In this document: positions 1 through 64,000 of the stretch, one piece after another
How the letters are laid out: every line of letters begins with the position of its first letter
How positions within the stretch are numbered: position 1 is the stretch's first letter
Origin: an uncultured Burkholderiales bacterium
Lineage (GTDB): Bacteria; Pseudomonadota; Gammaproteobacteria; Burkholderiales; Burkholderiaceae_C
Length of the DNA stretch: 64,000 bases
Reading direction: 5' to 3'
Assembly: GCA_945952065.1 (NCBI GenBank)
Contig: CAMFGY010000012.1
Span: 1 to 64,000 of the forward strand
Notes under the pieces: generated by a model
The model's input: only the letters and a program-made list of their open reading frames with translations
Told to the model about the DNA's origin: nothing
Database searches by the model: none
Made by a program: the position numbers and the translations under genes

Positions 1-57
1 TTCGAGCAAGCTCATCGAGCTTAGGTCGGCGTCCATGGAATCGGCAGCAGCCCAAAT

Positions 58-211
58 ATGACCACATTTCAACAAACTTATATCAACGCACTACTCGCCG
101 AAGCAAGCTATGCGAATGACTTGCGGGACGGAGATACGGGGCCATTGCTAGTAGGGCGACTCTCCACGAGCATGACCCTGACCCTAGCTAAGTTCATTGG
201 CGACGGAAATA
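58..211 (+). pseudogene. N-terminal remnant of a large lipase/hemolysin-type protein
   Basis: An ATG at 58 opens a frame whose first ~50 residues (MTTFQQTYINALLAEASYAN onward, then a GDTGPLL...MTLTLAKFIGD stretch) look like the conserved N-terminus of long lipase-like or RTX-type proteins of Burkholderiales. The likeness stops near codon 51, exactly where the inverted-repeat element at 212-426 begins, and the frame closes at 258 within that element. No continuation of the protein is visible downstream of the element. I read it as a broken gene start disrupted by the insertion; the family assignment comes from memory of the N-terminal pattern and is only moderately sure. Confidence 0.4.
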
Positions 212-426
212 GGGGTCAGGTCTTAACGATTAGCCCCTGGCACTCCCCCCAGTACTGATCAGATCAGAATACAGGTCTCACCATTTTTGATTTCTATACT
301 TTGGTGGCAGAGACGGTCTCCGAATTTGGATTTACGGTGGGATTGGTGAGCCAGTTGGTGAGCCGGGTAGAGCGGGCTAGAAAATCGGACGAAGGGGTGG
401 GAACCTAATATTTAGGACTTGACCCT
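212..426. repeat. Small element bounded by 22-bp imperfect inverted repeats
   Basis: GGGGTCAGGTCTTAACGATT at 212-231 (plus AG) is matched in inverted orientation by the complement of 405-426, with 17 of 22 positions identical. The enclosed ~215 bp have no credible gene. Inside are a short palindrome GAGAC-G-GTCTC (311-321) and a direct repeat TTGGTGAGCC at 343-352 and 355-364. A GGGTCA(G/A)GTC terminal motif of this kind is common next to REP-associated or Y1-type transposases, so a non-autonomous, MITE-like element is my inference. No transposase is present in the window. Confidence 0.45.
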
Positions 427-564
427 GGGTTCCTTCCAAGACGCCGGTCAAGTTGTTTCTTCATGCCGTTCAGGCTCGATTCCACCTGACATTGCCGTGT
501 ACACATGGAGCAGCTCTGCCCTAGCCCAGATACCATCGCGAGCCTTAAGGTCGCAGGTCTCAAT
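427..564. other. Intergenic stretch before esterase gene
   Basis: This segment lies between the inverted-repeat element and the esterase start. The esterase frame is open from 505, but the residues upstream of 565 do not look like protein of this family. No clear promoter hexamers or operator could be picked out. Confidence 0.3.
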
Positions 565-1497
565 ATGAACAAGCACACACAAGTCTTTGTCGAAAGAGCC
601 GCTCCAAGCTTTTTCAAGACCCTGGTGGTATCCGGATTGATCCTGGCCAGCATTGCCTGCTATCGACCAGCCATTGCCCAGGCAGCCGCTACGCCCACCC
701 CAAGCTTGGCTGCGCCCCATCCCCAAGCATCGGGCCACCCCATCGTGTTGGGCCATAGCCATTTGCTGAAGTCCGAAGTGCTGGCGCAGGAGCGTCCGCT
801 GCACATCTATCTCCCGCCTAGCTATGAGCAGGGTGGCACGCAGCGCTACCCGGTGCTGTACCTGCTGGACGGAGGCCCTGCGCAGGACTTCGTGCACATC
901 GCCGGCATCGCGGCTCTGGCGGCGGACTGGCGCTATATCCGGGACTTCATCGTGGTGGGCATCGAATCGCTGGACCGCTACCACGAGCTGCTGCACAAGT
1001 CCGAGGTGCCAGAAGAGCAAAAGCGCAAGCCCACGGCCGGTGGCAACCATCGTTTTCGCGAGTTTGTGGCTCGCGAGCTCAAGCCCTGGGTGAATGCCCG
1101 CTACCGAACCAGTGGCGAGGACGTGCTGATGGGCGAATCGGTCGCCGGTCTGTTTGTGACCGAGACCTTTCTGCGCAGCCCGGGCCTCTTTGACGGCTAC
1201 ATCGCCATCAGTCCCTCGTTGTGGTGGAGTCGTGAATCGCTGTCGCGCGAGGCTGATGCTTTGATGCAAAAAACCGAGTTTGCGCGACAGCGCATTTTCC
1301 TGACCATGGGCAACGAAGGCGGCGAGATGCAAACCGGCGTTGAGCGCCTGGCCGCCACACTCAAGGCCCGCGCCCCGGCCAGCCTGAGCTGGACCTACCG
1401 GCTCATGCCGATGGAGGAGCACGCCACCATCTACCATCCCGCGGCCCTGGCCGCTGTCCGCTGGATGTTCAGGGCTACACCCGCAGCAGGCCACTGA
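565..1497 (+). CDS. Exported esterase, alpha/beta hydrolase of the esterase D/Fes type
   Basis: The predicted product of 310 residues carries an N-terminal signal-like segment (hydrophobic core VVSGLILASIACY, ending around AIAQA), so it should act in the periplasm or outside. The body matches the PF00756-type putative esterase family: a YPVLYLLDGG strand, a nucleophile elbow GESVAG with Ser192, the ISPSLWW motif, and a late His286 in MEEHATIYHP completing the likely triad. Members cleave carboxylic esters, including siderophore or feruloyl esters, but the substrate cannot be read here. The ATG at 565 is preferred over an ATG at 505 because the signal peptide then starts properly (MNKHTQ). It stands alone, with the next gene more than 200 bp away. 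Confidence 0.75.
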   Translation: MNKHTQVFVERAAPSFFKTLVVSGLILASIACYRPAIAQAAATPTPSLAAPHPQASGHPIVLGHSHLLKSEVLAQERPLHIYLPPSYEQGGTQRYPVLYLLDGGPAQDFVHIAGIAALAADWRYIRDFIVVGIESLDRYHELLHKSEVPEEQKRKPTAGGNHRFREFVARELKPWVNARYRTSGEDVLMGESVAGLFVTETFLRSPGLFDGYIAISPSLWWSRESLSREADALMQKTEFARQRIFLTMGNEGGEMQTGVERLAATLKARAPASLSWTYRLMPMEEHATIYHPAALAAVRWMFRATPAAGH

Positions 1498-1721
1498 AGC
1501 TTGCGCATGGCCCCGCATCGCCAATGCGCTCAGCGCTCCTCCTCAAGACTGAGCTCCCCGCTCGTCGCCCCTCATCGCGCTGGGTGCTCAGCACTCGCTC
1601 GGCTGTACCCTCGCTCGCCCCTCACCCATCAGGATCAAATATGCTGCTAGCCAAGGTTTTGTCGGGTTGATTGCCGGATTGCCGTGAGAACCCGGCTTGA
1701 TACTGCGGAAGTTTTGCTAGG

Positions 1722-4700
1722 GTGCAGTCGGAGATTGACTTGTCCATCATGCTGAAGGTCCAGTGCGGTGCCGGGGTTTCAAACAAAGGGGCTTGGCTTG
1801 GGCGGGTCGGCTGGGCTGGGCTTGGGCGGCTCTTGGCTTTGTGCGGCTGGCTGCTTTTGGCGATACCGTCAGCGGGTGCAAACGCGCTGCACAGCTTGCG
1901 TTTTTCGCACATGGGCGTGGACCAAGGCTTGCCCAGCGGCGGCGTGATCAGCCTGTTGCAGGATCGCAGCGGCCTGATTTGGATGGGCACGACCGCGGGT
2001 TTGGCGCGCTTTGATGGCCAAGTGGTCAAGACCTTCAAATCACGCCCGGAGCAGGCCGACACGATCAGTCATTCCTTGGTTGAAGCCTTGTTGGAGGACG
2101 AACAAGGGGTGTTGTGGATCGGCACCCGCGGCGGCCTGGATCGCATGGTCTTGGCCACCGAGAAAGTGCAGCGTCAGCCCATGCCTGAAGCGCTGACGCT
2201 GGCGCAGCGGCGCGTGCTGGCCCTGGCACCGGCCGGGCCGCAGCGCCTGTGGGTGGCCACCATGGGGGGGCTGCTGCAGTTCAACACCGCTGAGCGACGT
2301 TTTGTGGAATGGCAAAAGCCCGGTGCCGAATGGCTGTCCTTGCAGCGGCCGGTGCGGGTCTTGTTGCCCGACGGGCAAGGTGGGGTCTGGGCGGCCGAGA
2401 GCCAGGAGGTCGTGCGCATCAATGCCCAGGGTCAGGTCTTGTCTCAATTCGCAACCCTCAACGGCCTGGGCGCAGCGTCGATGTCGGCGAGTGACTTGCA
2501 GGTGTCGGCCTTGGCGCTGGACGGGCGAGGTCGGCTTTGGGTGGGCATGGTGGGCGGCTTGCAGACTTGGCGTTGGGCCGAGGGGCAAAGCCAAGATCAG
2601 GCGCCGCGCCCGGACCCCTTGGCCACTCAGCTGAACCTGGCCCGCGACCGCATCTACAGCCTGCTGCTGGACCGAGATCAGGCCATGTGGATCGGGGCTT
2701 TCAGCCGCCCCGCCTTGCACCGATGGCAGGAGGGGCGACCCGCTGAACCGGGTGAATCGCGTCTCGACACCTTGGTCAAATTGCCCTCGGTGGACAGCAG
2801 CCTGAGCGAAGACTCGGTGGCCAGTCTGATGCAAGACCGCAGTGGCGGCCTGTGGGTGGGCACGCTGAGCAGCGGCGTGAGCTTGGCCGATCTGCGCGGG
2901 CGGCGTTTTCAAACGTATTTGAGTTTGCCGGGCGACCCTCAGAGTCTGTCCAATGACACGGTGATGGCGGTGGCTTTTGACGGCCCGCAGCATGTGTGGG
3001 TGGGCACTTATGGCGGCGGCTTGAACCGCTTGCACTGGCCCAGCGGCGCGGTGGAACGCATCAGCTTGCAAGAAATGCCGCTCAGCCACGTCAAGGCCTT
3101 GCTGCGCGAGCCGGATGGCACGCTTTGGGTGGGTGGAGAGCGGGGTTTGCTGCGCTATGACCCGGTCAGCCGACGCAGCCAGCCCTTGGATCTGCGGCCC
3201 AATGTGTTGGCGCCGGTGTCGGTCAGCGGCCTGTTGCGCATGCCCTCTGGCGAGTTGTGGGTGAGCAGCGCTCAAGGCCTGTATCAGGTGGACCGCAGCG
3301 GCCGAGCGCGTGCCCATGTGGCCGACCCGCGCAAGCCGGCGGCGCTCAGCCATGACATCGTGGATTGCCTCTTGCTCGACAGCAGTGGCCGGCTGTGGGT
3401 GGGCACCAAGGGTGGGCTGCATTTGTGGGATGCGGCGAGCCAGAGTTTTTCTCAACCGGTGCAAGGCAATGCCGACGTCGCGCGGGCCTCGAACTTGCAG
3501 GTCTATGGCTTGCGGCAAGACGCACAGGGGCGGATCTGGGTGGCTTCAGAGCTGGGTTTGTTTGAATTGCTCAGCCTGGGCTCTGGACGCTTTCAGTACA
3601 AGAGCCAGGCGCAGGTGCCGGGCATGCCGGGCGGCGCTTTTGAGTCGATGCAGGATTCGGCCTCGGGTCGGATCTGGTTGGGCAACGAGCAGGGTTTGAC
3701 CGAGTTTGATCCGCAGACGCAGCTCGCGCGGTTTTATCCGGTGGCAGCGCACTTTGAAGGCGGCTTCAGTTTTGCGGCAGCGGCCCGTGCCCCCGATGGC
3801 ACGCTCTATTTCGGTGGCAAAGGCCTGGTGCGCTTTCGGCCGGAGGCCTTGCAAGACAATGTTCAGACACCGCGAGTTGTGCTCAGTGATTTGCGGGTGT
3901 TCAATCAATCGTTGGCGGCCGACGCCAAAGTCCCGTCCGCAAGCGCTGGCTTGAGCCGCGCCAGCGGCCCCGCGCTGACGCTGGAGGACCTGGGCATCAC
4001 TGGGCCCTTGCACTTGGCTCAACAAGTGCGGCTCAGCCATCGAGAGGCCATGGTCAGCTTTGTGCTCTCGGCCCTGCATTTCGACAAGCGCGGCCAGGTG
4101 CGGCATGCCTGGAAGCTGGAAGGCTTTGACCGCGACTGGATCTATGGCCAAGACAGCTCTGGCGTCGCCACCTACACCAATTTGGATGCGGGCCACTACC
4201 GCTTGTTGGCCAAGGCCGCCAATCCCGATGGGGTCTGGGGCAAAGAGCAGCAGCTCTTGAGTGTGGAGGTGCTGCCGCCGTTTTGGCGCACGCCATGGTG
4301 GAACGCCGGCCTGGTCTTGAGCGCGCTGCTGGCCCTGGGCGGGGCCTACCGCTGGCGGGTGCGCAGCTTGCACCACACCCGCCAGAGCCTGCAGCGCGAG
4401 GTGACGGCTCGAACCCAGGAACTGCAAGAGCAAGCCCATCAATTGGCGCATGAAAAGCAGCTGGCATTGCAAGCCAGCGATGCCGCAGAAAAAGCGCGTC
4501 ACGACATCGCGCTCTTGAGCGAAATCGGGCGTCAAGTCACGGCCTCCTTGGATGCTGCCTCGATTCAGCAAACCCTGTACCAGCGGGTGGAGGAGCTGAT
4601 CCAAGGCGATGTCTTTGGCTTGGGCCTGGTCAATGCCTCGGCAAGGGTCTTGGTGTTTGATTTCGTCATGCACAGCGGGCAGGCCTGCAAGCCTTATGTG

Positions 4701-5804
4701 CGCAGCCTGGAGGCGGTGGAGATGCCCGGGGTGCAGGCGGTCTTGCAAGGGCAGGCTTTGCGGGTGGACCAAATCGAACGCGACAGCCGGGTCCTCTACA
4801 AGCAAGAAGGCCCAAGCCGCATCGTGCTGCAAAACGGCGAGGACCCGGCGCCCGTGAACTCGGGCATCTATGCGCCCATGCTGCTCAAAGACAAAGTGGT
4901 GGGGCTGATCTTCATGCTGAGCGAGCGCAGCCATGCCTTCCAGTCCAGCGACTTGGCGATTTTGGAAACCTTGGGGGCTTATGCCGCCGTGGCGCTGGAC
5001 AACGCCGAGGCTTACCGGCAGCTGAAGTCCGCGCAAAACCAGTTGGTGGAGCAAGAAAAGATGGCGGCCTTGGGCTCCTTGGTGGCGGGGGTCGCCCATG
5101 AGCTGAACACACCGATTGGCAACAGCCTCTTGGTGGCCAGCACCTTGCTCGACCGCGGCCGGGCCTTCAGCCGACAGCTGGCCGAGGGTGCTTTGCGGCG
5201 TTCCGCCTTGGAGCAGCATTGCCAAGCCAATGAAGAGTCCAGCCTTTTGCTGGTGCGCAGCTTGAGCAACGCCGCCCAGCTGATCACCAGCTTCAAGCAG
5301 CTGGCGGTGGACCAAACCTCGGAGCAGCGCCGGCAGTTCCAGCTGCACACCTTGTGCACCGAAATTGCCCAGACCCTGGGCAACCGTCTGCGCCGAGATG
5401 GGCATGAGCTGCAGTTGGCGGTGCCAGAGGAACTGAGCCTGGACAGTTTTCCCGGCCCCTTGGGACAGGTGCTCACCAATTTGGTCTTGAACGCCATCAT
5501 CCACGGCCTGGAAGGGCGGCGTGAAGGGCGCCTGAGCCTGAGTGCCGAAGCCTTGGAGGGCGCACGCATTCGGATGCTGTTCAGTGACAACGGCCGGGGC
5601 ATCAGCCCCGAGCACATCGCCAAGGTGTTCGATCCTTTTTTCACCACCAAACTGGGGCAAGGCGGCAGCGGCCTGGGGCTGCACATCAGCTACAACATCG
5701 TGCACTCGGTGCTGGGCGGCAGCATCGAGGTCAGCAGTGCGCCGGGTGAGGGCGCGCGTTTTGAGATCATCATCCCCGCCGTGGCGCCCCAGCGCGTGGA
5801 GTGA
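1722..5804 (+). CDS. Beta-propeller sensor histidine kinase (Reg_prop, Y_Y_Y, GAF, HisKA, HATPase)
   Basis: This 1360-residue protein begins with a hydrophobic signal or anchor (about residues 30-55). It has a long periplasmic propeller of repeated blocks of the type D-x-x-G-x-(L/I)-W-(V/I)-G-T (about 60-740), a Y_Y_Y domain (about 790-856, with LEGFDRDW), one membrane helix (about 860-880), a short coiled coil, a GAF domain (about 930-1095) and a kinase core. The H-box is AHELNTP with His1126. The ATP domain shows NLVLNAIIHG, DNGRGIS and GGSGLGL. Related hybrid regulators sense polysaccharide breakdown products, but this one ends after the ATPase and has no receiver or AraC domain. Start is GTG at 1722; ATG at 1749 is equally possible. 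No response regulator is adjacent. Confidence 0.9.
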   Translation: MQSEIDLSIMLKVQCGAGVSNKGAWLGRVGWAGLGRLLALCGWLLLAIPSAGANALHSLRFSHMGVDQGLPSGGVISLLQDRSGLIWMGTTAGLARFDGQVVKTFKSRPEQADTISHSLVEALLEDEQGVLWIGTRGGLDRMVLATEKVQRQPMPEALTLAQRRVLALAPAGPQRLWVATMGGLLQFNTAERRFVEWQKPGAEWLSLQRPVRVLLPDGQGGVWAAESQEVVRINAQGQVLSQFATLNGLGAASMSASDLQVSALALDGRGRLWVGMVGGLQTWRWAEGQSQDQAPRPDPLATQLNLARDRIYSLLLDRDQAMWIGAFSRPALHRWQEGRPAEPGESRLDTLVKLPSVDSSLSEDSVASLMQDRSGGLWVGTLSSGVSLADLRGRRFQTYLSLPGDPQSLSNDTVMAVAFDGPQHVWVGTYGGGLNRLHWPSGAVERISLQEMPLSHVKALLREPDGTLWVGGERGLLRYDPVSRRSQPLDLRPNVLAPVSVSGLLRMPSGELWVSSAQGLYQVDRSGRARAHVADPRKPAALSHDIVDCLLLDSSGRLWVGTKGGLHLWDAASQSFSQPVQGNADVARASNLQVYGLRQDAQGRIWVASELGLFELLSLGSGRFQYKSQAQVPGMPGGAFESMQDSASGRIWLGNEQGLTEFDPQTQLARFYPVAAHFEGGFSFAAAARAPDGTLYFGGKGLVRFRPEALQDNVQTPRVVLSDLRVFNQSLAADAKVPSASAGLSRASGPALTLEDLGITGPLHLAQQVRLSHREAMVSFVLSALHFDKRGQVRHAWKLEGFDRDWIYGQDSSGVATYTNLDAGHYRLLAKAANPDGVWGKEQQLLSVEVLPPFWRTPWWNAGLVLSALLALGGAYRWRVRSLHHTRQSLQREVTARTQELQEQAHQLAHEKQLALQASDAAEKARHDIALLSEIGRQVTASLDAASIQQTLYQRVEELIQGDVFGLGLVNASARVLVFDFVMHSGQACKPYVRSLEAVEMPGVQAVLQGQALRVDQIERDSRVLYKQEGPSRIVLQNGEDPAPVNSGIYAPMLLKDKVVGLIFMLSERSHAFQSSDLAILETLGAYAAVALDNAEAYRQLKSAQNQLVEQEKMAALGSLVAGVAHELNTPIGNSLLVASTLLDRGRAFSRQLAEGALRRSALEQHCQANEESSLLLVRSLSNAAQLITSFKQLAVDQTSEQRRQFQLHTLCTEIAQTLGNRLRRDGHELQLAVPEELSLDSFPGPLGQVLTNLVLNAIIHGLEGRREGRLSLSAEALEGARIRMLFSDNGRGISPEHIAKVFDPFFTTKLGQGGSGLGLHISYNIVHSVLGGSIEVSSAPGEGARFEIIIPAVAPQRVE

Positions 5805-5875
5805 GCCCGCCGGGGTCAGGCGCCGGGGCGGCGACAATCCAAGCTTTTGCGGCCGTCTTCCTGACTCAACTGCCC

Positions 5876-6514
5876 ATGCTCAGCCCTGATCTTGCTTTGA
5901 CCTTTTTCACCCTGGCTCTGCTGCTGGGCTACACCCCCGGCCCGGACAATGTGTTTGTGCTGATGCAGTCGGCCATGCAGGGGCGGCGCGCTGGCCTTTA
6001 TGTGGTGCTGGGCCTGTGCACCGGGCTGCTGGTGCACACCGCAGCCATTGCGCTGGGGCTGGCGGCGGTGTTCGCGGCTTCGGCCCTGGCCTTTACTGTG
6101 CTCAAGCTGGTGGGCGCGGCTTACTTGGCGTATCTGGCGTATCAAGTCTTGCGTGCCCCGGTGGGGCCGCTGGCCGAGCAGGCGCAGCTGCGCCTGAGCC
6201 CCTGGAAGATGTACAGCCGTGGCGTGGTGATGAACCTCACCAACCCCAAGGTGGTGTTTTTCTTCTTGGCTTTGCTGCCGCAATTTGTGGACGCAAACGC
6301 CACCGCTCAACATGGGCCGGTGGCCTGGCAGATCGCTCAGCTGGGCCTGATCTTCATCGTCGCCACGCTGATTTCCTTTGGCTCCATCACTTACTTTGCC
6401 GGTGCGCTCAGCCAGGTGTTGAAGCGCTCCACCCGCGCCCAGCGCGCCCTGAACTGGCTGGCCGGCACGGTCTTCATCGGCCTGGCACTGCGCTTGGCAC
6501 TGGCCGAGCGCTGA
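5876..6514 (+). CDS. LysE/RhtB-family amino acid exporter
   Basis: This 212-residue integral membrane protein belongs to the LysE superfamily, which exports amino acids or their analogues across the inner membrane. Visible are the family N-terminal motif LLGYTPGPDNVFVL, about six hydrophobic helices, and the mid-protein NLTNPKVVFFFLALLPQFV motif. The frame is open back to 5801, but the ATG at 5876 (MLSPDLALTFF) gives the usual family length and N-terminus. It follows the sensor kinase by 71 bp on the same strand and converges with the decarboxylase gene, the two stops lying 17 bp apart. The substrate cannot be deduced. Confidence 0.88.
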   Translation: MLSPDLALTFFTLALLLGYTPGPDNVFVLMQSAMQGRRAGLYVVLGLCTGLLVHTAAIALGLAAVFAASALAFTVLKLVGAAYLAYLAYQVLRAPVGPLAEQAQLRLSPWKMYSRGVVMNLTNPKVVFFFLALLPQFVDANATAQHGPVAWQIAQLGLIFIVATLISFGSITYFAGALSQVLKRSTRAQRALNWLAGTVFIGLALRLALAER

Positions 6515-6531
6515 GTGCTCAGGGCCGGGGC

Positions 6532-7407
6532 TCAGGCCTGCACAGGCGCTCGCTGCAGCAAGGCCTGCCCCATGCGGATCTGCGTGCCGGTGCTGATGCC
6601 GGGGCAGAGCTCGAAGCCCTGGGGCACGAAGACGATGATGGTGGAGCCATGCTGGAACCAGCCCATTTCTTCGCCCTTTTTGAAGTGGGCCTGGCAGGGC
6701 AGTTCGTTGGCGCCTTGGTAGTCCACGTGGAGCAATAAATCGAGGAAGTGCAGGCGCAGGCTGGCCACCAAGATGGCCGCCACCGGCACGATGGCAATCG
6801 GCTCGCCGCTCTTCAAGCGGGCGCGCAGCACCGCCCGCTCATTGCGGCAGAACAAACGCTCCACCCGCTTCAGGGCGATGGGGTTGACGTTCCAGGTGTC
6901 GCCTGCGATGTGGGTCACATGCTCGACCGTGCAGTCCTGCGGCGCATGGAAGCGGTGGTACATGGCCGAGGTCAGGCGCAGGGTGATGAACATCCCGTCT
7001 TGAAAGGCCGAGGTGTCTTGCGTCGGCCCAAACAGGTCTTGCATCGAATACGGAAAGCCCTTGGCTTGAAAGACCTGGCGGCCTTGCACCTGGCCGCAGG
7101 CGCCGACGATGGCGTCGCAAGGGCTGCTCAACACCGCTTCACGCGTATCGATCTGCCGGGCGCCCGGCACCAGCTCGCGGGTGAAGCAGTCGTGCAGGCT
7201 GTCAAAGCGCTGCTTCTTGGCATCGCTCAGGTCCAGATCGGTGAACAGGCGCCACACGGCAATCGACAATTTGGCCAGCAGCGGGTTGCGGATCTGGCTG
7301 AACCTGCCCATGAAGCGGGTCAGGGCGATGCGCGGAATGCGGTTGGTGAGCAGGAAATTGAGATCCTCCTGTTGGAGCATCTTTCGCAGGGAGATTGTCA
7401 TATTCAT
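6532..7407 (-). CDS. psd: Phosphatidylserine decarboxylase proenzyme
   Basis: The enzyme converts phosphatidylserine to phosphatidylethanolamine at the inner membrane, the last step of PE synthesis. The 291-residue product has the full length of bacterial class I Psd proenzymes. Recognisable parts are the SPCDAIVGACG segment, the MYHRFHAPQDC motif, and the self-cleavage site near the C-terminus, where the family LGST motif reads HGST with Ser255 expected to become the pyruvoyl group. The gene is divergent from the aminotransferase gene with only 53 bp between their starts, so the two could share control signals. A possible alternative start is the ATG at 7401. Confidence 0.93.
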   Translation of the reverse strand: MNMTISLRKMLQQEDLNFLLTNRIPRIALTRFMGRFSQIRNPLLAKLSIAVWRLFTDLDLSDAKKQRFDSLHDCFTRELVPGARQIDTREAVLSSPCDAIVGACGQVQGRQVFQAKGFPYSMQDLFGPTQDTSAFQDGMFITLRLTSAMYHRFHAPQDCTVEHVTHIAGDTWNVNPIALKRVERLFCRNERAVLRARLKSGEPIAIVPVAAILVASLRLHFLDLLLHVDYQGANELPCQAHFKKGEEMGWFQHGSTIIVFVPQGFELCPGISTGTQIRMGQALLQRAPVQA

Positions 7408-7460
7408 GAGGCTGTCAAGCAGCGCTGTTTAGATAAGGGGCTGGACTTCTCGCCCAACCC

Positions 7461-9122
7461 ATGGAACAACAAACTTTTGCACTCTCCGCGCTGGCCCTGG
7501 CCGCGCTGGCCTGGACCCTGCCGCGCGCCAAGCGGCGCTTGGAACTGTCGCGCGCCAAACACCGCTCGCTGGCCGGGCACTCGCGAATGGCCAAGCGGCT
7601 GGCCGGCTGGATTCCCGGCTATGCCTACGATGAAGCGCGTTTCTTTAACGCGGATGGCGCCAGCGAGGAGGCCGTCAGCCGCCGCCGCGTGGGCTTCAAG
7701 CGCTTGGCCGAGTCGCTGGCGCAACGCAGCCCTCAAAGCATCGCCATGACGGCGCAGGCCCGCGAGGCCATCTCGGACCTGCAGTTCACCGGCAGCTACC
7801 GCGTGCCCTACCAGTTCAGCCCTTATTTGCGCGAGCATCTGAAGACCGGCAGCTTTTTGCAAAGCGCCTCGGGCGTGCAGGTGGTGGACCTGGACGGCAA
7901 TGCCTATTACGACCTCACCGGCAGCTATGGCGTCAACGTCTTTGGCTATGACTTCTACCGCGAGTGCGTGGACGAAGGCATTGCGCTGACCCATCGGCTC
8001 GGCCCGGTCTTGGGCGCCTATCACCCCTGCGTGGCGGAGAACGTGCAGCGCTTGCGGGCCATCTCCGGCTTGGACGAAGTGTCCTTCCATATGTCGGGCA
8101 CCGAGGCGGTGATGCAAGCCGTGCGCTTGTCGCGTTATCACACGGGCCGCAAGCATCTGGTGCGCTTTTGCGGGGCCTACCACGGCTGGTGGGAGGATGT
8201 GCAGCCCGGCATCGGCAACCCCTTGCCGCCGCGCGAGACCTACACCTTGCAAGACATGAACGAGCGCAGCCTGAAGGTGCTGCGCAGCCGCAAAGATGTG
8301 GCCTGCGTTCTGATCAACCCGCTGCAGGCGCTGCACCCGAATGCTGGCGCGCCGGGCGACTCGCAGTTGGTGGACAGCAGCCGCCGTGCGGGCTATGACC
8401 GCGCGGCCTACACCGCCTGGCTGAAGCAGCTGCGCCAGGTTTGCACCGAAAACGGCATCGTGTTGATTTTTGACGAGGTGTTCTTGGGCTTCCGCCTGGC
8501 ACCGGGTGGCGCTCAAGAGTACTTCGGCGTGCGCGCGGACATGGTCACGTACGGCAAGACCCTGGGCGGCGGCTTGCCGGTGGGCGTGGTCTGCGGCAAG
8601 GCCGCGCTGATGAAGCGCTTCCGCGAGGAGCGTCCGGCCGACATCTGCTTTGCCCGCGGCACTTTCAATGCTCACCCCTATGTGATGGGCGCGATGAAGG
8701 CCTTTTTGGATCGCTTGCAAACGCCTGCGATTCAGGCGGTTTACGCCGGCTTGGACGAGCGTTGGAATGCGCGCGCGGCGCGCTTCAATGCGGCGCTGAA
8801 GGCGGGCGGTGTGCCGGTGCAAGTGGCGCAGATGCAGTCGATCTGGACGGTGTTCTACACCCAGCCCTCGCGCTACAACTGGATGCTGCAGTTCTATTTG
8901 CGTGAGCAAGGTTTGGCCCTCAGTTGGGTGGGGACCGGCCGGCTGATCTTCAGCTTGAATTACAGCGACGCGGATTTCGATGAGGTCACGCATCGCTTTG
9001 TGAAGGCCGCACAACAGATGAAGGCCGAGGGCTGGTGGGATGCAGATCCGGCCCTGAGCAACAAGGCCATCAAGCGCGGGCTGCTCAAGGAGATGTGGCA
9101 GGCTTTGCGGGCGGGCCGGTAG
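7461..9122 (+). CDS. Membrane-anchored class III PLP aminotransferase (GSA aminotransferase-like)
   Basis: The product is 553 residues, well over the ~430 of glutamate-1-semialdehyde aminomutase. The extra part is an N-terminal hydrophobic segment (about residues 5-18, ALSALALAALAWTL) and a basic linker, followed by a PLP fold. Fold type I features are SGTEAVMQAVRLSRYHTG, the PLP-contacting IFDEVFLGF, and the Schiff-base lysine in TYGKTLGGG (Lys366). Class III enzymes act on omega-amino or related substrates; this branch is not HemL, as shown by length and divergence. Placement beside psd and lipid-type genes hints at membrane-bound or lipid-linked substrates, which is inference. A strong hairpin terminator follows at 9142. 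Confidence 0.8.
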   Translation: MEQQTFALSALALAALAWTLPRAKRRLELSRAKHRSLAGHSRMAKRLAGWIPGYAYDEARFFNADGASEEAVSRRRVGFKRLAESLAQRSPQSIAMTAQAREAISDLQFTGSYRVPYQFSPYLREHLKTGSFLQSASGVQVVDLDGNAYYDLTGSYGVNVFGYDFYRECVDEGIALTHRLGPVLGAYHPCVAENVQRLRAISGLDEVSFHMSGTEAVMQAVRLSRYHTGRKHLVRFCGAYHGWWEDVQPGIGNPLPPRETYTLQDMNERSLKVLRSRKDVACVLINPLQALHPNAGAPGDSQLVDSSRRAGYDRAAYTAWLKQLRQVCTENGIVLIFDEVFLGFRLAPGGAQEYFGVRADMVTYGKTLGGGLPVGVVCGKAALMKRFREERPADICFARGTFNAHPYVMGAMKAFLDRLQTPAIQAVYAGLDERWNARAARFNAALKAGGVPVQVAQMQSIWTVFYTQPSRYNWMLQFYLREQGLALSWVGTGRLIFSLNYSDADFDEVTHRFVKAAQQMKAEGWWDADPALSNKAIKRGLLKEMWQALRAGR

Positions 9123-9141
9123 GCTTGAATTGGGCATTCAA

Positions 9142-9175
9142 AAAGAGGGCTTCTTGCGAAGCCCTCTTTGTTTTT
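9142..9175. terminator. Bidirectional rho-independent terminator
   Basis: A 12-bp perfect stem AAAGAGGGCTTC / GAAGCCCTCTTT with loop TTGC (9142-9169) is followed by G and five T on the + strand, with an A-run before it that serves the opposite strand. It separates the convergent aminotransferase gene and the membrane protein gene ending at 9192. Confidence 0.93.
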
Positions 9176-9191
9176 GGCAAGCCGCTGGGGC

Positions 9192-9833
9192 TTACTTCTT
9201 CTTGGCTTGCACCTCGTGCACCACATGCTCCATCGGGTCGATCAGCTCGCCGCGCAGCAGGTAGAGCGGGGCCTTGTGGTACAGCATGATGTCGTGGAAA
9301 GGGTCAGTCAGGATCTTGGTCATCCAGGCCACGCCGGTCATCAGGTCTTGCTGAATCCACAGCTGCAGCACGCGGAAGATCAGGCCCGCGGCACCCAGGG
9401 CCAACCAGGCCATGCCGACGTCGTGCACAAAGCCATTGAAGTCGCTGGCGGGCTGGATCAGGCCGAAGGCCGAAGGCTGGAACCACAGCAGGGCGGGGAT
9501 GGCCACCCAAATCGCCAGCAGCACAATCTTGCGCTGGATGTTGTAGCCGATCTTGATTTCTTCTTTGTGTTCATCGGTGGCCTGGTTGACATGGTCGTAA
9601 CCGCGTGGCTCGAAGAAGAAATGGCCGGCCTGGCGGCTGGTCATGGAGACGCACCAGGCCAAGATGGCGGCCATGGCCGGGTCGAAGTACAGCATGCCGT
9701 AGGAGATCACGAAGCAGATCGCGCTGAGCAGATGCAGGCTTTGATTGATGCGGCTGTGGTGGTAGTAGCGGTGGTCGTCCCAGCGCTGCTCTTTCAGAGT
9801 GGCAGCGAGAGTGGGCAGAAAGGGTTTGTTCAC
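9192..9833 (-). CDS. Multi-helix membrane protein, weakly Mpo1/DUF962-like
   Basis: The 213-residue product (GTG start at 9833, VNKPFLPTLAATL) has about four hydrophobic helices. Its N-terminal half has a HHSRINQSLH segment and then SRQAGHFFFEPRGYD, which recall the H-x-N-x-H and G-H-x-x-F-E pattern of the Mpo1/YGL010w (DUF962) family. Mpo1 is a fungal endoplasmic reticulum dioxygenase of 2-hydroxy fatty acids. The likeness is weak and from memory, so function is open. The open frame continues upstream to 9974, but those residues are histidine/arginine-rich and improbable. It is divergent from the glycosyltransferase gene and may share its regulatory region. Confidence 0.5.
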   Translation of the reverse strand: MNKPFLPTLAATLKEQRWDDHRYYHHSRINQSLHLLSAICFVISYGMLYFDPAMAAILAWCVSMTSRQAGHFFFEPRGYDHVNQATDEHKEEIKIGYNIQRKIVLLAIWVAIPALLWFQPSAFGLIQPASDFNGFVHDVGMAWLALGAAGLIFRVLQLWIQQDLMTGVAWMTKILTDPFHDIMLYHKAPLYLLRGELIDPMEHVVHEVQAKKK

Positions 9834-10010
9834 GCGCGTCCTCGATAGCTTGAAGATGGATGAAAGGGGCTGGTAGAGCCAAGGGTCGACCGCCCGCCTT
9901 GCTGTAGGGCAGGGCATGGCTTGGCCGCGATGGTGACGGTGCTGCATGAAAATTCCGTGACGATGCACAGCCATTGGGCCGCGCCGCTGGGTCGCAAACT
10001 AATTGCAGCC

Positions 10011-10028
10011 CTGTCATCGAACTGTTAT
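10011..10028 (+). promoter_or_regulatory. Pho-box-like direct repeat (PhoB site)
   Basis: The sequence CTGTCAT-CGAA-CTGTTAT matches the PhoB consensus of two CTGTCAT heptamers 11 bp apart: the first is perfect and the second has 6 of 7 bases. The orientation drives transcription towards the glycosyltransferase. Its closeness to the ATG at 10051 would give a very short leader, or favour a start at the TTG at 10111. The spacer is less AT-rich than the consensus. Confidence 0.55.
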
Positions 10029-10050
10029 GCGCGCTGGGCACCATGCAGGC

Positions 10051-11292
10051 ATGAAGCACGACACACCGGACGGCATCCTCGTTGACAACTACCCGGCGGC
10101 GCATCGCTCCTTGCGCATCGCCTTCGTCACCGAGACCTATCCGCCGGAGGTCAACGGCGTGGCCATGACCATCGCCCGCATCGTCGAAGGCCTGCACGCC
10201 CGTAACCATGATGTTCAGCTGATACGCCCGCGCCAGGATGCCAACGATTCGGCGGAATCTGCGGTACGTTTCCATGAAGTGCTGATGCGCGGCCTGCCGA
10301 TCCCGCGCTACCCGAATCTGCGCATGGGCGTGCCGTCCAAGAAGGCCTTGGTGCAGCTTTGGTCGGTGCACCGGCCCGATGTAGTGCACATCGCCACCGA
10401 GGGTGCGCTGGGCTGGTCGGCCCTGCAAGCCGCCACGCATTTGAAGCTGCCGGTGTGCTCGGACTTTCGCACCAACTTCCATGCCTACAGCCGTCACTAC
10501 GGCATTGGCTGGCTGTACAAGCCCATCATGGCTTATCTGCGCAAGTTTCATAACCGCACGCAGAGCACCATGGTGCCGACTGAAGCCTTGCGTCGCGACC
10601 TGGAGGCCGGCGGCTTCAAGAACCTGACCGTGGTTTCGCGCGGTGTCGACACCCAGCAGTTCAGCCCCTTGCGTCGCAGCCAGGCCTTGCGCGAGCAATG
10701 GGGCGTGGCGCCGGATGATCTGGTCGTGCTGTATGTGGGCCGCATCGCGCCAGAAAAAAATCTACCCGCATTGATTGCCGCCTTTGAGGCCATCAGCCAA
10801 CACGACGCCCGCGCCAAGCTGGTGGTGGTGGGCAGCGGCCCGCAGCAAGCGGAATTGCAGCAGCGTTTGCCGCAAGCCATTTTTGCCGGCCAGCGCAAGG
10901 GTGAAGACCTGGCCGCGCATTACGCCAGCGGCGATTTGTTCTTGTTCCCCAGCCTGACCGAGACCTTTGGCAACGTCACCACCGAGGCCATGGCCAGCGG
11001 CTTGCCCGTGCTGGCCTTCAATTACGCTGCCGCCGCGCAGCTGATTCGCAGCGGCGACAACGGGGTCTTGGTGCCGATGGACGACACGGCAGCCTTTGTG
11101 CAGGCCGCCGCAAGCCTGGCGGCCGACCGCCAGGCCTTGCGTTGCATGGGCGAGGCCGCTTGCCACACCGCCAGCGCCTTGGACTGGAGCAGCATCGTCG
11201 CCCGCTTCGAAGGCGTGCTCGACGCGGTGATTCACCGCGCCGAAGTGCCTTATCGCTCGCCGATCGTGGCGGCGCGGCAGCGGGCGGTTTGA
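10051..11292 (+). CDS. GT4 glycosyltransferase, glycolipid-type (diacylglycerol glycosyltransferase-like)
   Basis: A GT-B fold retaining glycosyltransferase of 413 residues. The N-domain has IAFVTETYPPEVNGVA, typical of the MgtA/SqdX/Agt branch. The C-domain has YVGRIAPEKN and the E-x7-E motif in SLTETFGNVTTEAMASG. Related enzymes move a sugar from a nucleotide sugar to diacylglycerol or phosphatidylinositol at the inner membrane face, and several are made under phosphate starvation to replace phospholipids. The Pho-box just upstream supports that role here. Start is uncertain: ATG at 10051 (MKHDTP), ATG at 10027, or TTG at 10111, which would put the conserved strand at the N-terminus. A hairpin follows the stop. 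Confidence 0.82.
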   Translation: MKHDTPDGILVDNYPAAHRSLRIAFVTETYPPEVNGVAMTIARIVEGLHARNHDVQLIRPRQDANDSAESAVRFHEVLMRGLPIPRYPNLRMGVPSKKALVQLWSVHRPDVVHIATEGALGWSALQAATHLKLPVCSDFRTNFHAYSRHYGIGWLYKPIMAYLRKFHNRTQSTMVPTEALRRDLEAGGFKNLTVVSRGVDTQQFSPLRRSQALREQWGVAPDDLVVLYVGRIAPEKNLPALIAAFEAISQHDARAKLVVVGSGPQQAELQQRLPQAIFAGQRKGEDLAAHYASGDLFLFPSLTETFGNVTTEAMASGLPVLAFNYAAAAQLIRSGDNGVLVPMDDTAAFVQAAASLAADRQALRCMGEAACHTASALDWSSIVARFEGVLDAVIHRAEVPYRSPIVAARQRAV

Positions 11293-11293
11293 A

Positions 11294-11318
11294 GGGCAGG
11301 TCTTGGAAAGACCAGCCC
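11294..11318 (+). terminator. Hairpin terminator after glycosyltransferase
   Basis: Arms GGGCAGGTCTT and AAGACCAGCCC pair across a GGA loop with a single A/A mismatch, starting two bases after the stop codon. Only a weak T-rich stretch follows (CTTTTCTCC), so termination may be partial. Confidence 0.65.
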
Positions 11319-11417
11319 TCCTACGCTTTTCTCCTCTCGCCTGTTTCAAAAGCGAATTCAAGGGGTCAGCCTAAAAATGCATTCAATGCGAGTTTAGGCG
11401 CGGCAGCCATATCCTTG

Positions 11418-12782
11418 TCACTTGCTCGCCAGGTTCTTCGCAACCTGGCGGATGTACCCGGGCAACAGGTCATCGCCCGCGATCATAGGAGTCGTTGAGA
11501 AAAAGACCCCGACGAGATCGCGCGAGGGATCAATGTACATGCCCTGGAAGAGATTGCCGTGCTTGAACATCGCGCCATCGGCCCAGACTGCGTCGAACTG
11601 CCGACTGTTGAAAGCTGGCAGGTCCTCGCCAAAGACTTGGCCTACCCAGCCGCGGGTCCAGTCTCCAGCCTTGTAAGCCTGGCTGTCTCCTGATGTCTGC
11701 AGGGCTTTCAGCACTGCGGGTGCAACGATCTGAGTCTTGGAAACCTTCTTCCAACTTGGGGTGTAAATCAGCGCATAGCGCGCCAAGTCTTCCAAAGTTG
11801 AATAGCCCAAACCATAAGCGCCAGCCACACCGTCGGGTCCGAGTCCAACCATAAAAGATTGACGTGCCCCGATCTTTGACCAAACTTTCTCGGCAAACAT
11901 ATCTGTGAATGTTCGGCCGCTCGCCCCTTCAATCACATACACAAGCACCTTGGTCGTGAGGGTGCTGTAGCGGGAGGGCATACCTGGCGCTTCGCCCGCA
12001 ATCGGCTCGGCTGAGCGCAATACCTCCAATGGCGTTTCAAGCACGCCATTGCCATTGGGTACGCCGAGTTCTGCGGCGCCGAATCGTTGAAACATCGACA
12101 TCGGGTTCGTCTGGGCTTTGAGATCCTCTTGAATGTCAAGGCCAACGGCCATATTGAGAGCGTCGATGACTCGCACTTTGTCCCAATGTGTACCTTGCAA
12201 TTGTTTGGCATACGCCGTGACAGGTTTGTTCACGTCGATCATGCCCTCAGCTTCCAAAATACTGGCCAACAGCCCGACCGTCGACTTCGTCACCGACGCC
12301 CAAAAATGCGCTTGCTCAGGTCTTAGACCAGGGTAAGCCTCGTACACGACCCTGCCATGATGCAAGATCATGACGGCCTGTACGCGCATCTTTCCATTGG
12401 TCACGTATTCATCGAGCGGCCTGGAACGTGATCCGTCGCGCAGTACAAACGTAGTCGACTTCACGCCGGGGACTGGGTGACGTTGAAGTTGGCTGACTTG
12501 CCCAACAGGTGGGGCAATCGCCATGCGCTGAAACTCAGACAGATGGGTGTTGTAGTAGAGGGCATGGTCACCGCCCATTTGCCAGTGAAAGTTGCTCCAA
12601 TGTTTCCTCGCTTCAGCGATGAAGCTCGTGTCGAACGGGCGCTTGGCAGTAGATACTGGAAGGGTTGCTTGAGCGCCTGGTACCTTCAGAGCTTCCTCCA
12701 AAGGGTTTTGCGCAAGGGCCGCGCTTGTTGCAGCGAACAGCGTCGTGAACAGTGACAGTGAAAAGCGATGCTTGAACTTCAA
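11418..12782 (-). CDS. Exported serine hydrolase, beta-lactamase class C/esterase fold
   Basis: The 454-residue protein has a clear signal peptide (FSLSLFTTLFAATSAALAQ). It carries the penicillin-binding/class C serine hydrolase pattern: S-V-T-K with Ser163 as nucleophile and Lys166, a YST in the place of the Y-x-N motif, and a late HGN in the place of the KTG triad. This set fits the broad beta-lactamase-related esterase/peptidase family and does not by itself mean drug resistance. The TTG at 12782 is chosen because AAGGAGG lies 5-6 bases before it; an upstream TTG at 12800 would place that ribosome site inside the gene. Base composition looks lower in G+C than both neighbours, suggesting transfer. 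Confidence 0.8.
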   Translation of the reverse strand: MKFKHRFSLSLFTTLFAATSAALAQNPLEEALKVPGAQATLPVSTAKRPFDTSFIAEARKHWSNFHWQMGGDHALYYNTHLSEFQRMAIAPPVGQVSQLQRHPVPGVKSTTFVLRDGSRSRPLDEYVTNGKMRVQAVMILHHGRVVYEAYPGLRPEQAHFWASVTKSTVGLLASILEAEGMIDVNKPVTAYAKQLQGTHWDKVRVIDALNMAVGLDIQEDLKAQTNPMSMFQRFGAAELGVPNGNGVLETPLEVLRSAEPIAGEAPGMPSRYSTLTTKVLVYVIEGASGRTFTDMFAEKVWSKIGARQSFMVGLGPDGVAGAYGLGYSTLEDLARYALIYTPSWKKVSKTQIVAPAVLKALQTSGDSQAYKAGDWTRGWVGQVFGEDLPAFNSRQFDAVWADGAMFKHGNLFQGMYIDPSRDLVGVFFSTTPMIAGDDLLPGYIRQVAKNLASK

Positions 12783-13068
12783 ATTTGCCTCCTTGGCCAA
12801 GTTGTGTGCGGTTTGCCTCGCCCCGCTCGCTCCACCCTAGTGGTAATTGCTGCAGTGACTACGGCACGAACTTCAAGTAGTGAATGTATGCGAAGAGCGA
12901 GGGCGTTAGGAATCCGCAGTGAGGCCGGGGTCAAGCCTGGGGTCAGGGCTCGAATCTGAAGCCTCCCCACCTTGGCATTTAGCGCTCTAGATGCTCTCAG
13001 CAAAGGTCAGTTCAAGTCACAAAACTGTTGCCTAAAGGGAATCAAGACGCGAGTTGGGTCGCAGGGAT
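12783..13068. other. Intergenic region, no gene recognised
   Basis: About 286 bp upstream of the serine hydrolase gene and downstream of lplT. Base composition is mixed and lower in G+C than the genes around. Short open frames here lack family likeness, and I see no strong hairpin; the promoter of the hydrolase gene must lie here. Confidence 0.35.
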
Positions 13069-14358
13069 TCAGCCTGGGAACTTCGACACCTTTGCGGCGC
13101 TTGCTTGCAGTCCTGTCGAACCCACCCGCGCTCGCCGCGCCTCCCGCCCCATCAACAGCCCCATCGCCAAGGCAATCGCCAGCCCAAAGCCCCACATCGG
13201 CGCCACGATGGGCACATCCAGCGCGAGCAGGGCGGCGTAGGCGGCCAGCATCAAGAGCACGCTGGCGTTTTCATTGAAGCCTTGCACGGCGATGGAGCGG
13301 CCGGCGCTCAGCAAGGTGTAGCCGCGATGCTGCAGCAAGGCGTTCAGTGGCACCACCATCAGCCCGCCCACCGCGCCCACCAAGACCAAGAGCGGGATCG
13401 CCAAGACCAGGCTTTGGGTGCTAGCAATCGCGGGAATGAATAAGCCCAGTAGCACGCCGAAAACCAACATGCGCTTGGCCGCGTGCAGCGGCACCCAGCG
13501 GCCGGCGGTAGCGGCGCCAGCGATCACGCCCACCGCCACGGCGGCTTGCAGATAGGCCGATTGCGAGAGCGGCAGCTGCAAAACATCGGCCGCCCAGCGC
13601 AGCACCGCCAGTTGCAGCGTGGCCCCCACGCCCCAGAACAAGGTGGTGACGGCCAGCGAGAGGCCGCCGTCGGCATCGGCCCAAAGTTTGCGATTGGCAC
13701 GCCAGAAGTCGCGGCCTAATGCAATCGGGTGAATGCTGCTGGCCGGGTATCGTGCGCCGCTATTGGGCACACCCAGATTGAGCAGGCCGGCCAGGGCGTA
13801 GACCGCCATCAAGAACAGGATGGACGCGCTCAGCCCGCTGGCGCTGAACCAGCCCAGTTGGATCAGGCCTGCTTGCAGATGGGCATAAACGCTTTGGCCT
13901 ATCAGCCAAGGGCTGACCAAGAGTCCGCCCAGCACCGTGCCGAACAGGGCGGCGCAAACCACCGAAACCTCTAACCATCCATTTGCACGCACCAGACGAT
14001 CGGGCCCGACCAGCTCGGTCACCAAACCGTACTTGGCCGGTGCATAGGCGGCAGCGCCAAAGCCAACCAGCGCAAAGGCCGCGAAGGGATGCGTGCCCCA
14101 GGCCAGGCCGCCCACGGCCAGCAGCTTGACCGCATTCATCCAGGCCATCAGCCGGGCTTTGGGGAAGGCGTCGGCCAGCGGCCCAACAAATGGCGCCAGC
14201 AGCACATAGGACAGGGTGAAGCCAAACTTCAGCATCGGGGCCCACCAGCCCGGCAGCTGCAGCTCTTGCAAGCGGGCGATGATGACGATGAGCAGAGCGT
14301 TGTCGGCAAGTGCGGAAGCAAACTGGGCCGCGATCAAGAGGTGGAAACCGGTGGGCAT
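13069..14358 (-). CDS. lplT: Lysophospholipid transporter LplT (MFS)
   Basis: LplT flips lysophospholipids across the inner membrane so they can be reacylated. The 429-residue product is a 12-helix MFS protein starting GFHLLIAAQFASALADNALL, the characteristic LplT N-terminus, with APFVGPLADAFPKARLM in loop 2-3 and the PAKYGLVTELV segment. The ATG at 14358 is preferred to the open frame back to 14433 because AGAGGT sits 9-12 bases upstream and the family begins at this point. In enterobacteria lplT is joined to aas; here no acyltransferase-synthetase is adjacent, and the gene is divergent from the sulfur operon. Confidence 0.9.
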   Translation of the reverse strand: MPTGFHLLIAAQFASALADNALLIVIIARLQELQLPGWWAPMLKFGFTLSYVLLAPFVGPLADAFPKARLMAWMNAVKLLAVGGLAWGTHPFAAFALVGFGAAAYAPAKYGLVTELVGPDRLVRANGWLEVSVVCAALFGTVLGGLLVSPWLIGQSVYAHLQAGLIQLGWFSASGLSASILFLMAVYALAGLLNLGVPNSGARYPASSIHPIALGRDFWRANRKLWADADGGLSLAVTTLFWGVGATLQLAVLRWAADVLQLPLSQSAYLQAAVAVGVIAGAATAGRWVPLHAAKRMLVFGVLLGLFIPAIASTQSLVLAIPLLVLVGAVGGLMVVPLNALLQHRGYTLLSAGRSIAVQGFNENASVLLMLAAYAALLALDVPIVAPMWGFGLAIALAMGLLMGREARRARVGSTGLQASAAKVSKFPG

Positions 14359-14489
14359 GGCGGCGGGAACCTCTTTTATTGTTTTGTTCGGGGGCAGGGG
14401 GCTGTCGAAGTCAAAAGCGTGACAGCCTGGCATGAAACGGCAGTGACAAGCCGGCAGCGCCCGCCGCGTCCTGCCCTAAGATTTGCGCC

Positions 14490-14951
14490 ATGAACATCGA
14501 TTGGCTTCACTTCACCCCCTGGCAGGCGCTGGCTGGCGGGCTCTTGATTGGCTTGGCCAGCGCGCTTTACCTGCTGGGCAATGGGCGCATTGCCGGCATC
14601 ATCGGCATCGTGGGCGAGCCGCTGCGGGCCTTCCTCGGCCCCAAGGCGGCTGGTGCGAGCTCGCAGTCGGCGCGTTTGTTTTTCATCGCGGGCCTCTTGT
14701 TGGCGCCATGGTTGTGGCTGGGCTTTGCGCCTTGGCCGCAGGCGCAGGTGGATGTGGGGCCGCTGGGGCTGGTGCTGGCCGGCGTATTGGTGGGCTTCGG
14801 CGCGCGGCTTGGCAACGGCTGCACCAGCGGTCACGGCGTTTGCGGCTTGAGTCGCTTGTCCTTGCGCTCGCTGGTCAATGTGCTGGTCTTCATGGCGGCG
14901 GGCTTTGCCACGGTGTTTGTGATGCGTCATCTGCTGACGCAGGGGGGCTGA
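14490..14951 (+). CDS. YeeE/YedE-family sulfur transporter subunit (DUF395, first half)
   Basis: The 153-residue membrane protein has about four helices and the signature GARLGNGCTSGHGVCG, whose cysteine lines the conduction path in YeeE thiosulfate transporters. It is half the size of full YeeE and is followed after 3 bp by a second half-size partner, the arrangement known as PmpA/PmpB-like pairs. Together they would import thiosulfate or another reduced sulfur compound, feeding the dioxygenase-rhodanese gene downstream. First gene of a three-gene operon; a TAAGAT -10-like hexamer lies shortly before its start. Confidence 0.88.
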   Translation: MNIDWLHFTPWQALAGGLLIGLASALYLLGNGRIAGIIGIVGEPLRAFLGPKAAGASSQSARLFFIAGLLLAPWLWLGFAPWPQAQVDVGPLGLVLAGVLVGFGARLGNGCTSGHGVCGLSRLSLRSLVNVLVFMAAGFATVFVMRHLLTQGG

Positions 14952-14954
14952 GCG

Positions 14955-15374
14955 ATGTGGCGCGCGGTTTTGGCTCTGCTGAGTGGTTTGATTTTTGGCT
15001 TGGGCTTGATGCTGGGTGGCATGAGCAATCCGACCAAGGTCAAGGGCTTTTTGGATCTGGCTGGCGCCTGGGACCCCAGCTTGGCCTTGGTGATGGGCGG
15101 TGCTGTGGGGGTGGGGCTGCTGGCCTTTGCTCATGCCAAGCGTCAGGCGCGGGCTTGGTGTGGTGATGCGATAGAGATGCCCTCGAACAAAAGCATCGAT
15201 GCGCGTCTGATCTTGGGCGGCGTGCTGTTTGGCGTGGGCTGGGGCATTGCTGGGTTTTGCCCAGGCCCGGCCTTGGTGGCCTTGGGCCAGGGCGTGCAGG
15301 CGGCCTGGATTTTTGTGCCCGCCATGCTGGTGGGGGTTGGGCTGCATGATCGCTTTTTTGCGGCGCGCGGCTGA
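14955..15374 (+). CDS. YeeE/YedE-family sulfur transporter subunit (DUF6691, second half)
   Basis: The 139-residue membrane protein has the GLMLGGMSNPTKVKGFLDL N-terminal motif and a GIAGFCPGPALVALG motif with the conserved cysteine. These correspond to the second repeat of full-length YeeE, so the gene pair at 14490-15374 forms one split transporter. It lies 3 bp after its partner and 33 bp before the persulfide dioxygenase gene, which supports one transcript and a shared function in reduced-sulfur uptake. Confidence 0.88.
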   Translation: MWRAVLALLSGLIFGLGLMLGGMSNPTKVKGFLDLAGAWDPSLALVMGGAVGVGLLAFAHAKRQARAWCGDAIEMPSNKSIDARLILGGVLFGVGWGIAGFCPGPALVALGQGVQAAWIFVPAMLVGVGLHDRFFAARG

Positions 15375-15407
15375 TGATGGGTTTTCGAATATTTGGAGGC
15401 ATTGGCC

Positions 15408-16499
15408 ATGTTGATCTTTCGTCAGCTGTTTGATCCCACGTCGTCGACCTACACCTATGTGCTGGGCGATTCGAACAGCGCCGAGGCGGTGATCATTGAC
15501 CCGGTGTTCGAGCATGAGCGCCGCGACACGGCGCTGTTGCGCGAGCTGGGCCTGCGATTGGTGGCCACGCTGGACACCCATGTGCATGCCGACCATGTCA
15601 CCGGCGCCTGGCTGCTCAAGCAGCGCTGTAGCAGCCAGATCATGGTGGCTGCAGCCTCCGGCGCTGCCCATGCAGACCGCCTGCTGCAGCACGGCGACCG
15701 CGTGGCTTTTGGTTCGCGCTATTTGGAGGTGCGGGCCACGCCCGGCCACACCAATGGCTGCCTGACCTATGTGCTGGACGATTTGAGCCGCGCCTTCACC
15801 GGTGACAGCCTCTTGATCCGCGGCTGTGGCCGCACCGACTTCCAACAGGGCAGCCCGGCCTTGCTGTATCAATCGGTCAAGTCGCAAATCCTCAGCCTGC
15901 CCGGCACCTGTCTGCTCTACCCGGGCCACGACTATCGAGGGCTGACGGTGACCAGCGTGGCCGAAGAGCTGCGCTTCAATCCGCGCCTTGGGGGGGACGT
16001 CAATGAAAGCGACTTTGCGGGCTATATGAACCATCTCGGCTTGCCCCACCCCAAGCTGATGGACAAGGCCGTGCCGGCCAATCTGGTCTGCGGCCGCTTG
16101 GAAGGCGGCGACGTGGCCCTGCACGAAGGCGAGTGGGCGCCGCTGACCTTGGCCTTCAGTGGCATTTGGGAGATCCAAGCCCCGGCCTTGGCGGAGTTGC
16201 GGGCCGACACAAAAGCCAACGGGGCTGTGCAGCTCTTGGATGTGCGTGAACCTGCCGAGTTCACCGATGCCTTGGGTCATATCGAGGGCGCCCAGCTGCT
16301 GCCCCTGAGTCAGCTGTCTGCGCGGGTCTCAGAGCTCGACCCGCAGCGCCCGCTGGTGGCCGTGTGCCGCTCGGGCGCCCGCTCGGCGCAAGCCACGGTG
16401 CTGCTGCAAAAAGCCGGTTTCAAGCAGGTGGCGAACTTGAGCGGCGGCATGCTGCGCTGGCGCGCCGAAGGACTGCCGGTGGTGGGCGGTAGCGATTAA
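15408..16499 (+). CDS. Persulfide dioxygenase-rhodanese fusion
   Basis: The protein (363 residues) joins an ETHE1-type metallo-beta-lactamase domain (about 1-235) with a rhodanese domain (about 255-360). Iron-ligand motifs are visible as THVHADHVTGA (His58, His60, Asp62, His63), TPGHTNG, FTGDSL and YPGHDY. The rhodanese active cysteine is Cys320 in CRSGARS. Such fusions oxidise glutathione persulfide to sulfite and then make thiosulfate, as studied in Burkholderia PRF and CstB. The ATG at 15408 with GGAG nine bases upstream is chosen over the TTG at 15393. No BigR/SqrR-type repressor gene is seen nearby, unlike many related operons. Confidence 0.93.
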   Translation: MLIFRQLFDPTSSTYTYVLGDSNSAEAVIIDPVFEHERRDTALLRELGLRLVATLDTHVHADHVTGAWLLKQRCSSQIMVAAASGAAHADRLLQHGDRVAFGSRYLEVRATPGHTNGCLTYVLDDLSRAFTGDSLLIRGCGRTDFQQGSPALLYQSVKSQILSLPGTCLLYPGHDYRGLTVTSVAEELRFNPRLGGDVNESDFAGYMNHLGLPHPKLMDKAVPANLVCGRLEGGDVALHEGEWAPLTLAFSGIWEIQAPALAELRADTKANGAVQLLDVREPAEFTDALGHIEGAQLLPLSQLSARVSELDPQRPLVAVCRSGARSAQATVLLQKAGFKQVANLSGGMLRWRAEGLPVVGGSD

Positions 16500-16509
16500 G
16501 TGGAGCCGG

Positions 16510-16537
16510 TGCAGCTCTTGTGGGCTGCATGGTTTTC
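16510..16537 (+). terminator. Possible terminator of the sulfur operon
   Basis: TGCAGC / GCTGCA form a 6-bp stem around TCTTGTGG, followed by TGGTTTTC. The stem is short and the T-run weak, but the position 11 bp after the stop is right. Confidence 0.4.
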
Positions 16538-16991
16538 TTGATTTCGGGCTGCCGCGCTCAGCTGGCCCGGCCCGTTGACGGGTGATTGGTGCTCAGCCGA
16601 GTTCGCAGCGAAGCGAATCAAGCGCTGACTTGGCGGCACCTGTTGGATCCCAGAACGCGCGGCGCGCGAATTGAGCTTGCCGCCGCTGACTCGCGCAGTG
16701 CGCCGCGAGGGGAGTTGGCTCGCCCATGCCGACCCGAGCACCCTGAGCCCGGGATTGGGTCGGGTCGCCGGAGCGCGAAGCGCCGTTCTTTCAGCGCTTG
16801 GCCGGATCGACGCCACTCCCGCCGTGCCATCCCCCTCCCGCCTTGAACTTTCCCTGAAAGTGCCGGTGCTTTCTCAAGCTCTGGTTTCAGACCCCTCTGC
16901 AAGTCCTTATTTTTGAACGATTTTTGCTTTTGAAAAATCTGAGAAGTTCGCCCTAAGTGCTTGATTTGAAAGAGAAATTCGACGATTTACC
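16538..16991. other. Long leader/intergenic region before the dcw cluster
   Basis: Around 450 bp without a convincing gene. The first 350 bp are G+C-rich; the last 90 bp turn strikingly AT-rich and include a GATTTTT / AAAAATC inverted repeat (16919-16939). The change of composition fits a promoter region for mraZ. I tested it by eye for RNase P RNA and tRNA features and saw none. Confidence 0.45.
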
Positions 16992-17017
16992 TTGACCCGC
17001 CCGCGTTCGGGTATTAA
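16992..17017 (+). promoter_or_regulatory. Candidate mraZ promoter
   Basis: TTGACC (16992-16997) and TATTAA (17012-17017) resemble -35 and -10 hexamers but with only 14 bp between them, which is short. It sits directly ahead of the MraZ operator repeats, as expected of the first dcw promoter. Confidence 0.35.
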
Positions 17018-17018
17018 A

Positions 17019-17053
17019 GTGTCGAAAAGTGCAATTTGGTGGGTCGCCGTGGC
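17019..17053 (+). promoter_or_regulatory. MraZ operator: GTG repeats at 10-bp intervals
   Basis: GTGTC (17019), GTGCA (17029), GTGGG (17039) and GTGGC (17049) follow each other at exactly 10 bp. MraZ is known to bind tandem TGGG/GTGGG-like boxes separated by 5 bp directly before its own gene. The two boxes nearest the gene fit best. Autoregulation of the cluster is inferred. Confidence 0.6.
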
Positions 17054-17060
17054 GAATTTT

Positions 17061-17489
17061 GTGTTTCAGGGGGCTTCAGCCTTGGCAATGGATGCCAAGG
17101 GGCGTTTGGCCGTCCCGACACGCCACCGCGAGGTCTTGCAGGCGCTGTGTGCCGGCCAGCTGACCATCACCAAACACCCGGAAGGCTGCTTGATGGTCTT
17201 CCCGCGTCCGGCGTGGGAAGGCTTTCGCGACCGCATCGCCGCGCTGCCCATGTCGGCAGCGGGTTGGAAGCGGGTCTTTCTGGGCAATGCCATGGATGTG
17301 GAGATCGACGGCGCCGCGCGTGTGTTGATCTCGCCCGAGTTGCGCGCCAGCGCCGGGCTACAAAAAGACGTGATGCTGCTCGGCATGGGCAGCCACTTTG
17401 AGTTGTGGGATGCGGCTGCCTACGCCGCGCATGAAGCCCAAGTCATGGCCTCCGACATGCCGGAAGCCCTCAAGGACTTCAGCTTCTGA
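17061..17489 (+). CDS. mraZ: Transcriptional regulator MraZ
   Basis: MraZ is a DNA-binding regulator of the dcw cluster built of two AbrB-like SpoVT domains. The 142-residue product shows the first-domain motif [15 protein letters not shown] and the second-domain [18 protein letters not shown]. The GTG at 17061 ([14 protein letters not shown]) gives the family length and N-terminus; the frame is open further upstream but that part overlaps the operator repeats. The stop overlaps the rsmH start by one base (TGATG), so the two are translationally linked. Confidence 0.92.
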
Positions 17490-18499
17490 TGACACACGAC
17501 CCCACTCCATCCGAGGGCGCGACGCCGCTGTTCTCGCACACCACCGTCTTGCTGCACGAGACCGTGGAGGCGGTGCTGAGCTCGCCCGAGGGCATCTATG
17601 TGGACGGCACTTTCGGCCGCGGCGGGCATTCGCGGCTCTTGCTGTCCAAGCTGGGCGCGCAAGGGCGGCTGATCGCGATTGACCGTGACTTGGAGGCCAT
17701 TGCCGCCGCCACCAGCGGCGAGTCGCGTATTGAGGATCCGCGCTTTGCCATTTGCCACTCGCCGTTTGCCGAGATGCAGGCGCAGTTGGCGGGCTTGGGC
17801 ATTGAGCAAGTGCAGGGCGTGATGCTGGACCTGGGTGTGTCCAGCCCGCAAATTGACAACCCCGAGCGTGGTTTCAGCTTCCGATTCAACGGGCCGCTGG
17901 ACATGCGCATGGACACCACGCGCGGCGAGAGTGCTGCTGACTTTTTGGCACGCGCCGATGAGCGCCAGATTGCGGAAGTGATACGCAACTATGGAGAAGA
18001 ACGGTTTGCTGGGCAGATTGCAAAGGCGCTTGTGGCTCGCCGCACAGACGGCCAGCCCGTGCGAACAACCGATGAGCTGTCCGAAATCGTGGCTCGTGCG
18101 GTCAAGACTCGCGAACCGGGTCAAAACCCCGCCACGCGTACCTTTCAAGCTCTTCGGATTCACGTCAACGGCGAACTCCAAGAGCTGGAACAAGGGTTGA
18201 ACGCGGCGCTGCATCTGCTGGCGCCCGGTGGCCGCATGGCCATCATTTCCTTCCACTCACTGGAAGACCGCATCGTCAAAAACTTCATCGGCGCACACAG
18301 CAAGCAGGTGGTGGACCGCCGGGCCTTGTTTGCCGAGCCGAAGCCTCTGGCGCTGCAGGCCATTGCTCGCATCATGCCCAGCGAGGCGGAAGTGGCGGCC
18401 AATCCGCGTGCGCGTTCGGCGGTGCTGCGGGTGGCGCAGCGCACCGAAGCACCGCTGCCGGAAGTCCATGTGAAGAAGCGCCATCGGCGCGCAGAGTGA
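17489..18499 (+). CDS. rsmH: 16S rRNA (cytosine(1402)-N(4))-methyltransferase RsmH
   Basis: RsmH methylates N4 of C1402 in the ribosomal P site using S-adenosylmethionine. The 336-residue product begins [13 protein letters not shown], has the SAM motif [12 protein letters not shown], then [19 protein letters not shown] and the late [13 protein letters not shown] motif, all diagnostic. Second gene of the dcw cluster, overlapping mraZ by one base and 24 bp before ftsL. Length is normal for the family. Confidence 0.96.
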
Positions 18500-18523
18500 T
18501 TGTTGTTGAGCGAGTAAGTTCAG

Positions 18524-18850
18524 ATGTTCGGGCGCCTCAATCTCTTGCTGATTATAGCCGTGCTGGCCAGTGGCCTGGTGCTGGTGCGCAGCGCCTATGA
18601 GGCGCGCCGCCTCTTCACGGCTCTGGATCGGGCGCAGGCCGAGGGGCGTCGCCTCGAAGCCGACAACCAGCGCCTGCAGGCCGAGCGCCATGCGCAGGCC
18701 ACCAATCTGCGGGTGGAGCAAGTGGCGCGTGAGCGTTTGCAGATGCGCGCCATCACCCCAGCCGTAACCCAAAGCGCCGAGGATCATGGCCCGGCGGCGA
18801 AGTCCAAGAGTGGCCCGGCAGTGGCAGCCACCGCCGGAGGCACGCAATGA
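18524..18850 (+). CDS. ftsL: Cell division protein FtsL
   Basis: FtsL is a small bitopic protein that, with FtsB and FtsQ, activates the septal synthase FtsWI. The 108-residue product has a short cytoplasmic start, one membrane helix (about 5-22) and a coiled coil (about 25-70, rich in A/E/R/L heptads with ALDRAQAEGRRLEADNQRL-like spacing). The C-terminal tail is Ala/Ser/Lys-rich and low-complexity. Identification rests on topology and its place between rsmH and ftsI. It overlaps ftsI by four bases. Confidence 0.93.
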   Translation: MFGRLNLLLIIAVLASGLVLVRSAYEARRLFTALDRAQAEGRRLEADNQRLQAERHAQATNLRVEQVARERLQMRAITPAVTQSAEDHGPAAKSKSGPAVAATAGGTQ

Positions 18851-20709
18851 GTTGGCTGAGCCGTTTGCGCAAGCCCAGCACGGCGGGCGCGACTCAAGTC
18901 AAGCGGTCCAAGCGACCGCTGGCCGGCGCCGGGCGCAGCCCGACGGCGCGCAGCGTGAGCTATTCCAGCAGCCCCTTGCTGGCGTCTAAAACGCCGCCTT
19001 GGCGTTCGCGTTTTTTGGTGGCGCTGGTGGGCTTGGCCTTTGCGGGTTTGCTGGGGCGCGCGCTCTACATCCAGGTGATTGGCACGCGCTTTTATCAAAA
19101 ACAGGGCGAGGCGCGCTTTGTGCATCAGGTGGAGTTGCCGGCCAGCCGGGGGCGCATCAATGACCGCAGCGGTCAGGTGCTGGCCGCCAGCGTCGCCGTG
19201 CCTTCGTTCTGGGGCATTCCCAAAGAAATGGACACCGACCCAGCCAAGCGCCAAGCGCTGGCCAAGATCTTGGGTTGGTCGCAGGCCGAGATGGAGCGCA
19301 AGCTCGATCCGAACAGCCGCTTCGTCTGGCTGCAACGTCAGGCCGATGAGCATGTGGCCGCGCAGATCAAGGAGCTGGGCCTGAAGGGCGTGTTCCAAGA
19401 CCGCGAATACAAGCGCAAATATCCCGAAGGCGAGGCGGCCGCCCATGTGGTGGGCTTCACCAATGTGGAAGAGCGCGGCCAAGAAGGCATCGAGCTGGCC
19501 TTCCAAAAAGAGCTGCAAGGGCGCGATGGCAGCCGCTCGGTGGTGCGCGACCGCCTGGGCCGCGTGGTGGAAGACATTGGCGAGCGTGTGCCGGCTGCCA
19601 ATGGCCGCGACATTGATTTGTCCATCGATTCCAAAGTGCAGTTCTTTGCCTACCAGCGCATTCGCGACGCGGTGGCCGAGCACAAGGCCAAGGCCGGCAG
19701 CGTGGTGGTGTTGGATGTGAAGACCGGCGAGGTGCTGGCCTTGGCCAACTACCCGAGCTACGACCCCGGCCAACGCAAGAATTTGAGCGGCGCGCAACTG
19801 CGCAACCGCGCACTGACCGACATCTTCGAGCCCGGCTCCACGATGAAGCCTTTTGTGGCTGCATTGGCCATGGAGACCGGCCGCGTCACGCCCGACACGC
19901 CGATTCAAACAGCGCCCGGCAGCATCGTCATCACCGGCTCCAAGATCACCGATGCCCACCCGCATGGCGTGTTGACGGTGGCCGAGGTGATTCAAAAGTC
20001 CAGCAATGTGGGCACCGTGAAGATGGCCCTGAGCATGCAGGCGCGCGAGCTGCATGAGATGTACACCGCCATCGGCCTGGGGCAGCGGCCACAAATCGAC
20101 TTCCCTGGCGCCATCACCGGCAAGCTGCGTCCCTACAAGACCTGGCGTCCGGTGGAGCAAGCGACCATGAGCTTCGGCTATGGCCTGTCGGCCTCGCTGC
20201 TGCAATTGGCGCGCGCCTATACCGTGTTTGCGCGCGACGGCGAGGTCATCCCCATCACCATGATGCGCCAAGACGCCAATGCCCGACCCGCCGGCATCAA
20301 GGTGTTCTCGCCCAAGACGGCGCATGAGGTGCGCAAGATGTTGCAAATGGCTGCCGGCCCCGGCGGCACGGCGCCCATGGCCCAGGTCAGCGGCTACAGC
20401 GTCGGCGGCAAATCGGGCACGGCCCACAAGCAAGAAGGCAAGGGCTACGCCGGCAACAAATACCGTTCATGGTTTGTGGGGCTGGCGCCCGTCAGCAATC
20501 CGCGGGTGATTGTGGCGGTGATGGTGGACGAGCCCAGCAATGGCGTTTACTTCGGTGGCGCCGTGGCCGGCCCGGTGTTCAGCCAGGTGGTGTCGCAAAG
20601 CCTGCGCTTGCTGAATGTGCCCACCGATCTGGAGGTCAAACCGCAGATCGTGGCCAGCCAGAACAACAAGGGCAAGCCACAAGCGCAAGCCGTGGAAGAG
20701 AGCTTCTGA
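18847..20709 (+). CDS. ftsI: Septal peptidoglycan transpeptidase FtsI (PBP3), first copy
   Basis: FtsI cross-links septal peptidoglycan with FtsW in the divisome. The 620-residue protein has a ~55-residue basic cytoplasmic tail, one membrane helix (about 58-75, FLVALVGLAFAGLLGRALY), the non-catalytic pedestal with ASRGRINDRSG, and the transpeptidase domain. Catalytic motifs are Ser331-T-M-Lys334, S-S-N at 385-387 and K-S-G-T at 522-525. A C-terminal tail of about 30 residues is Gln/Lys-rich. Only two bases separate its stop from a second, complete ftsI gene. Confidence 0.96.
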   Translation: MSWLSRLRKPSTAGATQVKRSKRPLAGAGRSPTARSVSYSSSPLLASKTPPWRSRFLVALVGLAFAGLLGRALYIQVIGTRFYQKQGEARFVHQVELPASRGRINDRSGQVLAASVAVPSFWGIPKEMDTDPAKRQALAKILGWSQAEMERKLDPNSRFVWLQRQADEHVAAQIKELGLKGVFQDREYKRKYPEGEAAAHVVGFTNVEERGQEGIELAFQKELQGRDGSRSVVRDRLGRVVEDIGERVPAANGRDIDLSIDSKVQFFAYQRIRDAVAEHKAKAGSVVVLDVKTGEVLALANYPSYDPGQRKNLSGAQLRNRALTDIFEPGSTMKPFVAALAMETGRVTPDTPIQTAPGSIVITGSKITDAHPHGVLTVAEVIQKSSNVGTVKMALSMQARELHEMYTAIGLGQRPQIDFPGAITGKLRPYKTWRPVEQATMSFGYGLSASLLQLARAYTVFARDGEVIPITMMRQDANARPAGIKVFSPKTAHEVRKMLQMAAGPGGTAPMAQVSGYSVGGKSGTAHKQEGKGYAGNKYRSWFVGLAPVSNPRVIVAVMVDEPSNGVYFGGAVAGPVFSQVVSQSLRLLNVPTDLEVKPQIVASQNNKGKPQAQAVEESF

Positions 20710-20711
20710 CC

Positions 20712-22490
20712 ATGGCCATGAAGCGCTTTCTACTCAAGCAGCAGCCGGAGCGGCTCAGTCACGCGCAAAGCCCATTGCTGGCCACGCGCACGCCGGTCTG
20801 GCGCTCGCGTTTGCTGCTGGTCTTGGTGGGCACCGGCCTGGCGGGCTTGTTCGGGCGCGCGCTTTATGTGCAGGTGATTGGCAGTGACTTTTTTCAGAGC
20901 CAAGGCGATGCACGCTTTGTGCACAAGCTGGAGCTGCCGGCCAGCCGTGGCCGCATCCAAGACCGCAGCGGTCAGGTCTTGGCCAGCAGTGTGGCCGTGC
21001 CTTCGTTCTGGGCGGTGCCAACCGAGTTGCTGGCCTTGCCGGCCGATCAATTCAATGCGCTGGCCAAGGCCTTGGGCCTGAGCGCGGCCCAGCTCAAAGA
21101 AAAGCTCGACCCGAACAGCCGCTTTGTCTGGCTGCACCGGCAAGCGGATGCCCGCATGGCCGCCGAAATTCGCGCCCTGCAACTCAAGAACGTTTACCAA
21201 GACCGCGAATACCGCCGCAGCTACCCGGAGGGCGAAGCCTCGGCCCATGTGGTGGGCTTCACCAACAGCGAGTCGCGCGGCCAGGAGGGCATTGAGCTGG
21301 CCTTCCAGAAAAGCTTGCAAGGGCAAGATGGGTCGCGCTTTGTCATGCGCGACCGATTGGGGCGCGTCGTGGAGGCGCGGGGTGAGACTCAGGCCGCTGT
21401 GGATGGCCAGGACCTGGCGCTGAGCATTGACAGCAAGACCCAGTACTTCGCCTACCAAGCGATTCGCGATGCCGTGGCCGCCAACCAGGCCAAGGCGGGC
21501 AGCGTGGTGGTGCTGGATGCGCGCAGCGGCGAGATTTTGGCCCTGGCCAACTTCCCCAGCTACAAGCCTGACGAGCGCAAAAAGCTCAGCGGTGAGCAAC
21601 TGCGCAACCGCGCGTTGACCGATGTGTTCGAGCCCGGCTCGACCATGAAGCCCTTCATCGCCGCGCAGGCGCTGGAAACCGGCCGCGTCACGCCCGATAC
21701 CGTCATTCAAACCGCGCCGGGGCACATCACCATCACCGGCGCCACCATCAGCGATGCGCATCCCAGCGATGCACTGACCGTGGCGCAGGTGATTCAAAAG
21801 TCCAGCAATGTGGGCACCGTCAAGATGGCGATGCAGATGCCGGCCCAAGAGATGCACCAGCTCTACACGGCCATCGGCATGGGCCAGCGCCCGCAGATCC
21901 CCTTCCCGGGTGCGGTGACCGGCAGCTTGCGCCCCTACAAGAACTGGCGCCCGATCGAGCAGGCCACCATGAGCTATGGCTACGGCCTGTCGGCCTCGCT
22001 GTTGCAGCTGGCGCGCGCCTACACCGTGTTTGCGCACGATGGCGAACTGCTGCCGCTGAGCCTGACCAAGCGTGCCGAAGGCGAGCGGGTGCAGGGCCAG
22101 CGCGTCTTCTCGGCCAAGACCGCGCAGCAGGTGCGGCAGATGCTGCAGACCGTGACGGCCAAAGGCGGCACCGCCCCGATGGCGCAGGCCGAGGGCTATA
22201 GCGTGGGCGGTAAGTCCGGCACCGCCTACAAGCAAGAAGGCCGCGGCTATGCCCGCAACAAATACCGCGCCTGGTTTGTGGGCCTGGCACCGATCAGCCA
22301 GCCGCGCATCGTCGTGGCGGTGATGGTGGACGAGCCCACCCAGCAATTTCACGATGGCGGCAAGGTGGCCGGCCCGGTCTTCAGCAAGGTGGTCTCCAAG
22401 AGCCTGCAGCTGATGGGGGTTGCGGCGGATTTGGCCGTTAGCCCGCAAATCCTGGCCCAGCAAGCCGCCAGTGGCAAGGAAGTTCTCTGA
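20712..22490 (+). CDS. Second FtsI/PBP3-type transpeptidase in tandem
   Basis: The 592-residue product is a full paralogue of its upstream neighbour: short basic tail (~33 residues), membrane helix (about 34-52), ASRGRIQDRSG pedestal motif, and intact catalytic motifs Ser310-T-M-Lys313, S-S-N at 364-366 and K-S-G-T at 501-504. Distances between catalytic motifs (54 and 137 residues) are identical in both copies. Differences are spread throughout, strongest in the cytoplasmic tail, the region after ASSVAVPSFW and the C-terminus, so this is an old duplication and not an assembly repeat. It starts 2 bp after ftsI and overlaps murE by one base. Role, whether redundant or specialised, is unknown. 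Confidence 0.93.
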   Translation: MAMKRFLLKQQPERLSHAQSPLLATRTPVWRSRLLLVLVGTGLAGLFGRALYVQVIGSDFFQSQGDARFVHKLELPASRGRIQDRSGQVLASSVAVPSFWAVPTELLALPADQFNALAKALGLSAAQLKEKLDPNSRFVWLHRQADARMAAEIRALQLKNVYQDREYRRSYPEGEASAHVVGFTNSESRGQEGIELAFQKSLQGQDGSRFVMRDRLGRVVEARGETQAAVDGQDLALSIDSKTQYFAYQAIRDAVAANQAKAGSVVVLDARSGEILALANFPSYKPDERKKLSGEQLRNRALTDVFEPGSTMKPFIAAQALETGRVTPDTVIQTAPGHITITGATISDAHPSDALTVAQVIQKSSNVGTVKMAMQMPAQEMHQLYTAIGMGQRPQIPFPGAVTGSLRPYKNWRPIEQATMSYGYGLSASLLQLARAYTVFAHDGELLPLSLTKRAEGERVQGQRVFSAKTAQQVRQMLQTVTAKGGTAPMAQAEGYSVGGKSGTAYKQEGRGYARNKYRAWFVGLAPISQPRIVVAVMVDEPTQQFHDGGKVAGPVFSKVVSKSLQLMGVAADLAVSPQILAQQAASGKEVL

Positions 22491-24001
22491 TGTTGACCCG
22501 TTTGAAATCCCCCGAAGCCTGCGCACGCTGGCTGCAAGAATGGACCACCGGCGTGCTGCGCACCGACAGCCGCGAGGTGCAGCCCGGTGATGCCTTCATC
22601 GCCTGGCCGGGCTATGCCCGCGATGGCCGCGAGTTTGTCGCGCAAGCCTTGGCCGCTGGCGCAGCCACTTGCTTGGTGGAAGACGAGGGCGTGGAGGCCT
22701 ACGGCTTTGTCGACGCCCGGGTGGCCTCGCTGCCCGGCCTGAAGGCCAAGACCGGCTTGATCGCCGCCGCCTACTACGGCCAGCCGTCCAAGGTGCTGCC
22801 CATCATTGCCAGCACCGGCACCAATGGCAAAACCTCCAGCGCCTGGTGGTGCGCACAAGCGCTGTCGCTGCTGGGGCAGCGCTGCGGCGTGGTGGGCACA
22901 TTGGGCGTGGGCGAGCCGCCGCTGCCGGCGCGCCCCGGCCATGCGGCAAGCCCTGCCAAGATCGACTACACCGGGCTGACCACGCCCGACCCGGTGCTGC
23001 TGCAGGCCAATTTCCGCCGCATGCTGGACGAGGGTTACGGCGCTTGCGCGATCGAAGCTTCCTCCATCGGCCTGAAGGAATTCCGCCTCAGCGGCAGCGA
23101 GATCCAGGTCGCGCTGTTCACCAATTTCACGCAAGACCATCTCGACTACCACGGCACGATGGAGGCCTATTGGGCCGCCAAATGCGAGCTGTTTGAGCAG
23201 CCGGGTTTGCGCGCTGCGGTGCTCAATATCGACGACCCCAAGGGCGCCGAGCTGGCGCAAACGCTGGCCCCGCGACTGGAGGTTTGGACCTACTCCTTGC
23301 AAGGCCCGGCGCGCCTGCAAGCCAGCGAGCTGCACTACCGCGCCGGTGGCTTGGCCTTCACCTTGCGTGAAGGCGAGCAGTCGGTGTTGCTGGAAACGGG
23401 CTTGATCGGCGAGTACAACGTCGCCAATTTGCTGGGGGTGATCGGCGGCTTGCGGGCCCTGGGCCATGGGCTGAAGGAAATTGCCGAAGTGATTGGCCGT
23501 GTGACGCCGGTGCCGGGCCGCATGCAGCGCGTTGGCAATGGCCTGGAACTGCCGCAGCTGGTGGTGGACTATGCCCACACGCCCGATGCGCTGGACAAGG
23601 CCTTGACGGCCTTGAAGCCGCTGGCCGAAGCGCGCGGCGGGCGGCTGCTGTGCGTGTTTGGCTGCGGTGGCAACCGCGACCGGGCCAAGCGCCCGGCCAT
23701 GGGCGCGATTGCGGCCCGTTTGGCGGATCGCGTCATCATCACCAGCGACAACCCGCGCCACGAAGTGCCGCAGCAAATCCTGGCCGATATCGAAGCCGGC
23801 CTGCCCGCTGAAGCGCCGCGTTTGGTGGAGGTGGACCGCCGCTTGGCGATTGCCCAAGCCGTGCGGGAAGCGGGGCCGCGCGATGTGATTCTGGTGGCGG
23901 GCAAAGGCCATGAGGACTACCAAGAAGTGGCCGGTGTGCGCCAACCCTTCTCCGATGTGGACGAAGCCCGCGCCGCCCTGATCGCGAGGGCCGGCCTGTG
24001 A
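22490..24001 (+). CDS. murE: UDP-MurNAc-tripeptide synthetase MurE
   Basis: MurE adds the third stem amino acid, normally meso-diaminopimelate in Gram-negatives, to UDP-MurNAc-L-Ala-D-Glu in the cytoplasm. The 503-residue protein shows TDSREVQPGDAFIAWPG, the P-loop STGTNGKTS, the YTGLTTPDP segment, VDYAHTPDAL and GNRDRAKRPAMG, and the DNPRHE motif whose D-N-P-R selects diaminopimelate. Start ATG at 22490 overlaps the preceding transpeptidase stop by one base; its end overlaps murF by four bases. Confidence 0.96.
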   Translation: MLTRLKSPEACARWLQEWTTGVLRTDSREVQPGDAFIAWPGYARDGREFVAQALAAGAATCLVEDEGVEAYGFVDARVASLPGLKAKTGLIAAAYYGQPSKVLPIIASTGTNGKTSSAWWCAQALSLLGQRCGVVGTLGVGEPPLPARPGHAASPAKIDYTGLTTPDPVLLQANFRRMLDEGYGACAIEASSIGLKEFRLSGSEIQVALFTNFTQDHLDYHGTMEAYWAAKCELFEQPGLRAAVLNIDDPKGAELAQTLAPRLEVWTYSLQGPARLQASELHYRAGGLAFTLREGEQSVLLETGLIGEYNVANLLGVIGGLRALGHGLKEIAEVIGRVTPVPGRMQRVGNGLELPQLVVDYAHTPDALDKALTALKPLAEARGGRLLCVFGCGGNRDRAKRPAMGAIAARLADRVIITSDNPRHEVPQQILADIEAGLPAEAPRLVEVDRRLAIAQAVREAGPRDVILVAGKGHEDYQEVAGVRQPFSDVDEARAALIARAGL

Positions 24002-25440
24002 GCGCACCCATGATGACCTTGGCGCAAGCTCACCAGCTGCTGCTGCCGGCTGTGCCGAGCGCGCGCTTGATGGGCGCGGGTGACACGCCGATCTCGCGGG
24101 TCCACAGCGACACCCGCAGCTTGGCAGCCGGTGACTTGTTCGTGGCCCTGCGCGGCGAGCGCTTTGATGCCCATGAGTTTTTGCCGCAGGCGGCTGCCGC
24201 AGGGGCTGTTGCTGCCTTGGCTGAACGCGGCTTGGCCGAGGCCGGTCTGGCGGGCATTGAGGTGCCGGATGCCAAAGCGGCCTTGGGCCATCTGGCCGCC
24301 GCTTGGCGAGCCCATTGCCAGCTGCCGCTGATTGCGGTCACCGGCAGCAATGGCAAGACCACGGTCACGCAAATGATTGCCAGCATCTTGCGCGCCTGGG
24401 TGGGCACCGGGGCTTTGGCCACCGAGGGCAATTTCAACAATGACATTGGCGTGCCGCTGACACTGCTGCGCTTGCGTCAGGATGAGCAGCAATGGCACAA
24501 GGCCGCGGTGGTCGAGCTGGGCATGAACCATCCGGGCGAGATTGCACCGCTGGCGGCCATGAGCCGCCCGACGGTGGCCCTGGTCAACAACGCCCAGCGT
24601 GAGCATCAAGAATTCATGCAGACGGTGGAAGCGGCAGCGCGCGAGAACGGCGCGGTCTTCGAGGCTTTGTCGGCCTCGGGCGTGGCGGTCTTTCCCGCCG
24701 AGGACGCTTGTGCCCCGATCTGGCATGCCCTGGCCGGCAGCCGCCCCCATCTGAGTTTTGCCCTGCAAGGCGAGGCCGATGTCACAGGGCGCGCAAGCTG
24801 GGTGGAATCGGGCAAGGGCCTGGGCCATTGGGCCTTGGAGCTGCACACTCCGGCCGGCGTGGCGCCAGTGGCCTTGGCCGTGGCGGGCCTGCATAACGTG
24901 CGAAATGCACTGGCTGCCGCGACGTGCGCGCTGGCTGCCGGCGCACCGCTGGCGGCGATTGCGCGCGGGCTGGAGCGCTTCGAGCCGGTCAAGGGCCGCT
25001 CGCAGCTCAAGCGCTTTCAGCAGGGCGAGCGGGCCGTCACCTTGATTGACGACAGCTACAACGCCAACCCCGACAGCGTGCGTGCCGCCATCGATGTCTT
25101 GGCCGGCCTGCCTGGGCCAGCCTGGTTGCTGCTGGGCGATATGGGCGAGGTGGGCGATCAAGGCCCGGCCTTCCATCGTGAGGTCGGTGCCTATGCCGCT
25201 GAGCGCGGCATTCAAGCCCTGTGGACCGCTGGCACCGCGGCCGCAGACGCCGCAGCGGCCTATGGCCCCACGGCACGGCATTTCAAGACCACGGCCGAGA
25301 TGGTGGCCGCGGTGAGTGACTTGGCTGCGCAGCCCCAGGTGCACAACGTATTGGTCAAAGGTTCGAGATTCATGCAGATGGAACAAGTGGTCGCGGCCCT
25401 GCAGGCCTCAACGCAAGGGAGCGCAAACCATGCTGCTTAG
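23998..25440 (+). CDS. murF: UDP-MurNAc-pentapeptide synthetase MurF
   Basis: MurF ligates D-Ala-D-Ala to the UDP-MurNAc-tripeptide. The 480-residue product has the [20 protein letters not shown] opening, P-loop [37 protein letters not shown] and [12 protein letters not shown], all MurF hallmarks. The GTG at 23998 overlaps murE by four bases; ATG at 24010 is a possible alternative. The 3' end overlaps mraY by 11 bases, indicating tight coupling. Confidence 0.96.
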
Positions 25441-26608
25441 TCTGGCTCAATGGCTGCAGGGGCTTTACCCTGACCTCGGTTTCTTGCGGGTCTTCCAATA
25501 CATCACCTTCCGTGCGGTGATGGCGGCCATGACCGCGCTGCTGATCGGCTTGGCCTTTGGGCCCTGGGTGATTCGCCGTTTGACCGAAATGAAGATCGGC
25601 CAGCCCATCCGCGAATACGGCATTCAGCAGCATCTGGCCAAGAACGGCACGCCCACCATGGGTGGCGTGTTGATCCTGATCGGCATTGGCGTCTCCACGC
25701 TCTTGTGGTTTGACTGGACCAACCGCTTTGTCTGGGTGGTGATGCTGGTGACCATGGGCTTTGGCGCCGTGGGCTGGGTGGACGACTGGCGCAAAGTGGT
25801 CGACAAAAACCCCGAGGGCATGAAGAGCCGCGAGAAGTTCTTCTGGCAGTCGTTGATTGGCCTGTTCGCGGCCATCTATCTGGCCTTCAGCGTGTCAGAG
25901 AATTCGTTCCTGGGCGTGATTGAGTTGTTCTTCCGCTGGATCAGCAGTGGCTTCTCGACCGATCTGCCGCCCAAGGCCGATTTGATCGTGCCCTTCTTCA
26001 AGACGGTCAGTTACCCGCTGGGGGTGTTCGGCTTTATTGCGCTGTCTTTCTTCGTGATCGTGGGCGCCAGCAATGCGGTGAACTTCACCGACGGGCTGGA
26101 CGGCTTGGCCATCATGCCGGTGGTCTTGGTGGGCTCGGCTCTGGGGCTGTTTGCCTACCTGACCGGCTCCTCGGTGTATGCCAAATACCTGCTGCTGCCC
26201 TACATCCCGGGCAGTGGCGAGCTGCTGATTTTCTGCGCAGCCATGGCGGGCGCAGGGCTGGCCTTTTTGTGGTTCAACGCGCATCCGGCCCAGGTCTTCA
26301 TGGGCGATGTGGGCGCGCTGTCTTTGGGCGGCGCGCTGGGCACGGTGGCGGTGATCACCCGGCAAGAAATCGTGCTGGGCATCATGGGCGGCATCTTCGT
26401 CGCCGAAGTGCTGTCGGTGATGCTGCAGGTGACTTGGTTCAAGTACACCAAGAAGAAGTTTGGTGAGGGCCGCCGCATCTTCAAGATGGCGCCGCTGCAT
26501 CACCACTTCGAGAAGTCCGGCTGGAAAGAGACCCAGGTGGTGGTTCGTTTCTGGATCATCACCATGCTGCTGTGCCTGGTGGGTCTGTCCAGCTTGAAAC
26601 TGCGTTGA
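25430..26608 (+). CDS. mraY: Phospho-MurNAc-pentapeptide translocase MraY
   Basis: MraY transfers phospho-MurNAc-pentapeptide to undecaprenyl phosphate, making lipid I at the inner membrane. The 392-residue protein is polytopic (about ten helices) and has [17 protein letters not shown] with the paired aspartates, the [10 protein letters not shown] motif, and [11 protein letters not shown] with the H-H-H triad at 357-359. The ATG at 25430 ([11 protein letters not shown]) lies inside the end of murF; the reading frame is open further upstream only because of murF. Confidence 0.96.
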
Positions 26609-26618
26609 TGGCGGCGTG

Positions 26619-28430
26619 ATGACTGAGATGTTGAGCTTGCCTGAAACTGATGCTGAAAGCGCGCAGCCCGCGGTGGAGTCGCGGCGCGGCGTCGGCCTTG
26701 GCTTTGCCGGTCGACAAGTGCTGGTGCTGGGCTTGGGCGACTCGGGCTTGGCCATGGCCGCCTGGGTGGCGCGTTATGGTGCCCAGGTCGCGGTTTGGGA
26801 TTCCCGCGAACAGCCGCCTCAACTGGCGCGCTTGCAGGCAGAGTGGCCGCAAGCCCGGTTCATCAGTGGCGACTTGCCCGAGTCGGTGATGAACGGCGTG
26901 CACCTGGTTCTGAAGAGCCCGGGGCTGTCGCCTCTGGATGCGCGCTTGTTGCCGGTGTTGAATCTGGCGCGGCAAACCGGTGTGCCGGTGCAAGGCGAGC
27001 TCGATCTGTTTGCGCAGGCGCTGGCCGAATTGAAGCAAGAGCGTGGCTACGCGCCTGCCGTGCTGGCCATCACCGGCACCAATGGCAAAACCACCACCAC
27101 CTGCATGACCGCCTTGTTGGTGGAGCGGGCCGGCAAGCGGGTGGTGATGGCCGGCAACATCGGCCCCAGCATGCTCACCACCTTGAGTCAGGCGCTGGAT
27201 CAAGAGCCTGCACCAGCGCCCGTGGACGCCGAGCCCCGAGCCGCAGCGCAAGAGGGCGAAGCAGCGCCAGTGGCTGAGGCCGATGCCGCGCCTGCGCTTG
27301 AAGCCCGCGCAGACGAAGCGGGGACGGAGACGACCCTGGACAAGGTCGATGCCCTGCTGGAAGAAGCCCCGCTGCCCATCAAACCTCCGCCGCCGAAGGC
27401 GCCGGTGTTTGAGTTCTTGCCCGAGGTCTGGGTGCTGGAGTTGTCGAGCTTTCAGCTGGACGGCGTGAAAGGCTTTGAGCCCACCGCCGCAGCGGTGTTG
27501 AACATCACCCAAGACCATCTCGATTGGCATGGCGATATGGCCGCCTATGTGCGCGCCAAGGCGCAGATTTTTGGCGAGCAGGCGCTGATGGTCATCAACC
27601 GTGACGACGCGGTGGTGGAGGGCATGGTGCCCGCCGCGGTGCTGGTCAAGCAGGGCCGTGGCCGCGCTGCCAAGTCGGTGAGCCGGCGCGTTTGCCGGTT
27701 CGGTCTGGATGCCCCGAACCATCCGGGTGATTTTGGTCTGGTGCAAGAAGCCGGTATGGCCTGGCTGGTGCGTGCCCGCGAGCAGGACGAAACCCTCAAG
27801 CGCAAAAAGGGCGAAGAGGAGGAGATCAGCCTGCAACGCCTGATGCCGGCCGATGCTCTGCGGGTGCGAGGCCGCCATAACGCCGCCAATGCGCTGGCTG
27901 CCTTGGCCCTGGCCAGCGCGGCCGGCTGCGCCCTGGCGCCGATGTTGCATGGGCTGCGCGAATACCGCGGCGAACCCCACCGCGTTGAGCATGTGATGAG
28001 CATCAACGGTGTGGATTTCGTGGACGACTCCAAAGGCACCAATGTCGGCGCCACCGTGGCCGCCATCAGCGGCCTGGGGGCTGACCGCGCGCCGGCCAAG
28101 CTGGTGTTGATTTTGGGCGGCGATGGCAAGGGCCAGGACTTCAGCCCCTTGGCGGACGGTGTGGCGCGTCACGCGCGCGCTGTGGCCCTGATCGGCCGCG
28201 ACGGGCGGCAAATTGCGGCAGCCCTGGCCGATTGCGGCGTGCCCCTGCAAGCGCATGAAACCCTGGAAGCTGCTACTGCCTGGTGCCAGGCCCAGGCGCA
28301 AAGCGGCGACACGGTCTTGTTGAGCCCGGCTTGCGCCAGCCTCGATATGTTCCGCAATTACGCCCATCGCGCCGAAGTGTTTGTGAACGCCGTGCAGCAA
28401 CTGGCGCAAGACGGAGGGCTGGCGACATGA
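26619..28430 (+). CDS. murD: UDP-MurNAc-L-Ala-D-Glu synthetase MurD with internal insertion
   Basis: MurD adds D-glutamate to UDP-MurNAc-L-Ala. Family features are [18 protein letters not shown]-loop [31 protein letters not shown] and [12 protein letters not shown]. At 603 residues it is about 100 longer than usual. Most of the excess is a low-complexity Ala/Pro/Glu/Asp-rich block (about residues 192-262) between [15 protein letters not shown] and [10 protein letters not shown], in the central ATPase domain. A smaller charged insertion (about 388-410, containing KRKKGEEEE) lies before [13 protein letters not shown]. Catalytic motifs are intact, so activity is expected. Start ATG at 26619; GTG at 26616 is possible. 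Overlaps ftsW by four bases. Confidence 0.93.
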
Positions 28431-29701
28431 GCGCAAACAGCGATGCGTTGTCGGCCTTCAAAGGGCTGGGCGCTCGCCTGGGCGCTTGGTTCAGCCGTGG
28501 CAGGAGTGAGTCGGCGGATGTGCCGGTGCGCGACTGGGTGTCGCAGTCGGCGGGTCAGCCCACCCGCATCCAAGGCTTTGACCAAACCCTGGTCTGGGTG
28601 GTGTTGGTCTTGATGGCGCTGGGCTTGCTGATGGTCTATTCGGCCTCCATCGCGATGCCGGACAACCCACGCTTTTCCAAGTACATGCCGACCCATTTTC
28701 TAAGTCGCCACATTGTGGCGATTGTGTTCGGCTTGGTGGCTGGGCTTTTGACCGTGCAAGTGCCGGTGGCCACCTGGGAGCGGGTGGCCCCTTGGGTGTT
28801 TGTTGTGGCCTTGGTGCTGTTGATTGCGGTGTTGATCCCGGGTGTGGGCAAGGTGGTGTATGGCGCGCGGCGTTGGTTGCCGCTGGGGGTGATGAACTTT
28901 CAGCCCTCTGAGCTGGCCAAGATGGGCATTGCCATGTATGCCGCCAGCTATATGGTGCGCAAGATGGATGTGAAGGAGAACTTCTTCCAAGCTGTCTGGC
29001 CCATGGCTGTGTCTTTGGCCATCATCGGCGTGCTCTTGTTGGCCGAGCCCGATATGGGCGCCTTCATGGTGATTGCGGCCATCGCCATGGGCATTTTGTT
29101 TTTGGGCGGCGTCAATGGCCGCATGTTCTTCTTGATCGTGGCGGTGCTGGTGGGCGCTTTTGTGCTGATGATCACCTTCAGCGAATTCCGGCGCGAGCGC
29201 ATTTTTGCCTACCTCAACCCCTGGGATGAGAAGTATGCGCAAGGCAAGGCTTATCAGCTGACGCACTCGCTGATCGCCCTGGGTCGAGGCGAGTGGTTCG
29301 GCCAAGGCCTGGGCTCCAGTGTGGAAAAACTGCATTACCTACCCGAGGCGCACACCGACTTCTTGCTGGCCGTGATTGGCGAGGAACTCGGCTTTGTGGG
29401 CGTGGCCCTGGTGATCATCGGCTTCTTCTGGCTGTCGCGCCGACTCTTCCATATCGGCCGGCAGGCCGTGGCGCTGGACCGTGTGTTCGCGGGCTTGTAC
29501 GCCCAAGGCATCGGCATCTGGATGGGCGGCCAAGCCTTCATCAATATGGGTGTGAACCTGGGTGCGCTGCCCACCAAGGGCCTGACCCTGCCTTTGATGA
29601 GCTTCGGCGGCTCCGCCATCCTGATGAACTGCGTCGCCCTCGCCATCGTCCTGCGCATTGATATTGAGAACAGACAGCTCATGCGCGGAGGCCGCGCATG
29701 A
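28427..29701 (+). CDS. ftsW: Septal peptidoglycan glycosyltransferase FtsW
   Basis: FtsW is the SEDS-family polymerase that works with FtsI to build septal glycan from lipid II. The 424-residue product has a cytoplasmic N-tail of about 60 residues, then about ten helices. Diagnostic segments are the MVYSASIA start of helix 1, [19 protein letters not shown], the [11 protein letters not shown] motif, [20 protein letters not shown] and [13 protein letters not shown]. The ATG at 28427 overlaps the murD stop (ATGA). Overlaps murG by four bases. Confidence 0.95.
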
Positions 29702-30786
29702 GTTCAAAGCACTTGGTCATCATGGCGGCTGGTACCGGCGGCCACATCATTCCCGGCTTGGCGGTGGCGGAAGAAATGAAGCGCCGCGGGTGGTCCGTCA
29801 GTTGGATGGGCACCGAGCAGGGCATGGAAAACAAGCTGGTGCCGCCCACCGGCATTCCGCTGGACCGCCTGGCCTTTGGGGGCCTGCGCGGCAAGGGATG
29901 GATGCACAGCATCAAGGGCCTGTTCAAGCTGGTGCAAGCCTTTGTGCAAAGCCGCTCGGTCTATGGCACGCGCAGCGCCGATGTGGTATTGGGCATGGGC
30001 GGCTATGTTTGCTTCCCCGGCGGCTTGATGGCGTGGCTGATGCGCAAGCCTTTGATGTTGGTGAATGCCGATGCCGCCATGCTCTTGAGCAACAAGAGCT
30101 TGAAGCCCTTTGCGCAAAAGATCGCCTTTGGATTTGACGGCGCGGCCGCAGCATCCACCGCCAAGTCGGTGGTCACCGGCAACCCGGTGCGCAGCGAGAT
30201 TGAGGGCCTGGCAACGCCGGCCGAGCGATTCATGGGTCGCAGTGGACCGCTGCGTCTGTTGGTGGTGGGCGGCTCCCTGGGGGCGCGCGCCATCAATGAG
30301 GTGCTGCCCCAGGCCCTGGGCCAGTGGCCGAAGGACAGCCGGCCTCGCGTCATCCACCAAACCGGCCAAGCCAATCTGGCGGCGGTGCAGGCGGCCTACA
30401 AGGCCGCGGGCATGGCGGACGAGGTGACCGTGGTGCCCTTTATCGACGATATGGCGGCACAACTGGCGCAGGCCGATTTGATGCTGTGCCGCGCAGGCGC
30501 CGTCACGGTGAGCGAGATTTGCGCGGCGGGTGTGCCTTCGGTCTTGGTGCCCTTGGTCGTGAAGACCACCTCGCATCAACGCGACAACGCGCGTTTCATG
30601 GCGCAGCACGGCGCGGCCATTCATCTGCCGCAGCAAGAGCTGTCGGCCGATGGCCTCTACCAATTGCTCAAAAGCCTGGACCGCGCCACCTTGCTGAGCA
30701 TGGCCGAGAAAGCGCGCAGCTTGGCGCGCCCCCGCGCCGCCTCCAAGGTGGCGGATGAACTTGAAAGACTGAGTGCTGCCCAATGA
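29698..30786 (+). CDS. murG: UDP-GlcNAc:lipid I GlcNAc transferase MurG
   Basis: MurG makes lipid II from lipid I at the cytoplasmic membrane face. The 362-residue protein is a GT28 GT-B enzyme with [64 protein letters not shown] and [21 protein letters not shown]. Four-base overlaps on both sides bind it to ftsW and murC. Confidence 0.96.
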
Positions 30787-32189
30787 AACACGCTTTGCAA
30801 CGCATTCATTTCGTGGGCATCGGCGGCGCCGGCATGAGCGGCATCGCTGAGATCCTGCAAGCGCAGGGCTACCGGGTCTCAGGTTCCGACCAATCCGACA
30901 GCGCCACCCTGCAGCGGCTGGCCGCTTTGGGCTTGACCGTGCACATCGGCCACGCGGCCGAGCATTTGGGTGATGCGCAGGTGGTGGTCACCTCCACCGC
31001 GGTGCGGGCTGACAACCCGGAGGTTCTGGCTGCCCGTGCGCGCCAACTTCCGGTGGTGCAGCGCGCCGTCATGCTGGCCGAGTTGATGCGCCAGCAAAAA
31101 GGCATTGCCATCGCCGGCACCCATGGCAAGACCACCACCACCTCCTTGGTGACCGATGTGTTGATCGAAGCCGGGCTGGACCCGAGCTTTGTGATCGGCG
31201 GCAAGCTGGCCAGTGCCGGCGCCAACTCGCGCCTGGGCCGGGGCGAGTTCATCGTGGTGGAAGCCGACGAGTCCGACGCCTCATTCTTGAAGCTGCTGCC
31301 CATGCTGGCCGTCGTCACCAATATCGACGCCGACCATATGGACACTTACGGCCACGACTTCGCGCGGCTGAAGCTGGCCTTCGTGGAGTTCTTGCATCGC
31401 ATGCCCTTTTATGGCGCGGCGATTCTGTGCGCCGACGATGCGGGCGTGCGCTCCATCTTGCCGCTGCTGTCGCGGCCGGTCGTTACCTATGGCTTTGATG
31501 AGGGCCTGGATGTGCGCGCGGTGGACATGCAGGCCCTGCCCGGCGGTGGCATGCAGTTCACGGTGCAGCGCAAGGGCCATGCCGATTTGCCGGTGCGCCT
31601 GAATTTGGCTGGGCGGCATAACGTCTTGAATGCACTGGCTGCGATTGCGGTGGCCGACGAATTGGAGCTGCCGGACGCACCGGTGCAGGCCGCGCTGGCC
31701 AAGTTCGGCGGAGTGGGGCGGCGCTTTCAGCGCTATGGCGAACTGCCCGCTCAAGGTGGCGGCGAGTTCAGCCTGGTGGATGACTATGGCCATCATCCGG
31801 TGGAAATGGCCGCCGTGCTGGCCGCGGCGCGGGGCGCCTTCCCTGGGCGGCGATTGGTCTTGGCTTTCCAGCCGCATCGCTACACCCGCACCCGCGACTG
31901 CTTTGCCGAGTTCGTGCGGGTGATCGCTGGTTTTGACGCGGTGCTGCTGACCGAGGTTTATGCCGCGGGTGAAGGGGTGATTGCTGGCGCCGACGGGCGT
32001 GCGCTGCAAGCCGCGCTGCAAGCGCAAGGCTTTCAAGACTTGCAATTCATCGAAGACGTGGCCGCTTTGCCGCAAGCCATTGCCGGGGCCTCGCGCGACG
32101 GCGATGTGGTGATCGTGATGGGCGCAGGCTCCATCGGTGCCGTGCCGGCACAAACCAAGAACATGCTTTTGAAGGAAGTCCAGTCATGA
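30783..32189 (+). CDS. murC: UDP-MurNAc-L-alanine ligase MurC
   Basis: MurC adds L-alanine to UDP-MurNAc, the first stem-peptide step. The 468-residue product has [31 protein letters not shown]-loop [36 protein letters not shown] and [10 protein letters not shown], all MurC signatures. It overlaps murG and ddlB by four bases each. Confidence 0.96.
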
Positions 32190-33181
32190 ATCTGGATCTG
32201 AACATCGACCCCAAGTCGCTCGGCAAAGTCGCCGTGTTGATGGGGGGCTCCTCCGCAGAACGCGAAGTCTCGCTGACCATGTCGGGTCCTGGCGTCTTGA
32301 AGGCCTTGCGTTCGCAAGGCGTGGATGCCCATGCGTTCGACCCGTCTGAGCGTGGTCTGCATGAACTCAAGGCACAAGGTTTTGACCGTTGCTTTATTGC
32401 GCTGCATGGCCGCCACGGTGAAGACGGCACGGTGCAAGGGGCGCTGGAGTTGCTGGGCATCCCCTACACCGGCTCGGGTGTGATGGCCTCCGCCATTGCC
32501 ATGGACAAGATCATGACCAAGCGCCTGTGGCTGGCCGAGGGCTTGTCGACGCCGCGCTATGTGAAGCTGCACAAGGCTGACATCAGCCGCGAGCGCTGCA
32601 TGGCCATCCCTGATGACTTGGGTCTGCCGGTCATCGTCAAGCCGCCGCATGAAGGTTCGACCATTGGCATCAGCAAAGTGCAGGGCTATTCGGAGATTCT
32701 GGATGCCGTGAACCTGGCGGCCCAGTACGACGAAGAGATTCTTTGCGAGGAATTCATCGACGGCCCGGAACTCAGCTGCCCGGTGCTGGGTGAGGGCGAT
32801 GCAGCTTTTGCGCTGCCGGTGATCGTGATCGAGGCCGAAGGCGGCAACTACGACTACCAGAACAAATACTTCACCAACACCACCCGCTATCTCACCGGCA
32901 GCCTGAGCCCGGAACTGGAGGCCGAGATCCAGGATCTGGTGCTGCGCTCTTACCGCTCGCTGGGTTGCCGGGGCTGGGGCCGCGCCGATGTGATGCTGCG
33001 CAAGCGTGACGGCAAGCCTTTCTTGCTGGAAATGAACACCTCGCCGGGCATGACTTCGCACTCCTTGGTGCCGGTGGCGGCCAAGGCGGCGGGCCTGAGC
33101 TATGAGCAACTGTGCTTGTGGCTGATTTCCCAAGCGCGCCTGGACGGTCAACCCAAGCCCATGTTGGCCGCGCAAGCCTGA
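32186..33181 (+). CDS. ddlB: D-alanine-D-alanine ligase DdlB
   Basis: Ddl joins two D-alanines for MurF. The 331-residue ATP-grasp protein has [75 protein letters not shown] and [16 protein letters not shown]. The HGRHGEDG segment is typical of the B-type enzyme in dcw clusters. It overlaps murC by four bases and precedes ftsQ by 13 bp. Confidence 0.95.
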
Positions 33182-33194
33182 GCCGGAACCCATC

Positions 33195-34043
33195 ATGCGT
33201 GCCGCCCGTCCACCTGCAAGCCTGACCGTGCCGCCCGACGTCCGCCTGATGAATGCGGTGTCGGCGATCTTGGTCGCGGCCGTGTTGGTGTTCGCGGCTG
33301 GCTTGGCATTGCGCTGGGTGGCGCGCTTGCCCCTGTTTGCCATTCAAGCCATCGAGGTGGAAGGCGAAGTCAGCCGCAACAGTGCAGTCTCCTTGCGGGC
33401 CAATGCACTGCCGAATCTCTCGGGTTCCTTCTTGAGCATGAATCTGAAGCAGGGACGCGAAGCCTTTGAGGCCGTGCCCTGGGTGCGGCGTGCGGTGGTG
33501 CAAAGGGTTTGGCCGCACAAATTGCGGGTCAAGCTGGAAGAGCATGAACCCGCCGCCTATTGGGAAACCAAGGTCGAAGGGGCAGATGCGCAAAGCGATG
33601 CCAGCGTCGAGCGTCTGCTGGTGAACAGCTTTGGCGAGGTGTTTCAAGCCAATTTGGGCGATGTGGAAGACGAAGACCTGCCGATTCTGGCCGGCCCCTC
33701 GGGCAGCGCGGCGGCCATGTTGCAGATGTGGCAAGGCCTGCAAGTCCTCAGCCGTGGCTTGGATGAAAAGGTGGAACGGCTCGATTTGTCGGGCCGCGGT
33801 TCTTGGCGTTTGGCGCTGGAGCGCGGTGCGGTGATTGAGTTGGGCCGGGGCAGCGAAGCCGAGATATTGGCCCGCTATGGTCAGTTTGTCCGCTCCATTA
33901 CCCAGATTACTTCGCTCAACCGAGCACCCGTGCTGTCGGCCGACTTGCGCCATGCCGATGGGTTTGCAGTGCGTTTGAGCGGCATTTCAACCACGCCGAA
34001 TCCGGTGAAACCCGGCTTGAATGGCCGAACGAAAAGAAACTAA
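33195..34043 (+). CDS. ftsQ: Cell division protein FtsQ
   Basis: FtsQ is a bitopic divisome protein that binds FtsL/FtsB. The 282-residue product has a cytoplasmic start, one membrane helix (about 15-38, with ILVAAVLVFAAGLALRWVA), a POTRA domain (about 45-115, FAIQAIEVEGEVSRNS... and PWVRRAVVQRVWPHKLRVKLEEHEPAAYW), and a beta domain to the end. Position between ddlB and ftsA is canonical. The stop overlaps the AAGGA ribosome site of ftsA. Confidence 0.94.
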   Translation: MRAARPPASLTVPPDVRLMNAVSAILVAAVLVFAAGLALRWVARLPLFAIQAIEVEGEVSRNSAVSLRANALPNLSGSFLSMNLKQGREAFEAVPWVRRAVVQRVWPHKLRVKLEEHEPAAYWETKVEGADAQSDASVERLLVNSFGEVFQANLGDVEDEDLPILAGPSGSAAAMLQMWQGLQVLSRGLDEKVERLDLSGRGSWRLALERGAVIELGRGSEAEILARYGQFVRSITQITSLNRAPVLSADLRHADGFAVRLSGISTTPNPVKPGLNGRTKRN

Positions 34044-34054
34044 GGACAACATAC

Positions 34055-35284
34055 ATGGCCAAGGAATACAAAGATCTGGTCGTCGGCTTGGATATCGGCA
34101 CTGCCAAGATCATGGCAGTGGTGGCCGAGGTACTCGGGAATGGTGAATTGCGCATTGCCGGTTTGGGCGTCGCATCGTCGAATGGCTTGAAGCGTGGCGT
34201 CGTGGTCAATATTGATGCCACGGTGCAATCGATTCAGCAGGCCCTGAAAGAGGCCGAAATGATGGCCGATTGCAAGATATCGCGGGTCTATACCGGCATC
34301 ACCGGCAGCCATATTCGCGGCCAGAACTCCACCGGCATGGTGATTGTTCGCGACAAAGAGGTCACGCCGGTCGATGTGGCGCGCGTGGTTGAAACCGCCA
34401 AAGCCATCAATATCCCGAACGACCAACGTCTTTTATTGGTCGAACCGCAGGAATTCGTGATCGACGGTCACGAGGTGAAAGAACCCATCGGTATGAGCGG
34501 CGGCCGCCTGGAGGTCAAGGTTCATATTGTCACGGGCGCCCAAAGTGCGGCTGAAAACATCGTCAAGTGCGTGCGCCGCTGCGGTTTGGAAGTCGACCAG
34601 CTGGTGCTGAATTCCAGCGCTTCGAGCTTGGCCGCCTTGACCGCCGACGAGCGCGACCTGGGGGTCGCCCTGGTCGATATCGGCGCTGGCACCACCGATG
34701 TGGCGATCTTCACCGGCGGCTCGATTCGTCATACCGCCGTCATCCCTATCGCCGGTGATTTGATCACCAGCGATATTGCGATGGCTTTGCGCACGCCCAC
34801 CAAGGACGCGGAAGAAATCAAGGTCGAGCATGGCGTGGCCAAACAAATGCTGGCCGACCCGGCCGATCAGGTGGAAGTGCCTGGATTGGGGGATCGCGCA
34901 CCGAGAATGCTTTCAAAACAAGCACTTGCAGGCGTTATTGAACCCAGAGTCGAGGAAATATTCTCGCTGGTGCACCAAGTTATTCGCGAAAGCGGGTATG
35001 AGGAGTTGCTGTCTTCGGGGATTGTTTTGACCGGCGGCTCGGCGGTCATGCCGGGTATGGTGGAGTTGGCCGAAGACATATTCCTGAAACCTGTCCGACG
35101 CGGCAACCCAACCTATGGCGGCGGCCTCTCCGATATGGTGGCCAATCCACGCAGCGCCACCGTGATGGGTTTGTTGGAAGAGGCGCGTTTGTCGCGCACC
35201 CGGGGTTTGAAGGCCGCGCAGCAGGCGGGCTCCATGAAGACCATGTTTGGACGCGCCAAGGATTGGTTCCTGGGCAACTTTTAA
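34055..35284 (+). CDS. ftsA: Cell division protein FtsA
   Basis: FtsA is the actin-like protein that tethers FtsZ to the membrane. The 409-residue product starts LVVGLDIGTAKIMAVVAEV (phosphate 1 motif), has SGSHIRG-like IC-domain segments (YTGITGSHIRGQNSTGMV), VDIGAGTTDVAIFTGG (phosphate 2) and VLTGGSAVMPGM (adenosine motif), and ends in an amphipathic membrane helix with FGRAKDWFLGNF. AAGGA lies about eight bases ahead of the ATG. Confidence 0.96.
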   Translation: MAKEYKDLVVGLDIGTAKIMAVVAEVLGNGELRIAGLGVASSNGLKRGVVVNIDATVQSIQQALKEAEMMADCKISRVYTGITGSHIRGQNSTGMVIVRDKEVTPVDVARVVETAKAINIPNDQRLLLVEPQEFVIDGHEVKEPIGMSGGRLEVKVHIVTGAQSAAENIVKCVRRCGLEVDQLVLNSSASSLAALTADERDLGVALVDIGAGTTDVAIFTGGSIRHTAVIPIAGDLITSDIAMALRTPTKDAEEIKVEHGVAKQMLADPADQVEVPGLGDRAPRMLSKQALAGVIEPRVEEIFSLVHQVIRESGYEELLSSGIVLTGGSAVMPGMVELAEDIFLKPVRRGNPTYGGGLSDMVANPRSATVMGLLEEARLSRTRGLKAAQQAGSMKTMFGRAKDWFLGNF

Positions 35285-35289
35285 TAAAG

Positions 35290-35320
35290 CAAGCCCGGCG
35301 TCGAGGCCATGCCGGGCTTG
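35290..35320 (+). terminator. Hairpin in the ftsA-ftsZ gap
   Basis: Ten-base arms CAAGCCCGGC and GCCGGGCTTG flank an 11-nt loop shortly after the ftsA stop. No T-run follows, so it may be an attenuator or mRNA-stabilising or processing hairpin and not a true terminator. The remaining ~160 bp to ftsZ are AT-richer and could hold a separate ftsZ promoter, but I could not fix hexamers with confidence. Confidence 0.5.
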
Positions 35321-35481
35321 TCAAAAACGCAGACCAGAGGCCGAGTCAGCGAGTTTCTTACCTTTGCTTGCAAGCTCGGGCCAAACAAATGTCTGAAAAA
35401 TGCGGCTTCAGTAAAAAAAGAGGGTCATCCCTGTAGTTTTTAACGCTTGTCGGCGGCACAATTGGGCAAGGAGAATTGAAT

Positions 35482-36726
35482 ATGCCAATCGAAATGATTG
35501 AAGAGTTTGACCAAGGCACCCAAATCAAGGTGATTGGCGTGGGCGGCGGTGGCGGCAACGCGGTGGAGCACATGATTGCTCAAGGCGTGCAAGGCGTGGA
35601 GTTCATCTGCGCCAACACCGATGCTCAAGCGCTCAATCGCTCGAAAGCGGATCAGCTCTTGCAACTGGGTACTTCGGGCCTGGGTGCTGGCGCCAAGCCC
35701 GAAATGGGCAAGATCGCCGCGGAAGAGGCTGAAGCCCGCATTCGCGAGTCCATCCAAGGCGCGCACATGCTGTTCATCACCGCCGGCATGGGCGGCGGTA
35801 CCGGCACCGGTGCGGCGCCGGTGATCGCTCGTGTGGCCAAGGAAATGGGCATTTTGACCGTGGGCGTGGTCACCAAGCCTTTCGAATTTGAAGGCGGGCG
35901 CCGCGCCAAGGCTGCTGACGCCGGCTTGGCCGAGTTGGAAGCCAATGTCGACTCGCTGATCGTCGTTTTGAACGACAAGCTGCTCGATGTGCTGGGTGAC
36001 GATGTGACCCAAGACCAAGCTTTTGCGCACGCCAATGATGTGCTGAAGAACGCCGTCGGCGGCATCTCGGACATCATCCACATGCCCGGCTTGGTGAACG
36101 TTGACTTCGAAGACGTCAAGACCGTGATGAGCGAACCCGGCAAGGCCATGATGGGCACTGCCGTGGCCAGCGGCCCCGACCGTGCAGCCAAGGCGGCCGA
36201 GGCGGCCGTGGCTTGCCCGCTATTGGAAGGCATCGATTTGTCCGGCGCGCGCGGCGTGCTGGTGTTGATCGCGGCGAACCGCAGCACCTTCAAGCTGGCC
36301 GAAAGCCGCAACGCCATGAATGCCGTCAAGCGCTATGCCGCTGAAGACGCGCACATCATCTACGGCACCGCCTACGACGAAAGCCTGGGCGACACCTTGC
36401 GTGTGACCGTCATTGCAACCGGCCTGTCTTCGCAGCGCGCACGTCAGCAAGCGCCGCTGTCGGTGGTGCAGCCGCAAGTTCAGCTGCGCACCGGTACCGA
36501 CAATATGCCGGTCTTGACGCAGGCGGTGAGCATGGGTGGCCATGCAACGCAAGGCGGCAATGGTCTCGGCGCGGCCCCTGTGGGTGGCGGCAATGACTTC
36601 GCCGGCATGAGCGTGCCCAGCGTGTGGCGTCATGGCCGCACGGCTGCAGCCAAGGTGGAAGCCCTGTCTTCCAACGGCATGGACGAAATCGAGATCCCGG
36701 CTTTCCTGCGCAAGCAAGCCGATTGA
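35482..36726 (+). CDS. ftsZ: Cell division GTPase FtsZ
   Basis: FtsZ polymerises with GTP into the Z ring. The 414-residue protein has IKVIGVGGGGGNAVEHM, the tubulin signature GGGTGTGAAPVIA starting at residue 104, the T7 loop NVDFEDVKTVM, a variable Gly/Ala-rich linker (about 320-395) and the conserved C-terminal peptide EIEIPAFLRKQAD that binds FtsA and ZipA. The ATG at 35482 has AAGGAG eight bases upstream; a TTG at 35476 is rejected. A terminator follows at 36784. Confidence 0.97.
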   Translation: MPIEMIEEFDQGTQIKVIGVGGGGGNAVEHMIAQGVQGVEFICANTDAQALNRSKADQLLQLGTSGLGAGAKPEMGKIAAEEAEARIRESIQGAHMLFITAGMGGGTGTGAAPVIARVAKEMGILTVGVVTKPFEFEGGRRAKAADAGLAELEANVDSLIVVLNDKLLDVLGDDVTQDQAFAHANDVLKNAVGGISDIIHMPGLVNVDFEDVKTVMSEPGKAMMGTAVASGPDRAAKAAEAAVACPLLEGIDLSGARGVLVLIAANRSTFKLAESRNAMNAVKRYAAEDAHIIYGTAYDESLGDTLRVTVIATGLSSQRARQQAPLSVVQPQVQLRTGTDNMPVLTQAVSMGGHATQGGNGLGAAPVGGGNDFAGMSVPSVWRHGRTAAAKVEALSSNGMDEIEIPAFLRKQAD

Positions 36727-36783
36727 TGGCGCTGGCCTGCGGGCCAGATGCCGCCGTTTGGCGAACAGCCTCACGGCCATACC

Positions 36784-36831
36784 AAGCCCACGGCGGTGAG
36801 ACCTACTCGCCGCGTGGGCTTTGTCTTTTTT
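36784..36831 (+). terminator. Rho-independent terminator after ftsZ
   Basis: AAGCCCACG (36784-36792) pairs with CGTGGGCTT (36813-36821), extended inside by GCG/CGC pairs with a small bulge, then TGTCTTTTTT. It should end the dcw transcript after ftsZ, leaving the kinase and lpxC to another promoter. Confidence 0.85.
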
Positions 36832-37023
36832 GCCGGCGCAAGCGCTTTGCAAAGTCTTGCCCCCTGTTGAGGCCTGTGCCCCATGCTGGCCGCACAGCCG
36901 CGCCTGTTGTGGTTTTGCGTGAACTGGGGCTGATGGCCTGCGCTTGGCTTGCACGAGCTTGTGGCATGCTGCGGGCAGCTCCTCGCGGGGCTTGGATGAA
37001 CCCGATGCTGAAAGGCTTTTTCT
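36832..37023. other. Region between the ftsZ terminator and the kinase gene
   Basis: No gene is evident. It must hold the promoter of the kinase-lpxC transcript, but no convincing -35/-10 pair stands out. AAAGG at 37011-37015, eight bases before the TTG at 37024, may be the ribosome site of the kinase gene. Confidence 0.35.
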
Positions 37024-39219
37024 TTGTGCAGATGTGATGCCGCAAAGCTTGCCAAGTCTTGGTGCCTGCTGAGTGCGCCTCTGGCTCAGCTGGTTCGGCT
37101 TGGCATGTTGATGCTTGTTTGCTGGGGACTGCTCCCGGCGGCAAGCTGGGCGCAAGCCGATGCACAAGGCAGCGTCTTCGAGTCTCCCGCTCCCTCCACG
37201 GCGAGTGCCAGCTTGCAACACCAAGAAGCCGAACTCGCCCTCAGCGCCTGGAGCCTGGCGGATCTGGACGCCTGGCGCGCCGCCTTGCGGCGCATGGAAC
37301 TGCCTGATGCGGGTCTTCATCCACAGGCTCACCGCTTGCCCAGCCAACTGATGCCGCCGCAGCAGCCCGAAGCTTGGCGTGTGGTTCGCTTGCCGGATTT
37401 GCAGCCCGCCGACGCCGCGCCAGCCCGTGATGGCGCCCGTGTGCCGAGCGAAAGCGCCGCGCCCATTCAGATGCGTTGGTACCGGTTTCGCTATGCGCCT
37501 GAAGGCCCGTGGCCCACCAGCGTGGCGCTTTACCTGCCGCGCCTCTTGGGCCTGGGAGCGGCGGTCTTGGTGCGCACCGAAGACGGCTGGCAGCCTGTGT
37601 TTGACAACCAGACCGCCGCCAAAGAGCAATGGGTGCGGCCTTTTTGGGCCCTGATTCCATCGGCCCTGATCGATGCCTCACGCGCGCGAGGCTTGGAGAT
37701 CGTTTTGGCCCTGCCCGTCGTGGCGCAGCAGCCTTTTTCGGTGCCCAGCGCCTATTTGGGGGCCAAAGAAGAAATAGAGCCGCTGCAGCGACGCCGTTGG
37801 ACCCTGCAAATCGGTGTGCCGCAGGCGCTGGGGCTGATGCTGGTGGTGCTGGGCTTTTTCTCGCTGTCTTTGTGGCTGCGCAAGCGCGACGAGCCCGCCT
37901 ATTTGTTGTTTGCCTTGCTGACCCAAGCCTGGCTGCTGCGCAATTTGCATTACCACTTGGAGGTGCCGCGCAGCGAATGGGGCGAAGCCTGGTTTTGGTG
38001 GATGAGCAATGCAGCCCTGTCCTGGGTTTTGCTATTGGTCTTTTTATTCGCCTTGCGTCACTCTCGGCAGCGCTTCCGGGGCGTGGAGCGTGCTGTGTTG
38101 GCCGTGGTCTTGCTCTGCAGTGTCGTGACCCTGCCTTGGTGGCATGTGAGCACGGCGGTGCCGGTGTTGCAGCATGTGTTCAATGCGGGCTTGGGGCTGG
38201 GCTGCGCCTTGTTTTTGTTGGCTTTGGCCTGGCCTGGGCCATGGCCGGCCGCCTGGTTCAAAGGCGGGGAGCTTCCCGCGCCGCAAGAGGGCGCGGCTGC
38301 CTCGGGCAGGGTGGAGTCGCGGGTGATTGTTGTGAGTCTGTGGGTTTGTGTGCTGCTGGGCCTGCATGATTTGATGTTGATGGCGGGCTGGGCTTGGCCT
38401 GAGCACCTCTATGTCTTGCCCTATGCCACCTTGATCTCGGTGGCCACCTTTCTTTACGCGGTGCAGCGCCGTTTCCTCGGTGCCATGAACGAGGTCGAGT
38501 CTTTGAACCAAGCCCTGGGCGAGCGGCTGGCACAGCAAAGCCGCGAGTTGACGGCCCAATACGAAAAGCTGCGCGAGGCCGAGCGCCAGCAAGCCCTGCT
38601 GCTGGAGCGTCAGCGCCTGATGCAGGATATGCACGACGGTTTGGGCTCGGCCTTGCTGTCGGCCATGGTGGCGGTTGAGCAAGGCAGCATGGACCAAGAC
38701 AAGGTGGTCGAAGTCTTGCGCGAATGCGTGGATGACCTGCGTTTGGTGATCGACTCCTTGGAACCGGTGGCGCACGACCTGGTGGCCCTTTTGGCCACCA
38801 TGCGCTATCGCTTGGGCAAGCGCTTGCAAGCCGGGGGGCTGATGCTGGAATGGGATGTGCAAGACCTGCCCATGCTGGATTGGTTGGAGCCCCCGGACGC
38901 GCTGCATGTGCTGCGTTTGATGCAAGAAGCGCTCAGCAATGTGCTCAAGCATGCCCGTGCCACCCGTGCACGCATGGTGACCCGCAACCATGGGCACTAT
39001 GTCGAGATCCGCGTGGAAGATGATGGCGACGGTTTTGATCCCGCCCAAGCGCCCAAAGGCCGAGGCCTGAAAAGCCAGCAGCGGCGTGCGCAACGCCTGG
39101 GCGGTGTGGTGCGCATCGACTCCAGCCCTGGCCAGGGCACGCGCCTGAGCCTGCGCTTGCCGGTCAAACGGGCACAAGCCCCAGGGCAGCAAGAAGCTGC
39201 CGAATCGCGGACAATTTGA
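37024..39219 (+). CDS. NarL-type sensor histidine kinase with 7TM-like sensor, between ftsZ and lpxC
   Basis: The 731-residue product has a signal-type hydrophobic start ([17 protein letters not shown]), a periplasmic domain (about 50-260) with a WYRFRY strand recalling 7TMR-DISM extracellular domains, about seven membrane helices (about 270-490), a coiled coil, a HisKA_3 box [16 protein letters not shown] with His537, and a HATPase with [21 protein letters not shown] and [16 protein letters not shown]. This is the NarX/DesK-type kinase fold, which normally pairs with a LuxR-type regulator; none is adjacent. The start is uncertain: TTG at 37024 or ATG at 37105, the latter giving a neater signal peptide. 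Only five bases separate its stop from lpxC, suggesting cotranscription. Confidence 0.88.
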
Positions 39220-39224
39220 GCCCT

Positions 39225-40160
39225 ATGCTGCAACAAAGAACTCTGAAGTCCCTGACCAAAGCGGTGGGCGTGGGCATCCACAGTGGTCAACGGGTTGAAA
39301 TGACGCTGCGGCCCGCGCCAGCCAATACCGGCATCGTGTTCCGTCGCGTGGACCTGAACACCCCCGTGGACATTCCGGTGCGCGCCGATACCGTTTGCGA
39401 CACCCGCATGGCGACCACCGTCAGCCCAGGGGGTGACCCCGGCGGCCCCAAGGTGCAGACCATCGAACATTTGCTGTCCGCTTGTGCAGGTCTGGGCCTG
39501 GACAACCTTTATGTGGACATCAATGCCGATGAAGTGCCCATCTTGGACGGCTCGGCCGCCAGCTTTGTTTACCTGCTGCAAAGCGCCGGCATTGAGTTGC
39601 AAAAAGCGCCCAAGAAGTTCTTGCGGGTGAAAAAGACAGTGGAAGTGCGCCAAGGTGAGGGCAAGCGGCTGATGTGGGCCAAGCTCGCCCCGCACCATGG
39701 CTACACCCTGAGTTTCGAGATCGAGTTCGACAACCCCGCGGTGTCGGCCACCGGCCAGCAATATGTGTTTGACATGGGCAGCGGCCAGTACAAGCGTGAA
39801 ATCGCACGGGCCCGCACCTTTGGCATGACCAGCGATATCGAGCTGATGCGCTCACGCGGGCTGACGCTGGGGGGCTCCATGGACAACGCCATCGTGGTGG
39901 ATGACTACCGGGTGCTGAATGCCGACGGCTTGCGCTACGACGACGAGTTCGTCAAGCACAAGATTCTCGACGCCATCGGCGATATGCAGGTGGCGGGCTA
40001 TCCGCTGCTGGCCGCCTATACCTCGTTCAAGGGCGGTCACGCGCTCAACAACAAACTCCTGCGCGCCTTGTTGGCCGACGAGACGGCTTATGACATCGTC
40101 AGCTTCGACAAAGAAGCCGATGCGCCAGCGGGTTTTGCGCAGCTGGCACCGGCTTGGTAG
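39225..40160 (+). CDS. lpxC: UDP-3-O-acyl-GlcNAc deacetylase LpxC
   Basis: LpxC is the zinc enzyme for the committed step of lipid A synthesis. The 311-residue product has [19 protein letters not shown], the zinc ligands His82 in TIEHLLSA, His245 and Asp249 in [10 protein letters not shown], the acid/base His272 in [10 protein letters not shown], and [15 protein letters not shown] at 39225 is chosen over the TTG at 39216, which would overlap the kinase stop. In most relatives it follows ftsZ directly; here a sensor kinase lies between. Confidence 0.96.
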
Positions 40161-40208
40161 TGAGCGCTGCCCCGGCTTGTTTGTTGGATTGATTGAGGGA
40201 AGGCGGCA

Positions 40209-40394
40209 ATGCTGATTTTTCGTTTGGTCGTGGGCCTGCTCTTGTTCGCGGGCGTGCTTTGCTTTGCGCTCTATATCGGCAGCGGCCAAGTGATTTGGCG
40301 ACGCCGCGGCCTGCTCATCGTTAAATGGACGGTGTTGGCTGCCTTGGGCTTTTTTGCGGTGCTGATTCTTGAGCGACTGGCGATGATGCTTTGA
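40209..40394 (+). CDS. Small two-helix inner membrane protein
   Basis: The 61-residue product has two hydrophobic helices (about 3-24 and 38-56) linked by a basic IWRRRGLLIVK loop. Small proteins like this are common next to lpxC in Burkholderiales, but no function is known to me. It starts with ATG at 40209, with AGGGAAGG upstream, and lies 48 bp after lpxC, so the two are probably cotranscribed. Confidence 0.72.
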   Translation: MLIFRLVVGLLLFAGVLCFALYIGSGQVIWRRRGLLIVKWTVLAALGFFAVLILERLAMML

Positions 40395-40453
40395 GCTTTA
40401 GCAACACCTAGAACCGCAATGTCTCCGCCTTGGTGCGGGGTCATGCTCATGCT

Positions 40454-40476
40454 AACCTCAGTTTCAAACTGAGGTT
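40454..40476. promoter_or_regulatory. Perfect 23-bp palindrome upstream of a PEP-CTERM gene
   Basis: Eleven-base arms AACCTCAGTTT and AAACTGAGGTT flank a single C. It is centred 107 bp before the ATG at 40572. No T-run follows in either direction, so an operator, or a hairpin in the mRNA leader, is more likely than a terminator. Confidence 0.5.
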
Positions 40477-40571
40477 TGAAGCAAATTGGGGGGCGCCGTT
40501 TGGCAGCTCGTTGCCTCCAGAGCTTCAGCCCTCGACTTGAGACGCAAAACAAACCCGGGGAGCCTTTTGGC

Positions 40572-41483
40572 ATGAGACATTGCAAACATCTGACTTTCAC
40601 CGTCCTGGCTTGGGCCGCTTGGCTTGTGGCCGCGCCCGCCGTGCAGGCCAACCCCAGTTTGGCTGCCAGCTCGAACGCCCAGGCGGGTGGCGTGGCGGCC
40701 AGCCCCAGCTCGGGTGCTGATGCCGACTTTGCCTACAGCAGCAGCTGGATCAGCAACAGCGACGGTTCAGCCCAGTCCAGCGGATTTGCCCGGTCCAATG
40801 GTTCCTATGCGGTGTCCAGCCAGGCGACGGGATCGGCCAATGCCAGCGCCCATGCGGGCTTCAGCTACAGCCTGCTGAATGACACGGGAGCCGCGCAAAT
40901 CTATTCGCTGCATTTCAAGATTTACGGCGGCTATATCGGCGCCTACTTGGCCGAAGGTGAGAGCTTCTCGGACGGTGAATTCATTCGCAGTGACTACCTC
41001 GCCAGCATCGGATTGAATGGCGACAAAGTCTTCAGCAGCAGCGCTTCGATTCGTGGCGACAAGAACGGATTCAGCATGAGCCACGACGGCGTGCGCTTGA
41101 ATCCCGGCCATGACGGCGCAGACGGCGAGTACTTCTGGAACTACCTCTACGTCGATATGGAGCGCACCCTGGCGGCCGGCGAAAGCCTCAATATCGTGGC
41201 GCAACTGGACATCAGCTCGTTCGCCCAAGTGGGCGCCGCGTCCAATGGCTGTGCTGAGCCGCCCACGGGGCAGACCGCGCTCTCTACGACGACCGGCGAG
41301 TGCTACAAGGCGCAAGCCCGCGGTTTTTATGGCGACCCCTTCATTGCCAATGGCGAGGGCGCGCCGGGCTTCACCTACACCTTGAGCCCTGCCCAGCAGC
41401 AAGTGCCCGAGCCTGCAAGCCTGGCCTTGGTGTTCTTGAGTCTGGGGCTGGCTTGGGCGGGTACCAAGGCGCGCAAGGCCTGA
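40572..41483 (+). CDS. PEP-CTERM sorted exported protein
   Basis: The 303-residue product has a signal peptide (LTFTVLAWAAWLVAAPAVQA), a Ser/Ala/Asn/Gly-rich N-terminal part (about 22-130) and a C-terminal sorting signal: VPEPASLALVFLSLGLAW followed by the basic KARKA tail. Exosortase cuts such proteins near the P-E-P motif and transfers them to the cell surface. No exosortase is in the window. GGGGAG nine bases before the ATG at 40572 fixes the start; the frame is open back to 40476. The middle domain is unrecognised. Confidence 0.85.
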   Translation: MRHCKHLTFTVLAWAAWLVAAPAVQANPSLAASSNAQAGGVAASPSSGADADFAYSSSWISNSDGSAQSSGFARSNGSYAVSSQATGSANASAHAGFSYSLLNDTGAAQIYSLHFKIYGGYIGAYLAEGESFSDGEFIRSDYLASIGLNGDKVFSSSASIRGDKNGFSMSHDGVRLNPGHDGADGEYFWNYLYVDMERTLAAGESLNIVAQLDISSFAQVGAASNGCAEPPTGQTALSTTTGECYKAQARGFYGDPFIANGEGAPGFTYTLSPAQQQVPEPASLALVFLSLGLAWAGTKARKA

Positions 41484-41532
41484 AAAAATAGAGTCCAGCC
41501 CCAAGCCCGGCTGAGTGTGCGGGCAGGGCTGG
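41484..41532 (-). terminator. Terminator between convergent genes
   Basis: CCAGCCC (41495-41501) pairs with GGGCTGG (41526-41532) and inner GCCCG with CGGGC. Read on the minus strand the hairpin is followed by TATTTTTT, making it a good terminator for the Sel1-like gene. It may also slow + strand transcription. Confidence 0.72.
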
Positions 41533-41539
41533 CTGTGCC

Positions 41540-42631
41540 TCAGATTGCTTTCAAGGTTTGCGCCGTCAGCTTCTCCTGGCGGCGCTGTTCTTGGGCCAAG
41601 GACTGCTCGCGCATGGCGGTGACACGTGCGGGCAGTTGGTAGCTCAGCAGCATTTCATTGGGCCCGTCGCGGCGCAACTCAATCTCGATGCCTTCACGGG
41701 TGCGCCACAGGCTGGGTAGATTGGTCTCGGCATTGCGCTGCTGCGCTTCACCATACTTTTTGCGCAGACTCTCAATGATGCGTTGCTGGGTTTGCGCCAG
41801 TGCGGCCGTGTCTTGGTTGTTGAAGCGGTAGGTGAGCATGGCCGGTTTGAGCAGATAAGAAGGCAGCTCGCGCACATAGTGCAGGCTCATCAGTTTGGCG
41901 CCGGGCAGCAAATCGCCCAGATTGAACAGCTCGCGCTCACTGCCTAGTTTGTCTTCTTGCTCGCGAAGTCCCAGGGTCTTCAGGGCCTGGCGCAGCTCGC
42001 CGCGGTTCATGCAGAACAGCGGCAGATCGAACATCTGCACCTTGGTGCTCTCGCGGCATTGTTTGTCTTGCTGAAGGCTGTCCAGCAGCAAAGCCGCTTT
42101 GTCCACGCCACCTTTTTGAGCGTTTTGCAGCAGCTGGCCAATCTGGTCCTGGCCGAGAGTCTGGTTGCCATAGCCGTTCAGGCTGTGAAAGGCCCAGATC
42201 ATTTGCCCCAAGGGGTCTTTCAGCTTGGCCGCTTGTTCGGCGTACTTTGCGCTGAGGACTTGATCGCTCGCACCGCGCCCCTCGCGCAACATGCTGGCCA
42301 CGGCCATGCTGGCATAGGCCTTGGCCGCGAGACTCTCGATTTGGGTGAAGCTTTGGCACAGGTCCACGGCCTGATCAAAGCGACGTTCGCGCACGGCTTT
42401 TTCGCACACATTGGCGTAGCGCTGCAGTGCTTCTTCGGCGCTCTCTGCGCGAGCGGCGCTGGCCGCTGCTGGTGCGCTCAACAAGGCATTGCTGCTGGGC
42501 GAGGTGGTGCTCGACGAGGCTTTGGCTTGTTTGACCCAAATCACGGCAGCCGCAATGCAAATCACGGTGCCTGTGGCGATTGCAATCGGCAGGGCCAGCT
42601 TGCCGAATTGATGCCTTTGCTCTGGTCTCAT
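41540..42631 (-). CDS. Membrane-anchored protein with Sel1-like repeats, unknown function
   Basis: The 363-residue product has an N-terminal membrane anchor (about 11-32, LALPIAIATGTVICIAAAVIW), a Ser/Ala linker, and helical repeats (about 65-195) of the Sel1/TPR type: SAEEALQRYANVCEKAV..., MAVASMLREGRGAS..., QMIWAFHSLNGYGN. The last third (about 215-345) is unrecognised. Sel1 repeats bind partner proteins; what this one binds cannot be said. ATG at 42631 is chosen because the upstream part of the open frame (to 42721) is not protein-like. Confidence 0.65.
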   Translation of the reverse strand: MRPEQRHQFGKLALPIAIATGTVICIAAAVIWVKQAKASSSTTSPSSNALLSAPAAASAARAESAEEALQRYANVCEKAVRERRFDQAVDLCQSFTQIESLAAKAYASMAVASMLREGRGASDQVLSAKYAEQAAKLKDPLGQMIWAFHSLNGYGNQTLGQDQIGQLLQNAQKGGVDKAALLLDSLQQDKQCRESTKVQMFDLPLFCMNRGELRQALKTLGLREQEDKLGSERELFNLGDLLPGAKLMSLHYVRELPSYLLKPAMLTYRFNNQDTAALAQTQQRIIESLRKKYGEAQQRNAETNLPSLWRTREGIEIELRRDGPNEMLLSYQLPARVTAMREQSLAQEQRRQEKLTAQTLKAI

Positions 42632-42809
42632 GGCGCGATCCGTACAAGTTTTTGTCAGAGCCCGGACTGTCGCAGCGCATGGTGACGCAGCCATGAAGCG
42701 AGGCCCGGCGATGCAGACCATACGGACTATGGCGCCTGTGCCTCGGCAGGGGCTGGGTGGCGCAGAGTGCGCAGCGCCAGCAGCGCGGGCGCGCGCGCTG
42801 AACCTGCCC

Positions 42810-44585
42810 TCAGGCCTCCAGCGCTTGCAAGGCCACCAAGCGTTGGTAAATGCCGTTCTCCAGCGTCATCAATTCTTCATGAGATCCGCGTTCACTCAAA
42901 TGACCGTGGTTCAAGACAATGATCTGATCGGCGTCGCGGATGGTGGAGAGCCGGTGGGCAATTGCGACCACCGTCACCTGGCCTCGCAGCGACTGCAAGG
43001 CTTCGCTGACTTTTTGCTCGGTGGCGCTGTCGATATTGGCGGTGGCCTCGTCCAGGAACAAGATGCGCGGTGAACCCGCCAAGGCGCGGGCCATGGCGAT
43101 CAGCTGCTTTTGCCCGGTGGAAACACGCGCGCCGCCTTCGCCGAGCAAAGTCTCATAACCCTGAGGCAGTGCGGACAAAAAGTCGTCGATGCGCGCTGCC
43201 CGCGCCGCGGTGCGGATTTGCTCCAGGCTGATGTTGCGGCCCATGGCGATGTTCTCGGCAGCGCTGGCGGCCATCAGATAGGGCTCTTGCGGCACCAGGC
43301 CGACCGCGGCGCGAAAGGCCTCGTCCGGCAGGCGCGACAGTGCATGGCCATCCATGCGGATGCTGCCTTGCTGCGCCGCATAAAAGCGCAGGAGCAAAGA
43401 GAGCAGAGTGGATTTGCCGCTGCCGGTGTGGCCGACGATGCCGACAAATTGGCCGGCCGGGATGTCCAGACTCAAATCCTTCAAGACCGGCTTGTCGGGG
43501 TCATAGCCAAAACTCAGCGACTCGATCTGGATATGGCCGGCTGTCACGGCCAAGCCGGTCTCGGTGCTGCTGACCGGCGCGGCTTCTTGCAAAAGGCTGC
43601 GCACGCGCGAGGCCGCCACCATGGACTGCTGCAACTGCCCAAACTGCATGGTGATTTGAATCAAGGGCTCCACCACCCGCGAGATGTAGCTGAGAAAGGC
43701 GAACAACAAGCCCACCTCTACGCCCGACATTTCGCGGCGCCCAAAGCCGTAAATCACGGTCACGAGCAACAAGACATTGAGCAGGTCCAGCGCCGGCCGC
43801 AAGAGCCAGGCGTTGGCGCTGAGTTCGGCCACGCGGGCCTTCAGGTGCTCGCCGTTGGTGCGCTCAAAGCGCTGCGCAAAGCGCGGCGCAGCACCGGCGG
43901 CTTGCAGCATGGCCATGCCGGCCATGCTCTCGGCCATTTGCGCATTGATCTCGCTGCGCAGTTGGCGGGCGCGCGCCACCGCGGGTGCGCTCAAACGCTG
44001 GTAGAGCGCAATGATCAAGAACATGGCCGGCACCAGCATGGCCACGATCAGCATCAGCCGCCAGTCCAGCCAGGCCATGGCAATCAAAGAGCCGATGACG
44101 ACGATGCTGGAGTCCAGCATCACATACAGCACCTGGCGGTACAAGGTGTTGACCGCCTCGCTGTCATTGGTGACGCGGCTGACCAGTTGGCCGGTGATGG
44201 CCTTGTCAAAAAACGCCATCGGCAGTGCCAGCACATGGGCATAGACCTGCTCACGCAGGCGCAGCACCGAGCGCCGGGCCACGCCAGCCATGCGCGAGAG
44301 TTGCGCAAAGCGAATCCAGCTGGCGCTCCAGCCACACAGCAGCAGGGCCAGCAAGAGGGCACCCATGGCCTGCACATCAAACTGGCGCGGCTGCAAATAG
44401 TGGTCGATGAAGTGTTTGCTGATGATGGGACCCAGCGCCTCGATCCCGGCGGCCAGCAAGAGCCAGAACACGCCGCGCAATAGCGTGGGCTTCTCCGGCG
44501 CTGCGGCCGCCATCAAAAGCCCGACCGAGGCCCAGGGTCGCTCCAGCACAGTGGCTTGCTGGGTCGTTTGTTCAGAGCTCGGCAT
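42810..44585 (-). CDS. ABC exporter half-transporter, MdlB-like
   Basis: The 591-residue protein joins a six-helix type IV exporter domain (about 20-310) to an ATPase. ATP motifs are Walker A GHTGSGKST, the Q-loop GLVPQEPYLMA, the signature STGQKQL (a variant, with T-G-Q-K in place of S-G-G-Q), and Walker B ILFLDEATANID. Its start overlaps the end of the partner gene by 14 bases, so the two form a heterodimer of the MdlA/MdlB (SmdAB) type. Substrates of this class are poorly known. Confidence 0.88.
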   Translation of the reverse strand: MPSSEQTTQQATVLERPWASVGLLMAAAAPEKPTLLRGVFWLLLAAGIEALGPIISKHFIDHYLQPRQFDVQAMGALLLALLLCGWSASWIRFAQLSRMAGVARRSVLRLREQVYAHVLALPMAFFDKAITGQLVSRVTNDSEAVNTLYRQVLYVMLDSSIVVIGSLIAMAWLDWRLMLIVAMLVPAMFLIIALYQRLSAPAVARARQLRSEINAQMAESMAGMAMLQAAGAAPRFAQRFERTNGEHLKARVAELSANAWLLRPALDLLNVLLLVTVIYGFGRREMSGVEVGLLFAFLSYISRVVEPLIQITMQFGQLQQSMVAASRVRSLLQEAAPVSSTETGLAVTAGHIQIESLSFGYDPDKPVLKDLSLDIPAGQFVGIVGHTGSGKSTLLSLLLRFYAAQQGSIRMDGHALSRLPDEAFRAAVGLVPQEPYLMAASAAENIAMGRNISLEQIRTAARAARIDDFLSALPQGYETLLGEGGARVSTGQKQLIAMARALAGSPRILFLDEATANIDSATEQKVSEALQSLRGQVTVVAIAHRLSTIRDADQIIVLNHGHLSERGSHEELMTLENGIYQRLVALQALEA

Positions 44586-46329
44586 CGATGCTGGCCTCCA
44601 GTTGTTGATAGCGCCATTGGCTGGCGTACCAGCCGCCTTCTCGGGCCAGCAGCTCGGCATGGCTGCCTTGCTCGGTGATGCGGCCGTCTTGCAAGACGAT
44701 GATGTGGTCGGCCTCCATGACCGCGCTGAGCCGGTGGCTGACGATCAAGCTGCTGCGCTCCGGGCGGCTGCGGCGCAACTCGCGCAGGTGCTCAAGAATC
44801 TGCGTTTCGGTGCCGGTGTCCACCGCGGAGAGCGCATCGTCCAGCAGCAGCAGCGGCGCATCGGACAAAAGCGCGCGGGCGATGGCCACGCGCTGCCGCT
44901 GGCCGCCCGACAAAGTGACGCCGCGCTCGCCAATCTCGGTGGCATAACCCTGCGGCAGGCGCAGGATGTCCTCGTGCACCGAGGCCATTTGCGCGGCCGC
45001 TTGCACCTCGGCCGCGCTGGCGCCGGGCTTGGCCAAGGCAATGTTCTCGGCAATCGAGGCTGAGAACAAAAAAGGCTCCTGCGGCACCCAGGCCAGCCCC
45101 AGGCGCAGCGCTTGCAAGCTCAGCTCGGGCAAGGCCCGCCCGCCAATGCAGACCTGCCCTTGCTGCGGTTCGAACTGGCGCAACAAAAGCCGCAGCACCG
45201 TGGACTTGCCCGCCCCGGTGGGCCCCACCAGACCCAGAGTCTGACCGGGCCGCACTTGCAAGTTGATTTGGTCCAGCGCGCGGCGCTGGGCTTCGGGATA
45301 AGAGAAGCTCACCTGTTCAAAAGCCACCTCGGCCTGCGCCGGCAAGGGCTGCTGGCCGCTGTCGATCAGCGTCAAGGGCGCGTCGAGCACCGGGGCCAGG
45401 CGGTCCCAGGCCGCGCGGCCGCGTTCCAGCAGCGAGAGCACCCAGCCGGCCGCAAACATCGGCCAAATCAGCTGACCCAGATACATGGTGAAGGCGGTGA
45501 GCTGGCCGATGCTGAGCTCTTGGCGCGCCACCAGCCAGCCGCCCAGGCCCAGGGCAATCGTCATTGCAGCGCTCAGGGTCATGCCCACGGCGGGCTCGAA
45601 GGCCGCCTCCCAGCGTTGGGCGCGGAAGCTGGCTTCGCCGGCGCTGTCGGCTAACTCGCTGAATTGACGGGTATTGCGCGGCACCAGACCCAGGGCGCGC
45701 AGGGTCCGCACGCCGGCCAGGCCTTCTTGCACATGCTGGTTCAGCGTGGAAAAGCGCGACAGCGAACTCTGCCAGGCCAGATGCACCTGGTTGGAGATGC
45801 GCCAAAAGGCGAAGGCCATGAAGGGAAAGGGAATCAGCGCCGCCAGGCCCAGCCGCCAGTCGATGCCCAGCGTCATCATGCTGAGCACCAGAATCAAGGT
45901 CAGCGAGCCGTCAAAGGCCGCCAGCAAGGCCTCACCGGCCGCCATCTCCACCGCATCGATATCGTTGGTGGCCAGGGCCATCAAGTCACCCGTGCGCTTG
46001 CTTTGAAAGAACACCGGGCCTTGCAGGGTCAGGCCTTGATAGAGCCGGGTGCGCAACTCCTGGCCCAAGCGGTAAGCGGCCGCGAACAGGGCCAGGCGCC
46101 AACCCACACGCAGCAGATAGATCGCCAGCCCGCAGGCCACCAGCAAGCCCAGCTCTTGCAGCAGGGCGGGGCCCCGCAAGGCCCCAGCCACCAGCCCGTC
46201 CACGACATGACCGACCTGACGCGGAATCCACACGGTCAGCAGCGCAATGCTGGCGAGCATGACGGCGGCGCAGGCATAGGCCTTCCAGTGTCGGCGCACA
46301 AAGCCGACAAGCAGTTGGTTCAGGGTCAT
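44572..46329 (-). CDS. ABC exporter half-transporter, MdlA-like
   Basis: The 585-residue partner has six membrane helices (about 15-300, including RTGDLMALATNDIDAVEMAAG) and an ATPase with Walker A GPTGAGKST, Q-loop VPQEPFLFS, a canonical signature LSGGQRQR and Walker B LLLLDDALSAVD. The Walker B glutamate is replaced by Asp (L-L-D-D), whereas the partner has D-E, so one of the two sites is likely degenerate, as common in heterodimeric exporters. ATG at 46329 is chosen; the open frame upstream to 46482 is not family-like. Confidence 0.88.
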   Translation of the reverse strand: MTLNQLLVGFVRRHWKAYACAAVMLASIALLTVWIPRQVGHVVDGLVAGALRGPALLQELGLLVACGLAIYLLRVGWRLALFAAAYRLGQELRTRLYQGLTLQGPVFFQSKRTGDLMALATNDIDAVEMAAGEALLAAFDGSLTLILVLSMMTLGIDWRLGLAALIPFPFMAFAFWRISNQVHLAWQSSLSRFSTLNQHVQEGLAGVRTLRALGLVPRNTRQFSELADSAGEASFRAQRWEAAFEPAVGMTLSAAMTIALGLGGWLVARQELSIGQLTAFTMYLGQLIWPMFAAGWVLSLLERGRAAWDRLAPVLDAPLTLIDSGQQPLPAQAEVAFEQVSFSYPEAQRRALDQINLQVRPGQTLGLVGPTGAGKSTVLRLLLRQFEPQQGQVCIGGRALPELSLQALRLGLAWVPQEPFLFSASIAENIALAKPGASAAEVQAAAQMASVHEDILRLPQGYATEIGERGVTLSGGQRQRVAIARALLSDAPLLLLDDALSAVDTGTETQILEHLRELRRSRPERSSLIVSHRLSAVMEADHIIVLQDGRITEQGSHAELLAREGGWYASQWRYQQLEASIDAEL

Positions 46330-46818
46330 GGGGCTTGTGAGGAGATGTGCCGAGCCAGCCGGCCAAGAAAGGCGTCTGATTCTAAGGAAGGTCTGCAACC
46401 GACGCTGGGCCGCTGGGACAAAGGTGCGAGTGCCGAACAAGGCGCGCAGGCCTGTGCAGTTTTGGCCTAGGTGTTTGCCCATGGCGGCAAGCCGGGTCCG
46501 GCGACGCCACCGGCAGGATCGGCCTCGATATGTCTCAAATTGAATCGATGTTTGTGCCTTGATGCCAATGGATCATGGGTAAACCCTTGCACTTGCCGCC
46601 AAGCGCCCTGGGGCAAGTGCTAACCCCCCGCAAATGCGGTGGCTCAAGCTGTCACATTTTCTCGATAGCATTTGCCGCAACGGGTCGCTGAGCAAGGCGA
46701 TAGTGGGGAGGTGCAAACGTTTGCCGCCCGCCAAGCGCTGCTTGCTGAATAGGTCCGGTATTGCGTCAAGCCTGTCCTGTTTCAGGATCTCAACCATCCT
46801 TTCCTTTTTGGAACCAGC
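46330..46818. other. Divergent intergenic region between ABC exporter and nuclease
   Basis: About 490 bp with no convincing gene. It contains an inverted repeat GCACTTGCC / GGCAAGTGC (46589-46620), the palindrome at 46713-46724, and presumably promoters for both divergent transcripts. A CTGTCAC at 46649 has no matching second heptamer. Confidence 0.5.
46713..46724. promoter_or_regulatory. LacI/PurR-type palindrome GCAAACGTTTGC
   Basis: Perfect 12-bp palindrome with central CG, identical to the core of the gammaproteobacterial PurR operator. It lies 95 bp before the nuclease start. The cognate regulator in this organism is not in the window. Confidence 0.5.
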
Positions 46819-49800
46819 ATGAAATTGAAAACACTCGCCGGCCTTGTGGCAGCGGCTTTTGCGGTCCCAGCGGCCATGGCGTCGAGCAGCGGCATCGTCA
46901 TCAGCCAGGTTTATGGCGGCGGCGGCAACAGCGGCGCCACCATCAAGAACGACTTCGTTGAGATCTTCAATGCCGGTAGCGCTGAAGTGGATATCGGTGA
47001 CTGGTCGGTGCAATATGCCTCGGTCACGGGCACCAGCTGGCAAGTCACCAAGATTCCCGCGGGCACCAAACTGGGCGCGGGCCGCTATTTGTTGATCAGC
47101 CAGGCCGCCGGTTCAAATGGCACCGCCTTGGTGGGCGATGTGGTCGGCTCGATCGCGATGTCGGGCACCAATGGCAAGGTCGCCTTGGTGGCTTCAAGCA
47201 CCGCTTTGTCGGGAAGCAACCCGAGCGGCGGCGCCCTGGTTGATTTGCTGGGTTATGGCCCGACTGCCAATGGTTTCGAGACCGCGCCCACGGCAGCCCT
47301 GAGCAACACCACGGCAGCGCTGCGCAACGCTGCGGGTTGCACCGACACCGACAACAACAGCAGCGACTTTTCGGTCAGCGCACCCAGCCCGCGCAGCCTG
47401 GCCACGCCGGCCAATGTGTGCGGCGGCGTGACTCCGCCGCTGGACAAGCCCATCGTGCCGGTCTGCCCGGACACCAGCGTCACCGCCGGCACCGCCAGCC
47501 GTTTCAGTGTCAGCGCCAGCGATGCCGACAGCATCGTCAATGCCGCGTCCATCAGCGGCAGCTGGCCCGCAGCCTTCACGCTGGGCCGCTTCACCCCCGC
47601 CAGCGCCGATGGCGGAACCGCGACCCAAGAGATTGAAGTGGCCAGCAGCGTGGCCGGTGGCAGCTACAGCCTGAACCTGAATTGGGCCAATAACGAGGCG
47701 CAAACGGCCAGCTGCACCATCAAGGTGACGGCCTCGGGCTTCACCCCGATCTACAGCATTCAGGGCGATGGCGACAAGAGCCCGATGGACGGCGCCACCG
47801 TCAGCACTGGCGGCATCGTCACCTATCTGAGCCCGACCGGCTTTTACATGCAAGACCGCCTCGGTGACGGCAATCCCGCCACCTCGGACGGCATCTTTGT
47901 CTACACCGTCAGCGCGCCCACGGTCAGCGTCGGACAAGAGGTTCGCTTGAGCGGCTTGGTCACCGAGTTTGCTTCGGGCAAGAGCTCCATCACCCAGTTG
48001 AAGAACATCAGCGGCCTGACCGTGCTGAGCAGCGGCAACGCCGTGGCGCCCACCGTCGTCAATCTGGCCAGCCTGCCCAGCGGCGGCCTGGAAGCTTATG
48101 AAGGCATGCTGGTCACCCTGAGCGGCCCAGTGATGGTGCAGCAGAACTACTTCCTGGGTCGCTATGGTCAGCTGACCGTGGCCGCCGGTGGCCGCTTGCT
48201 CAACCCCACCAATGTGATGCGCCCCGGCCCCGATGCCCAGGCCTTGGCCAAGGCCAATCTGGACCGCGCCATCATCTTGGATGACAACAACGGCGCTCAA
48301 AACCCCAACCCCGTGCCCTTCATCGGCGAAGACATGACGGTGCGCGCTGGCGACACGATCGAGTCGCTGACCGGCGTGATCGACTACGGCCCGGCCACCA
48401 GCAACACCACCACCGGCGCTTTCATGTACCGCCTGCAGCCGGTGGGCAAGCCGGTGTTCGCCCGCAGCAACCCGCGCTCCACCACGGCCCCGGCCGTGGG
48501 CGGCAATGTGCGCATCGCCAGCGCCAATGTCTTGAACTACTTCACCACCTTCACCAACGGTCAGACGGCCGATGGCAAGACCGGCCAAGGCTGCAGCCTC
48601 GGTGGCGCGGTGTCGGCCGCCAACTGCCGCGGTGCGGACAACCTGAACGAGTTCAACCGCCAGCGTGCCAAGCTGGTCGCTTCGATCAGCACCCTCAATG
48701 CCGATGTGGTCGGCCTGATGGAGATGCAAAACAATGGCGATGTGGCCTTGCTGAATCTGGTCGATGGTCTGAACGCCGCCATGGGCGCCGGCACCTATGC
48801 CGCAGCCCCGCTGCCCACCGACACCGGCAGCGACGCCATCCGCGTGGCCATGATTTACAAGCCCGCCAAACTCAAGCTGATCGGCGCAACCTTGTCGGAC
48901 ACCGACCCGGTCAACAACCGCCCGACCTATGCGCAAGGCTTCCAGGCCCCCAATGGCGAGCGCTTTGCAGTGGTGGTGAACCACTTCAAGTCCAAGAGCT
49001 GCAGCGGTGCCGCCGGTGTGGACGCTGACCAAGGCGATCTGCAGGGCTGCTACAACGCGCACCGCGTCGAGCAGGCCAAGCGTCTGCGGACCTTTGTGAC
49101 GCAAGTTCAGGCCACGGCCGGCACGCAAGATGTGGTCTTGCTGGGCGACTTCAATGCCTATGCGCAAGAAGACCCGGTCTACGAGTTGACGCACGACGGC
49201 GCCATCGTGGATCTGGTGGGCAAGTTTGATCCGGCCCATTACTCCTACGTGTTCGATGGCTTTGCTGGCCGTTTGGACCATGGCTTCGGCACCGCGTCCG
49301 TCGCCTCCAAGGTGAGCTACGCGACCTCTTGGCACATCAATGCCGATGAGCCGACCGTGATCGACTACAACACCGAGTTCAACCCCGCCGGCTATTACCA
49401 GCCCACGGCCTTCAAGTCTTCGGACCATGATCCTATGGTGCTGGGGCTGAATCTGTACAAGCAGATCAAGGGCACTGCGGGCCGGGATGTGATCGTCGGC
49501 ACCGATGGCGACGACATCATCGAAGGCGGCGCTGGCGCAGACACGCTGACCGGTGGCAAGGGGCGCGATCAGTTCGTCTACAACAGCATGATCGACGCAG
49601 GCGATGTCATCACCGACTTCACCCCGGCTGACGATTTGTTGGATCTGAGTGGCTTGATGCGCAGCCTGGGCGTTGCCAGTGTCGACCCCCTGGCTTCGGG
49701 CCATGTGGTGTGCAGCAATATCAGCGGCGCAGCGGTGATTGGCATCAATGCGACCGGTGCTGCTTCGCTGACCCGCAGCCGCCCCTTGGTGCAGTTGAAG

Positions 49801-49845
49801 GGCCTGAGCTGCGACAAGCTCAGCCCGGCGAACTACAAGTTCTGA
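46819..49845 (+). CDS. Secreted ExeM/NucH-type nuclease with lamin-tail domain and RTX repeats
   Basis: The 1008-residue protein starts with a signal peptide (MKLKTLAGLVAAAFAVPAAMA). It has an N-terminal lamin-tail domain (about 22-150, IVISQVYGGGGNSG...FVEIFN), a bacterial beta-sandwich linker, an OB-like domain (about 310-430, SPTGFYMQD), and an endonuclease/exonuclease/phosphatase domain (about 560-885) with NVLNYF, LMEMQNNG, HFKSKSC, LLGDFNAY and a terminal SSDHDPM. A C-terminal RTX/hemolysin-type calcium block follows (about 890-945, GTDGDDIIEGGAGADTLTGG). ExeM-type enzymes degrade extracellular DNA. Sec signal plus RTX end is unusual. Confidence 0.88.
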   Translation: MKLKTLAGLVAAAFAVPAAMASSSGIVISQVYGGGGNSGATIKNDFVEIFNAGSAEVDIGDWSVQYASVTGTSWQVTKIPAGTKLGAGRYLLISQAAGSNGTALVGDVVGSIAMSGTNGKVALVASSTALSGSNPSGGALVDLLGYGPTANGFETAPTAALSNTTAALRNAAGCTDTDNNSSDFSVSAPSPRSLATPANVCGGVTPPLDKPIVPVCPDTSVTAGTASRFSVSASDADSIVNAASISGSWPAAFTLGRFTPASADGGTATQEIEVASSVAGGSYSLNLNWANNEAQTASCTIKVTASGFTPIYSIQGDGDKSPMDGATVSTGGIVTYLSPTGFYMQDRLGDGNPATSDGIFVYTVSAPTVSVGQEVRLSGLVTEFASGKSSITQLKNISGLTVLSSGNAVAPTVVNLASLPSGGLEAYEGMLVTLSGPVMVQQNYFLGRYGQLTVAAGGRLLNPTNVMRPGPDAQALAKANLDRAIILDDNNGAQNPNPVPFIGEDMTVRAGDTIESLTGVIDYGPATSNTTTGAFMYRLQPVGKPVFARSNPRSTTAPAVGGNVRIASANVLNYFTTFTNGQTADGKTGQGCSLGGAVSAANCRGADNLNEFNRQRAKLVASISTLNADVVGLMEMQNNGDVALLNLVDGLNAAMGAGTYAAAPLPTDTGSDAIRVAMIYKPAKLKLIGATLSDTDPVNNRPTYAQGFQAPNGERFAVVVNHFKSKSCSGAAGVDADQGDLQGCYNAHRVEQAKRLRTFVTQVQATAGTQDVVLLGDFNAYAQEDPVYELTHDGAIVDLVGKFDPAHYSYVFDGFAGRLDHGFGTASVASKVSYATSWHINADEPTVIDYNTEFNPAGYYQPTAFKSSDHDPMVLGLNLYKQIKGTAGRDVIVGTDGDDIIEGGAGADTLTGGKGRDQFVYNSMIDAGDVITDFTPADDLLDLSGLMRSLGVASVDPLASGHVVCSNISGAAVIGINATGAASLTRSRPLVQLKGLSCDKLSPANYKF

Positions 49846-49885
49846 GTGAAGCGCCACACCTGTTTTTTTGAAAGCAAACAAGATC

Positions 49886-50395
49886 ATGAACTTCAACATC
49901 AAATCACTCGCCCTGGCTCTGGGCCTGGCTCTGGGTGCACAAGTGGCCAGCGCTGCGACCTACACCTTCAGCGGTCAGATCAGCTTCAGTGCGCAAACCC
50001 CCAGCCTGCTGGGTGAGACCCTGACGGTGAGCTTCAGCCTCTCGGATGCCGCCGTGGCGGCGCTCAATGGTGGCGATGGTTCGGTGGCATTGAGCAGCCT
50101 GAACCTGAGCTTCCTGGGGCAGACCCGCGATCTTTCGCAAGCCATTGACGCTTATGCCCAGTTCGAAGCCGGTCAACTGATTGGCCCGAACGCAGGCTTC
50201 CAGGGTCTGGCAGGTGGTGATTTGCAGCTGGTGTCCAGCTTTGGCAACTCGAGCTTCTATTACAGCCTGAATGGCAAAGACAGCCTGGGCGACCTGAGCG
50301 TGAGCGCCGTCCCCGAGCCCTCAACCTGGGCCCTGGGTCTGGCCGGTTTGGCCGTGGTGGGCAGCCTCGCTCGCCGTCGTCGCCAGCAGGCCTGA
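49886..50395 (+). CDS. Small PEP-CTERM exported protein
   Basis: The 169-residue product has a signal peptide (SLALALGLALGAQVASA), a beta-rich body starting TYTFSGQISFSAQ, and the C-terminal sorting signal VPEPSTWALGLAGLAVVG followed by RRRRQQA. It would be anchored or released at the surface by an exosortase encoded elsewhere. It lies 40 bp after the nuclease gene and ends before a strong terminator, so the two may be one transcript. ATG at 49886 is chosen over an in-frame TTG at 49868. Confidence 0.85.
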   Translation: MNFNIKSLALALGLALGAQVASAATYTFSGQISFSAQTPSLLGETLTVSFSLSDAAVAALNGGDGSVALSSLNLSFLGQTRDLSQAIDAYAQFEAGQLIGPNAGFQGLAGGDLQLVSSFGNSSFYYSLNGKDSLGDLSVSAVPEPSTWALGLAGLAVVGSLARRRRQQA

Positions 50396-50425
50396 TGGGT
50401 GCGCCCGCGAGGGCGCTTGATTGAA

Positions 50426-50485
50426 CCCCTCAACAAGGGGCCTCGGCCGACGTGCTTTCGCAGCGCGTCGGCCGTTTGTTTTTTT
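50426..50485 (+). terminator. Rho-independent terminator after PEP-CTERM gene
   Basis: CGGCCGACG (50444-50452) pairs with CGTCGGCCG (50466-50474), followed by TTTGTTTTTTT. A smaller hairpin CCCCT-CAACA-AGGGG precedes it (50426-50440). Confidence 0.92.
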
Positions 50486-50504
50486 GACGGTCAATCGCGT
50501 GCGA

Positions 50505-50831
50505 TCACAGCCGGCCGCTGCTGCGCAGGGCGTCCAGCCGCAGTGCAATGCTTTGCTGCAAGTCGCTCAACTCGCGCATCAAACTCTGGCGTTGGGTCTC
50601 GTCGGCGCACTGCGCGATTTCGGCTTGCAAGGCGGCGCGACGGTGAAAGAGCTCGACCTCGGGCGGCGCCATGCCGGCGTTCTTCAAAACCTTGAAGGGC
50701 ATGCGCAGGCCGTCGGGCGTGGCGGCCCAGCCTGCGTCTTCTTGCAGCGGCTTGCCAAAGCTTTCCGCCAGCTTGAGCTCGCCGGACTTCAAGGCGTCTT
50801 GCAGGTGGCGGGCGATCTCATCGTCTTGCAT
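50505..50831 (-). CDS. DUF1992 (DnaJC28-like) protein
   Basis: The 108-residue product shows the DUF1992 pattern: an ELKLAESFGKPL start, then LRMPFKVLKNAGMAPPEVEL, and a helical C-terminal part with repeated Leu/Gln. The domain occurs alone in bacteria and beside a J domain in eukaryotic DNAJC28; function is unknown. GAGGA seven bases before the ATG supports the start. It is convergent with the PEP-CTERM gene and downstream of the chemotaxis receptor gene on the same strand, but separated from it by a terminator. Confidence 0.78.
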   Translation of the reverse strand: MQDDEIARHLQDALKSGELKLAESFGKPLQEDAGWAATPDGLRMPFKVLKNAGMAPPEVELFHRRAALQAEIAQCADETQRQSLMRELSDLQQSIALRLDALRSSGRL

Positions 50832-50842
50832 GCGGCATCCTC

Positions 50843-50882
50843 AGGAAAAACAAATGCAGCAGGGCTTGCGCCGCTGCTGCAT
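50843..50882 (-). terminator. Rho-independent terminator of the chemotaxis receptor gene
   Basis: On the minus strand ATGCAGCAG pairs with CTGCTGCAT over an 11-nt loop (50854-50882), followed by TTGTTTTT. A CCGCGG repeat lies just before it. Confidence 0.82.
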
Positions 50883-50925
50883 CGATTGTCGAGCAAACCC
50901 GCGGGCCAACCGCGGGGGGCAAGCC

Positions 50926-52470
50926 TCAAAGCTTGAAGCCGCTGATCACCTCGGCCATGCGCGCCGCTTGGTCTTGCAGGCTTTCGGCGGCCGCCGCGCT
51001 TTGCTCCACCAGGGCCGCGTTTTGTTGCGTCATTTGGTCGAGCTGCACCATGGTCGCATTCATTTTCACGATGCTGTCGGACTGCTCAAGCGCTGCGGCG
51101 CTGATCTCGCCAATGATGTCGGTGACGCGCTTGACCGAGCCGACCAGCTCTTGCATGGTGCCGCCTGCATGGGCCACCAGCCGGGTGCCCGATTCCACCC
51201 GCTCGACCGAGGCGCCGATCAAGGACTTGATCTCACGCGCCGCTTCCGCTGAGCGCCCGGCCAGGCTGCGCACCTCGCTGGCCACCACGGCGAAGCCGCG
51301 CCCCTGCTCGCCGGCCCGGGCCGCCTCCACTGCGGCGTTCAGGGCCAAGATATTGGTCTGGAAGGCAATGCCGTCGATGACGCCGATGATGTCGGCAATC
51401 TTGCGCGAGCTGGCGCTGATGTCTTCCATGGTGGACACCACTTGCGACACCACCTCGCCGCCGCGCGCCGCCACTTCGGCCGCGTTATTGGCCATCTGGT
51501 CGGCCTGACGCGCAGAATCAGCGGACTGTCGCACCGTGCCGGTCAGCGCATCCATGGAGGCGGCGGCTTGTTGCAAATTGCTGGCGGTTTGTTCGGTGCG
51601 CTGGCTCAAGTCCAAGGTGCCAGTGGCAATCTCGGCCGAGGCGGTGCTGATGCTGTCGGTGGAGCGGCGCACCTCGCCGATCACGTTTTGCAAATGGCTG
51701 CGCATATGGCCCAGCCCGTCGATCATCTGGCCGAGTTCGTCGTGGCGTGGGCTGGGCAGGGCGGCGTTCAAGTCGCCCTGCGCGATGTGGCGCATCGATT
51801 GCTCAACGTCTTGCATTGGCCGTATCACCGCGTCCAGGGTGTACCAGGCCATCACCAGCAAGCCCAAGGTACAAAGCAATCCACCACCAATGCCAGCGGC
51901 CACCAGGCTGCGGCTGCGCGCTTGGGCGTGGCTGTAAGCGGCTTGCGACTTTTTCCGCGCCAAAGGAATCAAGGCTTGCAAAGGCTTGACTGCGTTTTTG
52001 TGCATCACCGGCCAGTCTTCTTCCAGCACGCTGCCCAAGCTGTCTTTGTTTTTGCTTTCGTAGGCGGCTTGCAACTTGGCCAGGGTTGCATCCACCGAGG
52101 CCCAGTTCTCCTGGAGCTGCTTGAAGGGGGCTTGCGCCTCTTCTTCGGTGAACACTTTTTGCCCAAGCGGCTGCAAGAGCTGCCAGGTTTGGGTCAAGTC
52201 CTTGCGGGCCTCTTTCAGATGGTTCAGCGAACCCGGAATGGGCAGTTGCTCCAACAGCACGCCGGCGGTGCGAAAGCGCACTTCCAGCAGGCTGTTTTCA
52301 ATCTGCATCAAGTCCACGAGGGCGGCGCTGTCCTCCTCGTAGAGCTCACTCAGCGCGCTGAGATTCACTCGGTTGGACAAGACGGCCAGCCCGGCCACCA
52401 GGCTGAGGCCCAGCAAGGCCAGACCGGCCAGCGCCATCAGGCGGCCCTTGATACTGATTTGGATGTTCAT
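50926..52470 (-). CDS. Methyl-accepting chemotaxis protein
   Basis: The 514-residue receptor has two membrane helices (about 10-32 and 188-210) around a periplasmic four-helix-bundle sensor of the 4HB_MCP or TarH type, a HAMP domain (about 212-265, [19 protein letters not shown]) and a long signalling domain. The hairpin tip [33 protein letters not shown]-type sequence is present (written here in parts: [17 protein letters not shown], then [13 protein letters not shown]) and binds CheA/CheW. No CheR-binding pentapeptide is at the C-terminus, which ends VISGFKL. The ligand is unknown. Confidence 0.94.
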
Positions 52471-52509
52471 GCGAGAGCTATTCCGAGAGTGGCACAGGCC
52501 GGGTGTGGC

Positions 52510-52977
52510 TTATTGCGTGGGCAAGCCCTTGGCCACCCACTCCGGCATGCCGCCGCGGAACCAGTTGATCTTGCTGTAGCCGGCTTTTTGTGCCACCACC
52601 GAGGCCTTGTAACTCTTCCAGCATTCGCCGGCATTGCAGAAGAAGACGATGGGCGCGGCCTTGTCGGCGGGCAGCTTGCTCAGGTCGAACTGGTCTTTGC
52701 TGGCGTCGAAGTCGACGGCCTTGGCGCTCTTTTCTTTGTACGGCACGCTCTTGGCGCCCTTGATGGACTTTTCGGCGTACTCGGCGGCCACGCGGGTGTC
52801 GATCACCGGCACGCCGGCGTCCAGCAGCTTTTTGGTTTCTTCTGCGGTGACCAGCTTCACGCCTGCCAGGCTGTTTGGGGTTTCGCTGGCTTGTGCGCTG
52901 AAGGTCAGGCCCAGATTCAGGCTCAGGCCCAGGGCGGCCAGCAGGCCCAGTTTGATGCAGTTGCGCTTGGTGCTCAT
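52510..52977 (-). CDS. Exported rhodanese-like protein
   Basis: The 155-residue protein has a signal peptide (KLGLLAALGLSLNLGLTFSAQA) and one rhodanese domain with VIDTRVAAEY and the active-site loop CNAGECWKS, containing Cys114 and a second Cys119 next to Trp120. The C-x4-C-W pattern differs from cytoplasmic sulfurtransferases and is seen in periplasmic rhodanese-like proteins. It may handle sulfane sulfur or redox chemistry in the periplasm. It lies 39 bp upstream of the chemotaxis receptor gene on the same strand. Confidence 0.85.
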   Translation of the reverse strand: MSTKRNCIKLGLLAALGLSLNLGLTFSAQASETPNSLAGVKLVTAEETKKLLDAGVPVIDTRVAAEYAEKSIKGAKSVPYKEKSAKAVDFDASKDQFDLSKLPADKAAPIVFFCNAGECWKSYKASVVAQKAGYSKINWFRGGMPEWVAKGLPTQ

Positions 52978-53217
52978 CGTCGTGTACTCCAGATTTGAAG
53001 GGGCACAGGGACGGAGCGACCGCGCGAGCTCGAGCGTCTGCGGCCTGACTGAATCGGCCCAGACGCGCTTGGAATCCTCGCTCTTGGCGGCGCGGTGCTG
53101 CTTCCCTGTAGCCGCCTTTTCGACTGCCCGGGTGCAGAACTTGAGCGCGACGGCGCGGGCTTGTGCGCATGCCGGACATGGCCCTGCGCTGACTTTTGGC
53201 GGCTGTTGCCTTGCTGC

Positions 53218-53766
53218 TCAGTAGGTGCGGCCGCCCTTGAACTGCGCGTGTTGGCGCCGCTGCAAGGTGGTGCTGCGGCTCATGGCTTCGAACGACACCT
53301 TGGCATGCGCATGCATGATGGCCAAGCCCAGCGCATCGGCCGCATCTTTGCCCGGCGCGGCGGGCAGGTTCAACAGCCTTTGCACCATGGCCTGCACCTG
53401 CTCCTTGGCCGCGTGGCCGTGGCCGACCACGGCTTTTTTCATTTGCAAGGCGGTGTACTCCGACACCGGCAGGTCTTTGGACACCAAGGCGGTGATGGCC
53501 GCGCCGCGCGCTTGGCCCAGCAGCAAGGTGGACTGCGGGTTGACGTTGACGAAGACGATTTCCACCGCCGCGCACTGCGCCTGGTAGCGCTCCGACACCT
53601 CGCGCACGCCGTCAAAAATGATGCGCAGCCGCGCCGGCAGGTCGCCACTGGCCACCGCGCTGGTCTTGATGGTGCCGCTGGCCACATAGCTCAGCCGCGG
53701 CCCATCCGCGTCAATGACGCCAAAACCCGTTGTCTGTAAGCCGGGGTCGATGCCGAGAATTCTCAT
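53218..53766 (-). CDS. ruvC: Holliday junction resolvase RuvC
   Basis: RuvC cleaves Holliday junctions together with RuvAB. The 182-residue product has the acidic catalytic residues Asp7 in GIDPG, Glu69 in AVEIVF, and Asp141 and Asp144 in [10 protein letters not shown], plus [16 protein letters not shown] and [22 protein letters not shown]. The C-terminal tail ([19 protein letters not shown]) is basic. ruvA and ruvB are not adjacent. Confidence 0.95.
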
Positions 53767-53797
53767 GCCGCAAGTGTCGCAGGCCGAGGCTCAGGAA

Positions 53798-54838
53798 TTA
53801 GAGCGAGAGCTTGAAATACCAGCGCACCGAATGAAAGAACACCGGCGCGGCAAAGCACAGCACGGCGATGCGGTCCAGCAGGCCCACCGCGCCGGTGATG
53901 GAGCTGAGGTTGCCCCAGCTGCGCACACCGGCGTCGCGCTTGAGCGCTTGCATCACCAGCCCACCAAAGCTGCCCGCGCCGGCGGCAATGAAGGCCATGG
54001 CCATGGCTTGCAAGGCATCAAACGGCGTGATCCAAAACAGCGCTGAACCCAACAAGGCTGCGCCGATGCAGCCCAGCCACCAGGCTCGCATTGAAAAATC
54101 GCGGCTGATGTGGCGGGCCACTGGGCGGCGCCGCAAGCGCCGGCTGGCCGCCAATTGCACGAATTGACCAAAGGCCACCACCGCCACCAAGAAGAACAGC
54201 AAAAAAGCCCCGCGCCCCAGATAGCCGGGAAACTCCAGCAGCAAGAGTGCCGGCGCATGCGAGAGCCCATACACGCAGACCATGATGCCCCATTGGATCT
54301 TGGCATTGCGCTCCAAATAACGCGCCGGGTCACCGGCCAGCGCGCTGGCCACCGGGATCGCCAAAAAGCTGTAGACCGGAATCAAGACCGAAAACAAATC
54401 AAAGTGCCGCCCGCCGGTCAGCGCGTACTGCAGCGGCAAGATGATGAAGAAAGCCAGGATCAGGCTGCGGTGGTCGCCGCGCCGGGTGTGCAGCAGGGTG
54501 ATGAATTCGCGCAGCGCCAAAAAGCTCAGAATGCCGAACAGCAGCGTGGCGCCCAGCGGCCCCGAGACCCAGGCCGCCCAGAACACGCTGGCCCCGAACC
54601 AGACCAGCCGCAGCTCGCGGGCAAAGCGTTGGCGGCGCAACTGGCGGGCCTTCAAGGCTTCTTCATCCAAACCGGTCAGGGCTTGTTCGCGCAGGCCGTT
54701 GATGAAGCTGCCAATGCTGGTCAAGAGCAAGAGGCCAAACAAGGTGACGAACAGCAGGCCGATTTGCTCGGTGGCCGTCCAGCGGCTCATGGGGTTGGGG
54801 GCCGTCAACCAGTCGGGCATGGTGAGCGCGTTGAGCAT
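53798..54838 (-). CDS. CdsA-like phosphatidate cytidylyltransferase family protein, degenerate signature
   Basis: The 346-residue membrane protein (about eight helices) belongs to the CdsA/YnbB family, which makes CDP-diacylglycerol. The C-terminal CDS signature normally reads K-R-x4-K-D-x-G...G-H-G-G-x-x-D-R-x-D. Here it is KRDAGVRSWG followed by ITGAVGLLDRIA: K-D is R-S, H-G-G is A-V-G, and the last Asp is Ala, so metal-binding residues are missing. It may be inactive, act on another alcohol, or be a conserved divergent branch. The ATG at 54838 shares a base with the stop of the acyltransferase gene upstream, suggesting coupling. Confidence 0.75.
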   Translation of the reverse strand: MLNALTMPDWLTAPNPMSRWTATEQIGLLFVTLFGLLLLTSIGSFINGLREQALTGLDEEALKARQLRRQRFARELRLVWFGASVFWAAWVSGPLGATLLFGILSFLALREFITLLHTRRGDHRSLILAFFIILPLQYALTGGRHFDLFSVLIPVYSFLAIPVASALAGDPARYLERNAKIQWGIMVCVYGLSHAPALLLLEFPGYLGRGAFLLFFLVAVVAFGQFVQLAASRRLRRRPVARHISRDFSMRAWWLGCIGAALLGSALFWITPFDALQAMAMAFIAAGAGSFGGLVMQALKRDAGVRSWGNLSSITGAVGLLDRIAVLCFAAPVFFHSVRWYFKLSL

Positions 54839-55467
54839 CAGTCCCACCCTCCGCCCGGTTGCTGGGCCAACACAGCGGCGCGTGCGCGCTCTAAAAAAGC
54901 GCGCTTGTCTTCGCCGGGCTGCAATTGCAGCGGCGCGCCAAAAGTGACGGTGCACAGAATCGGCACCGGCACCACCTCGCCCTTGGGCATGACGCGCTGC
55001 ACATTGTCGATCCAGGTCGGGATCAGCTTGACCTGCGGGAACTGCTCGGCCAAGTGATACAGCCCGGCTTTGAAGGCCTGCGGCGCGCCTTTGTTAGAGC
55101 GGGTGCCCTCAGGGAAGATCACCAACGAGTCCCCCTGGCGCAAGGCTTCGACCAGCGGCTCCAGCGGGTCTTCGTCCGGGGTGGCACGGGTGCGCGACAC
55201 ATAAATCGCGTTGAACACCGCCGAGGTGATCCAGGCCTTGAGTGGGCTGCTGGTCCAGTAGTCGCGCGCGGCGATGGGGCGGGTTTGCGCGCGCAACTCG
55301 CTGGGCAGGGCGGCCCAGATCAGCACCCAGTCAAAGTGGCTTTGATGGTTGGCAAAGTAGATGCGCTGCTCCGCCATCGGCGGGCAGCCCTTCCAGTGGC
55401 CTTGTGCGCCGGTGATCAGGCGGGCCAGGGCGGCCAGCAATTGGCCGGTGGCAGAGGCAAGTGACAT
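54838..55467 (-). CDS. PlsC-like 1-acyl-glycerol-phosphate acyltransferase
   Basis: The 209-residue protein has the acyltransferase motif I N-H-Q-S-H-F-D (His41, Asp46, the H-x4-D pair) and motif III FPEGTRS (118-124), with a late PTWIDNVQRVMPKGE segment. Such enzymes acylate lysophosphatidate or a similar lipid at the inner membrane. It overlaps the CdsA-like gene by one base, which suggests the two act in sequence on the same lipid. A different paralogue elsewhere may be the main PlsC. Confidence 0.88.
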   Translation of the reverse strand: MSLASATGQLLAALARLITGAQGHWKGCPPMAEQRIYFANHQSHFDWVLIWAALPSELRAQTRPIAARDYWTSSPLKAWITSAVFNAIYVSRTRATPDEDPLEPLVEALRQGDSLVIFPEGTRSNKGAPQAFKAGLYHLAEQFPQVKLIPTWIDNVQRVMPKGEVVPVPILCTVTFGAPLQLQPGEDKRAFLERARAAVLAQQPGGGWD

Positions 55468-55540
55468 GGCCGCATATTAGTCGAGTCGCTGCGGGGCTTG
55501 CCACCGACTTGAGGCATTAGGGGCTCGTCTCCAGCTTGGT

Positions 55541-57241
55541 TCAGCGCTTGACCGCGCCAAAGGGGTCGCCAGGCCTCCACGCGGGCAGTGTGTCCGCATC
55601 GGCGATGGCGCGTCCCAGATTGAGCGTGTATTGCGCTTGCTCGCGCATGCCGGAGAGGTCCCAGCTGGGGTCGTAGGTGTCGCTGGCTTGGTGGTAGCGC
55701 GCGCCGTAGGCGCGGCGCTTGGCGGCTTGGCCTTCGGCGTCGCCCAAGAACTGGCTGCCGCTGCCGACCGAGAAGGCTGGCACCCCAGCCTTGGCGAAGC
55801 TGAAGTGGTCGCTGCGGAAGTAGTAGCCGCCGGTGTCGATGCGGGGCGGTGCAATGCGCAAACCCATCTCGGCGGCGACGTGGCGCGCCACATCGATCAA
55901 GCTGCTGCGCTCGCTGCCGTTGGCGCCAATGTCGGCGGTGCGGCCGACGAAATTCAGGGTGTCGAGGTTCAGCGCCGCCGCGGTTTTGGCCAAGGGCCAA
56001 AGCGGGTGCGCGGCATACCAGGCACTGCCGAGCAGGCCTTGCTCTTCGGCGGCCACCCACAAGAACAACTGGCTGCGCCGCGCCGGCTGGCGCACCGCGG
56101 CCTGGGCCATGGCCAGCAGCGCGGCACTGCCGGAGGCGTTGTCCACCGCGCCATTGAAAATGAGGGTCTTGTCGCCCTGCACCTGCTTGCCCAAATGATC
56201 CCAATGGGCGCTGTAGATCAGCAACTCGTCTTTGAGCTGCGGGTCGGTGCCGGGCACCAGGGCGGCGATATTGTCTTGCTGCAAGCTGCGGATGCGGGCC
56301 GCCAACTTGCCGCTGAGTTGGAGCGCTAGGGGCTGTGGCTTGAAATCGCGGCGCTCGGCGGCAGCGCGTTGTTGATCAAGGTCCAAGCCGGCGGCCGCGA
56401 ACAGCTGGTGTGCCGCGCTTTCGCTCAGCCAGCCTTGCAAGGCCAGGCCGGGCTCTTTGCCGGCCAGCTGGAACTGCTCGGCCAAAGCACCTTGGCTCAC
56501 CACCGGCCAACTGGTTTGCGTGGAGGCCTCGGTGTGAATCACCAAGACGCCTTTGGCGCCGCGCCGCAGCGCTTCTTCGTATTTGTAGCCGCGCCGGCCA
56601 TAGACCGTCATGGCTTTGCCGCCAAAGCGGTTGGGCTCGGCCTCGGTAGGCTGCGGGTCATTGGCCATCACGATCAGGATCTTGCCGCGCACATCCTGGC
56701 CTTTGAAGTCGTCCCACTGGCCTTCTTCGGGGGCGGTGATGCCGTAGCCGGCGAACACCAGCTCCGCGTCTTCCAACACATTCAGCGCCTTGGCATTGCC
56801 GGTGGAGAACACCCAATCCTTGCCAAAGCTCAGCGCCAGCGTGGGCGCCGGCCGGCGGGGCGCCGTGATGCTGAGCTGGCTGTGTTCCAACAGGGTGCTC
56901 ACGCCGAGCAGTTGCACCGCCTGGCGAAAACTCTGGGCCTGGCGATTGCCGGGCTGCAGCCCCAGGACTTGGGCCTGGGTTTCCAAATAAGCCATGGTCA
57001 ATTCGCCGCCGCGCTGCCCGGTGCCGCGGCCCTCGAACAAATCTGAGGCCAAGAGCGCCAGATGCGCGCGCAGCGGCGCCTCTTCGACCTGCGGGCTTGC
57101 GGCGGGCGCAGCACGGGTCTGCTCAGGGGCTTGTGCTTGGGCTTGGGCTTGGGCTACAGAGGGGACGGTGTGCAGACCCAATACCAAGCCTGTGCAGGCC
57201 AGGCTCAGGGCGAGCGGGAGTGAGCGTTGAAGTTTGCGCAT
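55541..57241 (-). CDS. Exported M28-family zinc peptidase with PA domain
   Basis: The 566-residue protein starts with a signal peptide (LQRSLPLALSLACTGLVLGL...AQA) followed by an A/Q repeat region. A PA domain spans about 150-300 (GYGITAPEEGQWDD, VRGKILIVMANDP). The peptidase domain (about 340-555) has the zinc ligands in YSAHWDHLG, GAVDNASGSA, AAEEQGLLGS (catalytic Glu and ligand), LNLDTLN and a late YHQASDTYD. M28 enzymes are aminopeptidases of the Lap/PSMA type. The ATG at 57241 (MRKLQ) is preferred for its signal peptide; ATG at 57277 is an alternative. Confidence 0.9.
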   Translation of the reverse strand: MRKLQRSLPLALSLACTGLVLGLHTVPSVAQAQAQAQAPEQTRAAPAASPQVEEAPLRAHLALLASDLFEGRGTGQRGGELTMAYLETQAQVLGLQPGNRQAQSFRQAVQLLGVSTLLEHSQLSITAPRRPAPTLALSFGKDWVFSTGNAKALNVLEDAELVFAGYGITAPEEGQWDDFKGQDVRGKILIVMANDPQPTEAEPNRFGGKAMTVYGRRGYKYEEALRRGAKGVLVIHTEASTQTSWPVVSQGALAEQFQLAGKEPGLALQGWLSESAAHQLFAAAGLDLDQQRAAAERRDFKPQPLALQLSGKLAARIRSLQQDNIAALVPGTDPQLKDELLIYSAHWDHLGKQVQGDKTLIFNGAVDNASGSAALLAMAQAAVRQPARRSQLFLWVAAEEQGLLGSAWYAAHPLWPLAKTAAALNLDTLNFVGRTADIGANGSERSSLIDVARHVAAEMGLRIAPPRIDTGGYYFRSDHFSFAKAGVPAFSVGSGSQFLGDAEGQAAKRRAYGARYHQASDTYDPSWDLSGMREQAQYTLNLGRAIADADTLPAWRPGDPFGAVKR

Positions 57242-57437
57242 GAGCAGTGGGAGCGATCCGTGCGAGCTGAGAGTCATGGCAGGGCCATGAGAGGCAAGCC
57301 GGCATTAGAGCCCGCGCCTCGGTCGCTCGGATTTTGGGTTAACCCCTAGGCTGCGCATTTCAACGCTGCTGTTCGCCGGACCCCATTGCTCGCCCTGCTT
57401 AGATTGTGCGTTAGCGGGCCACCGGCTCGCGCCTCGC

Positions 57438-57671
57438 TCAAGGCTGGGCGATGGACGTTTCTATTGTGGGCCAGATGATGGCTTGAGCCACGATCACGCT
57501 TTGCCCATTGAAGGTGGCCGCAGGCGCGCCATACAGCTTGTAGCCCAGGGCGATGGCTTCGCTCACGCGTCGGCAAAAGCTGGCGTCGTCAACGCCGGTG
57601 AGCAGGCGGTAGGTCGGCAGTCCGTCAGGGGGTGTCGGGTGCATAAAAGGCAAGTCCTTTGATTGGGTCAT
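57438..57671 (-). CDS. DUF1737 small protein
   Basis: The 77-residue product fits the DUF1737 pattern: a YRLLTGVDDASFCRRVSEAI helix, GYKLYGAPAATFNG and a QAIIWP strand. Family proteins are small and of unknown function. The start could be the ATG at 57671 or at 57644 (MHPTPPDG), the shorter form being closer to typical length. Confidence 0.65.
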   Translation of the reverse strand: MTQSKDLPFMHPTPPDGLPTYRLLTGVDDASFCRRVSEAIALGYKLYGAPAATFNGQSVIVAQAIIWPTIETSIAQP

Positions 57672-57743
57672 GCAAGGCCCGTGATGCTAAGGGCATCGCG
57701 CGGCGAAAGCTGCTGGCCGTCGATGGGCGAGCGCGCTTGGCGT

Positions 57744-58325
57744 TCAGCGGCGACCCGCTTTCAGCAATTGCTCGGCAGCCCAGCGGGCGTCTTTGGCCCG
57801 CTCGGGGCCGTCTTGCTCTGCAGCGGTGAGGGCCCCGTCGAACAACACCACCAGGGCCCGGGCTGTTTGCTCTGGGTTTTGCAGCGAAGCGGCCGCACAC
57901 CAAGTCGCCAGTTGCTCGTGCAGCCACTGACGCTGCACGAGCGCCGATTGACGGGCGGGATGGCCAGTCTCCGGATATTCGGCCACCAAGTGTTGGACCG
58001 GGCAGCCGCGAAAGGTCTTTTCAAAGACCCAGTCCACCAGAAAGTCAAACAGGCGCAAAGGCCGTTGCTCGGGCTCGGCAGTCGCCACATAGGCCTGGAT
58101 TTGCGCTCGCGCTTCCAAGGCGCGGCGCTCGATACAAGCGGCCATCAACTCGTCTTTGCTGCCGAAATGCGCATACAGCGAGGCCTTGGCGGCGCCGGCC
58201 TCCGCCAAGACCCGGTCGATGCCCACGGCCCGAAAGCCCTCTTGGTAGAAGAGTCGGTCCGCACTGTCGATCAGTCGCTCGCGAACGCTGCTCGCCTCTT
58301 TGTCTGAAGATTTTTTTGTCGCCAT
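57744..58325 (-). CDS. TetR-family repressor
   Basis: The 193-residue protein has an N-terminal TetR helix-turn-helix (about 12-60: RERLIDSADRLFYQEGF, GIDRVLAEAGAAKASLYAHFGSKDEL) and a C-terminal ligand domain with VFEKTFRGCPVQHLVAEYP. It is divergent from an SDR gene, and the intergenic space has two ACAGAC-N2-GTCTGT operators, one in each promoter spacer as drawn below. It very likely represses itself and the oxidoreductase until an inducer binds. ATG at 58325 is fixed by the HTH position. Confidence 0.92.
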   Translation of the reverse strand: MATKKSSDKEASSVRERLIDSADRLFYQEGFRAVGIDRVLAEAGAAKASLYAHFGSKDELMAACIERRALEARAQIQAYVATAEPEQRPLRLFDFLVDWVFEKTFRGCPVQHLVAEYPETGHPARQSALVQRQWLHEQLATWCAAASLQNPEQTARALVVLFDGALTAAEQDGPERAKDARWAAEQLLKAGRR

Positions 58326-58328
58326 GTG

Positions 58329-58360
58329 TTGACAATACAGACAAGTCTGTCTAAAGTCAA
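58329..58360. promoter_or_regulatory. Overlapping divergent promoters with TetR operator 1
   Basis: On the + strand TTGACA (58329-58334) and TAAAGT (58352-58357) are spaced by 17 bp. On the minus strand TTGACT (58360-58355) and TATTGT (58337-58332) are also spaced by 17 bp. The operator ACAGAC-AA-GTCTGT (58337-58350) sits in the spacer of both, so one bound repressor could silence both genes. Confidence 0.8.
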
Positions 58361-58372
58361 AACCACTGACAG

Positions 58373-58386
58373 ACAGACCGGTCTGT
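58373..58386. promoter_or_regulatory. TetR operator 2
   Basis: ACAGACCGGTCTGT is a perfect 14-bp palindrome with the same half-sites as operator 1, 36 bp away, just downstream of the SDR promoter and before its ribosome site. Confidence 0.8.
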
Positions 58387-58419
58387 TTTTTGTGTGTTAA
58401 CCGAGCGAGGATTGAGAAA

Positions 58420-59169
58420 ATGGGATTCCGAATCGAAGGGGCTGTGGCCCTGGTAACTGGCGCCAACCGTGGCATTGGTGAAGCGCTGGTGGACGCTTTG
58501 TTCGCCAAGGGGGCGGCCAAGGTCTATGCCGGGGCTCGGCAGGTGTCTGATCTGGCGGCGCTGCAAGCCCGCCATGGCCACAAGCTGGTGCCGGTGCAAC
58601 TCGATGTGACCCAACCCAGCGACATTCAAGCCGCCGCCGCACGGGCGCAAGACGTGAGCCTGCTGATCAACAATGCCGGCGTGGCGGCCCATATGGGGCC
58701 AGACTTTGCTGATCCGACCTGGCTGAGCGCTGGGCGCGCCGAGATGGACGTGAACTACTTCGGCACCCTGCAAATGATGCAAGCCTTCGCGCCCATCCTG
58801 GGGCGCAATGGCGGTGGGGCGATTGCCAATGTGGCATCGGTCGCTTCTTTGGTGAGCTTCCCGCCCTTCATGGCCTACAGCGCGTCGAAGTCAGCCACGC
58901 ATTCGGTCACGCAGGCCGCGCGCTTGCTGCTTTCGGGCCAAGGCACCCAGGTGTTCGGCATCTATCCGGGGCCTGTGGACACGCGTATGGCCGAGCAGGT
59001 GCCATTTGAAAAGGCCACGCCGGCTGCCGCCGCGCAAGCCATGGTGCAAGACATTGAGGCCGGTGTGGAAGAGATCTTCCCGGACCCCATTGCCAAGGAA
59101 TTTGGCCGCCTTTGGTCGGGCGAACCCAAAGCCTTGGAGGCCCATGTCGCGCAAATGATGGCGGCTTGA
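58420..59169 (+). CDS. Short-chain dehydrogenase/reductase
   Basis: A 249-residue classical SDR: nucleotide motif T-G-A-N-R-G-I-G (13-20), NNAG (84-87), and catalytic Ser140, Tyr153 and Lys157 in the S-x12-Y-x3-K layout. It uses NAD(P)H to reduce or oxidise a carbonyl/alcohol substrate that cannot be named. Its promoter is controlled by the divergent TetR repressor, suggesting an inducible detoxification or catabolic step. The ATG at 58420 is chosen over the open frame from 58390, with GAGG about ten bases upstream. Confidence 0.9.
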   Translation: MGFRIEGAVALVTGANRGIGEALVDALFAKGAAKVYAGARQVSDLAALQARHGHKLVPVQLDVTQPSDIQAAAARAQDVSLLINNAGVAAHMGPDFADPTWLSAGRAEMDVNYFGTLQMMQAFAPILGRNGGGAIANVASVASLVSFPPFMAYSASKSATHSVTQAARLLLSGQGTQVFGIYPGPVDTRMAEQVPFEKATPAAAAQAMVQDIEAGVEEIFPDPIAKEFGRLWSGEPKALEAHVAQMMAA

Positions 59170-59213
59170 AGCCCGCACGCGCAGGGCTGTCAATCGCTGG
59201 GGCTCAAGCCGCC

Positions 59214-61070
59214 TCAGCGTTGGCTTGAACGCTGCAAGGTCTGCGGCCCTGGCTTGGCTGCCCGGTTCAAGGCTTGCAAGGCGGCTGCCACATAGGCCAG
59301 GGGCGCGTTCCAGTTGATGGCGACCTCGTTGCTGGCGTAGCTGCAATCGTGGTCAAGATAGGCCAGGGCTGGCAAGGCCGAAGGGTAGGGCAGCGGGCAG
59401 TGTTGGGCATCTTGCCGTTCGGGGTTGGGCCCGCCCACCACAAAGCCCGGCAACGGCGCGACCACGCCATCGGCTTGGGAGGGCCGGTGGTGGGGGTGCT
59501 GCGGTGAGCGCGCACCAAAGCCTGTCACCATGGACAGGCCCAATGGATTGCGCCCCAGCACATAGTCCAGCGCCGCTTGGGCCGCGTCCAACTGCGCCCG
59601 CTCACCGCTCAGGCGATAGCCCTGGATCAGCATCAGGGCTTGGTTCAGCGCCACCGCATTGCTGCCCCAGACATAGTCGGGCACCTGCATGGCCACACGG
59701 TAGGGCGAGGCGCGCCAAGCCTCGGTCAGTTGTCGCGCCAGTTGACTCACGCGCTGAGCGATCAAGCCCGGCTCGGCCTCGGGTGTCAGTTGCTGACGAT
59801 GATGGGCCAGAGACATCCAGGCCAGGGCGGCCACATCGTTCCAGGCGGGCACGCGGATGGGCAGCTCTCGCGCCTTCATCGCGGCATAAAACGCCGGCTC
59901 ACGGGTGCTGATGTAAAGCTCGGCGGCGGCCCAGGCGAATTCGTCGTCCAAGCGGGCATCGCCGTACTCGCCGGTTTGAATATCGGGCGGTTGTTGGTAG
60001 ATCACTTGGGGGTTTGCCTGGGCCCAGGCCCAAGCCGCCTTGGCCGCGGCCAGAGCCTGGGCGGACCAAGACGCTTGCTTTGCCTCAAAAGGCGCATCAA
60101 AAGGTGCATCAAACGGTGCATAAACGCGACTGGCCACGGCCATCACCGCCGCAAAGTTCAAGGCCGCCGCGGTGCTTTTTTGCAGCACATAGCGCGGGGC
60201 CTGGGCCTCATGCGGCATCACCGCGCCATCAAAGCCGGCATTGCTGAGCTTGTGATACACGCCACCATCGGCGGGGTCTTGCATGCTGAGCATCCAGTCC
60301 AGGTTCCAGCGCACTTCCTGCAGCAGGTCTGGCAGGCCTGGGCCCGAGTCGGGGATGTTCAATCGTTGCGCCGCAAAATGAGCCGGGAAGTGCTCATACG
60401 CGGCCAGCAAGGTGTAGACCGTGATGCCTGAGTTGACGATGTATTTGTTGTAGTCGCCCGCGTCGTACCAGCCCTTGGGGCTGGCCAGCACAAAGCCCTC
60501 GGGCCGGCCCGGGCTCGCAGCCGAGGCATGCACTCGCACCTGGGTATCGGCATGACCCGCGGGGCGGGCGTAAACGCCGGCATATTCGGCCGGCAGCGCA
60601 CTGCTGGCGCGTTGGTAGTAAAAGGCCTTGAGGCTGGCCGCACCCAAGGCCTGGTAGGCGTGCGGCGCAATGAGAAAGGGCGTGGAGTCCGCCGTGCCCT
60701 GCGTCCTGAGTCGGTACAAGCCCGCCCGATTCAGCTTGGAAAAATCCGCCAAACGCACCGCCTGCCCGGCGGGCGGCCAAACGGCCGAAGGCCCAAGTCG
60801 ACCGGTGTAGACCACGCGCCCCGTGGCGTGCTCCAGCACCTGGAAAGAGCGCCGCGTCAAACCTGAGCGCTTGGCCGCCGCGCTGTGCTCCTCCAGCGCC
60901 GCCCATTTGGCCGAGCCCGGCAAGAATCCAACTTGATTGACTTGCCATGCGGGGCGGGGCGCAGCGTGAGCCGCCTCTTGTGCCAAGGCAAGCGCTGGAA
61001 TCAAAAGCGCCAAGGCCAAGGGCGTCTGGCGGAGGCGGGCGAGGGATGGGGCAGCCGGGCGCTTGGGCAT
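59214..61070 (-). CDS. Exported glycoside hydrolase family 9 (endoglucanase/cellobiosidase type)
   Basis: The 618-residue protein has a signal peptide (RLRQTPLALALLIPALALA), a CelD-type Ig-like N-domain (about 40-125, AWQVNQVGFLPGSAKWA) and a GH9 (alpha/alpha)6 barrel. Family motifs are the nucleophile-side GWYDAGDYNKY (about residue 205), SPQHPHHR with the conserved histidines, and DHDCSYASNEVAINWNAP holding the acid Glu. It should cut beta-1,4-glucans or cello-oligosaccharides outside the cell or in the periplasm. Three APFD/E-type repeats are coded by a 12-bp tandem repeat. ATG at 61070 is chosen over the open frame to 61178. Confidence 0.9.
   Translation of the reverse strand: MPKRPAAPSLARLRQTPLALALLIPALALAQEAAHAAPRPAWQVNQVGFLPGSAKWAALEEHSAAAKRSGLTRRSFQVLEHATGRVVYTGRLGPSAVWPPAGQAVRLADFSKLNRAGLYRLRTQGTADSTPFLIAPHAYQALGAASLKAFYYQRASSALPAEYAGVYARPAGHADTQVRVHASAASPGRPEGFVLASPKGWYDAGDYNKYIVNSGITVYTLLAAYEHFPAHFAAQRLNIPDSGPGLPDLLQEVRWNLDWMLSMQDPADGGVYHKLSNAGFDGAVMPHEAQAPRYVLQKSTAAALNFAAVMAVASRVYAPFDAPFDAPFEAKQASWSAQALAAAKAAWAWAQANPQVIYQQPPDIQTGEYGDARLDDEFAWAAAELYISTREPAFYAAMKARELPIRVPAWNDVAALAWMSLAHHRQQLTPEAEPGLIAQRVSQLARQLTEAWRASPYRVAMQVPDYVWGSNAVALNQALMLIQGYRLSGERAQLDAAQAALDYVLGRNPLGLSMVTGFGARSPQHPHHRPSQADGVVAPLPGFVVGGPNPERQDAQHCPLPYPSALPALAYLDHDCSYASNEVAINWNAPLAYVAAALQALNRAAKPGPQTLQRSSQR
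60082..60117. repeat. Three-copy 12-bp tandem repeat inside the GH9 gene
   Basis: GCCTCAAAAGGC, GCATCAAAAGGT and GCATCAAACGGT follow each other, with a partial fourth. On the minus strand they encode the repeated residues A-P-F-D/E in a surface loop of the glucanase. A multiple of three, so copy change would keep the frame. Confidence 0.85.
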
Positions 61071-61667
61071 GGCGGAGGTCTCGGGCAAGAGGGCGGATGG
61101 TGGGCGGGCAAGCAAGAGGGGCCCATCTTGTGCGTTTGAAAGCGCTTTCTCAATCAGGGGTGAACCTGAGAGCAGCACAGGTGCGCCAAGCCATCAACTG
61201 GGCCATCAGCGGGGTCATGGGTGGGTTCAATGCCCTCCCGTGGCTGCTGGATCCAGCCAATCATGCAAAACCGGCTTGAGCAAGGAGCGCAACGCGGCCC
61301 AATGAATCAACGCCAAGAATCAACGCCAAGCCTGCGCCGGCTGTGATGCCGGCGGCAGACCAAGTCTTTCGACCGGCGAACACAAACCCTGCGGGCCGGC
61401 CCAGGTCTTGCGGCCCAGGCGCGCCCCTGAACCGCGGCGTCAGCTTGGTCGCGGGCCTGGCCGAAACCCCCGCATGCCCGCATCAGCGCGGGCGACCAAG
61501 CCTTGTGGATTGCTTGTCGCCTGCAAGGTCCGCCGCCCGCATGGGGTTTGAACTCATTCGCCGGAATCATCGATTCTCTATGCTGAATCACCACGCTTCG
61601 GCAAAAAGGAAGCGGGTAAGTCATCCAACACAGCTGGCTCAACACATCAACTCAGGGGAAAAGTGTC
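61071..61667. other. Intergenic region between GH9 and methyltransferase genes
   Basis: About 600 bp. The first part holds the GH9 promoter and operator. A 13-bp tandem GAATCAACGCCAA occurs twice at 61304-61329. The rest has no recognisable gene; the composition falls in G+C from about 61550 towards the methyltransferase gene. Confidence 0.5.
61125..61153 (-). promoter_or_regulatory. GH9 promoter with LacI-type operator GAAAGCGCTTTC
   Basis: On the minus strand TTGAGA (61153-61148) and CAAGAT (61130-61125) are 17 bp apart. The perfect 12-bp palindrome GAAAGCGCTTTC (61138-61149) overlaps the -35 and the spacer. AAGCGCTT-core palindromes are typical of LacI-family sugar repressors. The -10 is a poor match. 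Confidence 0.6.
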
Positions 61668-62354
61668 ATGCATCCAACAGCACTAAAAAACTGCAAAGAA
61701 TTCTTCGACGCCTATTCATGCTGCTTTGAGAAGGACAAGTCAACAAAGGTGATTGAAATCGGCTCTCAGGACGTGAATGGCAGTTTGAGAGCGGTTGCGC
61801 CCATTGAATTCGAATATGTTGGCGTTGATTTCCAAGCAGCGAAAGGTGTTGATGTTGTTTTGGAGGACCCGTACGCCTTGCCTTTTGAAACAGGCAGTGT
61901 CGATATCGTGCTTTCGAGCTCTTGCTTTGAACATTCGGAAATGTTCTGGCTGGTTTTCCTCGAGGTCATGAGGGTTTTGAAACCGACCGGCATTTTCTAC
62001 TTGAATGCGCCCTCCACCGGAGGCTTTCATCGCTATCCGGTGGACTGCTGGCGCTTTTATCCTGACAGCGGTCGGGCCCTGGTGTCGTGGAGCAAGAGGA
62101 ATGGCGGGAATGCTCAACTCTTGGAGAGCTATACCCAAAAAGGCGGTGGCTGGCAGGATTTTGTCGCTGTGTTTCTAAAGGACGAAACACTTGCCAGCCG
62201 CTATCCCTATCGAATTTTGAACCTCAAAAAAGACTTCGAAAATGGTTTGCTGCTGGGCGGCGATACGTTCTTGAATATGACTGGCGAATGCCAGAATGAA
62301 CGAAAGCTTAGAGCCATCAGTGAAATCGTCGCCGAGCAAATCCGGATCAACTGA
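61668..62354 (+). CDS. Isolated SAM-dependent class I methyltransferase
   Basis: The 228-residue product has the SAM motif I VIEIGSQDVNGS (about 28-39), VGVDFQAAKGVD with the acidic ribose-binding Asp, a motif around VDIVLSSSCFEH (like UbiE/COQ5 methyltransferase_11) and VLKPTGIFYLNAPS. Substrate is unknown; relatives often sit in surface glycan gene sets. No partner genes flank it, and the coding sequence is visibly poorer in G+C than all neighbours, which suggests recent transfer. The ATG follows GGGGAA. Confidence 0.78.
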   Translation: MHPTALKNCKEFFDAYSCCFEKDKSTKVIEIGSQDVNGSLRAVAPIEFEYVGVDFQAAKGVDVVLEDPYALPFETGSVDIVLSSSCFEHSEMFWLVFLEVMRVLKPTGIFYLNAPSTGGFHRYPVDCWRFYPDSGRALVSWSKRNGGNAQLLESYTQKGGGWQDFVAVFLKDETLASRYPYRILNLKKDFENGLLLGGDTFLNMTGECQNERKLRAISEIVAEQIRIN

Positions 62355-62401
62355 GGCTTTGAAGCCTGGTACCGAAGGAATTGAAGCGCTTGGGCTCGAG
62401 T

Positions 62402-62415
62402 CCCCCCCGGGGGGG
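62402..62415. repeat. C7G7 palindrome
   Basis: Seven C followed by seven G, nested in a longer GCTCG...CGAGC inverted arrangement (about 62386-62430) shortly after the methyltransferase. It could act as a terminator hairpin, but there is no T-run. The stretch from here to 62612 contains no gene I can recognise. Confidence 0.5.
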
Positions 62416-62612
62416 CGTCTGCGCGAGCTGAAGTCGCCGGGACGAAGGGCGTGGATGTGTCAAGCCCGCCCACGCCTCAACTCAATTCTTTGGCGCTCAA
62501 ACTTGCAATGAGCTCAGGGGCGTTTGGGGTTTGAGCTTTGGGTGATGACCTCAGACCGGCCGACGCTCAGCCCCATCGAGTGGGCATCCCGGCCATGGCC
62601 GGGCGCCAAAGT

Positions 62613-63311
62613 TCAGCCGCGCCGCCGCTGCACGCGCGCGCCTATGGCCATGAGGCCCACGGCCAGAAGGGCATAGCTGCTGGGCTCTGGCACGGCGGCG
62701 GGCGCCAGCGTAGCGATCTCGATACTGCTCAGGGCTTGGTCATAGAAAGCGATGTAGTCCACCTTGCCTGCCCCGGCTTCTGTGCCATCGTCCATGAAGA
62801 ACCGGGCCCCGGCGGCCACAAAGACGGCTTGGTCTGTGTTGTCTTGAAAGCTGCGCTGCAACTGCCCATCCAGGTAGGTGCTCACCTGTTTGCTCACGCC
62901 ATCGCGACTGATGGTGACGCGCTTGAGTTGGTTGGTGCTGAAGCTGTCGGGGCCGGGGTTGGAGCCACCCAAGTAAAAGTCGAGGCGGCCATCACGGCTG
63001 TACAAACCGTTATCGGTACTGCCGTTTTTGAAGTCCAGCAAACGGCGATAGCCGCTCAACTCATACGAAACATAACTGAAGTCGATGGTGTAGCTGCTGC
63101 CCAGCGCGCCCACGAAACTCAGCCCCTTGTTGGCCAGGTAGTTGAAGCCGGTCGCGTCCAGGCTGGCTTCCGGGCTGGCGATCAAGTCGGCGCCGCCTTG
63201 GTCGTCATGCAAATCGCCATCGAGCCGGTAGAGATGGCTGGGCGTTGCGGCTTGCGCGGCGCAAGTGAGCAAGGACAACAGGGTCAAAGCAAAAGGCGTT
63301 CTCTTTTTCAT
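62613..63311 (-). CDS. PEP-CTERM protein with LamG-like domain
   Basis: The 232-residue protein has a signal peptide (PFALTLLSLLTCAAQA), a concanavalin/LamG-like beta-sandwich (about 22-200: HLYRLDGDLHDDQGG, LSFVGALGSSYTIDFSYV, VSTYLDGQLQRSF, VDYIAFYDQALS) and the sorting signal VPEPSSYALLAVGLMAIG with a RVQRRRG tail. LamG domains bind glycans or proteins; the target is unknown. ATG at 63311 is chosen; a GTG at 63314 directly precedes it. A CCCCTG-ATA-CAGGGG hairpin lies upstream at 63388-63402. Confidence 0.85.
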   Translation of the reverse strand: MKKRTPFALTLLSLLTCAAQAATPSHLYRLDGDLHDDQGGADLIASPEASLDATGFNYLANKGLSFVGALGSSYTIDFSYVSYELSGYRRLLDFKNGSTDNGLYSRDGRLDFYLGGSNPGPDSFSTNQLKRVTISRDGVSKQVSTYLDGQLQRSFQDNTDQAVFVAAGARFFMDDGTEAGAGKVDYIAFYDQALSSIEIATLAPAAVPEPSSYALLAVGLMAIGARVQRRRG

Positions 63312-63445
63312 CACAGCGGCGTTGACTTGAGCAGTGAAAGGGAGGCCTGACTATGCCGCAGCGCGAGGCCACAAACCCGGTGCAGCCCCCCTGATACAGG
63401 GGCCCCCTGATGTGGGATGCGCTTCGTCATGGCTTCTGCTGGGCC

Positions 63446-64000
63446 TCAGTGCAGCGGGCCCATGATGGCGGCCAGTTCGTTGCGGCTGTGCAGCGTGCTC
63501 AAGGCGGACTGCAATCGCTCAGCCACCTCTTTTTGGCCGGGCGTTACCCACATGAACAGCGGCACTGTGCCGATCAAACGGGTTTGCAGTTGCGGGTCTT
63601 TGGTTTGGAGTTTGGGATCACTGCCGGTGGCCAGGTTCAAGATGCACAGGTCCGCGCGCCCCTTGCTGACCATGGCCATGCAGGCCTGGCGGTCCGAAAC
63701 CGGCTGCTCTTTGGCGGTGGCCGGGAGCCGGTCTTTGATCGCCAAGACGCCCCGCACATAGGCCACGGTATGCCCGGCCAATTGGCTCCAATCCATCGGC
63801 AAGGCATCGGCTTGCAAGCCGACGGCGTAGTAGCGCACGGCCACCACCGCCGGCTCAAGCCGAATCGCGCCAGGCACGCGCAAGTCAAAATCCCCAACGC
63901 GACTGAGGTCCACATGCTGCTGGCCGGTGGAAAAGCTCACCAATGCCCGGCTGGGGGGTTGTTCTTCAAGCTCAAAAGGCCGGCCCAGCTGTGCGGCCAA
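63446..64000 (-). CDS. Partial solute-binding-like protein (SBP family 3), cut by window edge
   Basis: About 185 C-terminal residues are visible; the 5' end lies beyond 64000. The pattern is that of periplasmic amino-acid-type binding folds: RYYAVGLQADALPMDW, WSQLAGHTVAYVRG, ACMAMVSKGRADLCI and a final LQSALSTLHSRNELAAIM. Such fragments can also be sensor domains or orphan proteins of the ABC substrate-binding fold lacking a transporter. The apparent TTG start at the edge is not real evidence of a start. Confidence 0.65.
   Translation of the reverse strand: MAAQLGRPFELEEQPPSRALVSFSTGQQHVDLSRVGDFDLRVPGAIRLEPAVVAVRYYAVGLQADALPMDWSQLAGHTVAYVRGVLAIKDRLPATAKEQPVSDRQACMAMVSKGRADLCILNLATGSDPKLQTKDPQLQTRLIGTVPLFMWVTPGQKEVAERLQSALSTLHSRNELAAIMGPLH

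Follow-up and report, generated by a model that had tools for sequence, protein, structure and literature searches.

A putative second septal transpeptidase encoded beside ftsI in the dcw cluster of a Paucibacter-like bacterium

Introduction

FtsI is usually regarded as the unique essential transpeptidase of cell division. Within the window studied here, a 64,000-nucleotide stretch of DNA from a Paucibacter-like bacterium, two ftsI genes lie between ftsL and murE (Table 1), raising the question of whether the second, ftsI-B, encodes a working division enzyme and how it differs from the first, ftsI-A. The first-pass annotation had described two complete, diverged ftsI genes in tandem in the dcw cluster; its coordinates, the intactness of both genes, the motifs and their spacing all proved correct.

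Table 1. Features of the ftsI-A/ftsI-B region, in positions of the window.
Feature	Position	Strand	Remark
ftsL	18524..18850	+	open 108-aa frame; overlaps ftsI-A start (ATGA)
ftsI-A	18847..20709	+	620 aa; groups with single FtsI of relatives
ftsI-A SxxK (STMK, residues 331-334)	19837..19848	+	alignment
ftsI-A SxN (SSN, residues 385-387)	19999..20007	+	alignment
ftsI-A KTG (KSGT, residues 522-525)	20410..20421	+	alignment
ftsI-A Y568-F569, aromatic-wall pair (= P. aeruginosa Y532-F533)	20548..20553	+	alignment
GGAAGAGAG, candidate ribosome-binding site for ftsI-B	20694..20702	+	within last ftsI-A codons; site assignment inferred
ftsI-B, second FtsI	20712..22490	+	592 aa
ftsI-B SxxK (STMK, residues 310-313)	21639..21650	+	alignment
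ftsI-B SxN (SSN, residues 364-366)	21801..21809	+	alignment
ftsI-B KTG (KSGT, residues 501-504)	22212..22223	+	alignment
ftsI-B H547-D548, replacing aromatic-wall pair	22350..22355	+	alignment
murE, gene after ftsI-B in operon	22490..24001	+	
ftsW	28427..29701	+	

Results

The ftsI-A stop is separated from the ftsI-B start by 2 nt (TGACCATG), and the TGA of ftsI-B overlaps the ATG of murE. Two promoter-like sites turned up in a scan of positions 16700-23200, where chance alone would give 0.7; just one of them is on the + strand, at 16992, hence no promoter-like site lies between ftsI-A and ftsI-B. A single operon of this kind speaks against the two genes being transcribed under separate control. 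The end of ftsI-A, where the candidate ribosome-binding site for ftsI-B lies, has a counterpart in the single ftsI of relatives, which ends before murE in a similar coding tail (AVEESF or similar).

The pair was present in 6 of the 18 genomes of the genus and absent from the other 12, where no remnant or decay was detected; absence from all close relatives with signs of decay, which the annotation had named as evidence against its reading, was thus not what we found. Two further genera also carried a tandem pair among the matches listed, one of them on a single 5.32-Mb contig, in a sample of 299 genomes drawn evenly from a larger family (at most four candidates scored per genome; 10 without a match). 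No other tandem ftsI pair was seen among the matches listed in a class sample of 276 genomes, likewise drawn evenly and scored for at most four candidates each, with 18 giving no match. All eight B frames are full-length (578-602 aa). A collapsed or false duplication was ruled out: the proteins diverge by 32%, and eight genomes, including one that is a single contig, carry the tandem pair. A second FtsI match also occurs in 17 of 41 genomes of genus g122, which belongs to the same family; one of these matches contains an internal TGA and another is split into two pieces. Unlike ftsI-B, these copies are not adjacent to the first. Five of them were examined; they group as a clade with that genus's dcw FtsI and, again unlike B, keep the aromatic wall described below.

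FtsI-A and FtsI-B are 68% identical. The motif residues are S331, S385 and K522 in A and S310, S364 and K501 in B; the claimed identical spacing of 54 and 137 residues was found in both, as was the membrane helix, which was judged by alignment with E. coli FtsI and not by a predictor. SxxK, SxN and KTG are intact in all eight A and all eight B proteins, three of the latter having SVMK. Both home proteins score above the Pfam cut-offs for the transpeptidase domain (PF00905; A 259.5, B 269.2 bits) and the pedestal (PF03717, PBP_dimer; 73.5 and 69.9 bits). FtsI-B is nearer to FtsI than to PBP2/MrdA, as evidenced by its identity to A, whereas the PBP2-like protein of the same genome matches A at 31% over 203-580. 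The NCBIfam FtsI model does not discriminate here, since the resident FtsI (433 bits) falls below the curated cut-off of 737 as does B (431 bits). An AlphaFold model of FtsI-B from a 12-row alignment had a mean pLDDT of 52.7, too low for use.

The tree with related FtsI that the annotation had proposed, which included the five g122 second copies and excluded an aberrant paralogue (G004b), placed the eight B copies from three genera in a single clade (UFBoot 100). Independent duplication in each genus was rejected in the trees tested (AU p<0.001, five g122 copies left out): the p values were 2.5e-6 for the G127 pair, 6.7e-5 for that pair with its congener, 1.4e-5 for the G024 pair, and 3.3e-4 when the six pairs of the home genus and three of its single-copy members were forced into one clade, a genus-level constraint that is also strained by where the A copies place. 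The B branches are long, and long-branch attraction was addressed through shared residues and the constraint tests; the position of the B clade within the tree is unreliable. Segment trees recovered B as one clade from 41-230 (support 92) and 391-600 (100). The protein tree of segment 231-390 put the G127 B copy beside the G024 A copy (support 58), B monophyly not being rejected there (AU 0.33) and being recovered in the DNA tree (85). Judged from these sequences, the ftsI pair goes back to one old duplication followed by repeated loss. About seven losses of B were counted on the sampled tree, showing that lineages can lose it.

The proposed check of dN/dS and conservation indicated that B is under purifying selection, with values of 0.08-0.12 in four close pairs, at or below those of A in three of the four. 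Part of the change in B may reflect relaxed constraint, because its dN/dS exceeded that of A in wider pairs (0.21-0.31 vs 0.12-0.18) and in the pair G000-G009 (0.12 vs 0.03). High GC3 (0.81-0.95) confounds dS estimates for the A and B copies of one genome.

Gene conversion had been suggested as one source of the near-identical blocks around the motifs, and we examined it by comparing exact-match lengths with codon-resampled nulls, and by means of window ranks and segment trees. The 34-nt exact match (19985-20018 and 21787-21820) is present. Conversion as the cause of the motif blocks found little support in the home pair: with close relatives excluded from the ranking, the home A came first among A-type sequences in similarity to B in only 1 of 29 DNA windows, and 20 of 56 comparisons across different genomes gave an exact A-B match of 34 nt or longer. 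One short exchanged block may nonetheless be present, as the longest exact match of the home A to the seven other B copies is 29 nt and only 2 of 200 codon-resampling trials gave a match of 34 nt (lengths below 20 were scored 0, which understates the null means). In the other pairs the own A was nearest in 1 (G009), 5 (G003), 7 (G006), 2 (G011), 7 (G012), 3 (G024) and 8 (G127) of the 29 windows, ranks that are inflated by within-genome codon similarity, and the G024 pair shares a 64-nt exact match, a length that none of 200 resamplings attained; on these grounds local conversion may have occurred in several of these pairs.

The active-site pocket is altered in B. At the position of P. aeruginosa F533, an equivalence taken from a printed alignment, the residue is Asp in seven B proteins and Ala in one, hence non-aromatic in 8/8, while it is aromatic in 39/39 other FtsI. 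In an overlapping set of 59 distinct FtsI from 59 of 63 loci (four loci yielded no pattern), it is aromatic in 58, the exception being the G024 B copy. Loss of this aromatic is only an indirect sign of the slow β-lactam acylation that marks low-affinity (PBP2a-like) transpeptidases. Five residues are common to at least 7/8 B and found in 0/39 others; no such group-specific residues appeared in any of 200 randomly drawn (non-clade) sets of eight single-copy FtsI.

The genome contains only two SEDS genes, ftsW and a rodA-like gene, the latter on contig C5 beside the PBP2-like gene; the two FtsI thus appear to share one FtsW. The earlier claim that a single operon encodes two complete, diverged septal-type transpeptidases for one FtsW is supported; both are conserved and under purifying selection. 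Leaving out the five g122 second copies, we compared the E. coli contact positions, which are largely kept in B (G57, R60 and R213 in 8/8; R216 and E219 in 7/8). The position of Y168 is Lys in 28 of 34 A and single-copy proteins and in 0/8 B, and that of R559 has changed from Arg to Gln in 6/8 B; both residues contact FtsL in the E. coli model (PMC10390529). On the same sequences, 190 of the 234 positions invariant across the 34 A and single-copy proteins are also invariant in all B, and the B-to-A divergence ratio is 6.2 in the pre-membrane segment, 4.1 in the anchor, 3.0 in the C-terminus and 2.9 in the neck, against 1.3-2.0 near the three motifs. A covariation check identified no residue in FtsW or FtsL that tracks the presence of B, and among RsmH, MurE and MraY one MraY site only, which is not convincing.

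Discussion

Its intact motifs, the purifying selection on it, the single origin of the B copies, their constant place between ftsI-A and murE and the presence of one FtsW lead us to consider ftsI-B probably a functional second septal transpeptidase derived from one old tandem duplication of ftsI. As far as can be read from the sequences, B is most likely co-translated with A and specialized in its pocket and regulatory contacts. FtsI-B would be translated from the mRNA that also encodes A, dock on A's FtsW by way of conserved contacts in the membrane, pivot and lid, and compete or alternate with A in the divisome, so that the difference between the two would lie in the protein rather than in expression. 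The altered parts are the FtsL-facing positions, the pre-membrane segment, the C-terminus and a pocket without its aromatic wall; a consequent change in substrate handling and β-lactam affinity is expected and could allow robust division where A works poorly.

The nearest known cases are PBP3SAL, PBP3PARA and SpoVD. The PBP3SAL gene is not known to lie in dcw and occupies a separate locus, and in sporulating Bacilli the gene order is ftsL-pbpB-spoVD-murE. PBP3SAL of Salmonella has the three motifs, is 63% identical to the resident PBP3, can form the septum by itself at acid pH and is described as missing from non-pathogens (PMC5736910, PMC5826704). FtsI-B resembles it in being an additional intact FtsI alongside a resident FtsI that is conserved, but its gene sits in the dcw operon 2 nt behind ftsI-A with no promoter-like site between them, and not at a separate locus with induction of its own. 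Klebsiella PBP3PARA (ftsI2) is an acid-inducible FtsI paralogue for which FtsW has been proposed as the partner, and the paper that reports it states that class B PBP paralogues have so far been described in pathogens only (PMC13251458); FtsI-B is likewise an FtsI paralogue with FtsW as its presumed partner, though no promoter-like site of its own was found. FtsI (PbpB) and SpoVD are encoded side by side in the dcw cluster of sporulating Bacilli (PMC10693644), and ftsI-B is similarly a second class B PBP gene adjacent in dcw. Unlike SpoVD, which is sporulation-specific and works with a separate SEDS protein, SpoVE, FtsI-B is accompanied by only the one FtsW.

Several other explanations were weighed. 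B may chiefly be a low-affinity, β-lactam-tolerant spare that continues septation once A is acylated, a minority possibility to be taken seriously given the loss of the F533-equivalent aromatic from every B and its retention in all 39 others, and given that PBP3SAL is reported to bind some β-lactams poorly (PMC5826704); the pocket change could instead suit another substrate. Somewhat less probable is a condition-specific septal enzyme, for example at low pH, after the manner of Salmonella PBP3SAL and Klebsiella PBP3PARA. The identity to the resident FtsI is similar in Salmonella and here, the motifs are intact, and B activity could still be gated by pH, but B sits inside the dcw operon and no separate promoter-like site was found for it, in contrast to the acid-inducible Klebsiella paralogue.

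Plain redundancy or gene dosage, with two interchangeable FtsI, would suit two intact copies that the layout suggests are co-transcribed; we consider it unlikely in view of the old divergence, the fixed B-specific residues and the region-specific change, as dosage would favor similar copies. Still more doubtful is that B has left septation to serve another cell-wall site or stage with FtsW, as SpoVD serves the spore cortex: the precedent of sporulating Bacilli (PMC10693644) and the changed FtsL-facing positions point that way, while the genome has no additional SEDS gene and most FtsW-contact positions are kept. An assembly artefact or decaying duplicate, for which the 12 genus genomes without B might speak, is scarcely credible and largely refuted by the degree of divergence, the recurrence in eight genomes, the full-length frames and the low dN/dS in close pairs.

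If ftsI-B is the functional second transpeptidase that we favor, a further and tentative possibility is that one FtsW serves two co-translated FtsI types differing in pocket chemistry and regulation, with B constitutive, pocket-remodelled and sustaining division if A is blocked or mismatched to its substrate; this would amount to a built-in two-channel divisome beyond the pathogens from which FtsI paralogues have been described. Members of the Paucibacter group are not known to be pathogens. An old, selected, in-operon FtsI pair with a single FtsW would offer a natural system for studying how one SEDS enzyme is shared, could show which FtsI surfaces set divisome regulation, and bears on whether altered drug pockets can arise in division enzymes without clinical selection.

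Organization of the two ftsI genes

In an otherwise standard dcw operon, ftsL is followed head-to-tail by two ftsI genes, ftsI-A and ftsI-B, and then by murE. A gap of 2 nt separates the two ftsI genes, and the ftsI-B stop overlaps the murE start. Both products (A and B) scored above the Pfam cut-offs for the pedestal and transpeptidase domains, each has a segment aligning to the E. coli FtsI membrane helix, and the identical spacing of their three catalytic motifs, claimed in the first-pass annotation, was confirmed. A scan of positions 16700-23200 revealed two promoter-like sites vs 0.7 expected, the sole plus-strand site being at 16992. Within the final codons of ftsI-A lies GGAAGAGAG, a plausible candidate ribosome-binding site for ftsI-B. 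The single ftsI of relatives ends in a similar tail, mostly AVEESF; since this tail lies immediately 5' of murE in all six single-copy genomes read, its conservation may be partly translational.

The source genome, G000, contains six transpeptidase-domain genes and only two SEDS genes: ftsW in the window and one adjoining a PBP2-like gene. It thus seems that one FtsW is shared by both FtsI, and the SEDS gene count supports the earlier proposal of one operon making two septal transpeptidases for one FtsW. MurD of the same cluster is unusually long, with an Ala/Pro/Glu-rich insertion of ~100 residues seen by eye.

Table. Coordinates of the ftsI pair and of other genes discussed
Feature	Location	Strand	Description
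ftsI-A	18847-20709	+	620 aa
ftsI-B	20712-22490	+	592 aa
murD	26616-28430		604 aa
FtsI-like protein, G004 contig C8 (home genus)	L135:5600-7384	-	full-length, 594 aa, 40% to ftsI-A
Second FtsI, genus g122 (same family)	L128:5578-7329 and equivalents		

Distribution and origin of the second copy

The tandem pair was found in six of the 18 genomes of the home genus (Paucibacter-like; current NCBI taxonomy places Paucibacter within Roseateles, Betaproteobacteria), namely G000, G009, G003, G006, G011 and G012. Each of the remaining 12 genomes carries a single FtsI in dcw; the contig of one of them, G015, begins within ftsI, with murE directly after. In the six single-copy genomes read, murE lies within a few bases of ftsI and no ftsI remnants were observed. 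Among 299 genomes sampled evenly from the family, 10 of which gave no match, five had two FtsI at the threshold used, in tandem in G000, G024 and G127 and not in tandem in G004 and G230. G024, the sole genome compared from its genus, is a single 5.32-Mb contig; G221, the only other genome compared from the genus of G127, has a single FtsI. Of 276 genomes sampled across the class, 18 of which gave no match, six had at least two FtsI, arranged in tandem in G000 only.

Other FtsI-like copies were noted. The one in G004, present in 1/18 home-genus genomes near prfA- and prmC-like genes, is a candidate FtsI pseudoenzyme: both domains are still matched by Pfam, and all three motifs are gone by eye (QPGGLVQ for EPGSTMK, ACD for SSN, no KTG). 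In genus g122, a second FtsI match occurs in 17 of 41 genomes, adjacent to the first in none; ExbB- and TonB-like genes adjoin it in one context read by eye, and normal motifs and the aromatic wall were seen in 5/5 examined. G596, from another family of the class, has three FtsI-like genes (34-38% to ftsI-B), none adjacent. G439 and G545 have two each on separate contigs; one TAA, which may be the terminal stop, was reported inside three of these four matches.

The protein tree groups all eight B copies in a single clade (UFBoot 100), with the A copies scattered among single-copy FtsI. Five residues common to at least seven of the eight B copies occur in none of 39 other FtsI; no such residue emerged from 200 randomly drawn sets of eight single-copy FtsI. 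The AU test rejected independent duplications (the G127 pair, that pair plus its congener, and the G024 pair) and a duplication within the home genus (six pairs and three single-copy members as a clade), with p from 2.5e-6 to 3.3e-4, the home-genus constraint being also strained by the placement of A copies. Identity among B copies is 91-96% for close species and drops to 64-70% across genera, and among A copies it drops from 92-97% to 80-84% over the same range, as would be expected from old, mostly vertical descent with B evolving faster. On the tree of six neighbouring proteins a single gain of B requires seven losses, the unordered minimum being five changes; since backbone supports in that tree are weak, B could also have spread by recombination-mediated exchange at the same site.

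Gene conversion between ftsI-A and ftsI-B

The exact 34-nt match between A and B noted in the first-pass annotation is real. Matches of at least 34 nt also occurred in 20 of 56 between-genome A-B comparisons, close relatives included, but the longest between A of G000 and the seven other B copies was 29 nt, while its B reached at least 34 nt with 4/7 other A copies. Codon resampling reached 34 nt in 2/200 trials. Of the two causes originally offered for the motif blocks, selection gained support and conversion mostly did not, as A of G000 was the nearest A-type sequence to its B in only 1 of 29 windows; such windows were more numerous in other pairs, most of all in G127, G006 and G012. We read the blocks as reflecting mainly purifying selection and codon bias, and one short exchanged block between A and B of G000 is conceivable.

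Selection and divergence of ftsI-B

Pairwise dN/dS (own NG86 script) for A and B, respectively, was 0.03 and 0.12 in the close pair G000-G009, 0.08 and 0.08 in G006-G012, 0.13 and 0.09 in G006-G011, and 0.12 and 0.10 in G012-G011; wider pairs gave 0.12-0.18 and 0.21-0.31. Purifying selection maintains B, although its rate of change exceeds that of A and varies along the protein. Relative to A, B diverged most in the stretch preceding the membrane helix (B/A divergence ratio 6.2) and in the anchor (4.1), followed by the C-terminus (3.0) and the neck (2.9); ratios were 1.3-2.0 near the three motifs and 1.2-2.9 elsewhere.

Residues were numbered via E. coli FtsI, with contacts taken from PMC10390529. 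G57, R60, R213, R216 and E219, which face FtsW or FtsL (PMC10390529), are retained in seven or eight of the eight B copies. At two FtsL contacts of the same E. coli model, the Y168 position is Lys in 28/34 A and single FtsI and in no B copy, and the R559 position is Gln instead of Arg in 6/8 B copies. The change in the active-site cleft is the most telling difference between B and other FtsI. Here D548 and H547 of B align with F533 and Y532 of P. aeruginosa FtsI; the F533 equivalent is aromatic in 39/39 other FtsI and is Asp in seven B copies and Ala in one, and the Y532 equivalent is His in 8/8 B copies and in 4/26 single-copy FtsI. Loss of the F533-equivalent aromatic residue makes a changed transpeptidase pocket in B likely, from which any functional consequence would follow by inference.

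Relation to known systems

Like ftsI-B, PBP3SAL of Salmonella (PMC5736910; PMC5826704) and PBP3PARA of Klebsiella (PMC13251458) are described as FtsI paralogues; PMC13251458 notes that descriptions of paralogous class B PBPs had until then come from pathogens only. In sporulating Bacilli, dcw encodes a neighbouring pair of class B PBPs (PMC10693644), an arrangement shared by A and B here. In literature searches confined to non-subscription papers, we found no description of an FtsI pair in dcw of Betaproteobacteria among the matches listed, and no co-mention of Paucibacter and ftsI in the papers searched. The tandem ftsI observation is solid, and it joins features of these known systems in a new arrangement, with an FtsI pair packed together within the dcw cluster of Betaproteobacteria and one FtsW. 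That the two genes encode functional, diverged septal transpeptidases is, judged from the sequences, well supported by their evolution.
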